Source of the DNA: Guyparkeria halophila
Lineage (GTDB): Bacteria; Pseudomonadota; Gammaproteobacteria; Halothiobacillales; Halothiobacillaceae
Length of the DNA stretch: 64,000 bases
NCBI RefSeq assembly: GCF_034479635.1
Contig: NZ_CP140153.1
Location: 7,501-71,500 of the forward strand
Reading direction: 5' to 3'
Part shown: piece after piece, positions 1 to 64,000 of the stretch
Position numbering within the stretch: position 1 is the stretch's first letter
Layout: every line of letters starts with the position of its first letter
Program-made: the position numbers and the translations under genes
Notes under the pieces: generated by a model
Databases searched by the model: none
Told to the model about the DNA's origin: nothing
Seen by the model: only the letters and a program-made list of their open reading frames with translations

Positions 1-1
1 C

Positions 2-1066
2 AAGGTGCTAGACCTCGGTGACGAGGCCCGTCGCCTGGAACGCATTCGCCCGGGCGACAAGCTCGTGCTGATGATGGACGACGCCGAACAGTTCGCCGGA
101 CTGAAATACGACCTCAGCAGCGAGAGCGAGCTTTCCATCTTCCGCAGCGAGGGCGACCAGCTGGTGGCCGAGATCACCGACCTGCCCAGCGAGACCCGGC
201 TGGTCTCCGCCGGCGGGACCATCAAGGGCTCGCTTTACCAGTCCGCCATCGCAACGGGCGTTCCCCCCGCGCAAATCATGCAATTGGCCGAGGTCTTCGG
301 CTGGAAGGTGGATTTTCTGCGCGACGTGCGGGATGGCGACCAGTTCCGCCTGATCTACGAGGTGCGCGAACGCGAGGGCGAGCGTCTCGGGACCGGCCAG
401 CTCGTCGCCGCCGAGTTCGTCAATCGCGGCGAGCGGGTCCAGGCCGTGCGCTACACCTCGCCCGACGGGACGAGCGGCTACTACGAACCCGATGGCAGCA
501 GCCTCGAGCGCGGTTTCCTGCGCTACCCGGTGGAGTTCTCCCGCATCAGCTCGAACTTCAACCCCAAGCGACTGCACCCGATTCACAACACCGTCCGTCC
601 GCACAATGGCGTGGACCTCGCCGCCCCGACCGGCACACCGGTCAAGTCCGCCGCCTCCGGCCGCGTTACCTTCGTCGGCTGGAAGCACGGCTACGGCAAG
701 GTGGTCCAGGTACGGCACGACGCCAAGCACGAAACCCTCTACGCGCACCTGTCCGGCTTCAAGGGCAACCTCAAGCGCGGCGCGAGCATCGACAAGGGCA
801 CCACCATCGGCTTTGTGGGCATGACGGGCGCCGCCACGGGGCCGCACCTCCACTACGAATTCAAGGTCCACGGCAAGGCGCTCGATCCGCTCAAGGTGGA
901 CCTGCCGGAAGCGAACCCGATCGCCTCGAAGGACCGCAAGGATTTCATCGCCCGGACGCGCGGATCGCTTGAGGAACTGGCCCGCATCGAGGTCGACGTG
1001 GCAGGCGAGCAGCCGGTTCACCTGGCCCGCAACGAGCGTGTCGCCCACGAATCACGTGACGACTGA
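2..1066 (+). CDS. M23 family metallopeptidase (murein endopeptidase), 5' partial
   Basis: Zinc-dependent peptidoglycan peptidase of the LytM/M23 type, expected to cut murein cross-links in the periplasm. The frame is open to the window edge, so the N-terminus (signal or membrane anchor, perhaps a LysM domain) is missing. Counting from the GTG at position 5, the LytM metal ligands are visible as H200 and D204 (HNGVDLAAPTG) and H281/H283 (GPHLHYEF). The preceding segment (about residues 60-160) resembles the OapA/MepM-type domain before the catalytic part. The stop overlaps the likely GTG start of anmK, so the two cell-wall genes look co-translated. MepM or a close relative is the best guess; the exact subfamily is not certain. 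Confidence 0.85.
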   Translation, partial: KVLDLGDEARRLERIRPGDKLVLMMDDAEQFAGLKYDLSSESELSIFRSEGDQLVAEITDLPSETRLVSAGGTIKGSLYQSAIATGVPPAQIMQLAEVFGWKVDFLRDVRDGDQFRLIYEVREREGERLGTGQLVAAEFVNRGERVQAVRYTSPDGTSGYYEPDGSSLERGFLRYPVEFSRISSNFNPKRLHPIHNTVRPHNGVDLAAPTGTPVKSAASGRVTFVGWKHGYGKVVQVRHDAKHETLYAHLSGFKGNLKRGASIDKGTTIGFVGMTGAATGPHLHYEFKVHGKALDPLKVDLPEANPIASKDRKDFIARTRGSLEELARIEVDVAGEQPVHLARNERVAHESRDD

Positions 1067-2240
1067 TCCGGACCGGAACCGCCCCGACGACGGCGGCGAG
1101 CTCTTCATCGGGGCGATGACGGGCACCAGCATCGACGCACTCGACCTGTGCCTTTGCGACTTCTCCGGTTCGCTCCCCCGCCTGATTGCCCACCACCAAG
1201 AGCCGCTGGACGCCAAACTGACCGCCCAGTTGAAACGACTGGCCCAAGGCGTCAACGGCGCGGCAGACCAGGCCCCGCCGGCGCCCGCGATCGACGCCAT
1301 CGACCTGTTGGGCATGGCCGATCGTCGGCTGGCCGAGACCACGGCGGCAGGCGTCGCCCGGCTTCTAGAGCAGGCCGACCTGCCGGCAACGGCGATCCGG
1401 GCAATCGGCTCGCATGGTCAGACCGTGCGCCACCGACCGAATTGGCGGGACGCCGCCTTCACCCTGCAACTGGGCGATCCCAGCCGCATCGCCGAGCTCA
1501 CCGGCATTACCGTGGCCGCCGACTTCCGTCGCCGCGACCTGGCCGCCGGCGGCCAGGGCGCCCCGCTGGCGCCGCCGGCCCACGCGGCCCTGTTCCCGCC
1601 CGGCCCCGAGGGGCGGATCGTGATCAATCTGGGCGGGATCGCCAACGCCTCGATATTGCACCCCGGCCGGGAGCCCATCGGCCTGGACACCGGCCCGGCC
1701 AACACCCTGATGGATGCCTGGCACAGCCGCCACCGGCCGGCCCCGTTCGACCGGGACGGCCAATGGGCTGCCAGCGGGACGGCACACCCCGCTCTGCTTG
1801 AGCAACTCCTGATCGAATCGTTCTTCACGGCCCCCGCCCCGAAATCCACCGGACCGGAACAGTTCAACCTCGATTGGCTGGAACGACTGGGCGGGCAGTG
1901 GCTCGAGGTACTCCCGGCCGAGGACGTCCAGGCCACCCTGCTTGAACTGACGGTCGAGAGCATCGCCCGAGCCCTGTCGCCCTGGCAGGCCGAACAACCG
2001 GGCATGCCGATCACGCTGTGCGGCGGCGGGGCTTACAACGGGCGACTGGTCAAGCGACTGGGCGAGCGGCTGGCCGCGCCGGTGGAAAGCAGTGCGGCAC
2101 TGGGCCTGGCGCCGGAATGCGTGGAGGGGGCCGCGTTTGCGTGGCTGGCCCGCCAGTTGCTGAGCGGCCAACCCGCCAACGCCCCCAGCGTGACTGGCGC
2201 GGCCGGGCCGCGCCTGCTGGGTGGCATCTACCCGGCCTGA
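1056..2240 (+). CDS. anmK: anhydro-N-acetylmuramic acid kinase
   Basis: Phosphorylates and opens 1,6-anhydro-MurNAc during cell-wall recycling, giving MurNAc-6-phosphate in the cytoplasm. Family motifs are present: GAMTGTSIDALDL near the N-terminus, IGSHGQTVRHRP, NLGGIANAS, GLDTGPANTLMD and CGGGAYNGRLVKRL. At about 394 aa it is slightly longer than E. coli AnmK. I chose the GTG at 1056, which overlaps the stop of the upstream M23 peptidase, because the longer open frame (from 969) lies inside that gene. The pairing with a murein hydrolase fits a peptidoglycan turnover operon. It converges with the citrate synthase gene, with only about 27 bp between the stops. Confidence 0.93.
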   Translation: MTTDPDRNRPDDGGELFIGAMTGTSIDALDLCLCDFSGSLPRLIAHHQEPLDAKLTAQLKRLAQGVNGAADQAPPAPAIDAIDLLGMADRRLAETTAAGVARLLEQADLPATAIRAIGSHGQTVRHRPNWRDAAFTLQLGDPSRIAELTGITVAADFRRRDLAAGGQGAPLAPPAHAALFPPGPEGRIVINLGGIANASILHPGREPIGLDTGPANTLMDAWHSRHRPAPFDRDGQWAASGTAHPALLEQLLIESFFTAPAPKSTGPEQFNLDWLERLGGQWLEVLPAEDVQATLLELTVESIARALSPWQAEQPGMPITLCGGGAYNGRLVKRLGERLAAPVESSAALGLAPECVEGAAFAWLARQLLSGQPANAPSVTGAAGPRLLGGIYPA

Positions 2241-2267
2241 ATCGACCGGATCCTCAGCAGAGATCGA

Positions 2268-3422
2268 TCAGCGGGCGCCGATCGAGCGGTAGTCGCGCGG
2301 GCTTTCACCGACGTATACCTGGGTGGGACGATAGATGCGGTTGTTCGCGATCTGCTCCTTCCAGTGCGCCAGCCAGCCGGCCGTGCGCGAGATGGCGAAG
2401 ATCGGCGTGAACTGATCACGCGGGATGCCAAGCTCGGCGTACAGCAGACCGGAATAGAAATCGACGTTCGGGTAGACACCCTTGCCGGCCAGGTGTTCGG
2501 CCGCCTGGGTCTCAAGCTCGCGGGCAATCTCGTAGAGCGGCGAGAGCTGGCCACCGCGGTGCTCGCGCAGCTGCTCGAGCAGCCCCTGCAGGATGTCGGC
2601 GCGCGGGTCCTTGACCTTGTACTCGCGGTGACCAAAGCCCCAGATCACCTCCTTGTTGGCCAGCTTCTGCTCCAGCCAGGGCGTGACGTTCTCGACCGAA
2701 CCGATCTCGTCGAGCATCGCCAGCACGCGCTGGTTGGCCCCACCGTGCAGCGGCCCCGCCAGCGTGCCGATCGCCGAGGCGACCACCAGATTCGGCGGCG
2801 CGAGTGTCGAACCGCAGACCAGCGAGGCGAAGGTCGAGGCATTGAGCGTGTGCTCGGCGTGCAGGATCAGGCAGGCATCCATGATGCGCGCCTCGATCGG
2901 GTCGGGCTCGCGCTCGGTCATCATGTACAGGAAGTTCTCCGCGTAGGAGAGATCGGCGCGCGGCGCGACCGGGTCGTCACCCTTGCGGATATGCTCCCAC
3001 ATGGCCACGAGCGTGGACATGCTCGAGAGGATCTTGACGATCATCTGCTCGACGAATTCGCTGTCGGCATTGACGCCGTTGGCCGTCATGCGCTCCTGCC
3101 CCGGGTAGAACATGCCGAGACTGGCCACGCAGGTCTGCAGCGCCTCCATCGGGTGCCCGTCGATGGGCAGGAACTTCATGATGTCGCGCACGTTGTATTT
3201 CACGCGGCGGTTGCGACGCAGGTCGGCGTCGAACTCGGCCAGCTCGAGCGCCGTGGGCAGATCACCGTGGATCAGCACCCACGCGGTTTCCTCGAACGTG
3301 CTCTGGCGGGCCAGATCCACGATGCGATAACCACGGTAGGTCAGCAGCCCGGCCTGACCATCCAGATACGAAATGGCAGACTGCGCCGCCGGCACACCCT
3401 GCAAACCCGGTACGAAATCCAT
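2268..3422 (-). CDS. gltA: citrate synthase
   Basis: Condenses oxaloacetate and acetyl-CoA to citrate at the entry of the TCA cycle. The catalytic triad of the family is visible: His in GPLHGGANQRV (about residue 226), His in WGFGHREYKVKD (about 265) and Asp in NVDFYSGLLY (about 321). At 384 aa it belongs to the short, dimeric citrate/2-methylcitrate synthase type rather than the ~430-aa E. coli GltA type, so methylcitrate synthase activity cannot be excluded. No prp genes are nearby, which favours citrate synthase. The ATG at 3422 is preferred over an in-frame TTG two codons upstream. It lies downstream of erpA in the same direction. Confidence 0.88.
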   Translation of the reverse strand: MDFVPGLQGVPAAQSAISYLDGQAGLLTYRGYRIVDLARQSTFEETAWVLIHGDLPTALELAEFDADLRRNRRVKYNVRDIMKFLPIDGHPMEALQTCVASLGMFYPGQERMTANGVNADSEFVEQMIVKILSSMSTLVAMWEHIRKGDDPVAPRADLSYAENFLYMMTEREPDPIEARIMDACLILHAEHTLNASTFASLVCGSTLAPPNLVVASAIGTLAGPLHGGANQRVLAMLDEIGSVENVTPWLEQKLANKEVIWGFGHREYKVKDPRADILQGLLEQLREHRGGQLSPLYEIARELETQAAEHLAGKGVYPNVDFYSGLLYAELGIPRDQFTPIFAISRTAGWLAHWKEQIANNRIYRPTQVYVGESPRDYRSIGAR

Positions 3423-3456
3423 CGACAACGCCTTGTAATAACCCTGACAAACGCGA

Positions 3457-3477
3457 GACGCGGGCGATGCCCGCGTC
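3457..3477 (-). terminator. hairpin between erpA and citrate synthase
   Basis: Perfect 9-bp inverted repeat (GACGCGGGC, 3-nt loop, complement) just downstream of the erpA stop. The U-tract on the minus strand is poor (TTTG), so it may be a weak terminator or an mRNA processing hairpin separating erpA from the citrate synthase gene. Confidence 0.45.
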
Positions 3478-3493
3478 CTGACCCATTACCCAA

Positions 3494-3868
3494 TCAGATC
3501 GAGAACGAGGAACCGCAGCCGCAGGTGGTCGCGGCATTGGGGTTGCGGATCACGAACTGCGCACCGGAGACATCTTCCTTGTAATCGATCTCGGCACCCT
3601 CGAGGTACTGGATGCTCATCGGATCGACCAGCAGGGTTACGCCCGAGCGCTCCACCGCCGTGTCGTCCGGCTGGACCTCTTCCTCGAACATGAAGCCGTA
3701 CTGGAAGCCGGAACAGCCGCCGCCCGTGATGAACACGCGCAGCTTGAGCTCCGGGTTGCCCTCTTCCTCGATCAGTGACTGGACCTTGTTCGCCGCATTT
3801 TCGGTAAAGACCAGCGGCGTGGCTTCGGTGGCCGGCTCGGCCACCATGGTGTCGGTTGCGTCAACCAT
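3494..3868 (-). CDS. erpA: iron-sulfur cluster insertion protein ErpA
   Basis: A-type carrier that delivers Fe-S clusters to apo-proteins, for example IspG/IspH and respiratory enzymes. The three cluster-binding cysteines of the family are present: C52 in GGGCSGF, and C116 and C118 in TTCGCGSSF near the C-terminus. The 124-aa length assumes the ATG at 3868, which has a GAGG ribosome-binding site 8 bp upstream; an in-frame GTG at 3877 sits directly on that site and is less likely. The gene stands alone, with an R1 inverted-repeat element in its upstream region. The acidic, Thr-rich N-terminal ~18 residues are an extension relative to E. coli ErpA. Confidence 0.93.
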
Positions 3869-3976
3869 CGCGTTCACCTCAATCGATTGCGCGCCCGCTC
3901 GGCGGAAAAATACCGTTGCCGAGCGGCAAACTCACAGTCTATCAGACCATTGGCGAATGCATGCGAGCCGGCACTG

Positions 3977-4154
3977 GGGAATCTTTGCACGATTCGATAG
4001 TGCCTCTGCGGGACCGCCAAGGGCCCAGTGGCAAGGCGCAGCCCGCCGTGAACGGCTGCGTCCTTCACAAGGGCTGCAACACCGCAAATGGGGCCTTGGC
4101 GGCTCGCCCGAACGGGGTTCGCCAGAGGCGCCATCGAATCGTGCAGAGGTTCCC
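3977..4154. repeat. R1 inverted-repeat element, copy 1
   Basis: A 178-bp foldback element between erpA and argC. The outer arms (3977-4008 and 4123-4154) are 32 bp and match at 28 positions; both contain TGCACGATTCGAT and end in GCCTCTG. A nested inner inverted repeat (CCGCCAAGGGCCC near 4014 against GGGGCCTTGGCGG near 4091) lies inside. The right end abuts the argC stop codon (4154-4156). No coding potential is recognisable. Copy 2 (16688-16774) shares the outer arms but lacks the inner core, and copy 3 (31060-31336) has the same outer logic with a different core. This looks like a MITE-like or REP-like element. Confidence 0.75.
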
Positions 4155-5188
4155 TAGGGCGACAGGGCGACCAGCTCGAGCCCGGCCGGCTCGTCGCAAC
4201 CGAGCATCAGGTTCATGTTCTGCACGGCCTGCCCGGCGGCGCCCTTGACCAGGTTGTCGATCACGCTGGAAACCACCAGCATCGGCCCGTCGAGCGGCCG
4301 GTGCACGGCCATGCGGCAGATGTTGTTGCCGCGCACGCTGCGGGTTTCCGGGTGGCTGTTCGGCGGCATGACGTCGACGAACGGCTCCTCGGCATAGTAG
4401 CGCTCGTAGAGCCGCTGCACATTCTCGCCCGGTTCGCCCTGCAGCGGCAGGTAGACGGTCGACTCGATCCCCCGGACCATCGGCACCAGGTGCGGCACGA
4501 AGGTCAGGCCGATCTCGCGCTCGGCGATGGTGGTCAACGTCTGGCGAATCTCCGGCTGGTGGCGGTGACCGGCGGCGGCGTAGGTGCGCACGCTCTCGCC
4601 CGCCTCGGCCAACAGCGTATGCACCGCGGCCGAACGACCGGCGCCGCTGGCGCCCGACTTGGTGTCCGCCACGATCTGGCCGTGATCGACCCAGTCCAGC
4701 CCCATCAGCGGCAGCACGGCAAGGGTCGTCGCGGTCACATGGCAACCGGGATTGGCGACCAGCTGCGCGCCACGGATCTCGTCACGGTAAAGCTCGGGGA
4801 GCCCGTAGACGGCCTGTTCGACCCATTCCGGCGAGGCGTGCGTCATGCCATACCACTGCGACCAGACATCGAGATCCTTGAGGCGATAGTCGGCGGCCAG
4901 ATCGACCACCCGCACGCCTTGCTCGAGCAACGCCGGCGCCTCCTGCATCGCGATGCCGTTGGGCGTGGCGAAAAACACGAGATCACAACCGGCCAGGTCG
5001 GCATCACCCGGCTCGCTGAAGACCAGGTCCGTGTGACCGCGCAGGCTGGGATAGAGGTCGTCCACACGCCGACCGGCCTCGCCGCGCGAGGTCATCGCCA
5101 CCACCTCGACGTCCGGATGGTGGGCCAGCAGGCGCATCAGCTCGACACCGGTATACCCGGTGCCACCGACGATTCCGATCTTCTTCAT
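4154..5188 (-). CDS. argC: N-acetyl-gamma-glutamyl-phosphate reductase
   Basis: NADPH-dependent reduction of N-acetylglutamyl phosphate to the semialdehyde, third step of arginine synthesis. It has an N-terminal Rossmann motif GGTGYTG (residues 8-14), the catalytic cysteine C149 in [11 protein letters not shown], and the family segment [13 protein letters not shown]. The 344-aa length is typical. The chosen ATG (5188) starts MKKIGIVGG and has GAGGAG upstream; the longer open frame adds a non-conserved leader that would overlap the divergent channel gene. The stop codon touches the right arm of R1 copy 1. No other arg genes are adjacent. Confidence 0.95.
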
Positions 5189-5355
5189 GTCTTCGCTCGA
5201 CTCCTCGTGCTTGGGTACATCCGATCCGGCCCTGCCCTTCGGGCAACCGGCGTTCGAATCGGGTCGGCAATCGTGGCATATTAGCAGCGCCGTTGCGGCG
5301 GACCATCCGCCCGCCCGATTCATCACCGCTCTCTATTCTCCGGGAGGCCCGGCCC

Positions 5356-7371
5356 GTGACCGCTTTGCTCGCCCGCCTACAGGACTGGTTCGGCCGCCCG
5401 CTGAACCGGTTCATCGAGCGTCTGCGGCTTCGCCTGGCACAGCCGGATGCCCTGTTGCAGGTCACCCTGCTGGGCCTGATCGCCGGGCTGCTCGCCGCAC
5501 TGCTGGTGGTCGCCTTCCGACTGGCGCTCGAGGGACTGCAGGTCTACGGCCTGGGGCTGCCGGGCGCGGAGCGCTACGAATCCCTGCCCGCCGAATGGCG
5601 ACTGCTGCTGCCGATCCTCGGCGCCCTGGTGCTGGGCCTGGCCTTTCACCTCTTGCCGTTCGGCATGCGCAACGTCGGCGTCGGCCACGTCATCATCCGG
5701 TTTCACCGCTTCGGCGCCGACATGCCCTGGCAGAACGCCGTGGTGCAGTTCGTCGCCGGCGTGTGGGGCCTGCTGATCGGCCTGACCGGCGGGCGGGAAG
5801 GCCCCGGCATCCACCTGGGCGCCTTCTCGGGCAGCCTGCTGGGACACAGCCTCGGCCTGCCGAACAACAGCGTGCGCACGCTGTCGGGCTGCGGGGTGGC
5901 CGCGGCCATCTCGGCGGCCTTCAATACGCCGTTGGCCGGCGTGATCTTCGCCCTCGAGGTGGTGATCAAGCAGTACACGCTAGCCAGTTTCCTGCCGGTC
6001 ATCCTCGCCTCCTCGATGGGCGCCCTGCTGGCCACGACCGTTTTCGGGCCGGAAACCCTGTTCACCATCGAGATCCATCACCAGATGTCGTTCTGGGAGG
6101 TACCCACCCTGCTGGCGTTGGGGCTGATCAGCGGCGCGATGGCTGCCGGCTACATCCAGATCGTCGAGGGCACCATTGCCCGCAGCTGGAACTGGCCGGT
6201 CTGGGCGCGATTTACCGCCGCCGGCGTGGCCACCGGCGCCATCGGCTTCTGGGTGCCGGAGATCCTCGGTATCGGCCACGACACCACGGACCTGGTCGCC
6301 GCCGCCGAGTTGACCCTGGGCGCCCTGCTGATCATCGCCGCGGCCAAGTGGCTGCTGGCCAGCATCACCGTGGGACTCGGCCTGCCGATTGGCACCATCG
6401 CGCCGGTACTGATGATCGGCGCGGTGGTCGGCGGTACCCTCGGTAGCCTGCTCTACCGTCTCGACCAGATCCCGCTCAACGACGTCGCCTTCTACACCGT
6501 GCTGGGCATGGGGGCGATGCTGGGCGCGACGCTCCAGGCGCCACTGGCCGCCCTGGCCGCGGTACTGGAACTCACCAGTGACACCGGCGCGATCCTGCCC
6601 GCCATGATCACCATCGTCGTCTCGGGGCTGGTCAGCCGCATGGTGTTCGGCAAGTCCGGCCTCTACGACGCGATCCTGCGCGCCAACGACCAGCAGATGC
6701 CGGGGCCGTCGCTGTGGTTCAACGGCGACAACATCGGCGTTTCGAGCATCATCGAGCGGCGCGTTGCCGAGGTGAACTGCCCCTGCAACCTCGCCCGGTT
6801 CGAACAGGCGCTCGAGGAGAAACCGGCCTGGCTGGTCATCCGCGACGAGAACCGCCAGGCGATGGGCGTGATCCGCTATGCCCCGGCCCGAGCGGCCTTC
6901 GACCAGGCCTTCAACCAGGCGCTGTTCGATGCCCAGACCCGGGCCGAACAGGCGGCACGGGAGGCCGAGGCCGAGGCCGAGGCCGACGCCGAGGCGCAAG
7001 CCAGCCGGGCATCGGCGGAAAACGAATCAGTCGCCGAAGACGAGGCCGCCCGCACCCCCGCCGATGCGATCGAGGGCGAGACCGCCACCACCGGCGCGCC
7101 GGCTGGCGGCGAAGACGCCGACTCGGGCATCGACCTGGATGCCCTGGCCAACCAGGTGCGCGAGGATGTCCTCCTCGACCCGGCAGAGATCAGCGGCTTC
7201 TACCAAGCCGCCGACGTCGAGGTCGGCTACACGCTGACCCAGGCGCAACGCGTGATGCGCGAGGAGGACGTCGGCGTACTGGTCGCCCGACGCATGCTCG
7301 GCTCGCCGCAGGCCCGCACCCTGGGCGTGATGACCGCCGCCATGCTGGAACAGGCGATTGTCGAACGTTGA
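5356..7371 (+). CDS. ClC-family chloride channel/transporter with long C-terminal extension
   Basis: Membrane Cl- channel or Cl-/H+ antiporter, 671 aa, with about ten hydrophobic segments. Start is the GTG at 5356 with GGAGG 9 bp upstream; counted this way the gating glutamate of the GREGP motif is E148. A second pore motif, GLPIGTIAP, lies near residues 342-350. The usual GSGIP selectivity segment is replaced by GVGHVI (near residue 115). After the membrane domain (about residue 460) comes a roughly 210-aa cytoplasmic part. It looks like degenerate CBS modules interrupted by an Ala/Glu-rich charged linker of EAEAEAEADAEAQ type (about residues 535-580). It is divergent from argC. Confidence 0.85.
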   Translation: MTALLARLQDWFGRPLNRFIERLRLRLAQPDALLQVTLLGLIAGLLAALLVVAFRLALEGLQVYGLGLPGAERYESLPAEWRLLLPILGALVLGLAFHLLPFGMRNVGVGHVIIRFHRFGADMPWQNAVVQFVAGVWGLLIGLTGGREGPGIHLGAFSGSLLGHSLGLPNNSVRTLSGCGVAAAISAAFNTPLAGVIFALEVVIKQYTLASFLPVILASSMGALLATTVFGPETLFTIEIHHQMSFWEVPTLLALGLISGAMAAGYIQIVEGTIARSWNWPVWARFTAAGVATGAIGFWVPEILGIGHDTTDLVAAAELTLGALLIIAAAKWLLASITVGLGLPIGTIAPVLMIGAVVGGTLGSLLYRLDQIPLNDVAFYTVLGMGAMLGATLQAPLAALAAVLELTSDTGAILPAMITIVVSGLVSRMVFGKSGLYDAILRANDQQMPGPSLWFNGDNIGVSSIIERRVAEVNCPCNLARFEQALEEKPAWLVIRDENRQAMGVIRYAPARAAFDQAFNQALFDAQTRAEQAAREAEAEAEADAEAQASRASAENESVAEDEAARTPADAIEGETATTGAPAGGEDADSGIDLDALANQVREDVLLDPAEISGFYQAADVEVGYTLTQAQRVMREEDVGVLVARRMLGSPQARTLGVMTAAMLEQAIVER

Positions 7372-7534
7372 CCTCGAAGGGCGTCCCGCGGAAACTTTGC
7401 TGCCTCGCGCCGGTCCATTTTGCTTGCACGCACCGGGCGCCTTTACCCAAAGACGCGTTGATCCAACAGGAATGCCGTTTCGGCTTGCCGGACCGCATCC
7501 CTATTCGACCTGGGCTTCCCAATGAGGGTTCGAC

Positions 7535-8095
7535 ATGACGCGACGTAACGATATTTCCCGCCGGGCCGACGCCGCCGCGGATCCGCAGCACGACACCTCA
7601 CGCCGCCGCCTGCTGCTGGGCGGGGCGGGGGCGCTGCTCACCCTGGGGCTGGGCGGCTGCCTGTCGGACAGCGGCCTGGCCCTTGAGGGCGTGACCGTGC
7701 AGGACCGCGACGGCAACCCGGTCGACTTGGCGTCGATCAAGGGCAAACCCACCCTGATCACCTTCTGGGCGACCACCTGCCCCGGCTGCGTCAAGGAAAT
7801 CCCGCACATCCAGGAACTGCACGACAAGTACGCCGATCGCGGCGTGAACGTCGTGGGGCTCGCTATGAGCTACGACCCGCTCGACCAGATCAACACGATG
7901 GTCGAAGAGCGCGACATGACCTATACCATCTGGCAGGACAAGGACGGCCGCGGCGCCGAAGCCTTCGGACCCGTACGCGTCACGCCGACGACCTTCATCC
8001 TCGATGCCCAGGCACGCATCGAGTTCCAGAAGATCGGCGTGTTCGACGTCGACCGGGTCGAGCGCACCCTCGACCAGCTGCTCGAATCGGCTTAA
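7535..8095 (+). CDS. TlpA/ResA-like thioredoxin-fold lipoprotein
   Basis: Periplasmic thiol-disulfide protein of the TlpA/ResA/AhpC-TSA group. The N-terminus carries a twin-arginine-like SRRRLLLGG followed by a lipobox ending LGGC (Cys42), so it is probably a membrane-anchored lipoprotein. The redox pair is CPGC in FWATTCPGCVKE, and the cis-Pro position is seen in RVTPTTFILD. Such proteins reduce apocytochrome c or act in copper and sulfur redox chemistry. No ccm genes are adjacent, so the partner is unknown. About 160 bp separate it from the ClC gene with nothing recognisable in between, and an intrinsic terminator follows. Confidence 0.82.
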   Translation: MTRRNDISRRADAAADPQHDTSRRRLLLGGAGALLTLGLGGCLSDSGLALEGVTVQDRDGNPVDLASIKGKPTLITFWATTCPGCVKEIPHIQELHDKYADRGVNVVGLAMSYDPLDQINTMVEERDMTYTIWQDKDGRGAEAFGPVRVTPTTFILDAQARIEFQKIGVFDVDRVERTLDQLLESA

Positions 8096-8119
8096 GGCTC
8101 CTCGCCCCACGCACTCCGA

Positions 8120-8143
8120 CGCCCCGCGATCCGGGGCGTTTTT
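8120..8143 (+). terminator. intrinsic terminator after the TlpA-like gene
   Basis: GC-rich hairpin (CGCCCCG, loop CGAT-like, CGGGGCG) followed by five T residues, 25 bp after the stop codon. It separates this gene from map. Confidence 0.85.
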
Positions 8144-8215
8144 CGTTACACTGGGAGTCTTTGCGCGCGGCCGGTTGCCGCGGCGGACACAGTCAGGGGA
8201 GCCCGTTGCCAGGTC

Positions 8216-8974
8216 ATGAACATTTCCATCAAGACCCCCGAGGAAATCGAGAAGATCCGCATCGCCAGCAAGCTTGCCGCCGAGGTGCTGGTACTGCTGC
8301 GCGAACACGTCAAGGCTGGCGTGACCACCGGCGAACTCAACGAGATCGCCCACAAGCACATCACCGAGGTGCAGGGCGGCACGCCGGCCACGCTTGGCTA
8401 CCACGGCTTTCCCGCCTCGATCTGCACCTCGCTGAACCACCAGGTCTGCCACGGCATCCCGGCCGACAAGACCCTGCGCGACGGCGACATCCTCAATATC
8501 GACGTCACCGTGATCAAGGACGGCTGGCATGGCGACACCTCGGCGATGTACACCGTCGGCAAGCCGTCCGTGCGTGCGCAGCGCCTGATCGACGTCACCC
8601 ATGAGGCGATGATGAAGGGCATCGAGACGGTCCGCCCCGACGCCACCCTGGGCGACATCGGCCACGCCATCCAGAGCCATGCCGAGGCCAGCGGCTTTTC
8701 CGTGGTGCGCGAATACTGCGGCCACGGCATCGGCCGCAACTTCCACGAGGACCCGCAGGTGGTCCACTACGGCAACCCGGGCGAAGGCGTGCGCCTCAAG
8801 GAAGGCATGGTCTTCACCATCGAGCCGATGATCAACGCCGGCAAGAAGGAGATCAAACTGCTCGGGGACGGCTGGACGGTGGTCACCAAGGACCACTCGC
8901 TGTCGGCGCAATGGGAGCACACGATCGCCGTGACCGCGGACGGATTCGACATCCTCACCCAACCGCCTGCCTGA
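8216..8974 (+). CDS. map: methionine aminopeptidase, type I
   Basis: Removes the N-terminal Met from nascent proteins; dinuclear metal enzyme. Family signatures are clear: YHGFPASICTSLNHQVCHG, the metal ligands D96 and D107 (NIDVTVIKDGWHGDTS), H170 in CGHGIGRNFHED, and glutamates in FTIEPM and the C-terminal WEHTIAVT. At 252 aa it is the short bacterial type Ia form. It is followed 4 bp later by glnD. The map-glnD order is common in gammaproteobacteria, where map often lies next to rpsB; rpsB is absent here. Confidence 0.96.
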   Translation: MNISIKTPEEIEKIRIASKLAAEVLVLLREHVKAGVTTGELNEIAHKHITEVQGGTPATLGYHGFPASICTSLNHQVCHGIPADKTLRDGDILNIDVTVIKDGWHGDTSAMYTVGKPSVRAQRLIDVTHEAMMKGIETVRPDATLGDIGHAIQSHAEASGFSVVREYCGHGIGRNFHEDPQVVHYGNPGEGVRLKEGMVFTIEPMINAGKKEIKLLGDGWTVVTKDHSLSAQWEHTIAVTADGFDILTQPPA

Positions 8975-8978
8975 TCCC

Positions 8979-11678
8979 ATGCAATCGACAGGGCAACCGG
9001 ACCCCGACGGTCGATTCGGCGACCAGGTCACCTTCCCGGCCGACCGGCCACTGGCGCGCCAGCTCGAGACACTGAACGAACACTGGGCCGAGGCACTGGC
9101 CGACGAGACCAACGCCCGCGGCTTCATCCGGGAGGTCACCGCCCGCGTCGACAGCGCCCTGCGGACCCTGTGGCAGGACAAGCTCGCCGACACACCCTGT
9201 GCGCTGGTCGCGGTCGGCGGCTACGGTCGCGGCGAGATGTTCGTCCACTCGGACATCGACATCATGGTGCTCACCGCCGATCACGCCCATGACGAGGCGG
9301 TGCAGGCCTTCCTCTATACCCTCTGGGACACTGGCCTGTCGATCGGCTACGCCGTGCGCAGCGTCGAGGAGTGTCTCGAGGCGGCCACCGACCCGACCGT
9401 CTACACCAGCCTGATCGAGATGCGCCTGATCGCCGGCGACGAGGACCTGCTCACCCGCCTCGATGCGGCCATCCGCGATGACGCGGCCTTCGATCCCGCC
9501 TGGTTCTTTGCCGCCAAGCTCGACGAGCAGCAGGCGCGCTACGAGTCACACGACAATGTCGGCACCAAGATCGAGCCGCATATCAAGGAAGGCCCGGGTG
9601 GCCTGCGCGACCTGCACACCATCCGGTGGCTGGCCAACCGCATCGATGGCGCCCCCAGCCTCGCGGCGATGCACCGTCGCGGCGAGCTGCTGCGCGATGA
9701 CGAATACCGGGCGCTGCTGCATGCCGAATCGCTGCTGTTTCGCATCCGGATCGGCCTGCATGGCCTGGCCGAGCGGGCCGAAGAGCGTTTGCTGCTCACC
9801 CACCAGAAAACGCTGGCCGGCGCGTTCGGCTACGAAGGGCTCCAGGATGGCAACCTCGCGGTCGAGCGCTTCATGCAGCACTTCTTTCGCGCCACCATCG
9901 AGGTCGAACGCCTCAATCAGCTGCTGATCCAGCGCTGGCGCGAACGCCTGCACCCCGAGATCCTCGAGCCGATCCAACGGCTCAACCCGCGCTTCGTTCG
10001 CCGCGGCCGCTTGATCGAGACCCGCGATGCCCAGGTGTTCATGCGCTCGCCGACCGCCATCCTCGAGCTGTTCCTGCTGCTCGCCGAGCACCCCGATCTC
10101 GAGGGCATGACGGCCGCCACCGCCCGCCAGCTGCGGGCCAACCTGTCGGTGATCGATGCGGGCTTTCGCGCCAACCGCCATGCCAAGCAGTTGTTCATGC
10201 GCCTGTTGCGCGCCGAGCGCGGCGTCTATCTCGCCCTGCGCAACATGAACCTCACCGGCGTACTCGCCGCCTACATCCCCAACTTCGCCCCGATCGTCGG
10301 GCTGATGCAGTTCGACCTGTTCCACGCCTACACGGTCGACACCCACACCCTGCTGGTGATCCGCAACCTGCGACGCCCCGCACTGCCCGAGTACCGCGAC
10401 GAGAACCCGATCGCCTCGGATGCCTTCAAGCGCATCCCCCGCCCGGAAGTGCTGTACCTGGCCGGGCTGTTCCATGACATCGCCAAGGGCCGCGGCGGCG
10501 ATCACGCCGAGTTGGGCGCATTCGACGCCCGCGACTTCGCCCGGGCTCACGGCCTGCCGCGCGAGGACATCGACCTGGTCGGCTGGCTGGTCGAACAGCA
10601 CCTGCTGCTCTCCTTCACCGCCCAGCGCCAGGACATCGAGGACCCGGAAGTGATCCGGCGCTTCGCCGAACAGGTCGGCAGCGCCGAGCAGCTCGACTAC
10701 CTCTATCTGCTGACGGTGGCCGACATCCGCGCCACCAATCCGCAGTTGTGGAACTCCTGGCGCGACACCCTGCTGCGCCGCCTGTTCGAGCTCACCCACC
10801 AGCATTTCGCCGAGGGCGTGCGCTCGTCCGCACAGATCGTGCGCGAGACGCGCCGCGACGCCAATCGCCAGGGCTCGAGCGAGGGCATGGACGCCGCCAA
10901 GCTGGCCGCCTGGCTGTCGGGCATGCCGGAGGAGTACTTCCTCAGAAACGAGATCGACAACATCCTGCGCCACTCGCGGGTGGCGGTGGATGCCGACCTG
11001 CCCGCCCTGACCATCAACGACGACCCGCAGCACCAGGCGACCCAGATCCTGATCCTGGCGCAGAACCACCCGGCGCTGTTCGCCCACGTGGTCGCCGGCA
11101 TCGACCGGGAGGGCCTCAATGTCCAGTCGGCCAACATCACCGTGATCCCGCGCCCGCTGGTGGTCGAGAGCGGGCTCAATGCCATCGACGGCGACGGCAA
11201 CCGCGAACCCTTGCCCGAGTCCGAGCTGATCCTGCTGGAATTCTTCGTGCTCGACCGCCAGGGACACGCCGTCAGTGACCCCGGCGCGATCGAGGCGCTG
11301 CACGAGCGGCTCGAAGGCGTGATCCAGCGCCCGGAGCGGGCCCTGTCGGTCACCCGCCGGCGCACCCCGGCCCAGCTATCGAGCCTGGACGTGGATACCG
11401 AGGTGGAATTCATTGCCGATGTCGCCCGGGCACGCACCATGATCCAGGTCCTGACCAAGGACCGGCCGGGCCTGCTCGCCGATCTCTCCGACACCCTGTG
11501 GCGCATGGGCGCCATCCTGCTGCACGCGCGCATCGCCACCCTGGGCGAACGCGCCGAGGACGCCTTCTTCGTCGTCGACCAGTACGGCCACCCCATCAAC
11601 GACCGCGAGCATCAGCAGGCGATTGCCGAGGCCCTGATCCACGCCGCCAAGGGCAACGCCGCCGACGGTGACGCATGA
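8979..11678 (+). CDS. glnD: bifunctional [protein-PII] uridylyltransferase/uridylyl-removing enzyme
   Basis: Senses glutamine and adds or removes UMP on PII proteins, controlling NtrBC and glutamine synthetase adenylylation. Domains in order: nucleotidyltransferase (GGYGRGEMFVHSDIDIMVL, about residues 80-98), HD domain (LFHDIAKGRGGDHAE, about 497), and two C-terminal ACT domains (about 690-760 and 820-890, the second containing KDRPGLLADLSDTLW). The 899-aa length is normal. It overlaps the downstream pseudouridine synthase by 4 bp (ATGA). Its substrate pathway connects to the ntrBC genes at 54-57 kb, although glnB and glnA are not in the window. Confidence 0.96.
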   Translation: MQSTGQPDPDGRFGDQVTFPADRPLARQLETLNEHWAEALADETNARGFIREVTARVDSALRTLWQDKLADTPCALVAVGGYGRGEMFVHSDIDIMVLTADHAHDEAVQAFLYTLWDTGLSIGYAVRSVEECLEAATDPTVYTSLIEMRLIAGDEDLLTRLDAAIRDDAAFDPAWFFAAKLDEQQARYESHDNVGTKIEPHIKEGPGGLRDLHTIRWLANRIDGAPSLAAMHRRGELLRDDEYRALLHAESLLFRIRIGLHGLAERAEERLLLTHQKTLAGAFGYEGLQDGNLAVERFMQHFFRATIEVERLNQLLIQRWRERLHPEILEPIQRLNPRFVRRGRLIETRDAQVFMRSPTAILELFLLLAEHPDLEGMTAATARQLRANLSVIDAGFRANRHAKQLFMRLLRAERGVYLALRNMNLTGVLAAYIPNFAPIVGLMQFDLFHAYTVDTHTLLVIRNLRRPALPEYRDENPIASDAFKRIPRPEVLYLAGLFHDIAKGRGGDHAELGAFDARDFARAHGLPREDIDLVGWLVEQHLLLSFTAQRQDIEDPEVIRRFAEQVGSAEQLDYLYLLTVADIRATNPQLWNSWRDTLLRRLFELTHQHFAEGVRSSAQIVRETRRDANRQGSSEGMDAAKLAAWLSGMPEEYFLRNEIDNILRHSRVAVDADLPALTINDDPQHQATQILILAQNHPALFAHVVAGIDREGLNVQSANITVIPRPLVVESGLNAIDGDGNREPLPESELILLEFFVLDRQGHAVSDPGAIEALHERLEGVIQRPERALSVTRRRTPAQLSSLDVDTEVEFIADVARARTMIQVLTKDRPGLLADLSDTLWRMGAILLHARIATLGERAEDAFFVVDQYGHPINDREHQQAIAEALIHAAKGNAADGDA

Positions 11679-12340
11679 GCCCGATCGACCACAACCTGCC
11701 CGCCAACCAGCCACCGGGCGACTGGGCATTGATCGACGAGCGTCGCGATTTCCTGGTGGTGGCGAAGCCCGAACGGATGCTGTCGGTGCCCGGTATCGGC
11801 CCCGACAAGCAGGACTGCCTGATCACGCGCGTGCAGATGGAGTTTCCCGAGGCGCGCATCGTCCACCGCCTCGACTGGGACACCTCGGGTCTGCTGGTGC
11901 TGGCGCGCAATGCCCGCGCCCATTCCTTTCTCTCCAAGGCCTTCGCCGCCCGGGAGGTGGACAAGACCTACGAGGCATTGATCGATGCCCCGCTGGAGCC
12001 GGCCGAGGGACTGATCGATCTCCCGATCGGCAAGGACCACGAACGCCGGCCGCGTTACCGCATCGACCCGGAAACCGGACGCCCATCGCAGACCCGCTAC
12101 CGCCTGGCCGAACCGCTGGAAGACGGCATCCGCGTGATTCTCGAGCCGATCACCGGGCGCTCGCACCAGCTGCGCGTCCACCTGCTGGCCCAGGGGCGCC
12201 CCATCCAGGGCGACTCGCTCTATCACCCCGAGGCCGATCGCCACGAGCGGCTGATGCTGCACGCGACCCGGCTGGCCTTCCCCGACCCGCAACATCCGGA
12301 CGCCCCCAAAGCCGGCTACCACTGCAAAGCGCCGTTCTAG
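11675..12340 (+). CDS. rluA: RluA-family pseudouridine synthase
   Basis: Isomerises uridine to pseudouridine in RNA. The catalytic motif HRLDWDTSGLLVLA carries the active-site Asp, and the C-terminal ITGRSHQLRVHL is the second family hallmark. At 221 aa with no S4 domain, it is closest to the RluA subtype (23S rRNA U746 and tRNA U32), but the target cannot be proven from sequence. The start overlaps the glnD stop by 4 bp. The stop codon is part of a 33-bp palindrome that ends the transcript. Confidence 0.85.
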   Translation: MSPIDHNLPANQPPGDWALIDERRDFLVVAKPERMLSVPGIGPDKQDCLITRVQMEFPEARIVHRLDWDTSGLLVLARNARAHSFLSKAFAAREVDKTYEALIDAPLEPAEGLIDLPIGKDHERRPRYRIDPETGRPSQTRYRLAEPLEDGIRVILEPITGRSHQLRVHLLAQGRPIQGDSLYHPEADRHERLMLHATRLAFPDPQHPDAPKAGYHCKAPF

Positions 12341-12369
12341 CCCGGGTATTTAATGAAATTCCGGGCTAG
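12337..12369. promoter_or_regulatory. 33-bp palindrome between rluA and sdhC
   Basis: Arms CTAGCCCGG and CCGGGCTAG flank an AT-rich centre that itself contains ATTT and AAAT. The left arm includes the rluA stop codon. There is no following T-run, so it could be a terminator without a classical tail or an operator for the sdh operon. A possible -10 (TATAGT, 12391-12396) lies just downstream. Confidence 0.5.
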
Positions 12370-12441
12370 GGCATCTGCCGATCGAGCGCCTATAGTAGCC
12401 AGTAGGCCAACGTTCACGGACGAGGACAGGGCAACCGCGCC

Positions 12442-12840
12442 ATGCCGCCGAAAGATCAGAACAGCCATCGAAAACGTCCAGTCTTTCTCGACCTGCGCCG
12501 GATGCATTTCCCCCCGCAGGCGATCGCCTCGATCGCCCACCGGCTGACCGGCGTATTGATGATCCTCGCGATCCCGCCGGCCACCTGGCTGTTTGCCCTG
12601 AGCCTGTCCGGTCCGGCGGGATTCGCGCGGGCCGGCGAGGTGCTGACGGGGCTGCCGGCACGCCTGGCGGGCCTGCTGCTCGCCCTGGCGCTGGCCCATC
12701 ACCTGTTCGCCGGCATCCGCTATCTGCTCCTCGACCTCGATATCGGCATCACCCGGGTAACCGCGCGTCGCAGCGCGCTGCTGGTCATGGGGGTGGGCGT
12801 GATCGCCGGGCTCGGCCTCTGGTGGGGGCTGTGGGCATGA
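12442..12840 (+). CDS. sdhC: succinate dehydrogenase cytochrome b556 subunit
   Basis: Membrane anchor of complex II that holds heme b and the quinone site. The N-terminal [10 protein letters not shown] and [12 protein letters not shown] segments match the SdhC signature, and [16 protein letters not shown] carries the heme-ligand histidine. Three hydrophobic helices fit the family, and 132 aa is typical. It is the first gene of the operon sdhC-sdhD-sdhA-sdhB-sdhE, with a TGA/ATG overlap to sdhD. Confidence 0.93.
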
Positions 12841-13160
12841 GCGGGCTGGTCGCCTGGCTGATCCAACGCCTCTCCGCGCTCTTTCTCGGCGCGTTCACCG
12901 TCTACGTCCTGGTCTGCCTATCCATGGCCGACGCCTGGTCGCATGCCGCCTGGAGCGGCTGGCTCGCCGCACCGTCCAATGCCGTGACGCTCTGGCTCGC
13001 CGCGCTGGCGTTGCTGCTGCATGCCTGGGTCGGCGGCCGCGACGTGCTGCTCGACTATGTCCATCCGCTCGGCCTGAGGGTCGCCCTGCTGACGGCACTC
13101 GCCGGTTGGCTGCTCGGGTCGGGCATCTGGTTCGGCGCGACACTACTGGAGGTGATGTGA
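12837..13160 (+). CDS. sdhD: succinate dehydrogenase membrane anchor subunit
   Basis: Second membrane anchor of complex II, about 107 aa, three hydrophobic helices. The heme-ligand region is [16 protein letters not shown]. The start chosen is the ATG at 12837, which overlaps the sdhC stop (ATGA); an ATG 15 bp upstream is in frame but lies inside sdhC. The stop overlaps the GTG start of sdhA, so the first three genes are translationally coupled. Confidence 0.9.
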
Positions 13161-14914
13161 GCAAACCACGACAGGTCGACGCGCTGGTGATCGGCGCCGG
13201 AGGCGGCGGGCTACGCGCCGCGCTGCAACTGGCCCGCGGCGAGGCGAGCGTGGCGGTGGTCTCCAAGGTCTTTCCCACCCGCTCGCACACCGTCGCCGCG
13301 CAGGGTGGCGTCAATGCCTCGCTGGCCAATACCCTGCCGGACAACTGGCACTGGCACATGTTCGATACGGTCAAGGGCAGCGACTACCTCGGCGACCAGG
13401 ACGCGATCGAGTACATGTGTCGCGCCGCGCCCAAGGCGGTCCGGGAGCTGGAACACTTCGGCGTGCCGTTCTCGCGCCTGCCCGACGGGCGCATCTACCA
13501 GCGCGCCTTCGGCGGGCAGAGCCAGCACTTCGGCGGCGAACAGGCCGCACGCACCTGTGCCGCCGCCGATCGCACCGGACACGCGATCCTGCACTCGCTC
13601 TACCAGCAGAATCTTGCCGCCGGCACGCACTTCTTCGACGAGCATTTCGCGCTCGACCTGCTCGTCGACGATCAGGGCGCGGTCCTCGGCGCCCAAGTCC
13701 TCGACATCGCCAGCGGCGAGACGACCACCATCGAGGCGCGCACCACCCTGCTCGCCACCGGCGGGGCGGCCCAGATCTACCGCACCAACACCAACGCGCT
13801 GATCAACACCGGCGACGGCATGGCCATGGCCCTGCGTGCCGGCATCCCGCTGCAGGACATGGAGTTCGTCCAGTTCCATCCCACCGGCATCGCCGGCAAG
13901 GGCATGTTGATCACCGAAGGGGTGCGCGGCGAGGGGGGCTACCTGGTCAATGCCGAGGGCGAGCGCTTCATGGAACGCTACGCCCCCCACGCGAAGGATC
14001 TGGCCAGCCGCGACGTAGTCAGCCGGGCGATCGTCACCGAGATCCGCGAGGGCCGCGGCTGCGGCCCGAATCGCGACCACGTCCTGCTCAAGCTCGACCA
14101 TCTCGGCGAGGCGGTTATCCGCGAGCGCCTGCCGGCAATCCGCGAGACGGCGAAGACCTTCGTCAACGTCGATCCGGTCGACGACCCCATTCCGGTGTTC
14201 CCCACCGCGCACTACACCATGGGCGGCATCCCCACCAACCGCCACGGACAGGTGGTCCGCCCGGGCGAAGACGGCAGGGAAGCGCCCGTCGAGGGTCTGT
14301 ATGCCGCGGGCGAATGCGCCTGCGTCTCAGTGCACGGCGCCAACCGGTTGGGCGGCAACTCCCTGCTCGACATCGTGGTCTTCGGTCGGGCGGCGGCGCG
14401 CCACATGCTCGAGCACCTGGCCGCGCACCGCTATCACCGCCCCCTGCCGGAACAGGCCCCTGCCCGCGCGCAGGCCCTGGCCGATGCCATCGAGGAGCGG
14501 GCAACCGGCGAGGCGGTCGCCGCCCTGCGCCGGGAGATCCAGCAGACCATGGAAGACTATGCCGGCGTGTTTCGCCGCCAGGATCAACTGGATCAGGGGC
14601 TCGAGCGCATCCGCCAGCTGCATGCCCGCAGCCGGGAGCTTGCGATCGGCGATCATGGCCGCGTGTTCAACACCGCGCGGATCGAGGCACTGGAACTGGT
14701 CAATCTCGCCGACGTGGCACTGGCGGCGATCACCGCGGCGGCCGCGCGGACGGAAAGCCGCGGCGCGCACTCCCGGGTCGACCACCCCGACCGCGACGAC
14801 GAGCACTGGCTGGTGCACAGCCTGTTCTCGCTCGAGCGCGGCATGCGTTACAAGCCGGTGCGGACCACCCCGCTGACGGTGGACTCATTCCCGCCCAAAC
14901 CGAGGGTCTACTGA
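13157..14914 (+). CDS. sdhA: succinate dehydrogenase flavoprotein subunit
   Basis: Catalytic subunit, oxidises succinate to fumarate using covalent FAD. It has an N-terminal dinucleotide motif [11 protein letters not shown], the FAD-linking His in [11 protein letters not shown], and the substrate-site segments [10 protein letters not shown] and [13 protein letters not shown]. At 585 aa it is a normal length. The GTG start at 13157 overlaps the sdhD stop and has GGAGG 4 bp upstream. The TGA stop (14912-14914) shares its A with an ATG at 14914, where an R2 palindromic element is inserted before sdhB. Confidence 0.96.
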
Positions 14915-15228
14915 TGGGGACCTCGAATAACCTGCTACGCCACCCGACTGCGGCGTCACGTGCGGACTCGGGACATCCGTGTCCCTCGCAAGCGCAAGCG
15001 AGACTTGCGTACGGAATGGCATCCGGGCCATTCCATCGCTCGCTCCTCTCGATTCGCTGGGAGCGCATCGAGGCGCACGTAGTGCGCTCGGAGACTGCAG
15101 GCCATGGATGGCCTGCATCCACCTATCTTTTTGATATGTCTCGTCGCTCGCTGAATGCGAAGCAGGCGCAAGCCAGCGGCTCCTTGCACTCGGGCGGCTC
15201 GCTACGGTTTTTCGAGGTCCCCAGATGA
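14914..15228 (+). CDS. element-encoded open frame bridging sdhA and sdhB
   Basis: An uninterrupted 104-codon frame that begins with the ATG overlapping the sdhA stop (TGATG) and ends with the TGA overlapping the sdhB start (ATGA). The peptide (starts [17 protein letters not shown], ends SLRFFEVPR) matches no family I know. Its ends resemble the peptide read from R2 copy B in another frame relative to the neighbouring genes (TSKNLLRHPIAASRA). It is probably translated only to carry ribosomes across the insertion; a functional product is unproven. Confidence 0.3.
   Translation: MGTSNNLLRHPTAASRADSGHPCPSQAQARLAYGMASGPFHRSLLSIRWERIEAHVVRSETAGHGWPASTYLFDMSRRSLNAKQAQASGSLHSGGSLRFFEVPR
14917..15222 (+). 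repeat. R2 palindromic element, copy A (between sdhA and sdhB)
   Basis: A 306-bp insertion with self-complementary ends: GGGGACCTCGAAnAACC at the left and its complement at the right, with a further imperfect match into GCCnCCCGAnTGC. The interior contains several small hairpins, for example GCAGGCCAT/ATGGCCTGC near 15097 and GGGACA/TGTCCC near 14970. Copy B at 50621-50760 shares both ends and the segment TTTGATATGTCTCGTCGCT, and lacks about 165 bp of the interior. GATG occurs directly before and after the element, suggesting a short target duplication at the former sdhA stop/sdhB start overlap. Confidence 0.8.
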
Positions 15229-15977
15229 GCGAATGGCAGCCGATCCGCGTGTTCAAACGCCCCGGCCCGCGCGACGGGCGGATGCGCTTTTCCCTCTACC
15301 GCTACGATCCGGAAAGCAGCGAGGCGCCCCACCAGCAGGCATACGTCCTCGACGACCTGTCTCCCGACGACATGCTGCTCGACGCGCTGTTACGCCTGCG
15401 CGAGATCGACGAGACACTCGGCTTTCGCCGCTCCTGCGGCGAGGGGGTCTGCGGCTCGGACGCGATGAACATCAACGGGCGCAACGGGCTGGCCTGCATC
15501 ACCCGGCTGGGCGAACTGACCGAGCCGGTGGTCATCCGGCCACTACCGGGCATGCCGGTGATCCGCGACCTGGTCGTCGACATGGGCAACTTCCACCACC
15601 AATACCAGCGGGTCGAACCCTGGCTGCAGGCGGATGCCCCGCCACCGGACCGGGAGCAGGCGCAAACGCCCGACGAGCGCGAGCGTCTCGATGGCCTGAC
15701 CGAATGCATCCTCTGCGGCTGTTGCTCGGCCGCCTGTCCGTCCTACTGGTGGAATCCGGAACGCTTCCTCGGCCCGGCGGCGCTACTGCAGGCCGCGCGC
15801 TTTATTGAGGACAGCCGCGACACGGCCACCGCGGCGCGGCTCGAACAGCTCGACGACGCCTACAAGCTGTTCCGCTGCCACACCATCATGAACTGCAGCG
15901 ACGTCTGCCCGAAGGGGCTGAACCCCACCGAGGCGATCGGCCGTATCCGCCGACGCATGCTGGGCCGACATGTCTGA
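15225..15977 (+). CDS. sdhB: succinate dehydrogenase iron-sulfur subunit
   Basis: Electron-transfer subunit of complex II with three clusters. The N-terminal plant-ferredoxin-like domain has CGEGVCGSDAMNINGRNGLAC ligands for [2Fe-2S] (about residues 68-88). The C-terminal domain has CILCGCCSAACPS and CHTIMNCSDVCPKGLNP for [4Fe-4S] and [3Fe-4S]. At 250 aa it is typical. It is separated from sdhA by R2 copy A, and overlaps sdhE by 8 bp. Confidence 0.96.
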   Translation: MSEWQPIRVFKRPGPRDGRMRFSLYRYDPESSEAPHQQAYVLDDLSPDDMLLDALLRLREIDETLGFRRSCGEGVCGSDAMNINGRNGLACITRLGELTEPVVIRPLPGMPVIRDLVVDMGNFHHQYQRVEPWLQADAPPPDREQAQTPDERERLDGLTECILCGCCSAACPSYWWNPERFLGPAALLQAARFIEDSRDTATAARLEQLDDAYKLFRCHTIMNCSDVCPKGLNPTEAIGRIRRRMLGRHV

Positions 15978-16227
15978 AGGGGACCGCCGTGCTCGCCTGC
16001 GCTGGCGCTGCCGGCGGGGCCTGCGAGAGCTCGACCTGCTGCTCGGCCCGTTCGCCGAGCGGCAATTGCCGCGGCTCTTGCCACACGAACTCGACGACTT
16101 CGATCGACTGCTGACCGCGGCCGACCAGGACCTGCAGGCCTGGTTTCTCGGCCGGGAGCGCCCGAGCGATGACTCCCTGGCCGATCTGGTGGAACGAATA
16201 CGGCAACAGGCGCGTTCATCCGGGTAA
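15970..16227 (+). CDS. sdhE: FAD assembly factor SdhE
   Basis: Small (85 aa) helical protein that promotes covalent flavinylation of SdhA. It carries the RGxxE-type motif as RRGLRELDLLLGPF, followed by a conserved acidic DDFDRLL segment. Its position at the end of the sdh operon, overlapping the sdhB stop, supports the assignment. Confidence 0.88.
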   Translation: MSEGDRRARLRWRCRRGLRELDLLLGPFAERQLPRLLPHELDDFDRLLTAADQDLQAWFLGRERPSDDSLADLVERIRQQARSSG

Positions 16228-16256
16228 ACCCTGGGCGAATGCGACGGAAAGGCGCG

Positions 16257-16670
16257 TTACGCGGAGCCGTTCGTCCCCACCAACTCCACCGCATTGCCGT
16301 CCGGATCACGGAAGAACAACGCATCGCGGCCGGATCGCGAGCGCGTGAAGGCAAGGCCCTTGGCCTCCAGTCGCCCGGCGAAAGGTGCTGTCGTCTCGAC
16401 CCGCAACGCGAAATGCCGGTCACGACCGCCGTGTTCCGGTCGACCGTCGACCCCGTCGGGGTTGGGCAGCTCGAGCAGGTGCAGGGCCTGCCCCCCGCCC
16501 AGGGACAGCCACGCGCCCGGAAAGCCGAGATCGGGCCGCGGCAACTCCGCCAGCCCCAGCACCTCGGCATAGAACGCGCGCGATCGCCGGGCATCGCTGA
16601 CCAGCAGGCTGACGTGGTCGACGCCTTGGACCTCAGGCGGCACATCGAGTCGGTTATCGGCATCAGGCAT
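16257..16670 (-). CDS. VOC (glyoxalase-fold) family protein
   Basis: A 137-aa protein of the vicinal oxygen chelate superfamily: VDHVSLLVSDARRSRAFYAEVLGL at the N-terminus and ALFFRDPDGNAVELVG at the C-terminus, with metal-ligand-type His and Glu residues. It could be a lactoylglutathione lyase-like, dioxygenase-like or resistance protein; the substrate is unknown. I placed the start at the ATG of MPDADNRL (16670), because the longer open frame runs into R1 copy 2. It converges with sdhE. Confidence 0.78.
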   Translation of the reverse strand: MPDADNRLDVPPEVQGVDHVSLLVSDARRSRAFYAEVLGLAELPRPDLGFPGAWLSLGGGQALHLLELPNPDGVDGRPEHGGRDRHFALRVETTAPFAGRLEAKGLAFTRSRSGRDALFFRDPDGNAVELVGTNGSA

Positions 16671-16687
16671 GACTGGCTCCCGGTTAG

Positions 16688-16774
16688 GAGAACGCTGCAC
16701 GATTCGATAGTGCCTCTGCAGGACCGCCCGCATGGGGTTCGCCAGAGGTGCCATCGAATCGTGCAGAGCTTCCC
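16688..16774. repeat. R1 inverted-repeat element, copy 2 (short form)
   Basis: An 87-bp foldback with outer arms containing CTGCACGATTCGATAGTGCCTCTG on the left half and the complementary right arm CAGAGG...ATCGAATCGTGCAG. It equals copy 1 with the nested inner core removed; the flanking GGACCGCC and GGGGTTCGCC remain. It lies between the divergent VOC gene and dapC, so it occupies the shared promoter region. Confidence 0.75.
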
Positions 16775-16868
16775 GAGGTTCTCGCCGCCACTCGCGGCGA
16801 CTGGATCGGACACCTATAATGCCCGGTCGCATCCCGCCCCGTCACCACCCAACCGAACGGCCCCCGGC

Positions 16869-18077
16869 ATGAATCCCAATCTCGACCGACTGCATCCCTA
16901 CCCCTTCGAGAAGCTCGCCGAACTCAAGGCGGGCGCCGAGCCGCCCGCCGACCGAAAGCACATCCCGCTGTCGATCGGCGAACCGCGCCATGCCCCGCCG
17001 GCCATCGTGCTCGACACCCTGCGCGAGACGCTGCCGGAGATTGCCCGCTACCCGGCAACCAAGGGCGAGCCGGCCCTGCGCCAGGCGATGGCCGGCTGGC
17101 TGAGCCGCCGCTTCAATCTGGCCGACGGGCTGCTCGACCCGGAGACCAACGTGCTCCCGGTCGCCGGCACCCGCGAGGCGCTGTTCGCCATCGCCCAGGC
17201 GGTAGTCGATCGCGACACCGGCGACCAGCCGCCGGTGGTGCTGATGCCCAACCCCTTCTACCAGATCTACGAGGGGGCGGCCCTGCTCGCCGGCGCCGAG
17301 CCCTACTATTACCCGACCCTGCCGGAAAACGGCTTTCTGCCGGATTTCGAGGCCGTCCCCGAATCGATCTGGCAGCGCGCGCAGTTGCTCTACGTCTGCT
17401 CGCCGGGCAACCCCAGCGGCGCGGTGATCGATGCCGAGCGCTACCGCCACCTGCTTGCCAAGGCCCGCCGCCATGACGTCGTGGTCGCCGCCGACGAGTG
17501 CTATTCGGAGATCTACTTCGACGAGGACGCGCCACCCACCGGTCTGCTCGAGGTGGCAGCTACCCGCGACGGCGACGATCCCTTCGAGAACGTGATCGTG
17601 TTCCACAGCCTCTCCAAGCGTTCCAACCTGCCGGGCCTGCGCTCGGGGCTGGTCGCGGGTGACGCGGCGCTCTTGAAACGCTTCCTGCGCTATCGCACCT
17701 ACCAAGGCTGCGCCCTGCCGCTACCGACGCAACTGGCATCCATCACCGCCTGGAACGACGAGGCCCACGTGCGCGCCAACCGTGCCTTCTACCGCGAGAA
17801 GTTCGATGCAGTACTGGAAATCCTCGAACCGGTGGCCGGCATCGACGTCCATCGGCCCGATGCGGGCTTCTACCTCTGGGCCGGAGTCGAGGGCGACGAG
17901 CGCGACTTCGCCCGGCAGCTGTTTGCCGAGCAGAACATTACGGTGCTGCCGGGGCGCTTTCTCTCGCGCGAGGCCGATGGCGTGAACCCCGGGGCGGGGT
18001 TCGTGCGCATGGCGCTGGTGGCGGAGTTGGACGACTGCGTCGAGGCGGCGAAGCGGATTCGGGCGATGCTTTCCTGA
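16869..18077 (+). CDS. dapC: succinyldiaminopimelate transaminase
   Basis: PLP aminotransferase (fold type I) of the DapC type, making N-succinyl-LL-diaminopimelate in the lysine/peptidoglycan pathway. The Schiff-base lysine is K250 in FHSLSKRSNLPGLRSG; the PLP-contacting segments CSPGNPSG and DECYSEIYF are present. At 402 aa it is typical. I start at ATG 16869 (MNPNLDRLHPYPFEKL), as the open frame upstream reads through R1 copy 2 and the antisense of the VOC gene. dapD follows in the same direction after 850 bp of repeats, and dapE is 9 kb away. Confidence 0.93.
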   Translation: MNPNLDRLHPYPFEKLAELKAGAEPPADRKHIPLSIGEPRHAPPAIVLDTLRETLPEIARYPATKGEPALRQAMAGWLSRRFNLADGLLDPETNVLPVAGTREALFAIAQAVVDRDTGDQPPVVLMPNPFYQIYEGAALLAGAEPYYYPTLPENGFLPDFEAVPESIWQRAQLLYVCSPGNPSGAVIDAERYRHLLAKARRHDVVVAADECYSEIYFDEDAPPTGLLEVAATRDGDDPFENVIVFHSLSKRSNLPGLRSGLVAGDAALLKRFLRYRTYQGCALPLPTQLASITAWNDEAHVRANRAFYREKFDAVLEILEPVAGIDVHRPDAGFYLWAGVEGDERDFARQLFAEQNITVLPGRFLSREADGVNPGAGFVRMALVAELDDCVEAAKRIRAMLS

Positions 18078-18149
18078 TTCGTTTTGGTACTCCTGATTGA
18101 AGGTCGACAGGGTTTCGCACGCCGGTTGGACCAAGGTGGTACGAATGCA

Positions 18150-18395
18150 CCGCCGTGCATGGCGTGCGAGTCGATTTTCTTGCTTGTCCAAGAAAACCGA
18201 CGAAAAGAAGACACCCCGATGCATTGGCCCTTCGGGCCTGATCGACTCGGATTGCATCCGAGCCGATCAGCCTCGCGAACGAGGGGTTGCGGACGGGTCG
18301 GTTCGACGCGACCTCCTGTCGCGGCGAACCTCGGGCTCGCGTCCATGCGAGCCCGACCCTGCAATCCCTCGCTCGCGAGGCAAAGCATAAGGGGA
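18150..18395 (-). repeat. R3 structured repeat, copy a
   Basis: Reverse-oriented copy. On the plus strand: hairpin TTTTCTTGCTTGTCCAAGAAAA (near 18175-18196), GGCCCTTCGGGCC, stem arm CCTCGCGAACGAGGGGTTGC (18271-18290) pairing with 18361-18380. Between the arms is a junction GGGTCGG/CCGACCC enclosing two hairpins (18300-18330 and 18333-18354). The pairing pattern is the same as copies b and c although much of the sequence differs. Confidence 0.75.
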
Positions 18396-18489
18396 CTCGA
18401 CCCTTCGATCGCATTTGAAGCGTGGCCTCCGAGCATTCCAAATTATCTTGTGACGCTGCTTCACGCCTCCAGATGGTTGGGAACCAGAT

Positions 18490-18765
18490 TCCCCTTGCGT
18501 CCTGCCTCGCGGCCGGTGGATGGCTCGGGGTCGGAGCGACAGGGACGTCGCTCCGAGGCTCGCCGTGACAGGAGGTCACGTCGAGCCGGCCCCGAAAACA
18601 GCCGCCGGTCGCGAGGCTTCGAGTCCGGACACCGTCCGGGCTCGAAGGCCCGCAGGGCCAGGACGCCGGGGTGCCCTTCTTTTCGCCCCTTTTCTTGGGC
18701 AAGCAAGAAAAGGGGCTCGCGCGCCGAGCACGGTGGCTCAAACAGAACGTATCCGAGTCTCGGGC
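18490..18765 (+). repeat. R3 structured repeat, copy b
   Basis: Long stem CCTCGCGGCCGGTGG (18505-18519) with 18602-18616; junction GGGGTCGG (18527-18534) with 18586-18593, enclosing hairpin GGAGCGAC/GTCGCTCC and hairpin GCTCG..CGTGAC/GTCACG..CGAGC. Then hairpin CTTCGAG..CCGGAC with complement (18617-18647), and a final CCCCTTTTCTTG/CAAGAAAAGGGG hairpin (18687-18716). Confidence 0.78.
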
Positions 18766-18871
18766 GCGCGAAAACTCTGACGATGGCTCTATGTGACCAC
18801 TCACGCCCACGAGACCAACGCCCTCAACCATCTGTTGTTACAATAACCGCAACCAACACATCCCATTCCCA

Positions 18872-18905
18872 CGGCCGACCCACACAGGTCGGCCGATCGT
18901 TTTTC
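18872..18905 (+). terminator. attenuator-like hairpin in the dapD leader
   Basis: Perfect 9-bp stem CGGCCGACC/GGTCGGCCG with a 6-nt loop, then ATCG and a run of five T, about 25 bp before the dapD start codon. It lies downstream of a plausible -10 (TACAAT, 18838-18843). It may be the terminator of dapC read-through transcription or a premature terminator controlling dapD. Confidence 0.6.
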
Positions 18906-18927
18906 CAAAACATTTCAGGAGCATCCG

Positions 18928-19758
<831 letters not shown>

Positions 19759-19804
19759 TCCCGGACGGGCAACGGCCCGCCTGACCAATACGACGCTGTT
19801 TCCG

Positions 19805-19847
19805 GGCCCGCCTTTCGACTAGCATCAGTCGAAAGGCGGGCCTTTTT
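19805..19847 (+). terminator. strong intrinsic terminator after dapD
   Basis: Perfect 16-bp stem (GGCCCGCCTTTCGACT and its complement), 6-nt loop, then five T residues; 46 bp after the dapD stop. Confidence 0.93.
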
Positions 19848-19868
19848 ACGTGCACAGGGAGTGGGCGG

Positions 19869-22085
19869 ATGGTGGTAGGAAGGACAACGACGATGACACG
19901 GCGAGTGGGCGAATCCCTGCTCGCCTTCGTCGGCTGGTGGCTGACCGCCTGGCTGGTCAGCCAGGCCTACCCGGCGGTCGCCGACCACCTGCCCATCTCG
20001 CTGCTCTGGGTGGCCAATGCACTGGCCTATGGGGCGGTGCTCAGCCTGGGCCCGCGCCTGATTCCGGCCTTCACCCTCGCCGCACTGACCTGGAACATCG
20101 CCCGCGGCGATGCCCTGCCCGAGATCATCATCGGCACCGGCGCCTTCTTGGTGGTGATGCTGTTCGTGATTGTCTTCTCGCGCCTGCTGGAGGCCCGAGT
20201 CGAGCAGGACCAGGCCCGGCGCCTACTGCGCGTGCCGATCATTGCCATCGCCAGCGCGAGCGTGTTCACGCTGCTGGGGGTGTGGCAGTTCGCCGGCGGC
20301 GGGCTGCCGACCACCGAGCTGGTCATCGCCCTGTGGCTGTCCGAGGCCACCTCGGTGCTCCTGTTCACGCCACTGGTCCAGCAGGTGGTCTCCGCACAGG
20401 CCCGACACCATGGCCCGCCGCGGTTCCGGCCGATCACCGGCGTGATCGCCGCCTGGACCCTGACCGCCTTTCTCGTGCTCGCCGCCCTGCTGCTGGTGGG
20501 GCAACAGGACGGGCCGGGGCGCGACTGGCTGCCGTACCTCGCGCTGACGGTGCCCATGCTGGCCGTCTACCTGCTGCCCACCTCGGTCACCCGCTTCGCG
20601 GTGGCCGGCTTCGTGCTGGTATGGGTGGGGGTCCACTACGCGGTCTTCTCCCGCCCGGATGGCCTGGTCGAGGTCAACGCGCTGCTCAACGGGCAGATGA
20701 TCATCTTCACCGCCACCCTGATCGCGTTTCTCGCGATCGAGTCGGTGCTCTCCTTCGAGGTCGCCAACCGGCGACTCAAGGCCGCCCGCCTGCGTGACGG
20801 CGTGACCGACCTCTACAACGACCTGGGGCTGACCCGGCGCCTGCGCGAGCTGTCGGAACCCGGTCAGCCGCATCGTCGGCTTGCCCTGGTGGGGGTGCAG
20901 GTGCCCGACGTCGACGACCTCTCCGCGCTGATCGGGCTGGACGAGGTGCACCGAGTGGAGCGGTTGATCGGCGAGGCGCTGCGCGAGGTGCGAACCGATA
21001 CCGAGATGCCTGCCGGGCGACTACAGCCGGGCCTGTTTGCCATGCTGGTCCCCGAACACGGCGAGGCGGACCGGGCGACCCGGATCGCGGCCCAACTGCG
21101 CGCCGCGATCGACCGCGCCGAACGCGAGGGCCAGCTACCGACCGCCCGGCAGGGCGTGCGACTGGCCGTACTCGACACCGTCACCGCCAGCGACCACCAG
21201 CACCTGACCACGGTGCTCCTGATGGCCTGCCAGAAGGATGCCGAGCGCGACGACAGTCCGTTCCATCATCACCGCGAGGCGGCCATCGACCTGATCGAGG
21301 ACCACCGCCGCACGCTCGAGTGGGCCCGCAACCTGCGCGAGGCCCTGGCCGGCGAGAGCCAGGCGGGCGGTTTCGTTCTTTTTGCCCAGCCCATCGTCGA
21401 CCGGCACGACCCCGGCGCCCACCGCATCGAGGTGCTGCTGCGCTGGCGAGCGCCGGATGGGCGCATCGAGCCACCGGGCGCGTTTCTCGAGATCGCCGAG
21501 GATTTCGGCCTGATGCCGAAGATCGACCGCTGGGTACTCGACCATGCCCTGGCCGCCGTCGACCGGCAGCCCCCCGGCATTCACCTCACCGAGATCGCGA
21601 TCAACCTCTCGGGCGATTCGCTGGCCGGCGACTGGTTGCCGGCGCGGATCGAGGCCCTGCTCGAGGACCACCACTGGCCGGCCGAACGCCTCTGCCTGGA
21701 AATCACCGAGACCATGCTGATCCGCGACACGGTCCGGGCGCAGCGCAATCTCGCGGCCCTGCACGATCTGGGCGTCGCGATCGCGATCGACGACTTCGGC
21801 ACCGGGCGGGCGACCTTCTCCTACCTGCAGCACTACCCGGTCGACGAGCTCAAGATCGACGGCAGCTTCGTCCGCCGGCTGGCCGAGTCGAGCTTCGACC
21901 GCGAGGTGGTCAAGGCCACGCGTGCGCTCGCCGATCACCTCGGCTGCCGGGTGGTGGCGGAATTCGTCGAAACCCCGCGCCAGGTCGAGCTGCTCGAGGA
22001 GCTGGGGGTGCACTTCCATCAGGGCTATGGCGTGGCTCAGCCGATGCCCCTGACCGATTACCTGGCCAGCCTGCCCGCTTACTGA
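19869..22085 (+). CDS. membrane-bound cyclic-di-GMP phosphodiesterase (MASE1 - degenerate GGDEF - EAL)
   Basis: 738 aa. The N-terminal ~300 residues form a MASE1-like integral membrane sensor with about eight hydrophobic helices. The middle (about 310-470) looks like a GGDEF domain that has lost the GGDEF signature (RLQPGLFAML occupies that place), so it should not make c-di-GMP. The C-terminal EAL domain begins with EVLLRW (E521, EVL instead of EAL) and keeps CLEITETM, AIDDFGTG, LKIDGSFV, EFVETPRQ and HQGYGVAQP, so hydrolysis is plausible. ATG 19869 is used; ATG 19893 with a better AGGAAGG site is an alternative. Confidence 0.85.
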   Translation: MVVGRTTTMTRRVGESLLAFVGWWLTAWLVSQAYPAVADHLPISLLWVANALAYGAVLSLGPRLIPAFTLAALTWNIARGDALPEIIIGTGAFLVVMLFVIVFSRLLEARVEQDQARRLLRVPIIAIASASVFTLLGVWQFAGGGLPTTELVIALWLSEATSVLLFTPLVQQVVSAQARHHGPPRFRPITGVIAAWTLTAFLVLAALLLVGQQDGPGRDWLPYLALTVPMLAVYLLPTSVTRFAVAGFVLVWVGVHYAVFSRPDGLVEVNALLNGQMIIFTATLIAFLAIESVLSFEVANRRLKAARLRDGVTDLYNDLGLTRRLRELSEPGQPHRRLALVGVQVPDVDDLSALIGLDEVHRVERLIGEALREVRTDTEMPAGRLQPGLFAMLVPEHGEADRATRIAAQLRAAIDRAEREGQLPTARQGVRLAVLDTVTASDHQHLTTVLLMACQKDAERDDSPFHHHREAAIDLIEDHRRTLEWARNLREALAGESQAGGFVLFAQPIVDRHDPGAHRIEVLLRWRAPDGRIEPPGAFLEIAEDFGLMPKIDRWVLDHALAAVDRQPPGIHLTEIAINLSGDSLAGDWLPARIEALLEDHHWPAERLCLEITETMLIRDTVRAQRNLAALHDLGVAIAIDDFGTGRATFSYLQHYPVDELKIDGSFVRRLAESSFDREVVKATRALADHLGCRVVAEFVETPRQVELLEELGVHFHQGYGVAQPMPLTDYLASLPAY

Positions 22086-22156
22086 CGAGCCGGCACTAAT
22101 CGACCGGACCGGCCAGAGCGCCGCTCACCGACGAGGTCGACGTTCGCCGGCAGTGA

Positions 22157-22762
22157 TCAGGAGCCGGTGCGCTGCCCCACGCCGTGGGTGACGAAACCGG
22201 GGCCCTGGTGCCCCGGCCCCTCGTCGAGCAGCGCCTTGCCCTCGGCGAGAATGAGCCACTCCAGTCCGGGCAGATCCTGCGAGAGGTCGCTGGCGCGCAC
22301 CAGCATGTCGGCCCGCTTGGGCCCACCGCTCTGATAGGCGAGCTGGCGCGGGTGGAACAACTCGACGATCAGCAGACCACCGGGGCGCAGGGCGGCCGCG
22401 GCGCGGCGATAGACCTCACGACGGGCCGGCGGTTCGAAATGCAGGTAGATCAGCACGACGGCATCGAAACCGTCCTCCTCCCAGTCCCACTCGGTCAGAT
22501 CGGCACAATGGACCGCCAAGCTGACATCGCGCTCATCGGCCAGTTGCCGGGCCTTGCCGCAGCCCACGGCCGAGTAGTCGATGCTGGTCACGTCGAAGCC
22601 CTTCTCGGCCAGCCAGACGCCGTTGCGCCCCTCACCATCGCCGAGGACCAGCACGCGCCCGCCCGGCGGCAGGCGCCAGGACTGGCTCAGCAGGAACTCG
22701 TTGGGATGGGTCCCGTAGAGGAAATCGACCTGGCCGTACTTTTCGTTCCAGAACTCGGACAT
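22157..22762 (-). CDS. class I SAM-dependent methyltransferase (TehB/thiopurine-like)
   Basis: 201-aa cytosolic Rossmann methyltransferase. The N-terminal FWNEKYGQVDFLYGTHPNEFL is typical of the TehB-like group. Motif I is VLVLGDGEGRNGVWLAE, and motif II ends ..VTSIDYSAVG. AVVLIYLHFEP and the PGGLLIVELFHPRQL strand-4/5 regions follow. Substrates in this group include tellurite, thiopurines and small thiols; none can be assigned here. It lies downstream of phoR in the same direction, separated by about 30 bp. Confidence 0.82.
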   Translation of the reverse strand: MSEFWNEKYGQVDFLYGTHPNEFLLSQSWRLPPGGRVLVLGDGEGRNGVWLAEKGFDVTSIDYSAVGCGKARQLADERDVSLAVHCADLTEWDWEEDGFDAVVLIYLHFEPPARREVYRRAAAALRPGGLLIVELFHPRQLAYQSGGPKRADMLVRASDLSQDLPGLEWLILAEGKALLDEGPGHQGPGFVTHGVGQRTGS

Positions 22763-22794
22763 CGGCTGGCTCGCGCCCCTGGTGGCAAATGGGA

Positions 22795-24219
22795 TCAGTC
22801 TACGTCATCCCGCCCGGCCTGCATGGCGGCCGGCACCGGGAAGATCACCCGGAAGCAGCTGCCCTCGCCCGGCGTGCTGTCGATTTCGAGCCTCGCGCCG
22901 TGGCGCAGGGCCACGTGCTTGACGATGGCCAACCCCAGACCGGTGCCTCCCCGCGAACGCGACCGCCCCACGTCGATGCGATAAAACCGTTCGGTCAGGC
23001 GGGGAATGTGGCGCGCCTCGATGCCGATACCCGAGTCGCATACCGAGAACACGGCCCGACCCTGGTCGTCACGGCCCCAGCGCACATCGACGCGCCCACC
23101 GGCCGGGGTATATTTGACGGCGTTGAAGACGAGGTTGGAAAACGCCGACTGCAGTTCACGCGGCACGCCCCACAATGTCAGCGCGGGGTCGAGATCGGCA
23201 CGGATGTCGTGGCCTTCCTCGCCGGAGACGAGTCGCGCGTCGTTGAGAATGGGCTCGACCAGGCGAGCCACGTCGATCGCCTCGAACCAGTCGGCATCGG
23301 GTTGCGAGGTCTCGAGCCGGGACAGCAGCAACAGGTCCTCCACGATCCGCCGCATCCGGTCGGCCTGCTGGTGCATGTTCGACAGGATGCGGTGCATCTG
23401 CGGATCGTGACCCTCCTCAGTATCGAGCAGGGTCTCCACGTAACCGGCCAGCACGGTCAGCGGGGTGCGCAACTCGTGCGACACGTTGGCCACGAAGTCC
23501 TGGCGCACCCCCTGCAGACGATGCAGGGCGGTGACATCGCGGCCGATCAACAGGTAACGATCCGAGCCGTAGGGCTCGATCCGCAGGCTCAAGGTGCGCG
23601 TTTCGTCCGCCGGTGCCACCAGTTCCAGCGCCGGTCGGTCACTGCCCTGCTTCAACCAGGCGATGAACGCCGGGGTGCGCCAGAGATCGTCCAGGCGCAG
23701 GCCGATGTCGGAGCGGTTGAGCCCGAGCATGTCGATGGCGGCACGATTGAGCCACTCGATCTCGCGCTCGTCGGTAAGCACCACCATCGCATCCGGTACG
23801 GTCATCGCCGAGTGGTGGTAGCGCTTGAGCAGGGCGACCAACCGGCGCTGGCGTCGGGACCACCGCCGACTCAGGCGTCGCTGGCGCACCTGGATCAGGC
23901 CAGGCAGCCCCCAGACGCGGCGCGGCTGCGAGGTGATGGGCAGCGCACGCGCCAGGTAGATCACTCGCCAGAGCAGCGCGGCCGTATAGGTCGCCAGCCC
24001 CACGACCAGGGCCAGCAACCAGGCAAGCCCCCAGCCCATCGCCGCACCGCCCCAGACCACCATCGAGGCCAGCGCCAATGCCGCCAGGACCAGGATGCCT
24101 TCCTCCCGCCACGCCCGCCGGCGCGCCTCGGCCAGGCGCAACTGTCGTAGCTGGGCGCGGCGCTCGAGTCGCGTCGACCGGGTGGCAATGGGGGGCTGAA
24201 AGGGTTTCGGGTCGGTCAT
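22795..24219 (-). CDS. phoR: phosphate regulon sensor histidine kinase
   Basis: Membrane histidine kinase that phosphorylates PhoB under phosphate limitation. Two N-terminal hydrophobic helices (about 41-60 and 64-88), a basic linker, a PAS domain (about 135-230), then the H box FVANVSHELRTPLTVL (H248), N box NLVFNAVKYTP and G boxes GIGIEARHIPRL and GTGLGLAIVKHV. 474 aa. It lies directly downstream of phoB with 48 bp between them. The short periplasm-free sensor region is typical of PhoR, which senses via the Pst/PhoU complex; those genes are not in the window. Confidence 0.92.
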   Translation of the reverse strand: MTDPKPFQPPIATRSTRLERRAQLRQLRLAEARRRAWREEGILVLAALALASMVVWGGAAMGWGLAWLLALVVGLATYTAALLWRVIYLARALPITSQPRRVWGLPGLIQVRQRRLSRRWSRRQRRLVALLKRYHHSAMTVPDAMVVLTDEREIEWLNRAAIDMLGLNRSDIGLRLDDLWRTPAFIAWLKQGSDRPALELVAPADETRTLSLRIEPYGSDRYLLIGRDVTALHRLQGVRQDFVANVSHELRTPLTVLAGYVETLLDTEEGHDPQMHRILSNMHQQADRMRRIVEDLLLLSRLETSQPDADWFEAIDVARLVEPILNDARLVSGEEGHDIRADLDPALTLWGVPRELQSAFSNLVFNAVKYTPAGGRVDVRWGRDDQGRAVFSVCDSGIGIEARHIPRLTERFYRIDVGRSRSRGGTGLGLAIVKHVALRHGARLEIDSTPGEGSCFRVIFPVPAAMQAGRDDVD

Positions 24220-24267
24220 TGACGGATCAGTCGCGGATCGGACGGCCGGAGGCGCGAGCCGCGCACC

Positions 24268-24954
24268 TCATCGGGGCGAGAGACGGTAACCCACACCACG
24301 CACGGTCTGGATCAGGCCATCATAACCGCTCGGCGCCAGGACCTTGCGCAGGCGCAGGATATGCACGTCGACCGTCCGCTCCTCGACGTAGGCGTTCTGC
24401 CCCCAGACACGATCGAGCAACTGCGCGCGGGTAAACACGCGATCCGGGTGCTTCATGAAGAAGGCCAGCAGGCGAAACTCCGTCGGCCCTATCTCGATCG
24501 GCTCGTCGGCGGCAGTCACGCGGTAACTCTCCTGGTCGAGCTTCAACCCCGCGATGTCGAGAACGGGGTTCTCGGTCTCCGGCGACACACGACGGAGTAC
24601 AGCCTTGATCCGGGCCATCAGCTCGCGTGGCGAGAACGGCTTGGTGACGTAGTCATCCGCGCCGGCCTCCAGCCCGCTGACCTTGTCCTCCTCCTCGCCG
24701 CGCGCGGTGAGCATGACAATCGGCACATCGCGGGTCAGCTCGTCACGCTTGATGCGTCGGGCGAGCTCGATGCCGCTGGCCCCCGGCAACATCCAGTCGA
24801 GCAGGATCAGGTCGGGCTGCTTTTCCGCCAGACGCTCGAAGGCCTCCTGCACATCGGCCGCCTCGACCAGGTCGTAGCCTGCCCGCCCCAGGGCAAAGGC
24901 GACCATCTCGCGAATCGGCTTCTCGTCCTCGACGATCAGTATGGTCTTTTGCAT
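24268..24954 (-). CDS. phoB: phosphate regulon response regulator
   Basis: OmpR-family regulator, 228 aa. The receiver domain has phospho-acceptor D53 ([10 protein letters not shown]), the Thr in VMLTARG, and Lys in [10 protein letters not shown]. The C-terminal winged helix includes [21 protein letters not shown] and [15 protein letters not shown]. The ATG at 24954 gives the standard [11 protein letters not shown] start; the longer frame upstream is the promoter region. A PhoB box lies about 105-130 bp upstream, implying autoregulation of phoBR. Confidence 0.95.
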
Positions 24955-25042
24955 TCGGTCATCCCGGCCAGGGCCGGTCCTCGCAACAATCAGTGTGAGC
25001 GGAACGCCAGGGAACCGAGTGGAACCCCGACCATCTGCCGGC

Positions 25043-25084
25043 ATTAAACGCCGTCGCGATGACAGCAGCATGACAAGATGACAG
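25043..25084 (-). promoter_or_regulatory. PhoB box and -10 upstream of phoB
   Basis: On the minus strand TTGTCAT-GCTG-CTGTCAT (25076 to 25059) fits the 7-4-7 PhoB box; a further CTGTCAT lies just upstream (25084-25078). Ten bases downstream is TTTAAT (25048-25043), the spacing expected for a PhoB-activated promoter lacking a -35. Transcription would start near 25036. Confidence 0.75.
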
Positions 25085-25210
25085 CGTGACGGGAAGCACC
25101 ATGCGGACTCGCAACCGCAGGCCGCCACCACGGCCGTCTGACCGCGAGTCAATTCGCCCTCGAGAACTTGCTAGACTTGCCGGCCCGACCACCCGACACA
25201 CGGTGCCTCA

Positions 25211-26047
25211 ATGAGCAAAGCGGACCCTGACATCGTTGCCCTGGATGTGGCGCGCGCCCTGGCCGAGGATATCGGTAGTGGCGACGTCTCGGCGCAGCTG
25301 ATCCCGGCCGATGAGACCGCGCATGCCCGCATCATCAGCCGTGAGCCGGCGATTCTCTCCGGGATCGACTGGGCGGATGCCGCCTTCCGACGCGTCTCGC
25401 CGGCGGTACGGATCGAGTGGGCCGCCGCCGACGGCGACCGCCTGTTCCCGGAACAAAGCCTGTGCCTGCTCAGCGGCCCGGCGCGTGCCCTGCTCACGGC
25501 TGAACGGGTCGCACTGAATTTCCTGCAGACGCTCAGCGCGACGGCCACGGCCACCCGTCGATACGTCGAGGCCGTCGAGGGCACCGGCGCGCAGATCCTC
25601 GACACCCGCAAGACCCTGCCCGGCCTGCGCTACGCGCAGAAGAAGGCCGTGACCGATGGCGGCGGCACGAACCACCGCATGGGTCTGTACGACATGGTGA
25701 TGATCAAGGAGAACCACATTCGGGCGTCGGGGTCGATCACTGAGGCCGTTCGTGCCGCCGGGGTGGTGGCGCGCGACCTGCCGCTGGAGGTCGAGGTGGA
25801 GACGCTCGAGCAACTCGAGGAGGCGCTGGACGCCGGGGTCAAGCGAGTGCTGTTGGACAACTTCGCCCTGGGTCAGCTGCGCGAGGCCGTCCGACTCACC
25901 GCCGGCCGGGCCAAGCTGGAATCCTCCGGCAACGTCTCGCTCGAAACCGTACGCGACGTGGCCGAGACCGGCGTCGACTTCATTTCCATCGGCGCACTGA
26001 CCAAGCACCTCGAGGCGATCGACCTGTCGATGCGGTTCATCGACTGA
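25211..26047 (+). CDS. nadC: nicotinate-nucleotide pyrophosphorylase (carboxylating)
   Basis: Converts quinolinate and PRPP to nicotinate mononucleotide in de novo NAD synthesis. Family motifs: ILDTRKTLPGLRYAQKKAVTDGGGTNHRMGLYD (quinolinate/PRPP site, about residues 133-165), MIKENHI, LEVEVETLEQ and the C-terminal GVDFISIGALTK. 278 aa, normal length. It is divergent from phoB with a 256-bp intergenic region that contains the PhoB box; whether nadC shares it is unclear. Confidence 0.95.
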   Translation: MSKADPDIVALDVARALAEDIGSGDVSAQLIPADETAHARIISREPAILSGIDWADAAFRRVSPAVRIEWAAADGDRLFPEQSLCLLSGPARALLTAERVALNFLQTLSATATATRRYVEAVEGTGAQILDTRKTLPGLRYAQKKAVTDGGGTNHRMGLYDMVMIKENHIRASGSITEAVRAAGVVARDLPLEVEVETLEQLEEALDAGVKRVLLDNFALGQLREAVRLTAGRAKLESSGNVSLETVRDVAETGVDFISIGALTKHLEAIDLSMRFID

Positions 26048-26072
26048 TCACGCATCGAGGTCGCCGGGCGGG

Positions 26073-26378
26073 TCACTCGAACTCGTAGTATTCCTGGTTC
26101 ATCCAGGCGGTGACCGCGTCGACCTCCTCGTCGAACCACGGCAGACCAAAGTTGTTGGCACAACCCTGGACCATGGTGCGCAGGCTCTCGTAGCTGCCCA
26201 TGTTGCCGGCGTCCGCGCGCGCTTTGAACCACTCGTCGTTGTGCGGAACCATGTGGCACTCGGAACAGTTCTCGGCAAAGAGCTCACCGCCCCAGGCGAT
26301 ATCGGGTTCGGCGGCCACAGGGGCGGCGAGCATCAGGCCGGCGATAAGGCCGAGCATTCGAGTCGGGTTTGCGTGCAT
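26073..26378 (-). CDS. small monoheme c-type cytochrome, exported
   Basis: About 101 aa with an N-terminal signal peptide ending near PVAA, followed by one heme-binding CSECH (AENCSECHMVP) and a Met-containing C-terminal half that could supply the sixth ligand. It resembles small cytochrome c5/c-like electron carriers; partners are not evident. I chose the ATG at 26378, which has AGGAAG 8 bp upstream; in-frame ATGs at 26384 and 26399 are possible. It is divergent from the YffB-like gene with two GATAG/CTATC palindromes in between, and converges with nadC. Confidence 0.78.
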   Translation of the reverse strand: MHANPTRMLGLIAGLMLAAPVAAEPDIAWGGELFAENCSECHMVPHNDEWFKARADAGNMGSYESLRTMVQGCANNFGLPWFDEEVDAVTAWMNQEYYEFE

Positions 26379-26485
26379 CGTCATCTTCCTGGTTCGCATG
26401 GCATTGCCACTCCTTTTCTGCTGCAATTCGATCGCGCGGGCCATCTTCAGGGCCGCATGGAGTTTGAGTGTAGGACGCCGACACT

Positions 26486-26542
26486 GATAGGAAAATCAAT
26501 TTTTCCTATCCGGAACAACAATTTTCACTTGATAGGACTATC
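26486..26542. promoter_or_regulatory. pair of GATAG/CTATC palindromes (operator-like)
   Basis: A perfect 10-5-10 palindrome GATAGGAAAA-TCAAT-TTTTCCTATC (26486-26510), then GATAG-GA-CTATC (26531-26542) directly in front of the ATG at 26544. The region lies between divergently transcribed genes. The AT-rich symmetrical sequences stand out in a GC-rich genome and look like binding sites for one dimeric repressor, whose identity I cannot name. Confidence 0.6.
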
Positions 26543-26543
26543 G

Positions 26544-26888
26544 ATGATCACCGTCTATGGCATCCCCAACTGCGACACCGTGAAGAAGGCCCGCGCCTGG
26601 CTGGCCGAGCAGGGGCTGGAATATCGCTTTCACGACTTCAAGAAGGCGGGCGTACCGGAAGCCCAACTGGATGACTGGCTGGAGCGATTCGGCTGGGAGA
26701 CGGCGATCAATCGCCGGGGCACGAGCTGGCGCCGCCTGCCGGCAGAGGACCGCGAGGCGATGGACGCCACCCGCGCCCGCGAGGCGGCACTCGCCAACCC
26801 GAGCCTGATCAAGCGCCCGGTGGCGGAACACGACGGCAACACCCTGATCGGCTTTGCCGCCGACGACTGGCAGGAGGCTCTGGCATGA
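26544..26888 (+). CDS. ArsC/Spx-family reductase-like protein (YffB type)
   Basis: 114-aa thioredoxin-fold protein. ITVYGIPNCDTVKKARAWL carries a single Cys (no CxxC), followed by HDFKKAGV, RRGTSWRRLP and NPSLIKRPV. The single-Cys NCDT and RP motifs match the YffB branch of the ArsC family, which is glutathione-dependent or of unknown function, rather than a proven arsenate reductase. The ATG at 26544 lies immediately after the second GATAG palindrome. The stop overlaps dapE by 4 bp; the same gene pair occurs in E. coli. Confidence 0.85.
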   Translation: MITVYGIPNCDTVKKARAWLAEQGLEYRFHDFKKAGVPEAQLDDWLERFGWETAINRRGTSWRRLPAEDREAMDATRAREAALANPSLIKRPVAEHDGNTLIGFAADDWQEALA

Positions 26889-28048
26889 CGGATGCGACCA
26901 TCGATCTTGCGCGCGACCTGATCCGCCGCCCCTCGGTCACCCCGGACGACCAGGGCTGTCAGGCGCTGATCGCCGGGCGGATCGCCCCGCTGGGCTTTGC
27001 GATCGAATCCTTGCGCTTCGAGGAGGTCGACAACCTCTGGGCGGTACAGGGAGGTCGGAACACCGCCGCTCCCTTGTTCGTGTTCGCCGGACACACCGAC
27101 GTGGTGCCGACCGGCGAGGCCGCGCGCTGGACCTACCCGCCGTTCGGTGCCGAGATCCATGGCGGTCGCCTGTACGGGCGCGGCGCGGCGGACATGAAGG
27201 GCTCGGTGGCCGCCTTTGTCACGGCCACCGAGCGCTTCCTCGCCCGACAGCCCGACCCGGCCTTCCGGTTGGGCTACCTGATCACCAGCGACGAGGAGGG
27301 CCCCGCGCAGCACGGTACCAAGCGCGTGGTGCAGTGGCTGCGCGAAAAGGGGATTTCCATCGACTGGTGCCTGGTGGGCGAACCGTCGAGCCGCAACCGG
27401 CTGGGCGACGAGTTCAAGATCGGGCGGCGCGGCTCGATCACGGGCAATCTCGTCATCGAGGGCCGTCAGGGCCACGTCGCCTACCCCCACCTGGCCGATA
27501 ACCCGGTGCATCGCGCCGCGCCGTTCCTGGCCGAGCTGGTGGGGATCGAATGGGACCAGGGCAACGCCCACTTCCCGCCCTCGACCCTGCAGATCGCGAA
27601 CATCCAGGCGGGCACCGGCGCGAACAATGTCATCCCCGGCGAGCTCTCGGTGCAGTTCAATCTGCGCTTCAACACCGAAACCTCGGTCGAAGACATCAAG
27701 AGTCGGGTGGAGGAGTTGCTCAAACGCCACGGCCTGAGCTACCAGCTCGACTGGCATCTCTCGGGCGTCCCATTCCTCACCCGCGACGACGGGCCGATGG
27801 TGGGGGCGGTCGAACGGGCGGTCGAAGGGGTACTGGGTAGTGCGCCGACGCCGTCGACGGCGGGTGGGACCTCGGATGGGCGGTTCATCGCGCCGACCGG
27901 CGCCCAGGTAATCGAGCTCGGCCCGCTCAACGCCACCATCCATCAGATCGACGAGCATGTCGCCGTCGAGGACCTCAAGATGCTGTCGGCGATCTACGAA
28001 CGGCTGCTCGACGAGCTCGACGCGGAGGCCCGACGCCTCAGGGGCTGA
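26885..28048 (+). CDS. dapE: succinyl-diaminopimelate desuccinylase
   Basis: Zinc peptidase-like enzyme (M20 family) releasing LL-DAP and succinate. Metal ligands lie in FAGHTDVVPTG, YGRGAADMKGS, DEEGPAQHGT and the C-terminal ATIHQIDEHV. Dimerisation-domain motif GRQGHVAYPHLADNP is present. 387 aa. Translated from ATG overlapping the YffB-like gene stop, so it should share the palindrome-controlled promoter. It converges with proB. Confidence 0.95.
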   Translation: MTDATIDLARDLIRRPSVTPDDQGCQALIAGRIAPLGFAIESLRFEEVDNLWAVQGGRNTAAPLFVFAGHTDVVPTGEAARWTYPPFGAEIHGGRLYGRGAADMKGSVAAFVTATERFLARQPDPAFRLGYLITSDEEGPAQHGTKRVVQWLREKGISIDWCLVGEPSSRNRLGDEFKIGRRGSITGNLVIEGRQGHVAYPHLADNPVHRAAPFLAELVGIEWDQGNAHFPPSTLQIANIQAGTGANNVIPGELSVQFNLRFNTETSVEDIKSRVEELLKRHGLSYQLDWHLSGVPFLTRDDGPMVGAVERAVEGVLGSAPTPSTAGGTSDGRFIAPTGAQVIELGPLNATIHQIDEHVAVEDLKMLSAIYERLLDELDAEARRLRG

Positions 28049-28069
28049 CAGGCAGGCGCTGCCCTAGCC

Positions 28070-29188
28070 CTAGAGGAGAACCAGGTTGTCCCGGTGCACC
28101 AGCTCGTTCTCCTCGCGGTAACCGATCGCCGCGGCAATCGCCTGGCTGGAGCAACCGACCAACCGGGCGGCATCGCTGCTCGGGTAGTTGACCAGCCCGC
28201 GCGCGAATTCGTGGCCGTCGGCATCGACGATCGAGACCAGCTCACCACGGGCGAACTGTCCCGACACGGCGGTCACGCCGACCGGCAGGAGCGATCGCCC
28301 CTGCCCGGCGACCGCCCGGGCGGCGCCGGCATCGACGCGCAACTGGCCGCGCACCCGCAACTGGCCGGCCAGCCATTGCTTGCGCGCCGCCAACCGGTTG
28401 GTCGCGGGGCGAAAGTGCGTCCCCAGCGGCTCACCGGCGGCCAGCCGGCAGAGCACATCCGCCTCGCTGCCCGCGGCGACGATGGTCGCCGCGCCGGAGC
28501 GGGCGGCGCGCTTGGCGGCCAGCACCTTGGTGTACATGCCACCGCGACCAAGCCGCCCACCTTCCGGCGAGGCCATGCTCTCCAGCTTGGGATCGCCGGC
28601 GGTCACCTCGGCCAGCAGCTTCGCATCGGGCTGCTTGCGCGGATCGGCCTCGAACAGCCCCGGCTGGTCGGTAAGGATCACCAGCATGTCGGCCTCGACC
28701 AGGTTGGCGACCAGCGCGGCGAGCGTGTCGTTGTCGCCGAAGCGGATCTCGTCGGTGGCGACCGTGTCGTTCTCGTTGACCACCGGCACCACGCCTAGGT
28801 CCAGCAGGGTGCGCAGGGTGCTGCGGGCATTGAGGTAGCGCTCGCGGTCGACCAGATCATCGTGGGTCAAGAGGATCTGCGCCGAATGGGTGTCGAACCG
28901 CGCCAGCCCCTCGGCGTACGCCTCGACCAGCCCCATCTGGCCGACGGCCGCGGCCGCCTGCAGCTTGGGCAGGGACTCGGGACGCTCCTCCCAGCCCAGG
29001 CGGGCCATGCCCTCGGCGACCGCCCCGGAGGTGACGATGAGAATCTCGCGCCCCTCGCGCCGGAGTTCGGCCAACTGGCGCGCCCAGGCGGCGATGGCCT
29101 CTCGGTCCAGGCCGCGCCCGTCCCCGGTGACCATCGCCGAGCCGATCTTCACCACCCAGCGCTGATAGCCCCTGACCTCGTCACGCAT
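28070..29188 (-). CDS. proB: glutamate 5-kinase
   Basis: First enzyme of proline synthesis; phosphorylates glutamate. The N-terminal amino-acid kinase domain shows [13 protein letters not shown] and [14 protein letters not shown], with [28 protein letters not shown] further on and [17 protein letters not shown]-terminal PUA domain (about 280-372) is present as in E. coli ProB, where feedback inhibition by proline acts. 372 aa. Located directly downstream of obgE (2-bp gap), a common gammaproteobacterial order. Confidence 0.95.
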
Positions 29189-29190
29189 TC

Positions 29191-30348
<1,158 letters not shown>

Positions 30349-30391
30349 TCACCGGCCAGCCGGGCTGACCGCCAACTCACATCGTGCCGGT

Positions 30392-30649
30392 TCAGGCCGA
30401 CTCGATGCTGACGAAACGGCGGCTCTTCGGACCCTTGACCTCGAACTTCACCTGACCATCGGTCAGGGCGAACAGGGTGTAGTCGCGGCCGACGCCCACG
30501 TTGCTGCCGGCGTGGAACTTGGTGCCACGCTGACGAACGATGATGCTACCGGCGGAGACGGCTTCGCCGCCGAAACGCTTCACGCCGAGGCGCTTGCTTT
30601 CACTGTCGCGCCCGTTCCGGGTAGAGCCTGCTGCTTTCTTATGTGCCAT
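30392..30649 (-). CDS. rpmA: 50S ribosomal protein L27
   Basis: 85 aa, begins [16 protein letters not shown], with the conserved [22 protein letters not shown] segment. Binds 23S rRNA near the peptidyl transferase centre. Located 32 bp downstream of rplU, the normal order. Confidence 0.97.
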
Positions 30650-30681
30650 GGTTCAAGTCTCCTGGTCTGGTCACCGGGCGC

Positions 30682-30993
30682 TTAAGCGCTGATGCCGGTG
30701 ATCTTGAGTTCAGTGTAGGCCTGGCGGTGGCCCTGACGCTTCATGTGGTGCTTGCGGCGGCGGAACTTGATGATCTCCACCTTCTTGCCACGACCCTGGC
30801 CGACGATCTCGGCGGTGACGCTCGCGCCATCGACGTTGGGCGTGCCCACCTTTATGTCAGAGCCGTCGCCGACCATCAAAACCTGATCCAGCGTCACGGT
30901 GCTGCCGGCTTCGCCAGAGAGCTTCTCGACGCGCACCTTGCTGCCTTGCTCGACGCGGTACTGCTTACCGCCGGTAACGACCACTGCGTACAT
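30682..30993 (-). CDS. rplU: 50S ribosomal protein L21
   Basis: 103 aa, begins [21 protein letters not shown]-terminal [19 protein letters not shown] region typical of L21. First gene of the rplU-rpmA operon; R1 copy 3 lies about 70 bp upstream of its start, so the promoter must lie between them or within the element. Confidence 0.97.
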
Positions 30994-31059
30994 GCTGTAA
31001 AACCCGAATGTTTATGCGTAAAAGGGCTGGCGACACGAAGGCATCGCCAGCCGGCGTTG

Positions 31060-31336
31060 TTAACGGAAGGTCTGCACGAATTCGATGCCACTCTGGCCAG
31101 TCGAGCCGCTCGTGATCGAGGCGCCGACGTCGCTGGCGTGCCGGCGGCCACGTCAAGACGGCGCAACGACTAGCACGGGCGGCTCGGCTGGCCCCGAAGG
31201 GCGGGCCTTGAGCCGGCCACCTGCGGCGTTGCCGCCCTTGGAAAGGGAATCACCCTGTCCGGCGGACGGTCGCCTTGCATCTGCCCGGCTCAAGGCCCGC
31301 AGAGCGGTATCGAATTCGTGCAGGCCTTCCGTAAAG
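31060..31336. repeat. R1-type inverted-repeat element, copy 3
   Basis: A 277-bp foldback between the KamA-type gene and rplU. The outer arms (31060-31095 and 31300-31336) share ACGGAAGG, CTGCACGAATTCGAT and CTCTG with 3-4 mismatches; copies 1 and 2 have TGCACGATTCGAT in the same position. A nested pair GGGCCTTGAGCCGG (near 31203) with CCGGCTCAAGGCCC (near 31286) lies inside. Together with the rplU leader it fills the 380 bp between genes; no coding gene is supported. Confidence 0.72.
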
Positions 31337-31376
31337 GCGCGCAATCTTAGCGACCCACGCCTCGCTCGTCAAGGGC

Positions 31377-32795
31377 TTATGCCTCGACTTCCGCCGCGTC
31401 GATCACCTTGAGACCACTGTCGGCCTGCATGGCCTCGTACTCGTCCTCGAAGAAGAACTTGTCCTCACCGAAGGCCGGCGTCAGCTCGTTGAGCCAGGTG
31501 GCCTGTTCGTCGTACTTGGCGAAGAATGGCCGCTGCACCCAGTCCGGGTTGCGGCCCTGGACAAAGCGCAGCACGAACACCTTCTCCCCAAAGATCTCGG
31601 CCACGCCCTGCACCTCGACCTTGCCCGGTCCGGCGGACATGGACGGCCCGCGCGCGGTGCGCGCCAGGCCCGAGACCTTCTTCATGGCATCACGGTAGAT
31701 GCGATGCGCCTCGGCCAGCGGCACCTCGAAGCGGTACTTCGCACCGGTGTCGCGCTCGACGAACATGTAGTACGGAATCATCCCCAGGCGGACCTGCTCG
31801 CGCCACATGCGTGCCCAGACCTCGCCCGAGTCGTTGATGTGCTTGATCAGCGGGCTCTGGGTGCGGATCTCGGCACCGGTCGCGCGGATGCGCCGGACCG
31901 CCTCGCGGAAGATGGGATTCTCCATCTCCTGGTAGTGGTTGATGTGCGCCATCACCGCGACATGCTTGCCGGACTCGACCAACCGCTCGAACAGGCCCAG
32001 CAACTCGTCGGCGTCCTTATCGGTGACGAAGCGGTACGGCCAGAACGACAGCGCCTTGGTACCGATGCGCACGGTCTGCACGTGCTCGAGACGCTCGTCG
32101 AGCAGCCCCTCGAGATACGGCGCCAGGTGCTTGGTCTTCATCACCATCGGGTCGCCGCCGGTCATCAGCAGGTCGGTCAGGTTGGGGCGCTCGGCCAGGT
32201 AGTCGAGCAGCTGGCCGGCCTCCTTGGAGGCGATCTTGAGATCCTTGTCGCCGACGAACTGCGCCCAGCGAAAGCAGAAGGTGCAGTAGCTGTGGCAGGT
32301 CTGGCCCTGGCTCGGGAAGAACAGCGCGGTCTCGCGGTACTTGTGCTGCACGCCCTCGACCGTCTCGCCGTTGACCTCGGGGAGGTTCATCTCCATCTGG
32401 CCGGCCGGGTGCGGATTGAGCTGGTGACGCAGCTTCCAGGCCAGCGCGGTGATCTCTTCCTTGGGCGCCTCGCGACGATGCAACTCGGCCATCTGCTCGT
32501 ACATCTCGGGGTCGAGCATGTCGCGCTGCGGGAAGGTCAGGGCGAAGATCGGGTCGTCGGGGGCACGGTCCCAGTCGATCAGGTTCTCGATGACGTAGTT
32601 GTTGACGCGAAACGGCAGCACGCTCGCCACCACCTTCATCTCGAACAGCACCTCCTCGCCCAGGCGCTTGAGCGGCTCGATCTTGTCGAGGTGGCGATCG
32701 GTGAAGACCTGCAGCTTGGGCGCTTGCCCGTCCTGCGTACCCGCCGCTTCCTGCTGGCGGGTTCCGGGAATGCTTCGCTTGGCAACAGTCGTCAT
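31377..32795 (-). CDS. KamA-family radical SAM aminomutase
   Basis: 472 aa. The radical SAM cluster motif CxxxCxxC is seen as C167HSYCTFC in GQTCHSYCTFCFRW, followed by LLMTGGDPMVM. The C-terminal region keeps a PSMSAGPGKVEVQ segment whose Lys corresponds to the PLP lysine of lysine 2,3-aminomutase. The stretch FVERDTGAKYRFEVPL replaces the QCDLSLG segment that supplies one lysine-binding Asp in the clostridial enzyme, so the substrate may not be lysine (glutamate or another amino acid is possible). It is longer than EpmB. The start ATG 32795 has GAGG 5 bp upstream. Not obviously in an operon. Confidence 0.8.
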   Translation of the reverse strand: MTTVAKRSIPGTRQQEAAGTQDGQAPKLQVFTDRHLDKIEPLKRLGEEVLFEMKVVASVLPFRVNNYVIENLIDWDRAPDDPIFALTFPQRDMLDPEMYEQMAELHRREAPKEEITALAWKLRHQLNPHPAGQMEMNLPEVNGETVEGVQHKYRETALFFPSQGQTCHSYCTFCFRWAQFVGDKDLKIASKEAGQLLDYLAERPNLTDLLMTGGDPMVMKTKHLAPYLEGLLDERLEHVQTVRIGTKALSFWPYRFVTDKDADELLGLFERLVESGKHVAVMAHINHYQEMENPIFREAVRRIRATGAEIRTQSPLIKHINDSGEVWARMWREQVRLGMIPYYMFVERDTGAKYRFEVPLAEAHRIYRDAMKKVSGLARTARGPSMSAGPGKVEVQGVAEIFGEKVFVLRFVQGRNPDWVQRPFFAKYDEQATWLNELTPAFGEDKFFFEDEYEAMQADSGLKVIDAAEVEA

Positions 32796-33013
32796 AAAAC
32801 CTCGTCTGGTGCGCATGGAATGGGGCCGTGCCGACCACAAAGGCCGGCGAATTCTAGCCCATTTCCCGATAAAAACAACCGCTTATACGTGCGCATGCCA
32901 TCCAAACAGGATGGATCCATGGTCACGACCTCCAACCCGGCCGGCGTCTCGGCGACCATGCCATCTCCGTGATCGACGCCACCCGTGAACCCAGCGGAAA
33001 TCGCAAAGCAGCC

Positions 33014-33781
33014 ATGATCGATCTTCGCCACTGGAGCCTCGCCCTGACTCTCTCCGTGACCACGGGCCTGGCCGCGCTGCTTGCCGGACACGCCGAGCCA
33101 CTGGGTCTGGCGGTGCTGCTGCCATTGCTGGGGCTGGGCCTGATCGTCGCCACCCGCGGGACGATCGGCCCGATGACCGCGGCCATCGCCATCGGCCTGG
33201 GCGTGATCCTCACCCTTCATCTCTGGCCCGGATTTGAAAACCCGCGAATCTGGCAGGACCGACACTTCTGCCGCGACTGCCTGCCGCACAGCCTCTACCT
33301 GTCGGTCGACCAGGCCCTGCTGGTGGCGGCCTGGCTGCCGTTGGTCATCGGGCACTGGCGGGCAGCCAACCCGATGCCTCTGCTGACGGCCAGCGTGGCG
33401 ACCATCGCCGCGGCGGTCGCGCTGGGCATCGCCACCGGCCTGTTCCGCTGGCAGCCCGGCTGGCCCGGCCTGTCGCTACTGACCCTGTTTGCCGCGGCGA
33501 ACCTGGTCACCGTCGCCGCCGAGGAAGTGCTGTTCCGCGGCCTGCTCCAGCGCCACCTGCTGGCCCGACTGGGCGCGACACCGGCCTGGTGGCTCACCGC
33601 CGTGCTTTTCGGCCTGGCCCACCTGCCCTTCGGCATCGAATTCGCCGCCGTGGCCACCGTCGCCGGACTGGGCTACGGCTGGGTGGCCTGGCAGAGCCGT
33701 TCGCTGTGGCCGGCTATCGGCCTGCACTGGCTGGTCAATCTCACGCACTTCTCGCTATTCAGCTACCCGATGCTGGCCTGA
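33014..33781 (+). CDS. CPBP family intramembrane metalloprotease
   Basis: 255-aa protein with about seven hydrophobic helices. The CAAX-protease/bacteriocin-processing signature is complete: EEVLFRG (E170, E171, R175), FGLAHLPF (H203) and HWLVNL (H238). These enzymes cleave membrane proteins or confer bacteriocin immunity; the substrate here is unknown. The ATG at 33014 is preferred to the in-frame GTG at 32969. Divergent from the KamA-type gene. Confidence 0.83.
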   Translation: MIDLRHWSLALTLSVTTGLAALLAGHAEPLGLAVLLPLLGLGLIVATRGTIGPMTAAIAIGLGVILTLHLWPGFENPRIWQDRHFCRDCLPHSLYLSVDQALLVAAWLPLVIGHWRAANPMPLLTASVATIAAAVALGIATGLFRWQPGWPGLSLLTLFAAANLVTVAAEEVLFRGLLQRHLLARLGATPAWWLTAVLFGLAHLPFGIEFAAVATVAGLGYGWVAWQSRSLWPAIGLHWLVNLTHFSLFSYPMLA

Positions 33782-33847
33782 GCAGCGCTCATCGTCTCGT
33801 CTACTCTCAGCCTGCACGCCACTGAATACCGGCCGCGAGGAACCGCC

Positions 33848-34954
33848 ATGTCCCGTGCTCAACTTGCCCTGCTCGCCCTCCTGCCGCTGTTGCCAATGTT
33901 CCCGCTGCTCGCCGCCCACCCCGCACAGGCCGAGCCGACGGTCGAGACGGTCACCGACGAGCTGCACCACCCCTGGGCCCTGACCTTCCTGCCCGACGGC
34001 AACCTGCTGGTCACCGAGCGGCGCGGTCGGCTCTGGCGGGTCGACCCGGCGAGCGGCGAGCGCCAGGCGATCGACGGCCTGCCCGAGGTCGACCACCGCA
34101 ACCAGGGTGGCCTGCTCGACGTGCTCGCCCACCCGGCGCAGGCCGACAACCCATGGACCTACCTGACCTGGGCGGGGCGCTGCGATGGCGGCAATGCCAC
34201 CCACCTGGGTCGTGGGCGGCTGGAGGGCAACCGGCTGGTCGACTTCGAGACATTGTTCGTCGCCACCCCCTGCGTCGATTCCGGCATCCACTTCGGCTCG
34301 CGGTTGGCCTTTGATCGCGACGGCTACCTGTTCATGACCGTCGGCGACCGCGGCGAACGCAATCGCGCCCAGGATCTCGCCGACCACAACGGCTCGGTCC
34401 TGCGATTCCACCCCGATGGCCGCATTCCCGCAGACAACCCGTTCGTCGACCGCCCGGACGCCGAGGCCGCGATCTTCAGCTATGGCCACCGCAACCCGCA
34501 GGGCGCGGCCACCCACCCGCACACCGGCCGTGTCTGGATTCATGAACACGGCCCGCGCGGCGGCGACGAGATCAACATCCCGGTCGCCGGGGAAAACTTC
34601 GGCTGGCCGATCCAGACCTACGGCCGGGAGTATGCCGGACCGGAAATCGCCCCGGACGAAGTGGAGGGCGTCACCGGTCCGCTCCATCACTGGACACCGT
34701 CGATCGCCCCCTCCGGCATGACCTTTTACGACCACGATGCCGCACCCGACTGGCGGGGCAACCTGTTCGTCGGTGCATTGGCCAAGCGCCACCTGGCCCG
34801 GCTGCAACTGGATGGCGAACGCGTGGTCAGCGAGGAACGCTGGCTGGCAGAACGCCACTGGCGTGTCCGCGATGTCGAGGTCGGGCCGGACGGGGCACTC
34901 TGGGTGATTACCGATCATGCCGATGGCCGACTGCTCCGATTGACCCCGGACTGA
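33848..34954 (+). CDS. PQQ-dependent aldose/sorbosone dehydrogenase-like protein
   Basis: 368 aa with a cleavable signal peptide (hydrophobic stretch to HPAQA). Six-bladed beta-propeller of the soluble glucose dehydrogenase/YliI family: HPWALTFLPDGNLLVTER, GGLLDVLAHP, SRLAFDRDGYLFMTVGDRG, SYGHRNPQGAATHP, HEHGPRGGDEIN, GENFGWP and a late VEVGPDGALWVITDHADGRLLRL. Expected to oxidise aldose sugars in the periplasm using PQQ; no pqq synthesis genes are in the window. Confidence 0.87.
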   Translation: MSRAQLALLALLPLLPMFPLLAAHPAQAEPTVETVTDELHHPWALTFLPDGNLLVTERRGRLWRVDPASGERQAIDGLPEVDHRNQGGLLDVLAHPAQADNPWTYLTWAGRCDGGNATHLGRGRLEGNRLVDFETLFVATPCVDSGIHFGSRLAFDRDGYLFMTVGDRGERNRAQDLADHNGSVLRFHPDGRIPADNPFVDRPDAEAAIFSYGHRNPQGAATHPHTGRVWIHEHGPRGGDEINIPVAGENFGWPIQTYGREYAGPEIAPDEVEGVTGPLHHWTPSIAPSGMTFYDHDAAPDWRGNLFVGALAKRHLARLQLDGERVVSEERWLAERHWRVRDVEVGPDGALWVITDHADGRLLRLTPD

Positions 34955-34985
34955 CCGCCGACTGACTGCCAATCCGCGGCCGGGC

Positions 34986-35014
34986 TTGCGCCTGCCAAAC
35001 GAGGCACCTATAGT
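34986..35014 (+). promoter_or_regulatory. promoter of the cus operon
   Basis: TTGCGC (34986-34991), a 17-bp spacer and TATAGT (35009-35014). The start site would be near 35021, only 3 bp before the ATG at 35024, so the first gene may be nearly leaderless. No CueR/CusR-type dyad is obvious. Confidence 0.5.
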
Positions 35015-35023
35015 CCTGACACC

Positions 35024-35356
35024 ATGAAATTCATGCACCTGGTCACCCTGCTGCTCGCCCTCTGGGCACCGCTGAACGCGGTGACCGCCGGCGTGGCCAT
35101 GCTCGATTGCCCGATGAACGACACGATCGAGCACTCGGCCGACTGCCCGAGCATGAGCGGCACGGCCGAGGAGCCCACTGCCTCGGCCGGCTGTGACCAT
35201 TGCGGCAACTGCGTGCTGCTGGGCGGCTTCTCCCTGCCGGCCCAGGCCACCCCGGCCGCCATCCACCAGCCCAACGGCACCCTCGAGGCGCCGTTGGCCG
35301 ATTCGGTGGCCCCGGGCGTTCCGAGCACCCCGTTCCGCCCTCCCCTCTCGGCCTGA
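35024..35356 (+). CDS. small exported Cys/Met-rich protein heading the cus operon
   Basis: 110 aa with an N-terminal signal-like hydrophobic segment. The mature part has cysteines as LDCPMND, DCPSMSG and CDHCGNCVLLGG, which looks suited to metal binding in the periplasm. I recognise no named family. Its position directly upstream of the outer-membrane channel of a Cu/Ag efflux system suggests a copper-related role. No ribosome-binding site is visible, which fits a leaderless start. Confidence 0.65.
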   Translation: MKFMHLVTLLLALWAPLNAVTAGVAMLDCPMNDTIEHSADCPSMSGTAEEPTASAGCDHCGNCVLLGGFSLPAQATPAAIHQPNGTLEAPLADSVAPGVPSTPFRPPLSA

Positions 35357-35446
35357 CACGGCCGAGCACCCCGCGGGCACCACACACCCCGCGACACCTC
35401 GGCTGACCCAGCTTCCTGCTGACCGTCTTCAACCGAGGAAACCACC

Positions 35447-36700
35447 ATGAACCAATCGATTCTCTCGCGGGCCGCTGCGGCCTGGCTGGTGATGGTCGTG
35501 TCGACCATGCCGACGCTGGCCGACTCGTTGGCCGACACCGGACCGCGCCTGACGCTGGAAGCGGCCGTACAGGCCGCGACCCAAAGCGACGAAGGACTGC
35601 AGGCCGCCGACAGGCGGCGTGCCGGGCTCGCCGCGACCGCCGAGGCCGCCGACGAACTGCCCGACCCGCGGCTGTCCGTTGCCCTGCAGAACGTGCCCAC
35701 CGACAACTACAGCCTGAGCGATTCACCCATGACCCAGACGGTGGTGACGCTCTCGCAAAGCCTGCCGCCGGGGGACACGCTCAGCTTCCGCGGTGAGCAG
35801 GCCGAGGCCCGAGTCGCCGGCTCGGTAGCCGCCCTGACCACCGCCGACCACCAGCTCAAGCGCGACGTGCGCCGACTCTGGCTGGCCATCTACCGCGAAG
35901 AGGCCCTGGGCCACCTGCTCGAGACCGAGCGTGAGTTGTACCGCGAGCTGCTGGAAAGCGCGCGCACCGCCTACCAGGTCAACGAAGCCAGCGGCAGCGA
36001 TCTCGTTGCCCTGCAGGCGCGCCTGTCGCGCATCGGGGACGCCCTCGATCGACGACAGGGCGAGGCCCAGGCCGCGCGCGCCCGTCTGGCACGCTGGGTG
36101 GGCGAGGCCGCCGAGCGCCCCCTGCCCGAATCACTGCCTGCCAGCCTGACCGACGAACCGACAGGCGAGCTCGATCACCAGCCCGAACTCGAGCGCCTGC
36201 GCGCCGAGCTCGAGGCCGCTCGAGCCCAGGTGGGCGAGGCCGAGGCGCAATTCGCCCCGGAAATCGGCCTGCAGGTTGGCTATGGCCTGCGGGCGGGTAG
36301 CGAACCCAACACGCTGTCCGCCGGCGTGAGCGTGAGCCTGCCGATCTTTGCCGAGCGCCGCCAGTCGCCCCGGCTGCGCGGAGCGCAGCAATCGGCCCAG
36401 GCCGCCCAACTCGACCTGACCAAGCGCGCGCGTGACCTCGCGGCCGAGGCCGACGGCATCCGCGCCCGGCTGGCCGCCCTGGATCGCCGCATCACCCGCT
36501 ACCAGAACGACATCATTCCCGAACTGCAACAGGTCGCCGAGATGATCCGCGGCGAGATCGGCGCCGGAAGGGGCGAATTCGACGCCCTGATCGAGGCCGA
36601 ACGCGCCGTGGTCGAGGCCCGCCAGGAGCTGCTCACCCTGCGCCTCGACCGCGCCGATCAACTCATCGACCTGCGCTACCTGCTGGAGCCGACCGCATGA
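35447..36700 (+). CDS. TolC-family outer membrane efflux protein (CusC-like)
   Basis: 417 aa with signal peptide (cleavage near TLADS). Two repeats of the OEP family with long helical, Ala/Arg/Glu-rich segments typical of the periplasmic barrel, and short beta regions (LSVALQNVPTDNY, EIGLQVGYGLRAG). Forms the exit duct of the tripartite metal pump. GAGGAA lies 6 bp before the ATG. The stop overlaps the adaptor start (ATGA). Confidence 0.87.
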   Translation: MNQSILSRAAAAWLVMVVSTMPTLADSLADTGPRLTLEAAVQAATQSDEGLQAADRRRAGLAATAEAADELPDPRLSVALQNVPTDNYSLSDSPMTQTVVTLSQSLPPGDTLSFRGEQAEARVAGSVAALTTADHQLKRDVRRLWLAIYREEALGHLLETERELYRELLESARTAYQVNEASGSDLVALQARLSRIGDALDRRQGEAQAARARLARWVGEAAERPLPESLPASLTDEPTGELDHQPELERLRAELEAARAQVGEAEAQFAPEIGLQVGYGLRAGSEPNTLSAGVSVSLPIFAERRQSPRLRGAQQSAQAAQLDLTKRARDLAAEADGIRARLAALDRRITRYQNDIIPELQQVAEMIRGEIGAGRGEFDALIEAERAVVEARQELLTLRLDRADQLIDLRYLLEPTA

Positions 36701-38256
36701 AGACCCGCAAGCATCGCAATCCGACCTTACGCATCAAGCGATTCACACGCGTCACCCTACTGGGCTCGGCCCTGGTCACCCCGGCGGTACTGATGGGCAT
36801 CAATCCGGCGATCAGCTCGGTGATGGCGGCTGACCAGGGCGACCAGACCGACCACGACAATCACGATCACGCCCAGTCCGCGAGTGACGGCGGCGACACC
36901 GTGACCCGCTGGACCTGCCCGATGCACCCACAGATCGTCGAGGAGGAACCCGGTAGCTGCCCGATCTGCGGCATGGACCTGGTCGAGAAGGAATTCCCCG
37001 CCGAGGAGACTGGCGCGGACGCCCACGCCGGCCATGCGCACGCCCAGGCCTCAGGCGATGGCGGCGATACCGTGACGCGCTGGACCTGCCCGATGCACCC
37101 GCAGATCGTCGAAGAGGAGCCCGGCAGCTGCCCCATCTGCGGCATGGATCTGGTCGAGAAGGAGTACCCGGCCAGCGAGGTGGCCGGCGGTGAGTCGAGC
37201 TCCCGCCAGCAGGTGCCCAGCTACCCGAGCGTCTCGGTCGACCCGATCACCGTGCGCCACATGAACGTGGTGATCAGCGAGGCCGCCGAGCGGCAACTGG
37301 CCGGCGAGATCCGCACGGTGGGCACCGTCGGCTACGACGAGGACCTGCTCGCCCACGTCCATCCGCGTGCCGAGGGCTGGGTGGAGACGCTCAAGGTCGC
37401 CTCCATCGGGGCCACCGTGAACAAGGGCGACGTGCTGTTCGAGGTCTACTCCCCCGACATCGTTTCCGCCCAGCAGGACTACCTGGTGGCCCTGCGCCGC
37501 GGCATGAGCGACCTGATCGAGTCCAGCCGCGCCCGGCTGGAACTGCTGAACGTGCCCAAGGCCACCATCAACCGCGTCCGCCAGCAAGGCAAGGTGTCGC
37601 GCACCATCCCGCTGCTGGCGCCGCAGGACGGCTACGTCGCCGAGATCAACCTGCGCGAAGGCATGTACATCCGCCCGGACATGGAGCTCTACACCATCGC
37701 CCGCCGCGACCGCGTCTGGGTCAACGTCGACGTGCTCGAACGGCGCATGCAGGCGGTCGACGAGGGCCAGACCGCGCGCATGCATGTCGACGGCGTCCCC
37801 GGGCGCGAATTCCAAGGCACGGTGGACTTCGTCTACCCGGAACTCGACCCGCAGTCACGCACGCTGCGGGTGCGGCTCGCCTTCGACAACGCCGAGGGTC
37901 TGCTGCGCCCCAACCAGTTCGCCGAGGTCACCCTGAGCCCGGCGAATGCCCCAGAGGTGCTGGCCGTGCCGTCGACCGCGATCATCCCCGCCCCCGGTGG
38001 CGCCCGCGTGGTGGTACGCACCGGCGAGGGACGCTTCCGACCGGTGGCGGTGGAGACCGGGGTCGAAACCGGCGGCTACACCGAGATCGTCTCGGGGCTG
38101 AAGGCCGGCGACCAGGTGGTCGCCTCCGGTCAGTTCCTGATCGACTCCGAGTCCAGCATCCAGGCAGCCTTCTCGCGCCTGTCCGGCTCCAGCGGAAATG
38201 ACAAGCCGTCGGACGACTCGACCGGCGACGAGCATGCGGGGCACCAGCAACGATGA
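36697..38256 (+). CDS. cusB: Cu/Ag efflux RND periplasmic adaptor with two heavy-metal-binding modules
   Basis: 519-aa membrane-fusion protein. After an N-terminal membrane/signal segment come two nearly identical copies (about residues 72-97 and 129-155) of the WTCPMHPQIV..CPICGMDLVEKE metal-binding domain, separated by a His-rich linker (HAGHAHAQ). The remaining part is a CusB-like adaptor: barrel-sandwich GWVETLKVASIGATVNKGDVL, hairpin, and beta-barrel FQGTVDFVYPELDP. The modules probably hand Cu(I)/Ag(I) to the pump. The duplication is also visible at the DNA level (36884-36990 against 37060-37166). Confidence 0.9.
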   Translation: MKTRKHRNPTLRIKRFTRVTLLGSALVTPAVLMGINPAISSVMAADQGDQTDHDNHDHAQSASDGGDTVTRWTCPMHPQIVEEEPGSCPICGMDLVEKEFPAEETGADAHAGHAHAQASGDGGDTVTRWTCPMHPQIVEEEPGSCPICGMDLVEKEYPASEVAGGESSSRQQVPSYPSVSVDPITVRHMNVVISEAAERQLAGEIRTVGTVGYDEDLLAHVHPRAEGWVETLKVASIGATVNKGDVLFEVYSPDIVSAQQDYLVALRRGMSDLIESSRARLELLNVPKATINRVRQQGKVSRTIPLLAPQDGYVAEINLREGMYIRPDMELYTIARRDRVWVNVDVLERRMQAVDEGQTARMHVDGVPGREFQGTVDFVYPELDPQSRTLRVRLAFDNAEGLLRPNQFAEVTLSPANAPEVLAVPSTAIIPAPGGARVVVRTGEGRFRPVAVETGVETGGYTEIVSGLKAGDQVVASGQFLIDSESSIQAAFSRLSGSSGNDKPSDDSTGDEHAGHQQR

Positions 38257-38647
38257 ATGCCAGTGACGAGGCAACGGAACGTACCACCCGGTGGCGGAAC
38301 GAAGGGAGCGCTCCCCTGGCGTTTTGCCTCGTGGCCGGGAGGTGGCCGGGTCGGAGCGACAGGGACGTCGCTCCGAGGCTCAGCGTGACAGGAAGTCACG
38401 TTGAGCCGACCCGAAAAGCCGCCTCCCGGACACGAGGTCTGCCCGAAGGGCCAAAGCGTGGGGTGTCCTTCTTTTCCCCTCTTTTCTTGGACAAGCAAGA
38501 AAAGAGGGTCGGGCGCCACGCACGGCGCTCGAACTCATGCCGCCTCGCGCAACGGGCGCACGAAACCGTTCCACTCCGAGACAACACCTTCCCGACTGAC
38601 CACCATCCGCGGCAAACCGCATGGCGGCCGTCCGAGGAGACCCAGAC
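38257..38647 (+). repeat. R3 structured repeat, copy c, in the cusB-cusA interval
   Basis: The whole 391-bp gap is repeat-like. Long stem CCTCGTGGCCGGGAGGTGG (38327-38345) pairs with 38419-38437. Junction GGGTCGG (38348-38354) pairs with CCGACCC (38406-38412), enclosing GGAGCGAC/GTCGCTCC and GCTCA..CGTGAC/GTCACG..TGAGC hairpins. A final CTCTTTTCTTG/CAAGAAAAGAG hairpin is at 38480-38507. It interrupts the otherwise tight cus operon. Confidence 0.75.
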
Positions 38648-41600
38648 ATGATCGAAAAACTAATCCATGCCTGCATCCGCCTGCGGGTGCTGGTCGTTCT
38701 GCTGGCCGCCCTGCTGGCGGTGGCCGGCTGGGCGAGCTGGAAGGCGACCCCGCTGGATGCCATTCCGGACCTGTCCGACACGCAGGTGATCGTCAAGACC
38801 AGCTATCCCGGTCAGTCGCCACAGGTGGTCCAGGACCAGGTCACCTATCCGCTGACCACGCGCCTGCTGGCCGTGCCCGGCTCGACGGCCGTGCGCGGCT
38901 ACTCGTTCTTCGGTGACTCCTACACCTACGTCACCTTCGAGGAGGGCACCGATCTCTACTGGGCACGCTCGCGGGTACTCGAATACCTCAACCAGGCGGC
39001 CGGCGACCTCCCCGAGGGCGTCACCCCCAGCCTGGGGCCGGATGCGACTGGCGTGGGCTGGGTCTTCCAGTACGCGCTCAACGACCCGACCGACCAGCAC
39101 GACCTCTCGGAGTTGACCACGCTGCAGAACTGGTTCCTGAAGTTCCAGCTCGAATCGGTCGCCGGCGTCTCGGAAGTGGCCACCGTCGGCGGCATGGTGC
39201 GCGAATACCAGATCGTGGTCGATCCGCAGCGTCTGCGGGTATTCGGCATCTCGATCACCGAGCTGCGCAACGCGATCGCGGAGGCCAATCGTGAAGTGGG
39301 CGGCGGCGTGATCGAACGCGGCGGCGCCGAGTACATGATCACCAGCCGCGGCTACCTGCAGTCGGTGGACGACATCACCCAGATCCCGGTGGGCGTCTCG
39401 GATTCCGGCACGCCGATCACGATCCGCGATCTGGGTCGGGTCGAGGTCGGGCCGGCCGAGCGGCGCGGCATCGCCGAGCTCGACGGCCAGGGCGAGGTCG
39501 TAGGCGGCATCGTGGTGATGCGCCACGGCGAGAACGCCCGCGAGGTGATCGCCGCGGTCAAGGAGAAACTCGAGGACGTCAAGTCCGGCCTGCCCGAGGG
39601 CGTGGAGGTGCTGACGACCTACGACCGCAGCGGCGTGATCGAGCGGGCGGTCGCCTTCCTCGAGAAGAAGCTGGTCGAGGAGATGATCGTGGTGGCCTTG
39701 GTCAGCCTGATCTTCCTGTTCCACCTGCGCTCGGCGCTCGTCGCCATCGTCAGCCTGCCGCTGGGGATTCTCGCGGCATTCATCGTCATGCACTGGCAGG
39801 GCATCAACGCCAACATCATGTCGCTGGGCGGGATTGCGATCGCCATCGGCGCGATGGTCGACGCGGCGATCGTGATGATCGAGAACGCCCACAAGCACCT
39901 GGCGCGCTACCGGGAGCAATACGGACACGCCCCGAAAGGCGAGGAACACTGGCACCTGATCGGCCGTGCCTCCGCCGAGGTGGGGCCGGCCCTGTTCTTC
40001 TCCCTGCTGATCATCACCCTGTCGTTCCTGCCGGTGTTCGCCCTGGAGGCGCAGGAAGGCCGGCTGTTCGCGCCACTGGCCTACACCAAGACCTACGCCA
40101 TGGCCGCGGCCGCCGGGCTGGCCGTGACGCTGGTGCCGGTGCTGATGGGCTATTTCATCCGCGGGCGGATTCCGAAAGAGGAAAGCAATCCGCTCAACCG
40201 CTTCCTGATCTGGGGCTACCGACCGTTGCTGTCCGGCGCACTGCGCTTTCCGAAAACCGTGCTGGTCGGCGCGCTGCTGCTCCTGCTCTCGGCCGTGCTG
40301 CCGTTTGCCGGCGTTTCCGGCTTCCTCGCACCGCTGAAATGGGCCGGGGACACGGACTGGCAGGCGCAGGTCACCGACTGGCAGTCCGGCCTCGAGCGCC
40401 AGTGGCAGGGGTGGTTCGACGACTCGCCCCGACTCGCCGCGCTGGGTACGGGGATGGGCTCGGAGTTCATGCCGCAACTCGACGAGGGCGACCTGCTCTA
40501 CATGCCCACCACCCTGCCGGGTCTGTCGGTGGGCGAGGCGCGCCTGCTGATGCAGCAGGTCGACGCGCTGATCGCCGAGGAACCGGAAGTCGAACGCGTG
40601 TTCGGCAAGATCGGCCGCGCCAACACGGCCACCGACCCCGCCCCGCTGACCATGATCGAGACCAGCATCACGCTCAGGCCGCGTGATGAATGGGCCGAGG
40701 GCGTGACGCTCGACGACCTGATCGAGCGGCTCGATGACAAGGTCGACTTCCCCAGTCTGAACAATGCCTGGGTCATGCCGATCAAGACCCGCATCGACAT
40801 GCAGACCACCGGCATCCAGACGCCGATCGGCATCAAGATCACCGGCCCGGATCTCGAGCAGATCGAGGCGATCGGCCAGGAGGTCGAAACCGCACTCAAG
40901 GGGCTGCCCGGCACGCGCAGCGCGTTTGCCGACCGCACCTCCGACGGCCGTTACGTGGTCATCACCCCCGACCGCGCCAAGGCCGCACGCGTGGGGCTGA
41001 ACATCGGCGAGATCCAGCGGGTGATCAGCCTGGCCGTCGGCGGGGTCAAGGTGACCGACACCGTCGAGGGATTGGAACGTTTCCCGGTCAGCCTGCGCTA
41101 CCCGCAGGCCGATCGCGATTCGGTCGAGGCACTGCGCGACCTGCCGATCGTCACGCCCACCGGGGCGACCGTGGCGTTGGGCCAGGTCGCCAGCATCGAG
41201 ATCGAGTCTGGCCCGCCTGTGATCAAGTCGGAGAACAGTCGGCCGGCCGGCTTCGTCTTCGTCACCACCCGGGGCGTGGATCTGGGCGGCTACGTCGCCC
41301 GCGCCAAGCAGGTGCTGCGCGAGGAGGTCGACCTGCCACCGGGCTACGCGATCGAGTGGGCCGGCCAGTACCGCTACATGGAACGCGCCGCCGAGCGCCT
41401 CAAGCAGGTCGTGCCGCTGACACTCGCGATTATCTTCCTGCTGCTGTATCTGGCCTTCCGCCACAGCGGCAAGGCGGTGATGATCATGGGCAGCCTGCCG
41501 TTCGCGCTGATCGGCAGTTTCTGGCTGCTCTGGGCGCTGGAGTACAACCTCTCGATCGCGGTGGCGGTGGGGCTGATCGCCCTGGCCGGCGTGGCCGCCG

Positions 41601-41923
41601 AGTTCGGCGTGGTGATGCTGATCTACCTCGATCAGGCAATCAAGCGTCACCAGGAGGAAGGCCGGTTCAACACCCGCGACGATCTCAAGGCGGCCCTAAT
41701 GGAAGGCGCGGTGCTGCGGGTGCGCCCCAAGGCGATGACCGTCGCCGTGATCCTCGCCGGCCTGATGCCGATCCTGGTCGGCGTGGGCACCGGCTCGGAG
41801 GTGATGTCGCGCATCGCCGCGCCGATGGTCGGCGGCATGATCACCGCACCGATCCTGTCGATGATCGTCCTGCCGGTGATCTACTGGCTGTGGCGGCGAC
41901 GCAAGTTGCCCGAGGCGAGCTGA
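38648..41923 (+). CDS. cusA: Cu(I)/Ag(I) efflux RND pump
   Basis: 1091-aa inner-membrane proton-driven pump of the heavy-metal efflux RND family, with twelve predicted helices in two halves and two large periplasmic loops. The helix-4 motif GAMVDAAIVMIENAHKHL is the form found in monovalent-cation (CusA/SilA) pumps rather than CzcA. SEFMPQLDEGDLLYMPTTLPG in the second loop contains methionines of the metal path. The ATG at 38648 has GGAG about 9 bp upstream. It completes the channel-adaptor-pump set. Confidence 0.94.
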   Translation: MIEKLIHACIRLRVLVVLLAALLAVAGWASWKATPLDAIPDLSDTQVIVKTSYPGQSPQVVQDQVTYPLTTRLLAVPGSTAVRGYSFFGDSYTYVTFEEGTDLYWARSRVLEYLNQAAGDLPEGVTPSLGPDATGVGWVFQYALNDPTDQHDLSELTTLQNWFLKFQLESVAGVSEVATVGGMVREYQIVVDPQRLRVFGISITELRNAIAEANREVGGGVIERGGAEYMITSRGYLQSVDDITQIPVGVSDSGTPITIRDLGRVEVGPAERRGIAELDGQGEVVGGIVVMRHGENAREVIAAVKEKLEDVKSGLPEGVEVLTTYDRSGVIERAVAFLEKKLVEEMIVVALVSLIFLFHLRSALVAIVSLPLGILAAFIVMHWQGINANIMSLGGIAIAIGAMVDAAIVMIENAHKHLARYREQYGHAPKGEEHWHLIGRASAEVGPALFFSLLIITLSFLPVFALEAQEGRLFAPLAYTKTYAMAAAAGLAVTLVPVLMGYFIRGRIPKEESNPLNRFLIWGYRPLLSGALRFPKTVLVGALLLLLSAVLPFAGVSGFLAPLKWAGDTDWQAQVTDWQSGLERQWQGWFDDSPRLAALGTGMGSEFMPQLDEGDLLYMPTTLPGLSVGEARLLMQQVDALIAEEPEVERVFGKIGRANTATDPAPLTMIETSITLRPRDEWAEGVTLDDLIERLDDKVDFPSLNNAWVMPIKTRIDMQTTGIQTPIGIKITGPDLEQIEAIGQEVETALKGLPGTRSAFADRTSDGRYVVITPDRAKAARVGLNIGEIQRVISLAVGGVKVTDTVEGLERFPVSLRYPQADRDSVEALRDLPIVTPTGATVALGQVASIEIESGPPVIKSENSRPAGFVFVTTRGVDLGGYVARAKQVLREEVDLPPGYAIEWAGQYRYMERAAERLKQVVPLTLAIIFLLLYLAFRHSGKAVMIMGSLPFALIGSFWLLWALEYNLSIAVAVGLIALAGVAAEFGVVMLIYLDQAIKRHQEEGRFNTRDDLKAALMEGAVLRVRPKAMTVAVILAGLMPILVGVGTGSEVMSRIAAPMVGGMITAPILSMIVLPVIYWLWRRRKLPEAS

Positions 41924-41979
41924 CGCACCGCCTCAGGCGCGATCGTCCGAGCGAATCACCCAGCGGATTCGCCCACGCA

Positions 41980-42010
41980 GAAAGGCCGGCAATTTGCCGG
42001 CCTTTCTTTC
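41980..42010 (+). terminator. intrinsic terminator after cusA
   Basis: 11-bp stem GAAAGGCCGGC/GCCGGCCTTTC with a 5-nt AATTT loop followed by TTTC; lies between convergent cusA and the DUF302 gene and may serve both. Confidence 0.85.
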
Positions 42011-42058
42011 GTGCCTCGCGGGGCGGGAAATCAACCGCGATGAGGGGATGATTTCACC

Positions 42059-42535
42059 TCATTGAGGGCCAGCGGCCGCCCGCGCAAACCCGTGCAGTGC
42101 CTGGCGGATCTTTCCCTGCACCAGGGCGGCGCAATCGCCGATGCCATGACGTTCGACGAGATAGCCCGCCGTGTTGTAGGCCACCTTGACGGTGTCCCCG
42201 TCTTCCCAGATCAGCATCTTCATGGGCAGGTCGATCGCCACCGTCGGCGCACACTTCATCAACTGGGTGCCCGCCGCGGGGTTGCCGAAGATCACCAGCC
42301 GCGTCGCCGGCATCTCCATGTCGACCGTCTTGGCATTGGCCTGGTGATCGACCCGGGCCATGACCGTCAGCCCCTTGCCCTCGACCGCCTCGATCAGGCG
42401 CGCTTCGGTCTCGGCCACGCCGTGCTGACTGTCGATGACGACCATGCCATCAGCCGCCAGCACGCCGACCGGCAGCCACAGGGCCGCTGCAGCAAAAACG
42501 GCAAACCGCAACATACGCTCAATCCGTGCCTTCAT
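42059..42535 (-). CDS. exported DUF302 family protein
   Basis: 158 aa with signal peptide (to VLAAD). DUF302 core: GLTVMARVDHQANAK, TRLVIFGNPAAGTQLM, PMKMLIWEDGDTVKVAYN. Function is unknown; such proteins often lie near metal or sulfur respiration genes. A strong GAGGAGG site is 5 bp before the start. Convergent with cusA, so a shared copper role is possible but unproven. Confidence 0.85.
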   Translation of the reverse strand: MKARIERMLRFAVFAAAALWLPVGVLAADGMVVIDSQHGVAETEARLIEAVEGKGLTVMARVDHQANAKTVDMEMPATRLVIFGNPAAGTQLMKCAPTVAIDLPMKMLIWEDGDTVKVAYNTAGYLVERHGIGDCAALVQGKIRQALHGFARAAAGPQ

Positions 42536-42617
42536 GACGAGCCTCCTCTGGTTGAGTTATCCACCAACCGTAGTCGCCAGCGGGGCTCAGTGCCCGGACG
42601 CGATCGTGGCTGTCACC

Positions 42618-44255
42618 TCAATGCCGCTCGACGGGCTGCCGCGAGTCGCGGATCTCGGTCAGGCAGGTCTCGGGCAGGAAGCTGTCCGCGCGCGCCTCGT
42701 GCAGTTCCAGGGCATAACGCTCGGGCGGATCCTCGCCGAGAAAGCACCCCTTGGACACGTAGGGGAAAATCTCGTCGTAGCGGCGAATCGACTCGGGGCT
42801 CACGCGCCGGTAGAGATGGGTCCGGTTGAGTGCCTCGGGATGGCGCAACCCGGCCGACGACAGCAGTTCCGCGGTGGCCACGAGCGTGCCCTCGTGGTAA
42901 TGCGCCACCCGCTCGGCCTTGTCGGGCACGACCAGCCCCCGATACAGGTCGGGGTTCTGCGTGGCCACGCCGGTGGGACAACGGTTGGTATTGCAGGTCA
43001 GGGACTGCACACAGCCGAGTGCCAGCATCATGCCGCGCGCGCTGTTGCAGAGATCCGCGCCCAGGGCGAGGTTCTTGACCAGGTGAAAGCCGGTGAAGAT
43101 CTTGCCGGAGGCGATCACGCGGATGTGCTGGCGAATACCGAATCCGGTCAGGCTGTCATCGACGAACGCCAACGCCTCGCGCAGGGGCATGCCCACCGAG
43201 TTGGCGTACTCGATCGGCGCCGCGCCGGTGCCGCCTTCACCGCCGTCGACCGTGATGAAGTCCGGATAGACGCCGCGCTCGACCATTGCCTTGCCGATCG
43301 CGAGGAATTCGCTCTTGCGGCCGATCGCGAGCTTGATCCCCACCGGCTTGCCCTCGCTGAGCTCTCGCAGGTGCTGGATGAAATCGACCAGACCCAGCGG
43401 CGAATCGAAGGCGCTGTGCACCGGGGGCGAGACGATACGGGTACCCGGTGGCACGTGGCGAATCGCCGCGATCTCGGGGGTGTTCTTGTCGGCCGGCAGG
43501 ATGCCGCCATGACCGGGCTTGGCCCCCTGGGAGAGCTTGAGCTCGATCATCTTCACGACTGCCCGGCCGGCGTTCTCGCGGAAGGTCTCCGCGCAGAACC
43601 GCCCCTGCTCGTTCCGGCAGCCGAAATAGCCGGTGCCGATCTGCCAGACGAGATCGCCGCCGTGTTCGAGGTGGTGGGGACTGAGACCGCCTTCGCCGGT
43701 GTTGTGCGAGAAGCCACCGAGACGCGCCCCGCGATTGAGCGCCTCGACGGCAACCGGGCTGAGCGAGCCGTAACTCATGGCGGAGATATTGAGCACGCTG
43801 GCGCAGTAGGGCTGACGACACTGCGGGCCGCCTATCGTCATGCGCAGATCGGGATCGATCTCCTCGACGTCGATCGCCGCCATCGACTGCCCCAGCCATT
43901 CGTAGCCGAGCCGGTAGGTATCGACGCGCGTGCCGTAGGGCACCGTCTCGTTCTGCTGCTTGGCCCGCTGGTAGACCACCGAACGGAACATGCGGCTGAT
44001 CGGCCGGCCGTCGGTGTCCGATTCCAGCAGGTACTGGCGGATGAATGGCCGCGTGCGCTCCATCAGCCAGCGGCCCCGCGCCACCAGCGGAAAGTTGCGG
44101 CGCAGGGAATGACGCCGCTGCAGCATGTCGTACAGACCGATGCCGATCAGGGGCAACACGAGAATCAGGAGCCACCACAGCGGTGACCACAGCAACCCAA
44201 GGACGATAACGGCCGCCAGGATCGAGGCGGCGGTGGCGAGAAAGCGCCGGTGCAT
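42618..44255 (-). CDS. membrane-anchored FMN-binding glutamate synthase-like protein
   Basis: 545 aa. Two N-terminal hydrophobic helices (about 8-40), then the central FMN domain of glutamate synthase: ISAMSYGSLSPVAVEALNRGA, NTGEGGLS, KPGHGGILPADKN, VDGGEGGTGAAP, IASGKIFTGF. The cluster-like segment CVQSLTCNTNRCPTGVATQNP supplies Cys residues as in GltB. The amidotransferase domain of GltB is absent, so it probably uses another ammonia donor or has a different reaction. Such stand-alone proteins are widespread and mostly uncharacterised. Confidence 0.82.
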   Translation of the reverse strand: MHRRFLATAASILAAVIVLGLLWSPLWWLLILVLPLIGIGLYDMLQRRHSLRRNFPLVARGRWLMERTRPFIRQYLLESDTDGRPISRMFRSVVYQRAKQQNETVPYGTRVDTYRLGYEWLGQSMAAIDVEEIDPDLRMTIGGPQCRQPYCASVLNISAMSYGSLSPVAVEALNRGARLGGFSHNTGEGGLSPHHLEHGGDLVWQIGTGYFGCRNEQGRFCAETFRENAGRAVVKMIELKLSQGAKPGHGGILPADKNTPEIAAIRHVPPGTRIVSPPVHSAFDSPLGLVDFIQHLRELSEGKPVGIKLAIGRKSEFLAIGKAMVERGVYPDFITVDGGEGGTGAAPIEYANSVGMPLREALAFVDDSLTGFGIRQHIRVIASGKIFTGFHLVKNLALGADLCNSARGMMLALGCVQSLTCNTNRCPTGVATQNPDLYRGLVVPDKAERVAHYHEGTLVATAELLSSAGLRHPEALNRTHLYRRVSPESIRRYDEIFPYVSKGCFLGEDPPERYALELHEARADSFLPETCLTEIRDSRQPVERH

Positions 44256-44356
44256 ACGAGACTGCTACCTCCGGTTTCGACCGCCCGGTCGGAAGACTCA
44301 TGGAAGCGTAGCCGGAATGCCCGTGCCGTGCTCAGGTTCCGACTGCTTGCCCGCCC

Positions 44357-45907
44357 CTAGCGATCATCGATTGCGGGGTCGTCCGATGCTGCCGAGTCGA
44401 TGAGCTCGGCCGCCGACAGCGGCCGCGTCTCCTGGGTGACCGGCTCGGGCGAACCGATCTCCTTGTCGGCCGAGACCGTCTTCAGGTCGCGGAACTTGCG
44501 CGCGCTGGGCAGCACGCGCGTCTCGAGCGAGCCCACGGCGCTGTTGTAGGCGTTCACCGACTGGTTGAGGCTCTTGCCCACCTTGGTCCAGTGCTCGGCG
44601 AGGGTGCCGATGCGCTCGTAGAGCTCCTTGCCCAACGCGGCCACCTCGGCGGCGTTCTGCGCCATGGCCTCCTGCCGCCAGCCGTAGGAGACGGCCTTCA
44701 ACAGCGCGATCAAGGTGGTGGGGCTGGCGGGAATGACGCGGTTCTCCGCGCCGTACTCGATCAGGCCGGGATCCTCGGCGAGTGCTGCGGAGAAGAACGC
44801 CTCGCCAGGCACGAACAGCACCACGAACTCGGGGGTCGGGTCGAACTGGTCGAAGTAGCTCTTCTTCGCCAGTTGGCCGACGTGGGTGCGCACCTGACGG
44901 GCGTGATTGACCAGCGCGGCCTTGCGCCCGGCCTCGTCCTGCGCCTCGACGGCGTGCAGGTAGGCGTCCACCGGCGCCTTGGCATCGACCACCACCTGGC
45001 GACCGCCGGGCAGGTGCACGATCAGGTCGGGGCGCAGGCGCGCACCTTCGGTGGTCTGGCTGACCTGCTCGTCGAAGTCGCAGTGCTCGAGCATGCCGGC
45101 CATCTCGACCACGCGCTTGAGCTGGAGCTCGCCCCAGCGACCACGTGCCTGCGGCTGGCGCAATGCCTTGACCAGATCGGCGGTTTCGCGGTGCAACTGC
45201 GGTAGGTGGGTCTGCAACAGGTCGTTGACCTGCTGAGTGAGCGCCGAGTAGGCACTGGTGCGCGCCTGTTCCAGCCCGTCGAGCTTGGTGTCGAACTTCT
45301 CCAGGCGCTCGCGAATCGGCCCGGTGAGCTGTTCGATCGCCTTGTGGCGGGCGGAGAGATCGTCCTTGGCCTGGTGCTGGAAGCGCTCGAGGTTCTCGCG
45401 GGCGAGCTTGAGGAAGGACTCGTTGTTGCGCGACAGCGCATCGGCCGACAGCCCCTTGAAGGCGTCCGCCAGCTTGTCGCGCGCCTCGTCGAGGAGCTTG
45501 AGTTTTTCGTTGGCCGCCTCGCGCTCCCGTTCGAGCCGCTCTGTCAGTTCGGCCTTCTCTGCCCGGAGCGCGGCGGCGACCTCCCGCTCGGCATCCAGCG
45601 CGGCCTGTGCCTCGCGCCGCCGGGTCTCGAGCGCATCGCGCGTCTCGACCAAGTGCTGGCGTTCGGCTTCATGGCGGGCAGCCATGGTGCGTGCCTCGCC
45701 CAACGCGTCGCGGGCCGCGCTGAGCGCGTCGGTTTCCGCCTCGAGCAGAGTCTCGAGACGCTCGTGTTCGGTAGACAGTCGGTCGCGTTCCCGGCTTTCC
45801 GCCCTTAGCCGGGCCGCCAGCCAGGCGGTGGCCACCAGGGTAGTCAGCGCGATCGCCACCAGTCCCCAGGCAATCGGGTTGTCGATCAGCACGTCGATGG
45901 ACGTCAC
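44357..45907 (-). CDS. rmuC: DNA recombination protein RmuC
   Basis: 516 aa. N-terminal membrane helix (about 13-33), a long coiled coil rich in Glu, Arg and Ala (about 38-190), then the conserved RmuC nuclease-like domain: KALRQPQARGRWGELQLKRVVEMAGM, RPDLIVHLPGGRQVVVDAKAPVDAY, FVVLFVPGEAFFSAAL, VIPASPTTLIALLKAVSYGW. Limits recombination at inverted repeats in E. coli. The GTG start overlaps the ribF stop (GTGA). Confidence 0.92.
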   Translation of the reverse strand: MTSIDVLIDNPIAWGLVAIALTTLVATAWLAARLRAESRERDRLSTEHERLETLLEAETDALSAARDALGEARTMAARHEAERQHLVETRDALETRRREAQAALDAEREVAAALRAEKAELTERLEREREAANEKLKLLDEARDKLADAFKGLSADALSRNNESFLKLARENLERFQHQAKDDLSARHKAIEQLTGPIRERLEKFDTKLDGLEQARTSAYSALTQQVNDLLQTHLPQLHRETADLVKALRQPQARGRWGELQLKRVVEMAGMLEHCDFDEQVSQTTEGARLRPDLIVHLPGGRQVVVDAKAPVDAYLHAVEAQDEAGRKAALVNHARQVRTHVGQLAKKSYFDQFDPTPEFVVLFVPGEAFFSAALAEDPGLIEYGAENRVIPASPTTLIALLKAVSYGWRQEAMAQNAAEVAALGKELYERIGTLAEHWTKVGKSLNQSVNAYNSAVGSLETRVLPSARKFRDLKTVSADKEIGSPEPVTQETRPLSAAELIDSAASDDPAIDDR

Positions 45908-46911
45908 GAGGTTTCTCCTTCATCCACCGGCCAGGCGGTGCCCGACCGGTGGTGTGTGTCTATCAAGTGGCGCGCCTCGGCGACGTCCGCCCCGATCTGT
46001 TCGACCAGGGCATCGAGCGACTCGAAACGCCGTTCGTCGCGGATGTCGGCGAGGAATTCCACCGTGACCAGCCGTCCATAGAGATCGCCGTCGAAGTCGA
46101 GCACGAACACCTCCAGGCGGGCCTCTCCCCCGTCGACGGTCGGGCGGGTGCCGATATTGGCCACCCCGTAGCGTGTCCCGCCGGCGATACCACTCATCCG
46201 CACCAGAAAGACGCCACGCAACGGCGACAGGCGGCGTCGCAACGCGATGTTCGCGGTGGGAAAGCCCAGCTGGCGGCCACGCTTGTCACCGTGCATCACC
46301 CGTCCGCAGAGGAAGAACGGGTGGCCCAGCAGGCGGGCGGCACCCGCCACGTCGCGCGCCTCGAGTGCCGCGCGCACCCGGGTCGAGGAGACGCGTTCGC
46401 CGTCGAGGGTGACGGTCACGGCCCGCTCGACACCGAATCCCAGGCGCGGCCCCATCGATTCCAGCAGGGCGAAATCGCCCGCTCGCTTCGCGCCGAAACG
46501 AAAGTCGTCACCGATCACCACGTGGCGCGCGCCCAGCGCGTCGACCAGCAGCTCCTCGACGAAGGCCTCGGCCGACATGCCCGCCAGCCGGGCGTTGAAG
46601 GGCATCAGCACCAGCCGGTCGATCACGCCCAGCGCTGCAAAGGCCTCGAAGCGTTCGCGCAACCGAGTCAGCCGCGCCACCGGCGGCACACCATGGCGTT
46701 CGGCAAAGAACTCGCGCGGTAGCGGCTCGAAGATCACCACGGTCAACGGCAAGCCCTTTTCGTCGGCACGCTCGGCGGCCTGCCGGATCACCGCGCGATG
46801 GCCACGATGAACGCCATCGAAATTGCCGATGGTGACCACCGTGCCACCGGCCGACCCAAGATGACCAGGGTCACTCGGCATGGTCCCGGGTGTCAGGCGG
46901 ATGAGCTCCAT
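45904..46911 (-). CDS. ribF: bifunctional riboflavin kinase/FAD synthetase
   Basis: 335 aa. N-terminal FAD synthetase domain with TIGNFDGVHRGHRAVI and the ISSTRVRAALEARD-type motif (VSSTRVRAAL); C-terminal riboflavin kinase domain with GDKRGRQLGFPTANI, GVANIGTRPTVDGG and LEVFVLDFDGDLYG. Makes FMN and FAD from riboflavin. It follows murJ, as in many gammaproteobacteria (murJ-ribF-ileS); ileS is replaced here by rmuC. Confidence 0.95.
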   Translation of the reverse strand: MELIRLTPGTMPSDPGHLGSAGGTVVTIGNFDGVHRGHRAVIRQAAERADEKGLPLTVVIFEPLPREFFAERHGVPPVARLTRLRERFEAFAALGVIDRLVLMPFNARLAGMSAEAFVEELLVDALGARHVVIGDDFRFGAKRAGDFALLESMGPRLGFGVERAVTVTLDGERVSSTRVRAALEARDVAGAARLLGHPFFLCGRVMHGDKRGRQLGFPTANIALRRRLSPLRGVFLVRMSGIAGGTRYGVANIGTRPTVDGGEARLEVFVLDFDGDLYGRLVTVEFLADIRDERRFESLDALVEQIGADVAEARHLIDTHHRSGTAWPVDEGETS

Positions 46912-46936
46912 TCAGGCTTCCTTCATTGGCGTTTCG

Positions 46937-48523
46937 TCATTGACGCTCAGGGGGTACCAGGCGATCGAAGGCGACCACCGATACCAGCCGGCGCGGGGTC
47001 TGCCCCAGGGCCGCGGCGACCGCGACGAAAACCGCCACCCCGATGGCTATCAGGCCGAGCACCGCGCCAAGTCGCTCGAACCATGCCCATCCGGTCCAGA
47101 CCTCGGCCCCCGGGCTCACCCACAGCAGCAGGCCGGCCATCGCCAGCGCCGCGAGGGTGATGTGGCCGATGAAACGACGCGTACCGGCCTCCACCCGCCA
47201 AACCCCACGCTGGCGCAGGGTCCAACCCAGCAACAGGGCGTTGACCCAGGCGGCCATCACGGTGGTCAGCGCCAGGCCCACGTGGGCGAGATTACCGCCC
47301 AGCCAGATGATCCACGGCAGCACCAGCAGCGCCTTGAAGACCAGATTGGCGCCCACCGAGACCACCGCGATGCGCACCGGGGTGACCGTGTCCTGGCGGG
47401 CGAAAAAGCCCGGCGCGAAGATCTTGATCAACAGGAACGCCGGCAGGCCCAGCGCGTAGGCGACCATCGCCATCGACACCATCTGGGTATCGGTCGGCGA
47501 GAACGCCCCGTACTGGAACAGCGTGGCCAGGATCGGCACCGACAGGCCGATCAGCCCGGCCATCGCCGGCACCCCGATCAACAGGGTCAGCCGCAGCGCG
47601 CCGTTGACGGTGCGATTGTAATCCTCGTCGCTGCCCCGGGCGAACGCACGCGACAGGGCCGGCAGGATGACCGTGCCGATCGCCACGCCGAACACGCCCA
47701 ATGGCAGCTCGACCAGCCGGTCGGAGTAGTACAGCCAGCTCACCGAGCCGGCCACCAGCAAGGATGCCAGGATGGTATCGACCAGCAGGTTGATCTGGGT
47801 CACCGAGGCGCCGAACATCGCCGGCAGCATCAGTCGCAGGGTCTTTCTTACCCCCGGATGCCGGCCGAGGCGCGGGCGCGGCAGCAGCCCCAGCCGGGCG
47901 AGAAACGGCAGCAGGAAGAACAGCTGCAGGATGCCGGCGACGAACACGCCCCAGGCCAGCGCCATTACCGGCTCGTCGAAGAACGGCGCGGCAACCAGGG
48001 TCGCGGCGATCAGGCTCAAATTCAGCCAGATCGGTGCGAGCGCCGGCATGGCGAACCGACCAAAGGCGTTCAGGCTGCTGGCGACGAACGCCGTCAGCGA
48101 GATGAACAGCAGATACGGGAAGGTGATCAGCAGCATCGTCTCGGCCAGCTCGAGCTGGGCCGGATCGTCGGTGAAGCCCGGGGCGAACAGCATCACCAGC
48201 AACGGCGCGCCCGCCAACCCGAGGGCGACCACCACCGCGACCACCGCCGCCAGCGTGCCGAACATGTAATCGACGTAGCGCTTGAGCTCCTCGCGCGTCG
48301 AGGTCTCGCGGTACTCGGACAGCACCGGCACGAACGCCTGCTGGAACGCGCCCTCGGCGAACAGCCGCCGAAGGAAGTTGGGGATCTTGAAGACGACGAA
48401 GAAGGCGTCCATCGAGGCGCTCGCCCCGAACACCCGCGCGAGCAGCATGTCGCGCACGAAGCCCAGCACCCGCGAGATCATCGTCATGCCACCGAAGGCC
48501 GCGCTGCTCTTCCAGATGCTCAC
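46937..48523 (-). CDS. murJ: lipid II flippase MurJ
   Basis: 528-aa polytopic membrane protein with 14 hydrophobic segments. N-terminal SAAFGGMTMISRVLGFVRDMLLARVFGAS is the MviN/MurJ signature. Arginines in RVLGFVRD and PNFLRRLFAEGAFQQAFVPV are those needed for lipid II transport. 25 bp upstream of ribF in the same operon. The upstream region is filled with REP and R3-like repeats. Confidence 0.94.
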   Translation of the reverse strand: MSIWKSSAAFGGMTMISRVLGFVRDMLLARVFGASASMDAFFVVFKIPNFLRRLFAEGAFQQAFVPVLSEYRETSTREELKRYVDYMFGTLAAVVAVVVALGLAGAPLLVMLFAPGFTDDPAQLELAETMLLITFPYLLFISLTAFVASSLNAFGRFAMPALAPIWLNLSLIAATLVAAPFFDEPVMALAWGVFVAGILQLFFLLPFLARLGLLPRPRLGRHPGVRKTLRLMLPAMFGASVTQINLLVDTILASLLVAGSVSWLYYSDRLVELPLGVFGVAIGTVILPALSRAFARGSDEDYNRTVNGALRLTLLIGVPAMAGLIGLSVPILATLFQYGAFSPTDTQMVSMAMVAYALGLPAFLLIKIFAPGFFARQDTVTPVRIAVVSVGANLVFKALLVLPWIIWLGGNLAHVGLALTTVMAAWVNALLLGWTLRQRGVWRVEAGTRRFIGHITLAALAMAGLLLWVSPGAEVWTGWAWFERLGAVLGLIAIGVAVFVAVAAALGQTPRRLVSVVAFDRLVPPERQ

Positions 48524-48575
48524 TTGACCGCCTCCTCACTCGCACCACGAACGCCCACCGCGTTTGAATCGATAC

Positions 48576-48653
48576 GTAGGAGCGCCTTCAGGCGCGAACC
48601 CGCTGGGTGTCGAGTCGCGCGCCGCAATTCTTCGCGGCTAAAGCCGCTCCTAC
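48576..48653. repeat. REP pair 1 (BIME-like)
   Basis: GTAGGAGCGCCTTCAGGCGC followed by GAA, then the inverse unit TTCGCGGCTAAAGCCGCTCC with TAC. Each is a small palindrome with the GTAGGAGCGGCTTnAGCCGCGAA-like form known from gammaproteobacterial REP sequences; the two face each other across 32 bp. Confidence 0.75.
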
Positions 48654-48720
48654 GACCAACATCGAGCGGTTGCGACACCTGGTGGCTACCTGAAGTGGAG
48701 GCTCGCGCCGATTGGCGCGA

Positions 48721-48790
48721 TTCGCTTGCAAGGCAAGCTCCCACAGGCCAACCAGCCAGCGCCACGTGGGAGCGGGCCCTGCCCGCGAAG
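48721..48790. repeat. REP pair 2 (BIME-like)
   Basis: Inverse unit TTCGCTTGCAAGGCAAGCTC + CCAC, 21 bp, then forward unit GTGGGAGCGGGCCCTGCCCG + CGAAG. This is the GTGGGAGCGGGCnTGCCCGCGAA type of REP, a different subtype from pair 1. Confidence 0.72.
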
Positions 48791-48865
48791 GCCGCACCAG
48801 CGGCCGTCCTGTACGAAAAGCCCACCAGCGCTCGGCCTTCCCGTATGTCTCGCCGAGTATCGCAA

Positions 48866-49060
48866 TGGAAGCCGGAAAAGCCCGAAGGGTGGCGCGCACG
48901 GACGCGCGCCATCGCGCCGGCGGGCAGGGATGCCCGTCGGCGCGGCCCGGCTGGAATGAGAAACACAGGGGATCGCCCGCAGGGCGACGAGACATCCGGC
49001 GCGTTTCTTTTCGGCGGTTTTCTTTCGCGCGAGCAAAGAAAATCGCCCCGACCGCCGCGC
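48866..49060 (+). repeat. R3-like repeat, diverged copy d
   Basis: Keeps the R3 plan with new sequence: outer AGCCGG/CCGGCT, hairpin GGCGCG..CGCGCC (48890-48910), hairpin CGCGCC..GCGGGC AGGGAT GCCCG..GGCGCG (48913-48944), GCCCGCAGGGC, then TTTTCTTT..GCAAAGAAAA (49018-49042). Similarity to the other copies is clearest in the last hairpin. Confidence 0.5.
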
Positions 49061-49177
49061 ACGGCGCCCCGTGACGTCGCGATAAGCAGACGGCGGGCGG
49101 AACCCGCTCCCAACGCCAGCGAGGGCCGCAGATCAACATCCAGGATTGGCTGCCAACTCATCCGTGACTCGCTCCCG

Positions 49178-49882
49178 TCAATCATCGCTCCCGTTGCCCT
49201 CGAGCTCCCACAACGGCCCCACCACTTCCCAGACATTCTCCAGCACCCGTTCCTGCCCCTCGGCATTGGGATGGATGCCATCATCGAACATCAAGTCGCG
49301 CTCACTGGCCGCCCCTTCGAGAAGGAAGGGCAGCCCCGGCAGGTCGTTCTTGTCGGCCAGGCGCGCGTACATGGCGGCGAAGGGGTCGGCGTAGGCGGGG
49401 CCGTAATTGCTAGGCAGCATGATGCCGAGCAGGACCACTTGCGCGCCGTGGGCCTCGGCGCGGTCGATTAGCTTCTGCAGGTTGGTCTCGATGACGCCCA
49501 GGGGCAGGCCACGCAGGCCGTCGTTGGCGCCCAGTTCGAGCAGCACCCAGTCGTAGTCGCCGGTCTGGAGCACCTCGGGCAAGCGCGTCAGCCCGCCGGA
49601 GGTGGTCTCGCCACTGGCCGAGGCGTTGGTGACCGCGAACCGGCCGGGCGCACAGGCATCCAGCCGCTCGCGCAGCAACGCGACCCAGCCGTCACTGGCC
49701 GGCAGCTTGTAGGCTGCCGAGAGCGAATCGCCGAACACCAGCACCTGGGTTGGCACCTGGGTTGGCGCCTCGGTTGGCGCTTGTGTCGGCGCGGGCGGGG
49801 TGTCGTCACCTATACTCGCGCCGACTCCGAAACACAGCAGCAACAGCCCGGCGATGCCAGCCGGCCAGCGACGTCCGAGCAT
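49178..49882 (-). CDS. tesA: GDSL-family thioesterase/lysophospholipase/arylesterase TesA
   Basis: 234-aa exported SGNH hydrolase. The nucleophile is S53 in [11 protein letters not shown], oxyanion residues in [11 protein letters not shown] and LGANDGLRG, and the catalytic Asp/His in [11 protein letters not shown]. Between the signal segment and the catalytic domain lies a short Pro/Thr repeat ([17 protein letters not shown]) from 12-bp tandem DNA repeats at 49743-49790. The start at 49882 has GAGG 9 bp upstream; an ATG at 49897 is in frame. It is divergent from ybbA, with start codons 6 bp apart, matching the E. coli tesA/ybbA/ybbP arrangement. Confidence 0.9.
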
Positions 49883-49887
49883 TCCCC

Positions 49888-50619
49888 ATGTCCTCATCGA
49901 AAAGTCCGCAAAACGACAGCCAGCCGATCCTGACCGTCGAGGGCGTGACGCAGACCGTGCGCACGCCCGAACCGCTCACCATTGTGCACGAGGCCCACCT
50001 GCAAATCTTCCCCGGCGAGGCCGTCGCGCTGGTGGGGCCGTCGGGGGCGGGCAAGTCGACGCTACTGGCCCTGATGGCCGGTCTGGACACGCCCAGCGCC
50101 GGGCGAATCCGGCTGGCGGGCGAGTCGCTGGAAGACCTGGACGAGGACGGCCGCGCCGCAGTCCGCGCCGGGCGGGTGGGCTTCGTGTTCCAGTCCTTCC
50201 AGCTGATCGACGGACTCAACGCGCTGGAGAACGTCGCCCTGCCGCTGGAACTGGCCGGCGAACGTCGCGCCGAGGCACGGGCCCGCGAGGCACTGGTCGA
50301 GGTCGGGCTGGGCGAGCGGATGACCCACCTGCCCCGCCAGCTCTCCGGCGGCGAGCAGCAGCGGGTGGCGCTGGCGCGCGCCTTCGTGATCGAGCCGGAC
50401 ATCCTGTTCGCCGACGAGCCCACCGGTTCGCTGGATACCACCACCGGCGAGCACGTCATCGATCTGCTCTTCCGCCTGCGCGAACGCCATCACACCACGC
50501 TGGTGCTGGTGACCCACGACCCGGCACTTGCCGCCCGCTGCGATCGGGGCTTCGAGGTCAATGCCGGCCGGGTGAGCGACTGGCAGCCGGATCCGGACGA
50601 ACTGCGGGGTGACACATGA
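49888..50619 (+). CDS. ybbA: ABC transporter ATP-binding protein YbbA
   Basis: 243-aa ATPase of the LolD/MacB-like group. Walker [14 protein letters not shown]-loop [15 protein letters not shown], signature [15 protein letters not shown], Walker [13 protein letters not shown] and switch VTHD. Works with the FtsX-type permease that follows. Its TGA stop (50617-50619) overlaps an ATG at 50616, where R2 copy B is inserted. Confidence 0.93.
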
Positions 50620-50765
50620 CGACACCTCGAAAAACCTGCTGCGCCACCCGATTGCTGCGTCGCGTGCTCGCTCACTCCTCGCCTATCGGTTTGATATGTC
50701 TCGTCGCTCGCTCCGCGGCTCCTTGCACTCGGGCGACTCACGACGGTTTTGCGAGGTGTCTATGA
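50616..50765 (+). CDS. element-encoded open frame bridging ybbA and ybbP
   Basis: A 49-codon frame (starts [16 protein letters not shown]) that begins with the ATG of the ybbA stop overlap and ends with the TGA overlapping the ybbP ATG. A second frame, from a GTG at 50609, also stays open through the element and fuses in frame to ybbP. No known family; likely a coupling leader, not a functional protein. Confidence 0.3.
   Translation: MTTPRKTCCATRLLRRVLAHSSPIGLICLVARSAAPCTRATHDGFARCL
50621..50760 (+). repeat. R2 palindromic element, copy B (between ybbA and ybbP)
   Basis: A 140-bp insertion with ends GACACCTCGnAAAACC and its complement, plus an inner match GCCACCCGATTGC-type against GCACTCGGGCGAC. 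It shares CTGCGCCACCCGA, TTTGATATGTCTCGTCGCT and CGGCTCCTTGCACTCGGGCG with copy A. The sequence ATGAC occurs immediately before (50616-50620) and after (50762-50766), consistent with a 5-bp target duplication at an ATGA overlap. Confidence 0.8.
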
Positions 50766-53227
50766 CGGGCAAAACGATGCGCAACGCCCGGCTGGCCTGG
50801 CAGGGGCTGGTCCGCGAGGTGCAGAGCGGGCTGCTCACGCCGATGCTGCTCGCCCTGCTGGTGGCGGTGTCGGCGGTAACGGCCGTGGGTTTCTTCGTCG
50901 ATCGCGTCGACGGGGCGATGCGCGCACAGGCCGCCCAGTTCCTCGCCGCCGATGCGCGGGTGGAATCGCCCGATCCGCTCGACGAGTGGGCCGCCGCGGC
51001 GGCGGAGCTGGGACTGACCACTAGCCGGCACGTCACCTTTCCGACCGTGGTGCTCGCGGGAGAGCAGAGCCAGCTGGTCGGCCTCAAGGCGGTCGACGAC
51101 GCCTACCCATTGCGCGGCGACCTGCGCATCGACGACGGCGAGGCAGTGACCACGGTCGAACACGGTCCGCCGCCCGGGCAGGCCTGGCTCGCCCGACGGG
51201 CGCTGCTATCGCTGGACACGGCGATCGGTGAATCCATCGCGATCGGTCAGACGACGCTCGAGATCGCCGCCGTGCTCGAACGCGAGCCGGACGTGGGCAA
51301 TATCTTCGCCCAGGCCGCCCCGCGGCTGATGATCCACCGCGACGACCTGGCCGCCACCGGGCTGGTGACCGATACCAGCCGCGTGGAACATGCCCTGCTG
51401 CTGGCGAGCGATGCGGGAGATCGTGATGCCCGACTGGAGGCGTTTGCCAACCGGCTGCCCGATCGGCTGCGACTCGAGCGCCCCGAATCGAGCCAGCCGG
51501 CCTTCGAGACCGCCTTCGACCGGGCCGCCCGCTTTCTCGGTCTCGCCTCGGTGGTCGCTGTACTGCTGGCAGGCGCCGCTCTGGTAATCGCCGCGCGCCA
51601 CTACAACCGCGTCCAGCAGGGGGCGGCGGCCCTGATGCGCGCACTGGGCGCTTCATCCCGCCAGATCGGGTCAATCTACCGCTGGCGCCTGCTGATGCTC
51701 GCACTGCTGGCGGCCGTCCCGGGCATCGCCATCGGGGCGATGACGCAACTGCTGCTCGCCGATCTCATGGCGCAGGTACTGGAGGTCGACCTACCGCCGC
51801 CCGGCCTGACGCCGGTGGCGCTGGGGCTGGCCGTCGCCCTGGTCGCCCTGTTCGGCTTTGCCCTGCCGAGCCTGGTGCAGCTCAAGCACACCCCACCGCT
51901 GCGCGTACTGGTCGAGCACGTGGTCGCGCCCAGTCCCGCCGCGACCCTGCTGTTCGGTGCCGGCATTGGGGCGATCACGCTGCTGGTCTGGTTCCAGGCC
52001 CGCGATGCCGCCCTGACGCTGTGGGTGATCGTCGGGCTGGGGGCGAGCCTGCTGGTGTTCCTGGCGGTGGCCTGGCTCTTGGTCACGCTGCTGCGCCACT
52101 GGCCGGCCCGGGGCGTGGCCCGTTTCGGCCTGGCGCGCATGGCCCGCACCCGCTGGGTCTCGTCGACGCAGATCGCCGCCCTGGCGCTGGGCGTGACCGC
52201 CGTGCTGCTGCTCTCGGTGGTCCGTTCGGATCTGATCAATGCCTGGGAGCGCCAGATCCCGGCCGATGCGCCCAACATCTTCGCCATCAACATCCAGCCG
52301 GAACAGGTGGACGGCATGCGTGCCTTCCTCGATCGCGCCGGGATCGAGAACGCGGGCTTCTACCCGATGGTGCGCGCCCGCTGGACGCAGATGGACAGCG
52401 CCCCGGTGGACAAGGCGGACTACGAGGGACGCGCCCACCGGCTGGCTACCCGGGAGTTCAATCTCTCGGTGGGGGCGGAGGCCGCCGCGCACAACCGCGT
52501 CGTCGCCGGCGATCTGGGTGAGGAAGGCTTCTCGGTCGAGGAAGGCATCGCCGAGACCCTCGGCTGGTCGCTGGGCGATCAGCTGACCTTTACCGTCGAC
52601 GGGCGCGAGGTCAGCGGCGCGATCACTTCGCTGCGCACGGTCGACTGGGATTCGATGCGGCCGAACTTCTTCGTCATCGCCAGCCCGTCACTGATGGACG
52701 GGGTGGTCGCGCAGTACATCACCAGCTTTCATTTCCCCGACGGGGCGCCGCAGACGCAGGTCGCCCTGCTGCGCGAGTTCCCGACGGTGACGCTGTTCGA
52801 CGTCTCGCGGATTCTCGACGAGGTGCGCACGCTGATCGACCGGGCCAGCCAGGCCGTGGAGTACGTCTTCGCCTTCACGCTGGCCGCGGGATTGGTGGTG
52901 CTGCTGGCCGCCTTCGGCGCGAGCGAGCGCCAGCGCATTCATGACGCCGCCGTGCTGCGGGTGATGGGCGCGAGCCGCGGCAAGGTGATCGCCGCGCTCT
53001 GGATCGAATTCCTCGCTCTGGGGCTACTGGTGGGGCTGTTGGCGGCCGTCGCCGCCATGGCCGTCGGTGCGACCCTGTCTGCGCGGGTCTTCGACCTGCC
53101 GCTGGCGTTCAACCCGCGGCTTTTGCTCTGGGGACTGGGCGCCGGCCTGCTGCTGGCCGCGCTGGTCACGCCGCTGCTGGGACGGCGCATGACGCGCGTA
53201 CCGCCGGCGCGCGCACTGCAACGCTGA
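50762..53227 (+). CDS. ybbP: FtsX-like ABC transporter permease YbbP
   Basis: 821 aa with about ten membrane helices: one N-terminal (MLLALLVAVSAVTAVGFFVD), FtsX-type permease blocks near 260-400 and 760-820, and central helices between. Large periplasmic domains with VRSDLINAWERQIPADAPNIFAINI. Forms a putative transporter with YbbA; its substrate is unknown. The true start is taken as ATG 50762 (MTGKTMRNARLAW), overlapping the TGA of the element frame; the in-frame extension upstream is encoded by R2 copy B. Confidence 0.88.
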   Translation: MTGKTMRNARLAWQGLVREVQSGLLTPMLLALLVAVSAVTAVGFFVDRVDGAMRAQAAQFLAADARVESPDPLDEWAAAAAELGLTTSRHVTFPTVVLAGEQSQLVGLKAVDDAYPLRGDLRIDDGEAVTTVEHGPPPGQAWLARRALLSLDTAIGESIAIGQTTLEIAAVLEREPDVGNIFAQAAPRLMIHRDDLAATGLVTDTSRVEHALLLASDAGDRDARLEAFANRLPDRLRLERPESSQPAFETAFDRAARFLGLASVVAVLLAGAALVIAARHYNRVQQGAAALMRALGASSRQIGSIYRWRLLMLALLAAVPGIAIGAMTQLLLADLMAQVLEVDLPPPGLTPVALGLAVALVALFGFALPSLVQLKHTPPLRVLVEHVVAPSPAATLLFGAGIGAITLLVWFQARDAALTLWVIVGLGASLLVFLAVAWLLVTLLRHWPARGVARFGLARMARTRWVSSTQIAALALGVTAVLLLSVVRSDLINAWERQIPADAPNIFAINIQPEQVDGMRAFLDRAGIENAGFYPMVRARWTQMDSAPVDKADYEGRAHRLATREFNLSVGAEAAAHNRVVAGDLGEEGFSVEEGIAETLGWSLGDQLTFTVDGREVSGAITSLRTVDWDSMRPNFFVIASPSLMDGVVAQYITSFHFPDGAPQTQVALLREFPTVTLFDVSRILDEVRTLIDRASQAVEYVFAFTLAAGLVVLLAAFGASERQRIHDAAVLRVMGASRGKVIAALWIEFLALGLLVGLLAAVAAMAVGATLSARVFDLPLAFNPRLLLWGLGAGLLLAALVTPLLGRRMTRVPPARALQR

Positions 53228-53241
53228 GGCGCCAGGCACCG

Positions 53242-53985
53242 TCAGGCGAACAGCTCGTCGATCTCCTCCCAGAGGGCGCGGTAGGCCTGGTTGGCCAGAT
53301 GGCGCGGCTCGCGGTAGACGCTCGGCTGCTGGTCCTCGCCCATCTGCTCGACCACCGAGGCGTAGGGGATCTCGCTTGAGAGCAGTTCGGGGATGTCGTG
53401 GCGATGGCGCTCGGCAAACTCGCGGTGCATGCGTCGGCGCCGATCGACCAGCGACAGGAAGGCACGCAACCGTTCGGGATGGATATTCCGCTCGTCGAGG
53501 TGGCGCTTGAGCTGGAACCAGGTGCGCTCGGACAGGTGCGTGGGCACCATCGGCACCAGCACCATGTCGGCCGCGCGCAGCACGTTGTCCGCCAGCAGCG
53601 ACAAGCCCGGCGGCGCGTCGATCCAGATTTCCTCGAACTGTTCGGCCAGCGGGTCGATCAGCTTGGCCAGCCGATAGCCGGCGTCCTTCTTGTCGGCAAG
53701 ATGATGCTCGATCGCCTGCTGGCCCGGCAGGGCCGGCAGCACCCAGAGGTGGTTGTGGATGGTGGGTCGGACCGAGGCGGCCAGCCCCTTGGGCTTGAGA
53801 AGCTTCTTGACCGACCGCTCCGCGCCCGCTTCGGCCTGCAGATACCACGAGGCCGCACTCTGGGGATCGAGGTCCCAGACCAGCACGCGCCGACCGGCCG
53901 AGGCCGACAACGCGGCCAGATTGACCGCCGCGGCGGTCTTGCCTACCCCGCCCTTGACCGAATACAGCGCCACCGTCTGGGCCAT
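53242..53985 (-). CDS. orphan ParA/MinD-type ATPase
   Basis: 247 aa. Deviant Walker A YSVKGGVGKTAAAVNLA, Walker A' VLVWDLDPQSAASWYLQ, and Walker B-like EEIWIDAPPGLSLLADNVL. The DPQ motif is ParA-like. No ParB homologue or parS site is nearby, so a role in positioning of a protein complex (chemotaxis, carboxysome or similar) is as likely as DNA segregation. ATG 53985 with GGAG 10 bp upstream. It converges with ybbP; ntrC lies upstream in the same direction. Confidence 0.83.
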   Translation of the reverse strand: MAQTVALYSVKGGVGKTAAAVNLAALSASAGRRVLVWDLDPQSAASWYLQAEAGAERSVKKLLKPKGLAASVRPTIHNHLWVLPALPGQQAIEHHLADKKDAGYRLAKLIDPLAEQFEEIWIDAPPGLSLLADNVLRAADMVLVPMVPTHLSERTWFQLKRHLDERNIHPERLRAFLSLVDRRRRMHREFAERHRHDIPELLSSEIPYASVVEQMGEDQQPSVYREPRHLANQAYRALWEEIDELFA

Positions 53986-54119
53986 GCCTGTCCTGCTCCT
54001 GCCTCGATTGAACCTGGGACCGAGCATAGCATCGGGCCATGGCGAATCTTGTGACAGTCCGCCTGGGTGGGGAAGGACGTCGGGCCAACGCGGACCAGCC
54101 TCGCTACCCCGGACGCGTC

Positions 54120-55565
<1,446 letters not shown>

Positions 55566-55572
55566 GGCTGGA

Positions 55573-56679
55573 TCACTCGTTCGAAGAATCGGATGACGCC
55601 TCATCCTGCGAGTCGTCGGGATGGATGGGCAGGATCAGGGAAAACCGTGTCAGGCCGCGCTTGGGCACGAACTCGATCATGCCCTGGTGGCGCTCGGCGA
55701 TGGTCTGGGCCAGCGACAACCCCAGCCCGCTGCCACCGGCGCGGCCGCTGACCATGGGCAGGAACAGGGTCTCGACCAGGTCATCGGGCACACCGGGCCC
55801 GTTGTCCTCGACGTCGATACGCACGGCCAGTCGATGGCGCTTGCCATGGATGGTGAACTGGCGCAGCACGCGGGTGCGGAAGGTCAGCCGCGGCTCGGGC
55901 GTGTTGCCCTCGCGCATGGCCTGGACGGCATTGCGGGCGAGATTGAGCAGCACCTGGACCAGCTGGTCGCGATCAGCCCAGACGTTCGGGATCGACGGGT
56001 CGTAATCCAGCTGCCAGTCGAGCGGCTTGTCGCCCGCCTCGATCCGCAACAGCTGGCGGACCTGCTCGAGCGGTTCGTGAACGTTTACCCAGTGGCAGTC
56101 CGGCCGGTCGATCGGCCCGAGCATGCGATCGATCAGCCCGCGCAGGCGATCGGTCTCCTGCAGGATGATGCGGGTGTACTCGGTCAGGCGCTCGTCGGGC
56201 AGTTCGCGCTCGAGCAATTGGGCGGCACCGCGCAGCCCGCCGAGCGGATTCTTCAGTTCGTGGGCCAGCCCGCGCATCATCTGCCGCGTGGTCATCTGCA
56301 GGGAGTTGATGCGCGCATCGCGGGAGATGCGCAGGTGGCGCTCGATGTCGTTGAGCTCGAGCATCACCCGCGCGCCGGGGTACTCGGGACGCGGCGTGAT
56401 GGCGCAATCGGCAACCCGAACCAGCTCGTGGGCCAGCACCAGCTCTACCTCGCGCAACGTCACCACCTGGCTGGTGGACAGCGCCTCGCGGATGGTCTCG
56501 ACCAGCAGCGGGTTGGCCTCGAAAACGGCGTCGAATCCGGACTTCAACGCCGCGGTGTAGCTGGTGCCCAAGAACTGCTCGGCGGCCGAATTGAGATAGA
56601 TCGGCCGGTTGCGTTCGTCGAGCACCACGATCGCGGTGTTGAGGGTGTCGGCAAGCCGGGGCTCGGATCTCGGATTCAT
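55573..56679 (-). CDS. ntrB: nitrogen regulation sensor histidine kinase NtrB
   Basis: 368-aa soluble kinase. N-terminal PAS domain (about 8-115), phospho-acceptor H140 in MRGLAHELKNPLGGLRGA, N box VLLNLARNAVQAM, G boxes DNGPGVPD and GSGLGLSLAQTI. Phosphorylates NtrC under control of PII, itself modified by GlnD (present at 9-11.7 kb). GGTGGAG precedes ATG 56679 by 6 bp. A sigma-54 promoter lies upstream. Confidence 0.94.
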   Translation of the reverse strand: MNPRSEPRLADTLNTAIVVLDERNRPIYLNSAAEQFLGTSYTAALKSGFDAVFEANPLLVETIREALSTSQVVTLREVELVLAHELVRVADCAITPRPEYPGARVMLELNDIERHLRISRDARINSLQMTTRQMMRGLAHELKNPLGGLRGAAQLLERELPDERLTEYTRIILQETDRLRGLIDRMLGPIDRPDCHWVNVHEPLEQVRQLLRIEAGDKPLDWQLDYDPSIPNVWADRDQLVQVLLNLARNAVQAMREGNTPEPRLTFRTRVLRQFTIHGKRHRLAVRIDVEDNGPGVPDDLVETLFLPMVSGRAGGSGLGLSLAQTIAERHQGMIEFVPKRGLTRFSLILPIHPDDSQDEASSDSSNE

Positions 56680-56744
56680 GCACTGCTCCACCGGGCGCGA
56701 AACGATCGACAGGCCAGGCCTGCCGGGCGGCTGACGATTTTGGT

Positions 56745-56758
56745 GCAATTAGCGTGCC
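56745..56758 (-). promoter_or_regulatory. sigma-54 promoter of ntrBC
   Basis: On the minus strand GGGCACGCTAATTGCA (56759 to 56744) matches the -24/-12 consensus, with GG and GC separated by exactly 10 bp. Transcription would start near 56733, leaving a 54-nt leader before ntrB. Confidence 0.75.
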
Positions 56759-56854
56759 CGGCCGAGAACCGGCGGGAAAACCATGACGGATCGCATGGTG
56801 ACGGGGTTTGCCTTGACCGCCAGCCCGGGCCGGCCCGTTCGGCAAGTCAACAAT

Positions 56855-56871
56855 TGCACCAGGTCAGTGCA
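56855..56871. promoter_or_regulatory. NtrC-type binding palindrome
   Basis: TGCAC-CAGGTCA-GTGCA is a 17-bp dyad with the spacing of NtrC sites, about 120-135 bp upstream of the predicted ntrB start site, a normal enhancer distance. A further TGGTGCA half-site overlaps the -12 element. Confidence 0.65.
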
Positions 56872-56892
56872 TGAGAATAGACGACCGCACCG

Positions 56893-57537
56893 TTATTGGG
56901 AGGACGTCATCAATTGAAAGCGCACCGGCGCACTCTCCTTGATCACCTCGCCGTCGCGATGGATCTGCGCGACCAATTCGTGCGCGCCGGGCGCCAGCCC
57001 GTTGAGCAGATGCCGCCGGCCGGTGGAGTCGCGCACGCGCGCCTCGCCGTCGACCAGGATGCGTATGCGGTCGCCACTCCGCAGGTTCGGCTGCATCACC
57101 AGTTCGACCGTGATGCTGCCATGCAGACGACTGGCCACCTCGCCATCGGCGGGTTCGACGATGCTCAGGTGCTGGTAGCCGGCGGGTTCGTCGCCCGCCT
57201 CGCGCGACGCCGCCTCCCCGCCGGTCGTCGTGCCCGACGCTTCGCCCGCCCCGGTCGCGGTGTTGCGGGGGGCGTCGGCGGACGGTGCGGACCGGTCCGT
57301 CGAGCCGGCATCGCCCTGGCGTGGTTCGGGGACATCCACCGGCGTCATGGGAATGACCGGGGCGTCCTCGACCTCGTGGACGGTCGCGCCCTCGACCGGC
57401 TCGTCGGTGAACACCGTCTCGCCGGCACTGTTGGTGTACTGGTAGATCTTGGCGGCCGACAGGGGCGGGGCCAGCACCAGCAGCAGTGGCCAGAGCAGGT
57501 GGATGCGATGCGGCGATCTTCCGTTGACGACTCGCAT
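56893..57537 (-). CDS. exported DUF4124 domain protein
   Basis: 214 aa with signal peptide (to LSAAK). DUF4124 at residues 28-60 (KIYQYTNSAGETVFTDEPVEG), then a low-complexity Gly/Ala/Thr/Asp-rich linker (about 65-120), then a beta-rich C-terminal domain (YQHLSIVEPADGEVA to VRFQLM) resembling an Ig-like fold. Function unknown. Such a gene commonly precedes ntrBC in gammaproteobacteria. Start at 57537 with GAGGGA 6 bp upstream. Confidence 0.82.
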   Translation of the reverse strand: MRVVNGRSPHRIHLLWPLLLVLAPPLSAAKIYQYTNSAGETVFTDEPVEGATVHEVEDAPVIPMTPVDVPEPRQGDAGSTDRSAPSADAPRNTATGAGEASGTTTGGEAASREAGDEPAGYQHLSIVEPADGEVASRLHGSITVELVMQPNLRSGDRIRILVDGEARVRDSTGRRHLLNGLAPGAHELVAQIHRDGEVIKESAPVRFQLMTSSQ

Positions 57538-57604
57538 GGGCATTCCCTCGATGAGTGGTGGCAGATGACGACCCGGGGTGGCGACCCGAGGTGATGCCCC
57601 GGGA

Positions 57605-58798
57605 TTATTCCCCGGGCGGTCGGATCATGGCGCGCAGGCGGTCGAGCCGGGACTCGAGCGCGTTGCGATCCGGCGCGGTGACCGTGACGTGGCCGAGCTT
57701 GCGTCCCGGACGCGGGGTCTTGCCGTAATCGTGCCAATGGGTCCCCGGCACCGCCAGCACCGCCGCCGGGTCGGGCAGACTGCCGACCAGGTTGAGCATC
57801 GCCACCTCGCCGAGCGGGTCGGTCTCGCCCAGCGGCCAGCCGATCACCGCGCGGATGTGGTTCTCGAACTGCGAGGTGCGCGCCCCGCCCAGGCTCCAGT
57901 GACCGCTGTTGTGCACGCGCGGCGCCATCTCGTTGATCACCAGCCGGCCATCGACGACGAAGAACTCGATCGCCAGCACACCGACGTAGTCGAGCTTGTC
58001 CATCACCAGCCTGGCGGCGCGTTCGGCATCCGCCTGCAACGGGTCGCCGGTGTGGGCAGTGGTCTGCCAGAGGATGCCGTGGCGATGCTCGTTGGTCACC
58101 AGCGGGTAGACGCGGGCCTCGCCATTGCGGCCGCGCACGGCGACGATCGAGACCTCGCGCTCGAATTCGAGCATCTTCTCCAGTACCGCCGGGGCGCCTG
58201 CCAGCGCCTCCCAGGCGGAAGCGGCCTCGCCGGGATTGCCCGGGCCGCCCTCGTGGGCGGCATGGGCGGGATCGGCCAGTCGCACCTGGCCCTTGCCGTC
58301 GTAACCGAAGCGCCGGGTCTTGAGGATCGAGGCGCCACCCAGATGCGCCACGCCCTGGACAATGTCGCGCACCGAATCGACCTGCACCCACGGCGCGACC
58401 GACAGGCCCAGTCCCTCGAAGAACTGCTTTTCCTCGACGCGATCCTGCGCCACGGCAAGCGCCTGCGGATTGGGCATCAGGCAATTGCGCGCGGCGATCC
58501 GCTCGGCGGAGGCCTGCGGCACGTTCTCGAACTCGAGCGTGACCAGGTCACACTCCACGGCCAGTCGTTCGAGCGCCTCGGCATCGTCGAACTCGGCACG
58601 CAGGTGGCGGCCGACCGAGGCGGCCGGCGGCTCCATCGCCGGGTCGAGGAAGGTAAAGCGATGCCCCATCGCCACCCCGGCCAGGCCCAGCATCTGGCCG
58701 AGCTGGCCACCGCCGATTACGCCGATGTGCAGCCCGGCCGGCTCGCCGGTGCGTCCCTCGACGCGCGGCACCTCGCACTGATTCTGACCGCCGCCCAT
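57605..58798 (-). CDS. purK: 5-(carboxyamino)imidazole ribonucleotide synthase
   Basis: ATP-grasp enzyme of purine synthesis, converts AIR and bicarbonate to N5-CAIR. N-terminal IGVIGGGQLGQMLGLAG, central ILKTRRFGYDGKGQVRL and EREVSIVAVRGRNGE, late LVINEMAPRVHNSGHW. 397 aa. Start ATG 58798 just after the purE stop (4-bp gap), so purE-purK form an operon. Confidence 0.95.
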   Translation of the reverse strand: MGGGQNQCEVPRVEGRTGEPAGLHIGVIGGGQLGQMLGLAGVAMGHRFTFLDPAMEPPAASVGRHLRAEFDDAEALERLAVECDLVTLEFENVPQASAERIAARNCLMPNPQALAVAQDRVEEKQFFEGLGLSVAPWVQVDSVRDIVQGVAHLGGASILKTRRFGYDGKGQVRLADPAHAAHEGGPGNPGEAASAWEALAGAPAVLEKMLEFEREVSIVAVRGRNGEARVYPLVTNEHRHGILWQTTAHTGDPLQADAERAARLVMDKLDYVGVLAIEFFVVDGRLVINEMAPRVHNSGHWSLGGARTSQFENHIRAVIGWPLGETDPLGEVAMLNLVGSLPDPAAVLAVPGTHWHDYGKTPRPGRKLGHVTVTAPDRNALESRLDRLRAMIRPPGE

Positions 58799-58802
58799 CG
58801 GC

Positions 58803-59300
58803 TCAGGCCTCGCCCGGCTCGGGCTTGTCGAGCACCGCCTGGGTCTGGCGCTCGCGCCAGGCATCCAGTCGCTCGGCCAGCGCTTCGTCGTGGGTCGCCA
58901 AGGTCGCGGCGGCCAGCAACGCGGCGTTGATCGCGCCGGAGCGGCCGATGGCGAGCGTGCCCACCGGCACGCCGGCCGGCATCTGCACGATCGACAGCAG
59001 CGAGTCCATCCCCGACAACGCCTTGGACTGCACCGGCACGCCCAGCACCGGCAACCGCGTCTTGGCCGCGACCATGCCCGGCAGGTGCGCCGCGCCGCCG
59101 GCCCCGGCGATGATCACCTTCAACCCCCGGCCGACGGCCGCGTCGGCGTAGTCGAACAGCTTGTCGGGGGTGCGGTGCGCGGAGACCACGTCTTTCTCGA
59201 AGGGAATACCCAGCGCCTCGAGGGTTTCGCAGGCGTGGATCATCGTCTCCCAGTCCGACTGCGAGCCCATGATCACGCCGACCAGCGGTTGGGCACTCAT
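58803..59300 (-). CDS. purE: N5-carboxyaminoimidazole ribonucleotide mutase
   Basis: 165 aa. [13 protein letters not shown] and [13 protein letters not shown] (catalytic His), [16 protein letters not shown] and [27 protein letters not shown] are all class I PurE motifs. Converts N5-CAIR to CAIR. Overlaps the SirB2 gene stop by 4 bp. Confidence 0.96.
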
Positions 59301-59713
59301 ACGCCCGTCACCATGGCGGGCAGGACGTCCTGCAATTGCGGGTGCGTGTTGGCCACGCCCACGGCAGCGACATACAGGAAGACCAGGATGGCCAGCACCC
59401 AGGCACTGGCGCGCAGGCCACGGGTCTTGCCGAAGCGCATCGCTACCAGGCCCAGGCCGATGTAGACGATCAGGCCGACGATCTTGACGGTGAGGAAGTC
59501 GGGGTGGACGCCATTACCCCAGAACAGCAGCCAGGCGGCGACCAGGGCGCTGACCAGCAGCACGGTGTCGACCACGTGCGGGGTGATCTTCACCCACTTC
59601 TTTTTCAGCATCGGCGAGCCGGCGAGCATCCAGACACCGCGTACGACGAAACCGGTGAGCGAGAGCACGGCCGCCAGGGCATGCAGGTGAATCCAGAGGG
59701 AGGCGTTGGCCAT
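59297..59713 (-). CDS. SirB2 family membrane protein
   Basis: 138 aa, four hydrophobic helices. [41 protein letters not shown] and [17 protein letters not shown] match the SirB2/YchQ family, whose function is not established. First gene of a purEK operon (4-bp overlap). GGGAAG is 8 bp before the ATG at 59713. Confidence 0.83.
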
Positions 59714-59861
59714 GGAGTATCTTCCCGATTGATGTGTCCGTGTGACCGCAAGGGAGCGAACCCTAGATGCGGAAAGGGCCAAAGCATAAATCATCGGCGC
59801 CCACCCCCCAAGGTCGCTACACTGAGGTCCCCACCAGGCACCAGCGACAGGAGGTGACGCC

Positions 59862-60530
59862 ATGCAGCTACCCAACCACCTGGTCTCTCTGCCGATTGGC
59901 GCGATCGGCTGGCTGCTGGCCATTGCCAGCCTGATCTGGGCGGTGCGCACCGCGCCCTGGCCGGCCCTGCGCGCCGAGCCGATGCGCACCCACCTGGTGC
60001 TGCTGGCGGTGATCTTCCTGACGGGCATGTGGACGCTCTCGGCCACCCTGATGCCGGGGCTGACCCTGCACTTTCTCGGCGCGGCGACGGTGACGCTGGT
60101 CATCGGGCTGGAGCTGACCCTGATCGCCGGCCTGATTGCGGCCATTCTCTCCGCACTGCTGTTCGGCCAGGGCCTGGCGATCGCCAGCTGGACGTTTCTG
60201 CTGAGCGCCGCCCTGCCCGCGGCGATCACCTACGGCATCACGCGCGCCTCACAGCGTTTCCTGCCGCCGAATTTCTTCATCTACCTGTTTATCGGCGTGT
60301 TCCTCTCCGCGGTGCTGGGCATGCTGGTCCACGGCGGGGGCACCGCGTTGCTGATGATGGCGTTGGGGCTGTACGACGCCGACATCATCTGGAACAACTA
60401 CCTGCGCATCCTGCCGCTGATCGCCTTCCCCGAAGGGGTAATCAACGGCATGCTCATGACGGCCCTGGCTCTGGTCAGCCCGCAACTGGTGATCTCCTTC
60501 GACGACCACCATTACATCGACGGCCGGTGA
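59862..60530 (+). CDS. CbiM-like energy-coupling factor transporter permease
   Basis: 222-aa membrane protein with six or more helices. GLTLHFLGAATVTLVIG and LFGQGLAIASW resemble the CbiM/NikM substrate-binding core for Co/Ni uptake, and IAFPEGVINGMLMTALAL the conserved late segment. The N-terminal His-rich metal loop of true CbiM (MHIxxG) is absent. No other ECF subunits are adjacent, so it may work alone or with a distant module. A strong AGGAGGTG site precedes the ATG. Confidence 0.78.
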   Translation: MQLPNHLVSLPIGAIGWLLAIASLIWAVRTAPWPALRAEPMRTHLVLLAVIFLTGMWTLSATLMPGLTLHFLGAATVTLVIGLELTLIAGLIAAILSALLFGQGLAIASWTFLLSAALPAAITYGITRASQRFLPPNFFIYLFIGVFLSAVLGMLVHGGGTALLMMALGLYDADIIWNNYLRILPLIAFPEGVINGMLMTALALVSPQLVISFDDHHYIDGR

Positions 60531-60680
60531 CTCGAGACCCGCCGGGCGGCCCGCAACGGCAAGGCCGGGGATTGCGTCCTGACGTCGCCCATTTGCAAGA
60601 TGCAACTCCGGCCGCCGCCATCAGTCGAACTGAACTCGGGTAAGCGTTTGTTTATGAAAGAACGCCGAGCCGCGCGCGGG

Positions 60681-60696
60681 TGGCATGGAACCTGCT
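60681..60696 (+). promoter_or_regulatory. possible sigma-54 promoter before the cytochrome c gene
   Basis: TGGCATGGAACCTGCT has GG and GC 10 bp apart, with two deviations from the consensus. It would start transcription near 60707, 57 bp before the ATG. No activator site was recognised. Confidence 0.4.
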
Positions 60697-60763
60697 AACC
60701 AAGCCCCAGCCGAGCAGGAGTGAGCTCGGGTAATTCAATGACACGAGATCTCAGGAGTTCCTC

Positions 60764-61102
60764 ATGAAAAAACTGATCGCGATCGCTTTCGCCTCGGGTT
60801 TGGCCGCTGCCTCCGCGCAGGCCATGGCCGCCGACGTCAAGGCCGGCAAGAAGCTCTACGAGCAGAGCTGCGCCTCCTGCCACGGTCAGCAGGCCCAGGG
60901 CCAGGGCATGTTCCCGGCACTGGCCGGCAAGAGCGCTGACCACATCGTCACCGCGCTGGGCCACTACAAGAACGGCAACCAGGACGCCCTCAAGGAAATG
61001 GGCGACCTCGGCGGCTCGAACTTCGCCATCATGGCCCCGAACGCGGCCGGCCTGTCCGACGGCGACATGGAGAACCTGGGCGCCTACATCGAGACCCTCT
61101 AA
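60764..61102 (+). CDS. class I cytochrome c (exported, monoheme)
   Basis: 112 aa. Signal peptide to about residue 22 (AQAMA), heme motif CASCH (C36, C39, H40) in YEQSCASCHGQQAQGQG, and a candidate Met axial ligand in FAIMAPNAAGLSD. Small soluble periplasmic electron carrier. The C-terminal part (IMAPNAAGLSDGDMENLGAYI) is closely similar to the repeated modules of the triheme protein at 62904, so the two may be paralogous partners. CAGGAG precedes the start. Confidence 0.9.
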   Translation: MKKLIAIAFASGLAAASAQAMAADVKAGKKLYEQSCASCHGQQAQGQGMFPALAGKSADHIVTALGHYKNGNQDALKEMGDLGGSNFAIMAPNAAGLSDGDMENLGAYIETL

Positions 61103-61124
61103 GGTCCCGCGCCCGACACGACCA

Positions 61125-61152
61125 ACCCGGACCACTCGGTCCGGGTTTTTTT
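61125..61152 (+). terminator. intrinsic terminator after the cytochrome c gene
   Basis: 9-bp stem ACCCGGACC/GGTCCGGGT with a 4-nt loop followed by seven T residues. Confidence 0.93.
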
Positions 61153-61210
61153 GTGGCCGATGACAAATCACATGGGCGCGGTCAGGCCGAGCCTCACCCG
61201 ACGGCCCGGG

Positions 61211-61270
61211 GCAAACCGGGGCAAACCGGGGCAGCCCGGGGCAGCCCGGGGCAGCCCGGGGCAAACCAGG
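61211..61270 (+). repeat. 10-bp tandem repeat
   Basis: Six contiguous 10-bp units: GCAAACCGGG twice, GCAGCCCGGG three times, then GCAAACCAGG. It lies between convergent transcription units, 30 bp from the fetB stop. No coding role is apparent; the length is likely to vary between strains. Confidence 0.9.
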
Positions 61271-61299
61271 CGCTCGACAAACGGGGCACAGGGACGTTG

Positions 61300-62100
61300 T
61301 CAGCGCCCGCTGCGCAGGCGGTCGAGCCGCAGGCGATCACGCGCATCAAAAAGGCGGCGCGCGCCCAGCTGCACCGCCACCAGTGAGCCAAAGCCCGTCG
61401 CCGCCGTGATCAGGAAGATAATCAGGATCTGGTATTTGACCGCCTCGATCGGCGGCGTGCCGGCGAGGATCTGGCCGGTCATCATCCCCGGCAGGCTGAT
61501 CACGCCGGCCGCGGCCAGCATGTTGAGCGTGGGGATCAACCCGGCACGCATCGAGTCCGAGCGCAGCTCGGCGGTCGCCTCGCGCACCGTATGCCCCAGC
61601 ACCAGCCGGGCCTCGATCTCGCGGCGGCTCTGCCAGGCCGTCTGCGTGAGGTTGTTCAGGGCCAGGCCGATGCCGGTCATGGTGTTGCCCAGGATCATGC
61701 CCAGCAGGGGGATGGCGTATTGCGGGGTGTACCAGGGGTCGGTCTCGATCACGAAGGTCAACGCCAGCACGGTGACGATCAGCGCGGTGGCGCTCATCGC
61801 CGCCAGGCCGATGCCGTAACCGTGCCAGCCCCGGATCGCGCGCTTCTGCCGGGCGACCACCTCGTAGCCGGCCAGCGCCATCATCACCATGGCAATCAGC
61901 GCGATCCACGGCAGGGTCGCCGCATCGAACACCGCCTCGAGGATCACGCCCACCAGCAGCAGCTGCAGCACCATCCGCACGCTGTTGAGCGCCAGGGTGC
62001 GGAACAGGCCCAGCCCCAGCAGCACCTGCACCACGCCCAGCGCCAGCACCAGCCCGGCCGCCAGGGCGAGATCGAACGGGGTCAGGCTATACAGTTCCAT
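61300..62100 (-). CDS. fetB: iron export ABC permease FetB
   Basis: 266-aa polytopic protein of the UPF0014/FetB family: LDRLRSGR-type tail, LNSVRMVLQLLLVGVILEAVF, AGYEVVARQKR, GNTMTGIGLALNNLTQ, ISLPGMMTGQILAGTPPIEAVKYQ. In E. coli FetAB exports iron and protects against oxidative stress. It overlaps fetA by 14 bp. Confidence 0.92.
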   Translation of the reverse strand: MELYSLTPFDLALAAGLVLALGVVQVLLGLGLFRTLALNSVRMVLQLLLVGVILEAVFDAATLPWIALIAMVMMALAGYEVVARQKRAIRGWHGYGIGLAAMSATALIVTVLALTFVIETDPWYTPQYAIPLLGMILGNTMTGIGLALNNLTQTAWQSRREIEARLVLGHTVREATAELRSDSMRAGLIPTLNMLAAAGVISLPGMMTGQILAGTPPIEAVKYQILIIFLITAATGFGSLVAVQLGARRLFDARDRLRLDRLRSGR

Positions 62101-62689
62101 GCAGCACCCCTCCCTCAGGTGTCATTTCCAGCCACCGATCACCGTGGGCGTCGATCTCGCGGGGATCGTGACTGATCCATACCGCCGCGGCACCCTGATC
62201 GCGCAGGTAGTCGAGCAGCAGCCCCGCCATCGCCTCGGCGTTGTCGCGATCGAGATTCGCGGTCGGCTCGTCGAGCAACAACACGCGCGGCTTGAGTGCG
62301 AGCGCGCGCAATACCGCCAGTCGCTGACGCTCACCGGAGGACAGCCGCTCGACCGGTGATTCCCACAACGCCGCCCGCAGCCGCAGGCGTTCCCACCAGG
62401 TCTCGGATGGCGGGGAGGGAAAGTGTTCGGCCACCGTGTCGGCCCACCAGCCGGATTCCGCCGGCACCAGCGCCACCTGGCGGCGCCAGTCGGTCGCCGG
62501 GATGGATTGCTGCTCGACGCCCCCCAGGCTGATCTCGCCCTCGTGCGGGGACAGATCGGCCAGCGCGCGCAGCATCTGGCTCTTGCCCACGCCCGACTCA
62601 CCCCGCACCGGCAGCACCTCGCCGGCGGCAAGCGCGAACGAGACCCGCGGCACGTTTGGCCCGCACAGCTCCTTCACCTCGAACAACAT
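62087..62689 (-). CDS. fetA: iron export ABC ATP-binding protein FetA
   Basis: 200-aa short ATPase. Walker A RGESGVGKSQML, signature RLSSGERQRLAVLRAL, Walker B VLLLDEPTANLD and H-loop WISHD. Start ATG 62689 has a GGGGGA site 5 bp upstream. Its short length (no extra domains) matches FetA. Confidence 0.9.
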   Translation of the reverse strand: MLFEVKELCGPNVPRVSFALAAGEVLPVRGESGVGKSQMLRALADLSPHEGEISLGGVEQQSIPATDWRRQVALVPAESGWWADTVAEHFPSPPSETWWERLRLRAALWESPVERLSSGERQRLAVLRALALKPRVLLLDEPTANLDRDNAEAMAGLLLDYLRDQGAAAVWISHDPREIDAHGDRWLEMTPEGGVLHGTV

Positions 62690-62830
62690 GCGATTCCCCC
62701 GTCGAAAAACACGCCCCCGATCGGCCGGGGGCGGCAAACTCGTCTCACCGTGGCAGCGAGGCGTGCGCGAGCAAGCCCGAGCACGACCGCTCCGGCCAAC
62801 CGGCCGCACGGTGAACAGCCACGCACCCCG

Positions 62831-62860
62831 CAAACAAAACGCCGGCCCTGAGGGCCGGCG
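62831..62860 (-). terminator. intrinsic terminator after the triheme cytochrome gene
   Basis: Near-perfect palindrome CGCCGGCCCTGAGGGCCGGC + G (62840-62860) followed on the minus strand by TTTTGTTTG. Confidence 0.88.
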
Positions 62861-62903
62861 TCGTTTCTGCGATCAGGCCGAAGCGTCGGCCTAGGTGGCG
62901 ACC

Positions 62904-64000
62904 TTACTCAGCCGCGGCACCTTCATTTTCCTCGTCCATGACCGCGATGTAGGCACCCAGCGCCGTGATGTCGTCATCGGTCAGGTTCGTGGCCTGCGGG
63001 ATCATGGCATAGGAATTCGGACCCATCTCCTGGCCCTTGCGGTAGATCTTCAGCAGAGAGATGGTCTGGTCCATGCCAGTACCGGCCAGCTTGGGCGCGT
63101 TGAACAGCTCGCCACCCTCGCCTTCGGCGCCGTGGCAGATGGCGCAGGAGGAGTACAGCGCCGCACCGCGGTTGATGACCGACTCGCTGACGATACGCGG
63201 CTCGGCCGGCTTCTCTTCCTTGGCGGTGTCGCCGCCCTCGGACTTGGCCTGATCACCACCAGCCGCGTCACCGCCGCCGTTGGTGCCACCGAACTCGTCG
63301 GCAATGTAGACCGACAGGTTGGCGATCTGCTCGTCCGAGAGGTTCGCCGCGTTCGGCGCCATGGTGCCGTAACGACCGCCCAGGCCGACCGACTTCAGGT
63401 AGTCCTGATCGCCTTCACGGTAGGCGGTCAGCTTCTTCTGCACGTCGGCTGCGTCCATCTCGGTCAGCACCGGGAAGGCACCGCCCTGGCCGTTGCCGTC
63501 GGCACCGTGGCAGGCCGCACAGGAGGCGTAAGCCTGCTTGCCGGCCGCGACGTCACCGTCAACCGCACCGCCGCCGTTGCCGCCAGCGCTGTCGCCACCG
63601 TCAGCCGCACCACCGGCGCCACCACCGAACTCGTCGCCGATGAAGGCGGCCAGGTCAGCAATGTCCTCGTCGGAGAGATTGGCCGCGTTCGGCGCCATGG
63701 TGCCGTAACGGTCACCCAGGCCGACCGACTTCAGGTATTCCTGGTCGCCATCGCGGTAGGCAGCGAGCTTTTTCTCGGCCTCGTCAGCCGGGATGCCGGT
63801 CAGCACCGGGAAGGCGCCGCCCTGGCCCTTGCCGTCCGCACCGTGACACGCGGCACAGGAAGCGTACTTTTCCTTGCCGGCAGCAATGTCGCCACCGGAA
63901 CCGCCAGAAGACGTCTCGCCACCACCCGACTGCGTTTTCTCGTCTGCCGAGGCAGTCTTGGTTTCCTCTTCCTTGCTTGCCGGCTTCTCGACCACCTGCC
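62904..64000 (-). CDS. multiheme c-type cytochrome (three heme modules), 5' partial
   Basis: At least 363 aa; the frame continues past the window edge, so the signal peptide and N-terminus are missing. Three class I cytochrome modules are visible: two almost identical ones with YASCAACHGADG (about residues 46 and 161 of the visible part) and DRYGTMAPNAANLSDE or GRYGTMAPNAANLSDE, and a divergent third with YSSCAICHGAEGEGG and a SYAMIPQATNLTDDD Met ligand region. Linkers are Gly/Ala/Asp/Ser-rich (GGGAGGAADGGDSAGGNGGG). Likely a periplasmic or membrane-tethered electron shuttle built by tandem duplication. Confidence 0.88.
   Translation of the reverse strand, partial: QVVEKPASKEEETKTASADEKTQSGGGETSSGGSGGDIAAGKEKYASCAACHGADGKGQGGAFPVLTGIPADEAEKKLAAYRDGDQEYLKSVGLGDRYGTMAPNAANLSDEDIADLAAFIGDEFGGGAGGAADGGDSAGGNGGGAVDGDVAAGKQAYASCAACHGADGNGQGGAFPVLTEMDAADVQKKLTAYREGDQDYLKSVGLGGRYGTMAPNAANLSDEQIANLSVYIADEFGGTNGGGDAAGGDQAKSEGGDTAKEEKPAEPRIVSESVINRGAALYSSCAICHGAEGEGGELFNAPKLAGTGMDQTISLLKIYRKGQEMGPNSYAMIPQATNLTDDDITALGAYIAVMDEENEGAAAE

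Follow-up and report, generated by a model that had tools for sequence, protein, structure and literature searches.

Why should a palindrome stand exactly where one gene of an operon stops and the next one starts, and why twice within 64 kb? The question is raised by a 64,000-nucleotide stretch of the genome of Guyparkeria halophila (the window, meaning the whole stretch that was analysed), in which a preliminary description had placed one such palindrome between sdhA and sdhB and another between ybbA and ybbP. Both copies are real and the observation is confirmed. They have the exact 19-mer TTTGATATGTCTCGTCGCT in common, which did not recur in any of 100 dinucleotide shuffles, and they differ by internal segments; they are the long and the short form of one element (Table 1). 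The preliminary description had also held that removal of the element restores tight overlaps. This proved correct: excision in silico leaves the overlap TGATG at sdhA/sdhB and ATGA at ybbA/ybbP, and relatives have the matching empty sites.

Table 1. Parts of the two palindrome copies and their neighbouring genes, in positions of the window
Feature	Position	Strand	Remark
MITE copy 1, long form, 307 bp	14916..15222	+	between sdhA and sdhB
MITE copy 2, short form, 142 bp	50620..50761	+	between ybbA and ybbP
Copy 1, left target duplication TGAT	14912..14915	+	holds sdhA stop TGA 14912-14914; empty site CTACTGATGAGCG in G004 and G009
Copy 1, left terminal arm GGGGACCTCGAATAACC	14916..14932	+	pairs with 15206-15222, one mismatch
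Copy 1, conserved apical core TTTGATATGTCTCGTCGCT	15130..15148	+	core motif recurs in many Proteobacteria
Copy 1, right terminal arm GGTTTTTCGAGGTCCCC	15206..15222	+	GAGG 15214-15217, 7 nt before sdhB ATG
Copy 1, right target duplication AGAT	15223..15226	+	one change from TGAT; sdhB ATG is 15225-15227
Copy 2, left target duplication ATGA	50616..50619	+	holds ybbA stop TGA 50617-50619
Copy 2, conserved apical core	50690..50708	+	identical to 15130-15148
Copy 2, right terminal arm GGTTTTGCGAGGTGTCT	50745..50761	+	GAGG 50753-50756, 5 nt before ybbP ATG
Copy 2, right target duplication ATGA	50762..50765	+	holds ybbP start codon
sdhA, succinate dehydrogenase flavoprotein subunit	13157..14914	+	TIGR01816 above curated cut-off (NCBIfam)
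sdhB, succinate dehydrogenase iron-sulfur subunit	15225..15977	+	NF004616 and TIGR00384 above curated cut-off
ybbA, ABC transporter ATP-binding protein	49885..50619	+	putative start; best match YbbA NF007879, E=2.8e-78, below curated cut-off
ybbP, ABC transporter permease	50762..53227	+	best match YbbP model NF041854, E=1.9e-143, below curated cut-off

The direct repeats that flank both copies are indeed a target duplication, although not the GATG and ATGAC first given. As read from the flanks, the duplication is 4 bp long, TGAT at sdhA/sdhB, where the right copy is now AGAT, and ATGA at ybbA/ybbP. Relatives lacking the element confirm it: five of the ten own-genome sites were searched, and an empty allele exists for every one of them. 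The empty sdhA/sdhB site reads CTACTGATGAGCG in G004 and G009. G006 and G008 carry nine additional bases there; they lie 3' of the start codon between GGG and CCC (L157 and L156, respectively), keep the frame and are possibly the deletion scar of an earlier copy. At ybbA/ybbP the empty allele is ATGA in G002, G003 and G008 and TAATG in G001 and G004. It is ATGA at the start of an alcohol dehydrogenase gene (three genomes), GTGATG at an RND pump junction (three genomes) and a short stop/start gap at a junction that we take to be proA/nadD, from the sequence and an Aldedh match (five genomes). Ahead of the left duplication at the alcohol dehydrogenase, the host has GGAAGGAG, and the empty alleles have a purine-rich sequence of the AGGAG type at the corresponding position; the element has thus split a native Shine-Dalgarno (SD) sequence from its start codon. 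Identical 4-bp flanks are found at 9 of 57 copies in the own genus (ATGA five times, TGAT twice at one site, CTAA and TGCC once each) and at 30 of 48 in a sister genus. The latter are varied (TAAC, TAGT, CAGG, TCCG, GCCT, ATGA, AAAT and others), which means that the transposase can do without a stop/start overlap.

The palindrome is apparently a non-autonomous MITE (miniature inverted-repeat transposable element) with ends of the IS5 family, and it is apparently stranded in the own genus. Its 17-bp ends match an insertion sequence (IS) of that family in the sister genus. In the 1.28-kb IS of genome G012 (L129, L132) the left repeat equals the consensus exactly and the right one has a single mismatch; the IS encodes an IS5-family transposase (NF033581, PF01609) with a frame of 352 codons, for which an element of 142 or 307 bp is too short. 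The 4-bp duplication is absent at both copies of this IS; they are only two, and recombination or decay may have altered them. At E 1e-30 the transposase has relatives in 3 of 27 genomes of the family Halothiobacillaceae and in none of the 11 genomes of the own genus, some of these genomes being incomplete. The element itself is dispersed over 21 of the 27 family genomes, in all four genera. Of 122 copies placed there, one self-match omitted, 109 have both ends in reach and form 86 site clusters; partial copies and weak matches, several of them in G005, G006 and G008, are excluded from these counts. Both arms are exactly GGGCACCTCGAAAAACC and GGTTTTTCGAGGTGCCC in 13 of 48 sister-genus copies, and at least one is in 30 of 48; in the own genus both are exact in none of 57.

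One species may have the long form where another has the short form at the orthologous site (short versus long: L026 versus L109 and L124; L053 versus L099), which suggests internal deletion or exchange between copies. At one orthologous junction a single species has the element flipped (L049 versus L021 and L123), which suggests an inversion or an independent insertion. There are also further short elements with similar ends and other interiors (L131, L140, L141, L144, L146); several MITE subfamilies may share one type of transposase.

Where, then, do the copies lie? The preliminary description knew two, yet the host genome, a single contig of 2.45 Mb, has ten, all beside a start codon. They lie at sdhA/sdhB; at ybbA/ybbP; between a gene without match and the alcohol dehydrogenase; between an RND adaptor and a CusA-type pump; at a gene without match (moxR-like by eye); at biotin carboxylase/prmA; at MbnB-type/DUF2063; between an aldehyde-dehydrogenase-type gene (presumably proA) and nadD; between ruvB and a thioesterase (presumably ybgC); and between an SRP54-type gene and an ABC gene (presumably ftsY and ftsE). 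Eight of the starts are ATG codons no more than 8 nt from the element end. At the DUF2063 and ybgC copies the sole nearby in-frame start is apparently a TTG inside the arm. In L011 (1480-1510) and its orthologues the ybgC-like frame seems to begin at the arm TTG, so that the element would encode the first codons of that gene.

The own-genus sample comprises 57 copies at 37 sites in 11 genomes; the ftsY/ftsE copy L012 was included manually and counts together with L038 as a single site. By an automated caller, 20 of the 37 are co-directional stop/start junctions, as compared to 1.4% of 3000 insertions simulated into the window and also 1.4% of the 353 tolerated ones. Reading by hand raises the count to 25 of 37. 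The five junctions so added (sites of L007, L060, L048, L068 and L073, the upstream stop of L073 being seen by eye only) have downstream frames open for 205-399 codons. Also by hand reading, a start codon is abutted at 31 of the 37 sites; the remaining six (11, 18, 25, 28, 36 and 37) have no abutting start, and some of them abut a stop. By the same automated caller, the sister genus has 7 junctions among 45 sites versus 0.8% (3000 simulated) or 0.3% (941 tolerated), and most of its other sites are ordinary intergenic DNA. Junction enrichment is thus seen in both genera; it is the rule only in the own one. Only a joint test for stop plus start was kept for these counts. A looser test for any in-frame start near the end was discarded as uninformative, since simulated insertions passed it at 27-37% in the own genus, and in a wider set at 467 of 1500 (31%) versus 27 of 84 observed.

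The idea of a mobile palindrome at junctions therefore stands, whereas the clause that it targets or tolerates only such sites goes too far, in view of the sister genus and of the six own-genus sites just mentioned. The data agree better with a target bias combined with selective survival than with strict targeting. The bias must contribute, because the less-diverged sister-genus copies are enriched at junctions, too.

Outside the family the arms vary by lineage while the apical core recurs (L174-L292). The core CTATCNNNNNGATATGTCTCGTCG occurs in at least 119 stretches from Accumulibacter, Gallionella, Denitromonas, Tepidiphilus, Pseudomonas, Magnetococcales and others, and eight genomes picked for having it contain 1-22 matches each. 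Such recurrence with differing arms is beyond what simple MITE logic requires, and the apical core may serve a separate function. From 109 placed copies 84 were used, the rest having weak arm pairing or belonging to Halothiobacillaceae. They abut a stop codon in 49 of 84 cases versus 58 of 1500 simulated and 11 of 166 tolerated insertions, and they lie at stop/start junctions in 16 of 84 versus 18 of 1500 and 1 of 166, respectively; TGA or TCA is frequent in their flanks. A second, whole-genome set, which overlaps the first and includes duplicate loci, gave 10 junctions in 33. Gallionellaceae-type copies (L187, L236, L177) repeat the pattern of TGAT/TAAT overlaps, and their arm contains AGAGG. 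A Pseudomonas copy at one junction, presumably coaE/yacG, recurs in a few species, but of 99 sampled genomes no more than 7 gave any match. A search of plasmids yielded one partial match, in a Nitrosomonas plasmid.

The arms resemble a ribosome-binding site. Either consensus arm, read outward, ends in CGAGGTGCCC, and GAGG then precedes the ATG of the duplication, the spacing to the start being 5-7 nt at 15 of the 22 sites for which it was determined. In the 31 hand-assigned sites the start-side arm pairs more strongly with the anti-SD sequence at 18, more weakly at 4 and equally at 9 (Wilcoxon P=0.0007); the means are -6.6 kcal/mol for the start-side and -5.2 kcal/mol for the far arm. In other Proteobacteria, copies with an SD arm lie at junctions in 6 of 13 cases versus 11 of 71 without (P=0.02), a difference in the expected direction, yet weak; an earlier sorting by regular expression, which mis-sorted several arms, had given 7 of 19 versus 7 of 65 (P=0.013). 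Two findings speak against a part of the arm SD in retention: the far arm has the better SD at 4 of these 31 sites, and the 11 of 71 just cited are junctions in families without an outward SD at their tips. The start-side bias, taken with the difference between the two genera, leads us to infer that copies at junctions are retained because the arm serves as the SD sequence of the downstream gene.

The IS5-type ends, the 4-bp duplication, the empty alleles at five sites, the junction enrichment and the SD bias are observations. On balance we lean towards an account in which a MITE moved by IS5 spares gene overlaps by means of its 4-bp duplication, offers its arm as a replacement SD sequence and is kept at junctions. 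An IS5-family transposase would have mobilised the palindrome in the past and made the duplication. Where the 4-bp target coincides with the overlap (ATGA) or spans it (TGAT, CTAA), the left duplication completes the upstream stop and the right one the downstream start. Neither protein is altered, as the empty sites at the examined loci show. The native ribosome-binding site is displaced by 142-309 nt, and the outward arm, with CGAGGTGCCC immediately before ATG, would provide an SD sequence at usable spacing; the element being palindromic, it would do so in both orientations. Copies at junctions would thereby become the ribosome-binding site of the downstream gene and be kept, and own-genus copies elsewhere would decay, no such transposase having been found there.

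The strongest competitor to this account invokes only target preference and purifying selection, the SD likeness of the arm being coincidental to the transposase binding site. The IS5-type transposase would favour short targets that are A+T-rich or stop-like, such as TNA, CTNAG or ATGA, target motifs of IS5 subgroups. In GC-rich, gene-dense genomes such targets would fall at overlaps, where the duplication renders the insertion harmless. The frequent abutment of stops and the TGA/TCA flanks in the wide Proteobacteria set are in line with this proposal, as is the junction enrichment in the sister genus, and MITEPsy1, an element of suspected IS5 origin, is described with the 4-nt targets CTAG or YTAA (PMC3189936). 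The proposal is, however, at odds with the diversity of the identical flanks in the sister genus, TCCG, CAGG and GCCT among them, and with the low share of junctions among random tolerated insertions in the own genus. Nor does it predict a stronger SD on the start-side arm. As a complete explanation we consider it unlikely, though worth serious attention.

What else might the palindrome do at a junction? The ten own-genome copies have predicted fold energies of -46.7 to -158.1 kcal/mol. In the own genus the arms have drifted by about 3.6 changes per 17-nt arm, as compared to about 1.2 in the sister genus, and in mean conservation they are the lowest of four segments compared (0.80, 33 sites), whereas in the sister genus they are the highest (0.93, 31 sites). 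Nevertheless, own-genus arms pair with their own partner at -21.1 kcal/mol versus -15.4 kcal/mol with the arms of other sites, a value not reached in any of 5000 permutations. In the sister genus the excess is small (-25.5 versus -24.5 kcal/mol; again 0 of 5000 as low). The arm tips drift and yet remain complementary; the stem has the stop at its 5' base, whereas the SD and the start lie at its 3' base. Such covariation could also arise without selection, from common descent or from template switching that repairs the palindrome, and compensated arm changes are also found at a non-junction site of the own genus (L054/L085).

A ribosome that terminates at the upstream stop could melt the stem and thereby expose the SD sequence, and the element would then be a portable hairpin for translational coupling. 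This was modelled by forcing the 11 nt 3' of the stop to be single-stranded and predicting the cost of opening the SD at 22 sites; 24 had been selected among the 31, and L052 and L073 were set aside because a motif or stop was missing. The predicted mean cost falls from 12.0 to 5.5 kcal/mol at the 16 sites whose stop is no more than 6 nt away, and from 16.7 to 1.2 kcal/mol at sdhA/sdhB; it barely moves, from 11.7 to 11.3 kcal/mol, at the six sites with a more distant stop. No release of the SD is predicted at ybbA/ybbP (8.2 to 8.1 kcal/mol), at L026 (8.7 to 8.7 kcal/mol) or where the stop is 10-106 nt away. The modelled geometry thus fits coupling at many junctions, not at all of them, and we infer from it that the hairpin may couple translation across the junction. 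The farthest-reaching version would see widespread mobile cassettes of operon junctions that preserve the overlap, bring their own SD in either orientation, rebuild coupling by their fold, undergo compensatory evolution and become indispensable to the host. We offer it tentatively, as a rather doubtful generalisation.

Alternatively, the hairpin could be an element of mRNA processing, stability or attenuation, i.e., an RNase site or a terminator, that tunes the downstream versus the upstream gene. ERIC and NEMIS repeats are said to act as mRNA processing or stability elements, and the stable predicted fold as well as the position inside operons would suit such a role. Yet no terminator-like site lies at the element ends (there is a six-pair stem inside copy 1, and the sole match for copy 2 is in ybbP), scans for terminators and promoters gave nothing convincing, and the link to start codons and the SD bias would be left unexplained, which makes this function improbable. 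A non-mobile, inherited cis-regulatory RNA of operons, to which sites common to several species (ruvB/ybgC in five genomes) and the near-invariant core parts might point, is scarcely credible in view of the empty sites with target duplication, the ends in common with an IS, the unrelated host genes, the 25 of 37 own-genus clusters confined to a single species and the lack of any Rfam match to the element at gathering score. A sub-threshold hit to the RNA ROSE_3 (E=0.48) was treated as chance. Elsewhere in the window, two TwoAYGGAY RNA motifs (RF01731) do exceed the gathering score, at 18267-18389 (minus strand) and 18495-18622 (plus strand), about 100 nt apart.

Gene-dense operons leave scant room for insertions. 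The element illustrates a way in, by a duplication equal to the overlap and an end usable as ribosome-binding site. Should the coupling hairpin be true, transposons could retune operon genes such as sdhA and sdhB while leaving both genes intact. The genomes hold natural pairs of filled and empty sites.

Small intergenic palindromic repeats such as Correia, NEMIS, ERIC, RUP and BOX are familiar and can alter the expression of their neighbours. To our knowledge, none of them has been described on start/stop overlaps with an arm acting as SD sequence. The full-length relative among the IS5-family insertion sequences shares its ends with the present element up to one base and differs from it in being long enough for a transposase. 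By title and abstract, a literature search that excluded subscription papers found no description of this element or of MITEs supplying SD sequences at stop/start overlaps. The nearest described element found is MITEPsy1 of Pseudomonas syringae, a short MITE of suspected IS5 origin with 18-nt terminal repeats and a 4-nt target duplication (CTAG/YTAA), for which transposition has been shown and similar sequences are reported in other genera (PMC3189936). It measures 100 nt and has a different terminal repeat; it is likened here by description, and the passages considered mention neither stop/start junctions nor a supplied Shine-Dalgarno sequence (PMC3189936). As to coupling itself, Huber et al. 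report that termination on the upstream gene promotes downstream initiation, that among overlaps those of 4 and 1 nt occur most often and that, in the pairs tested, coupling is almost abolished by about 20 nt between the genes (PMC10666635). In contrast to such -4 and -1 overlaps, 142-309 nt are here inserted between the genes, so that the insertion must either supply a new SD sequence or bridge the gap by its hairpin.
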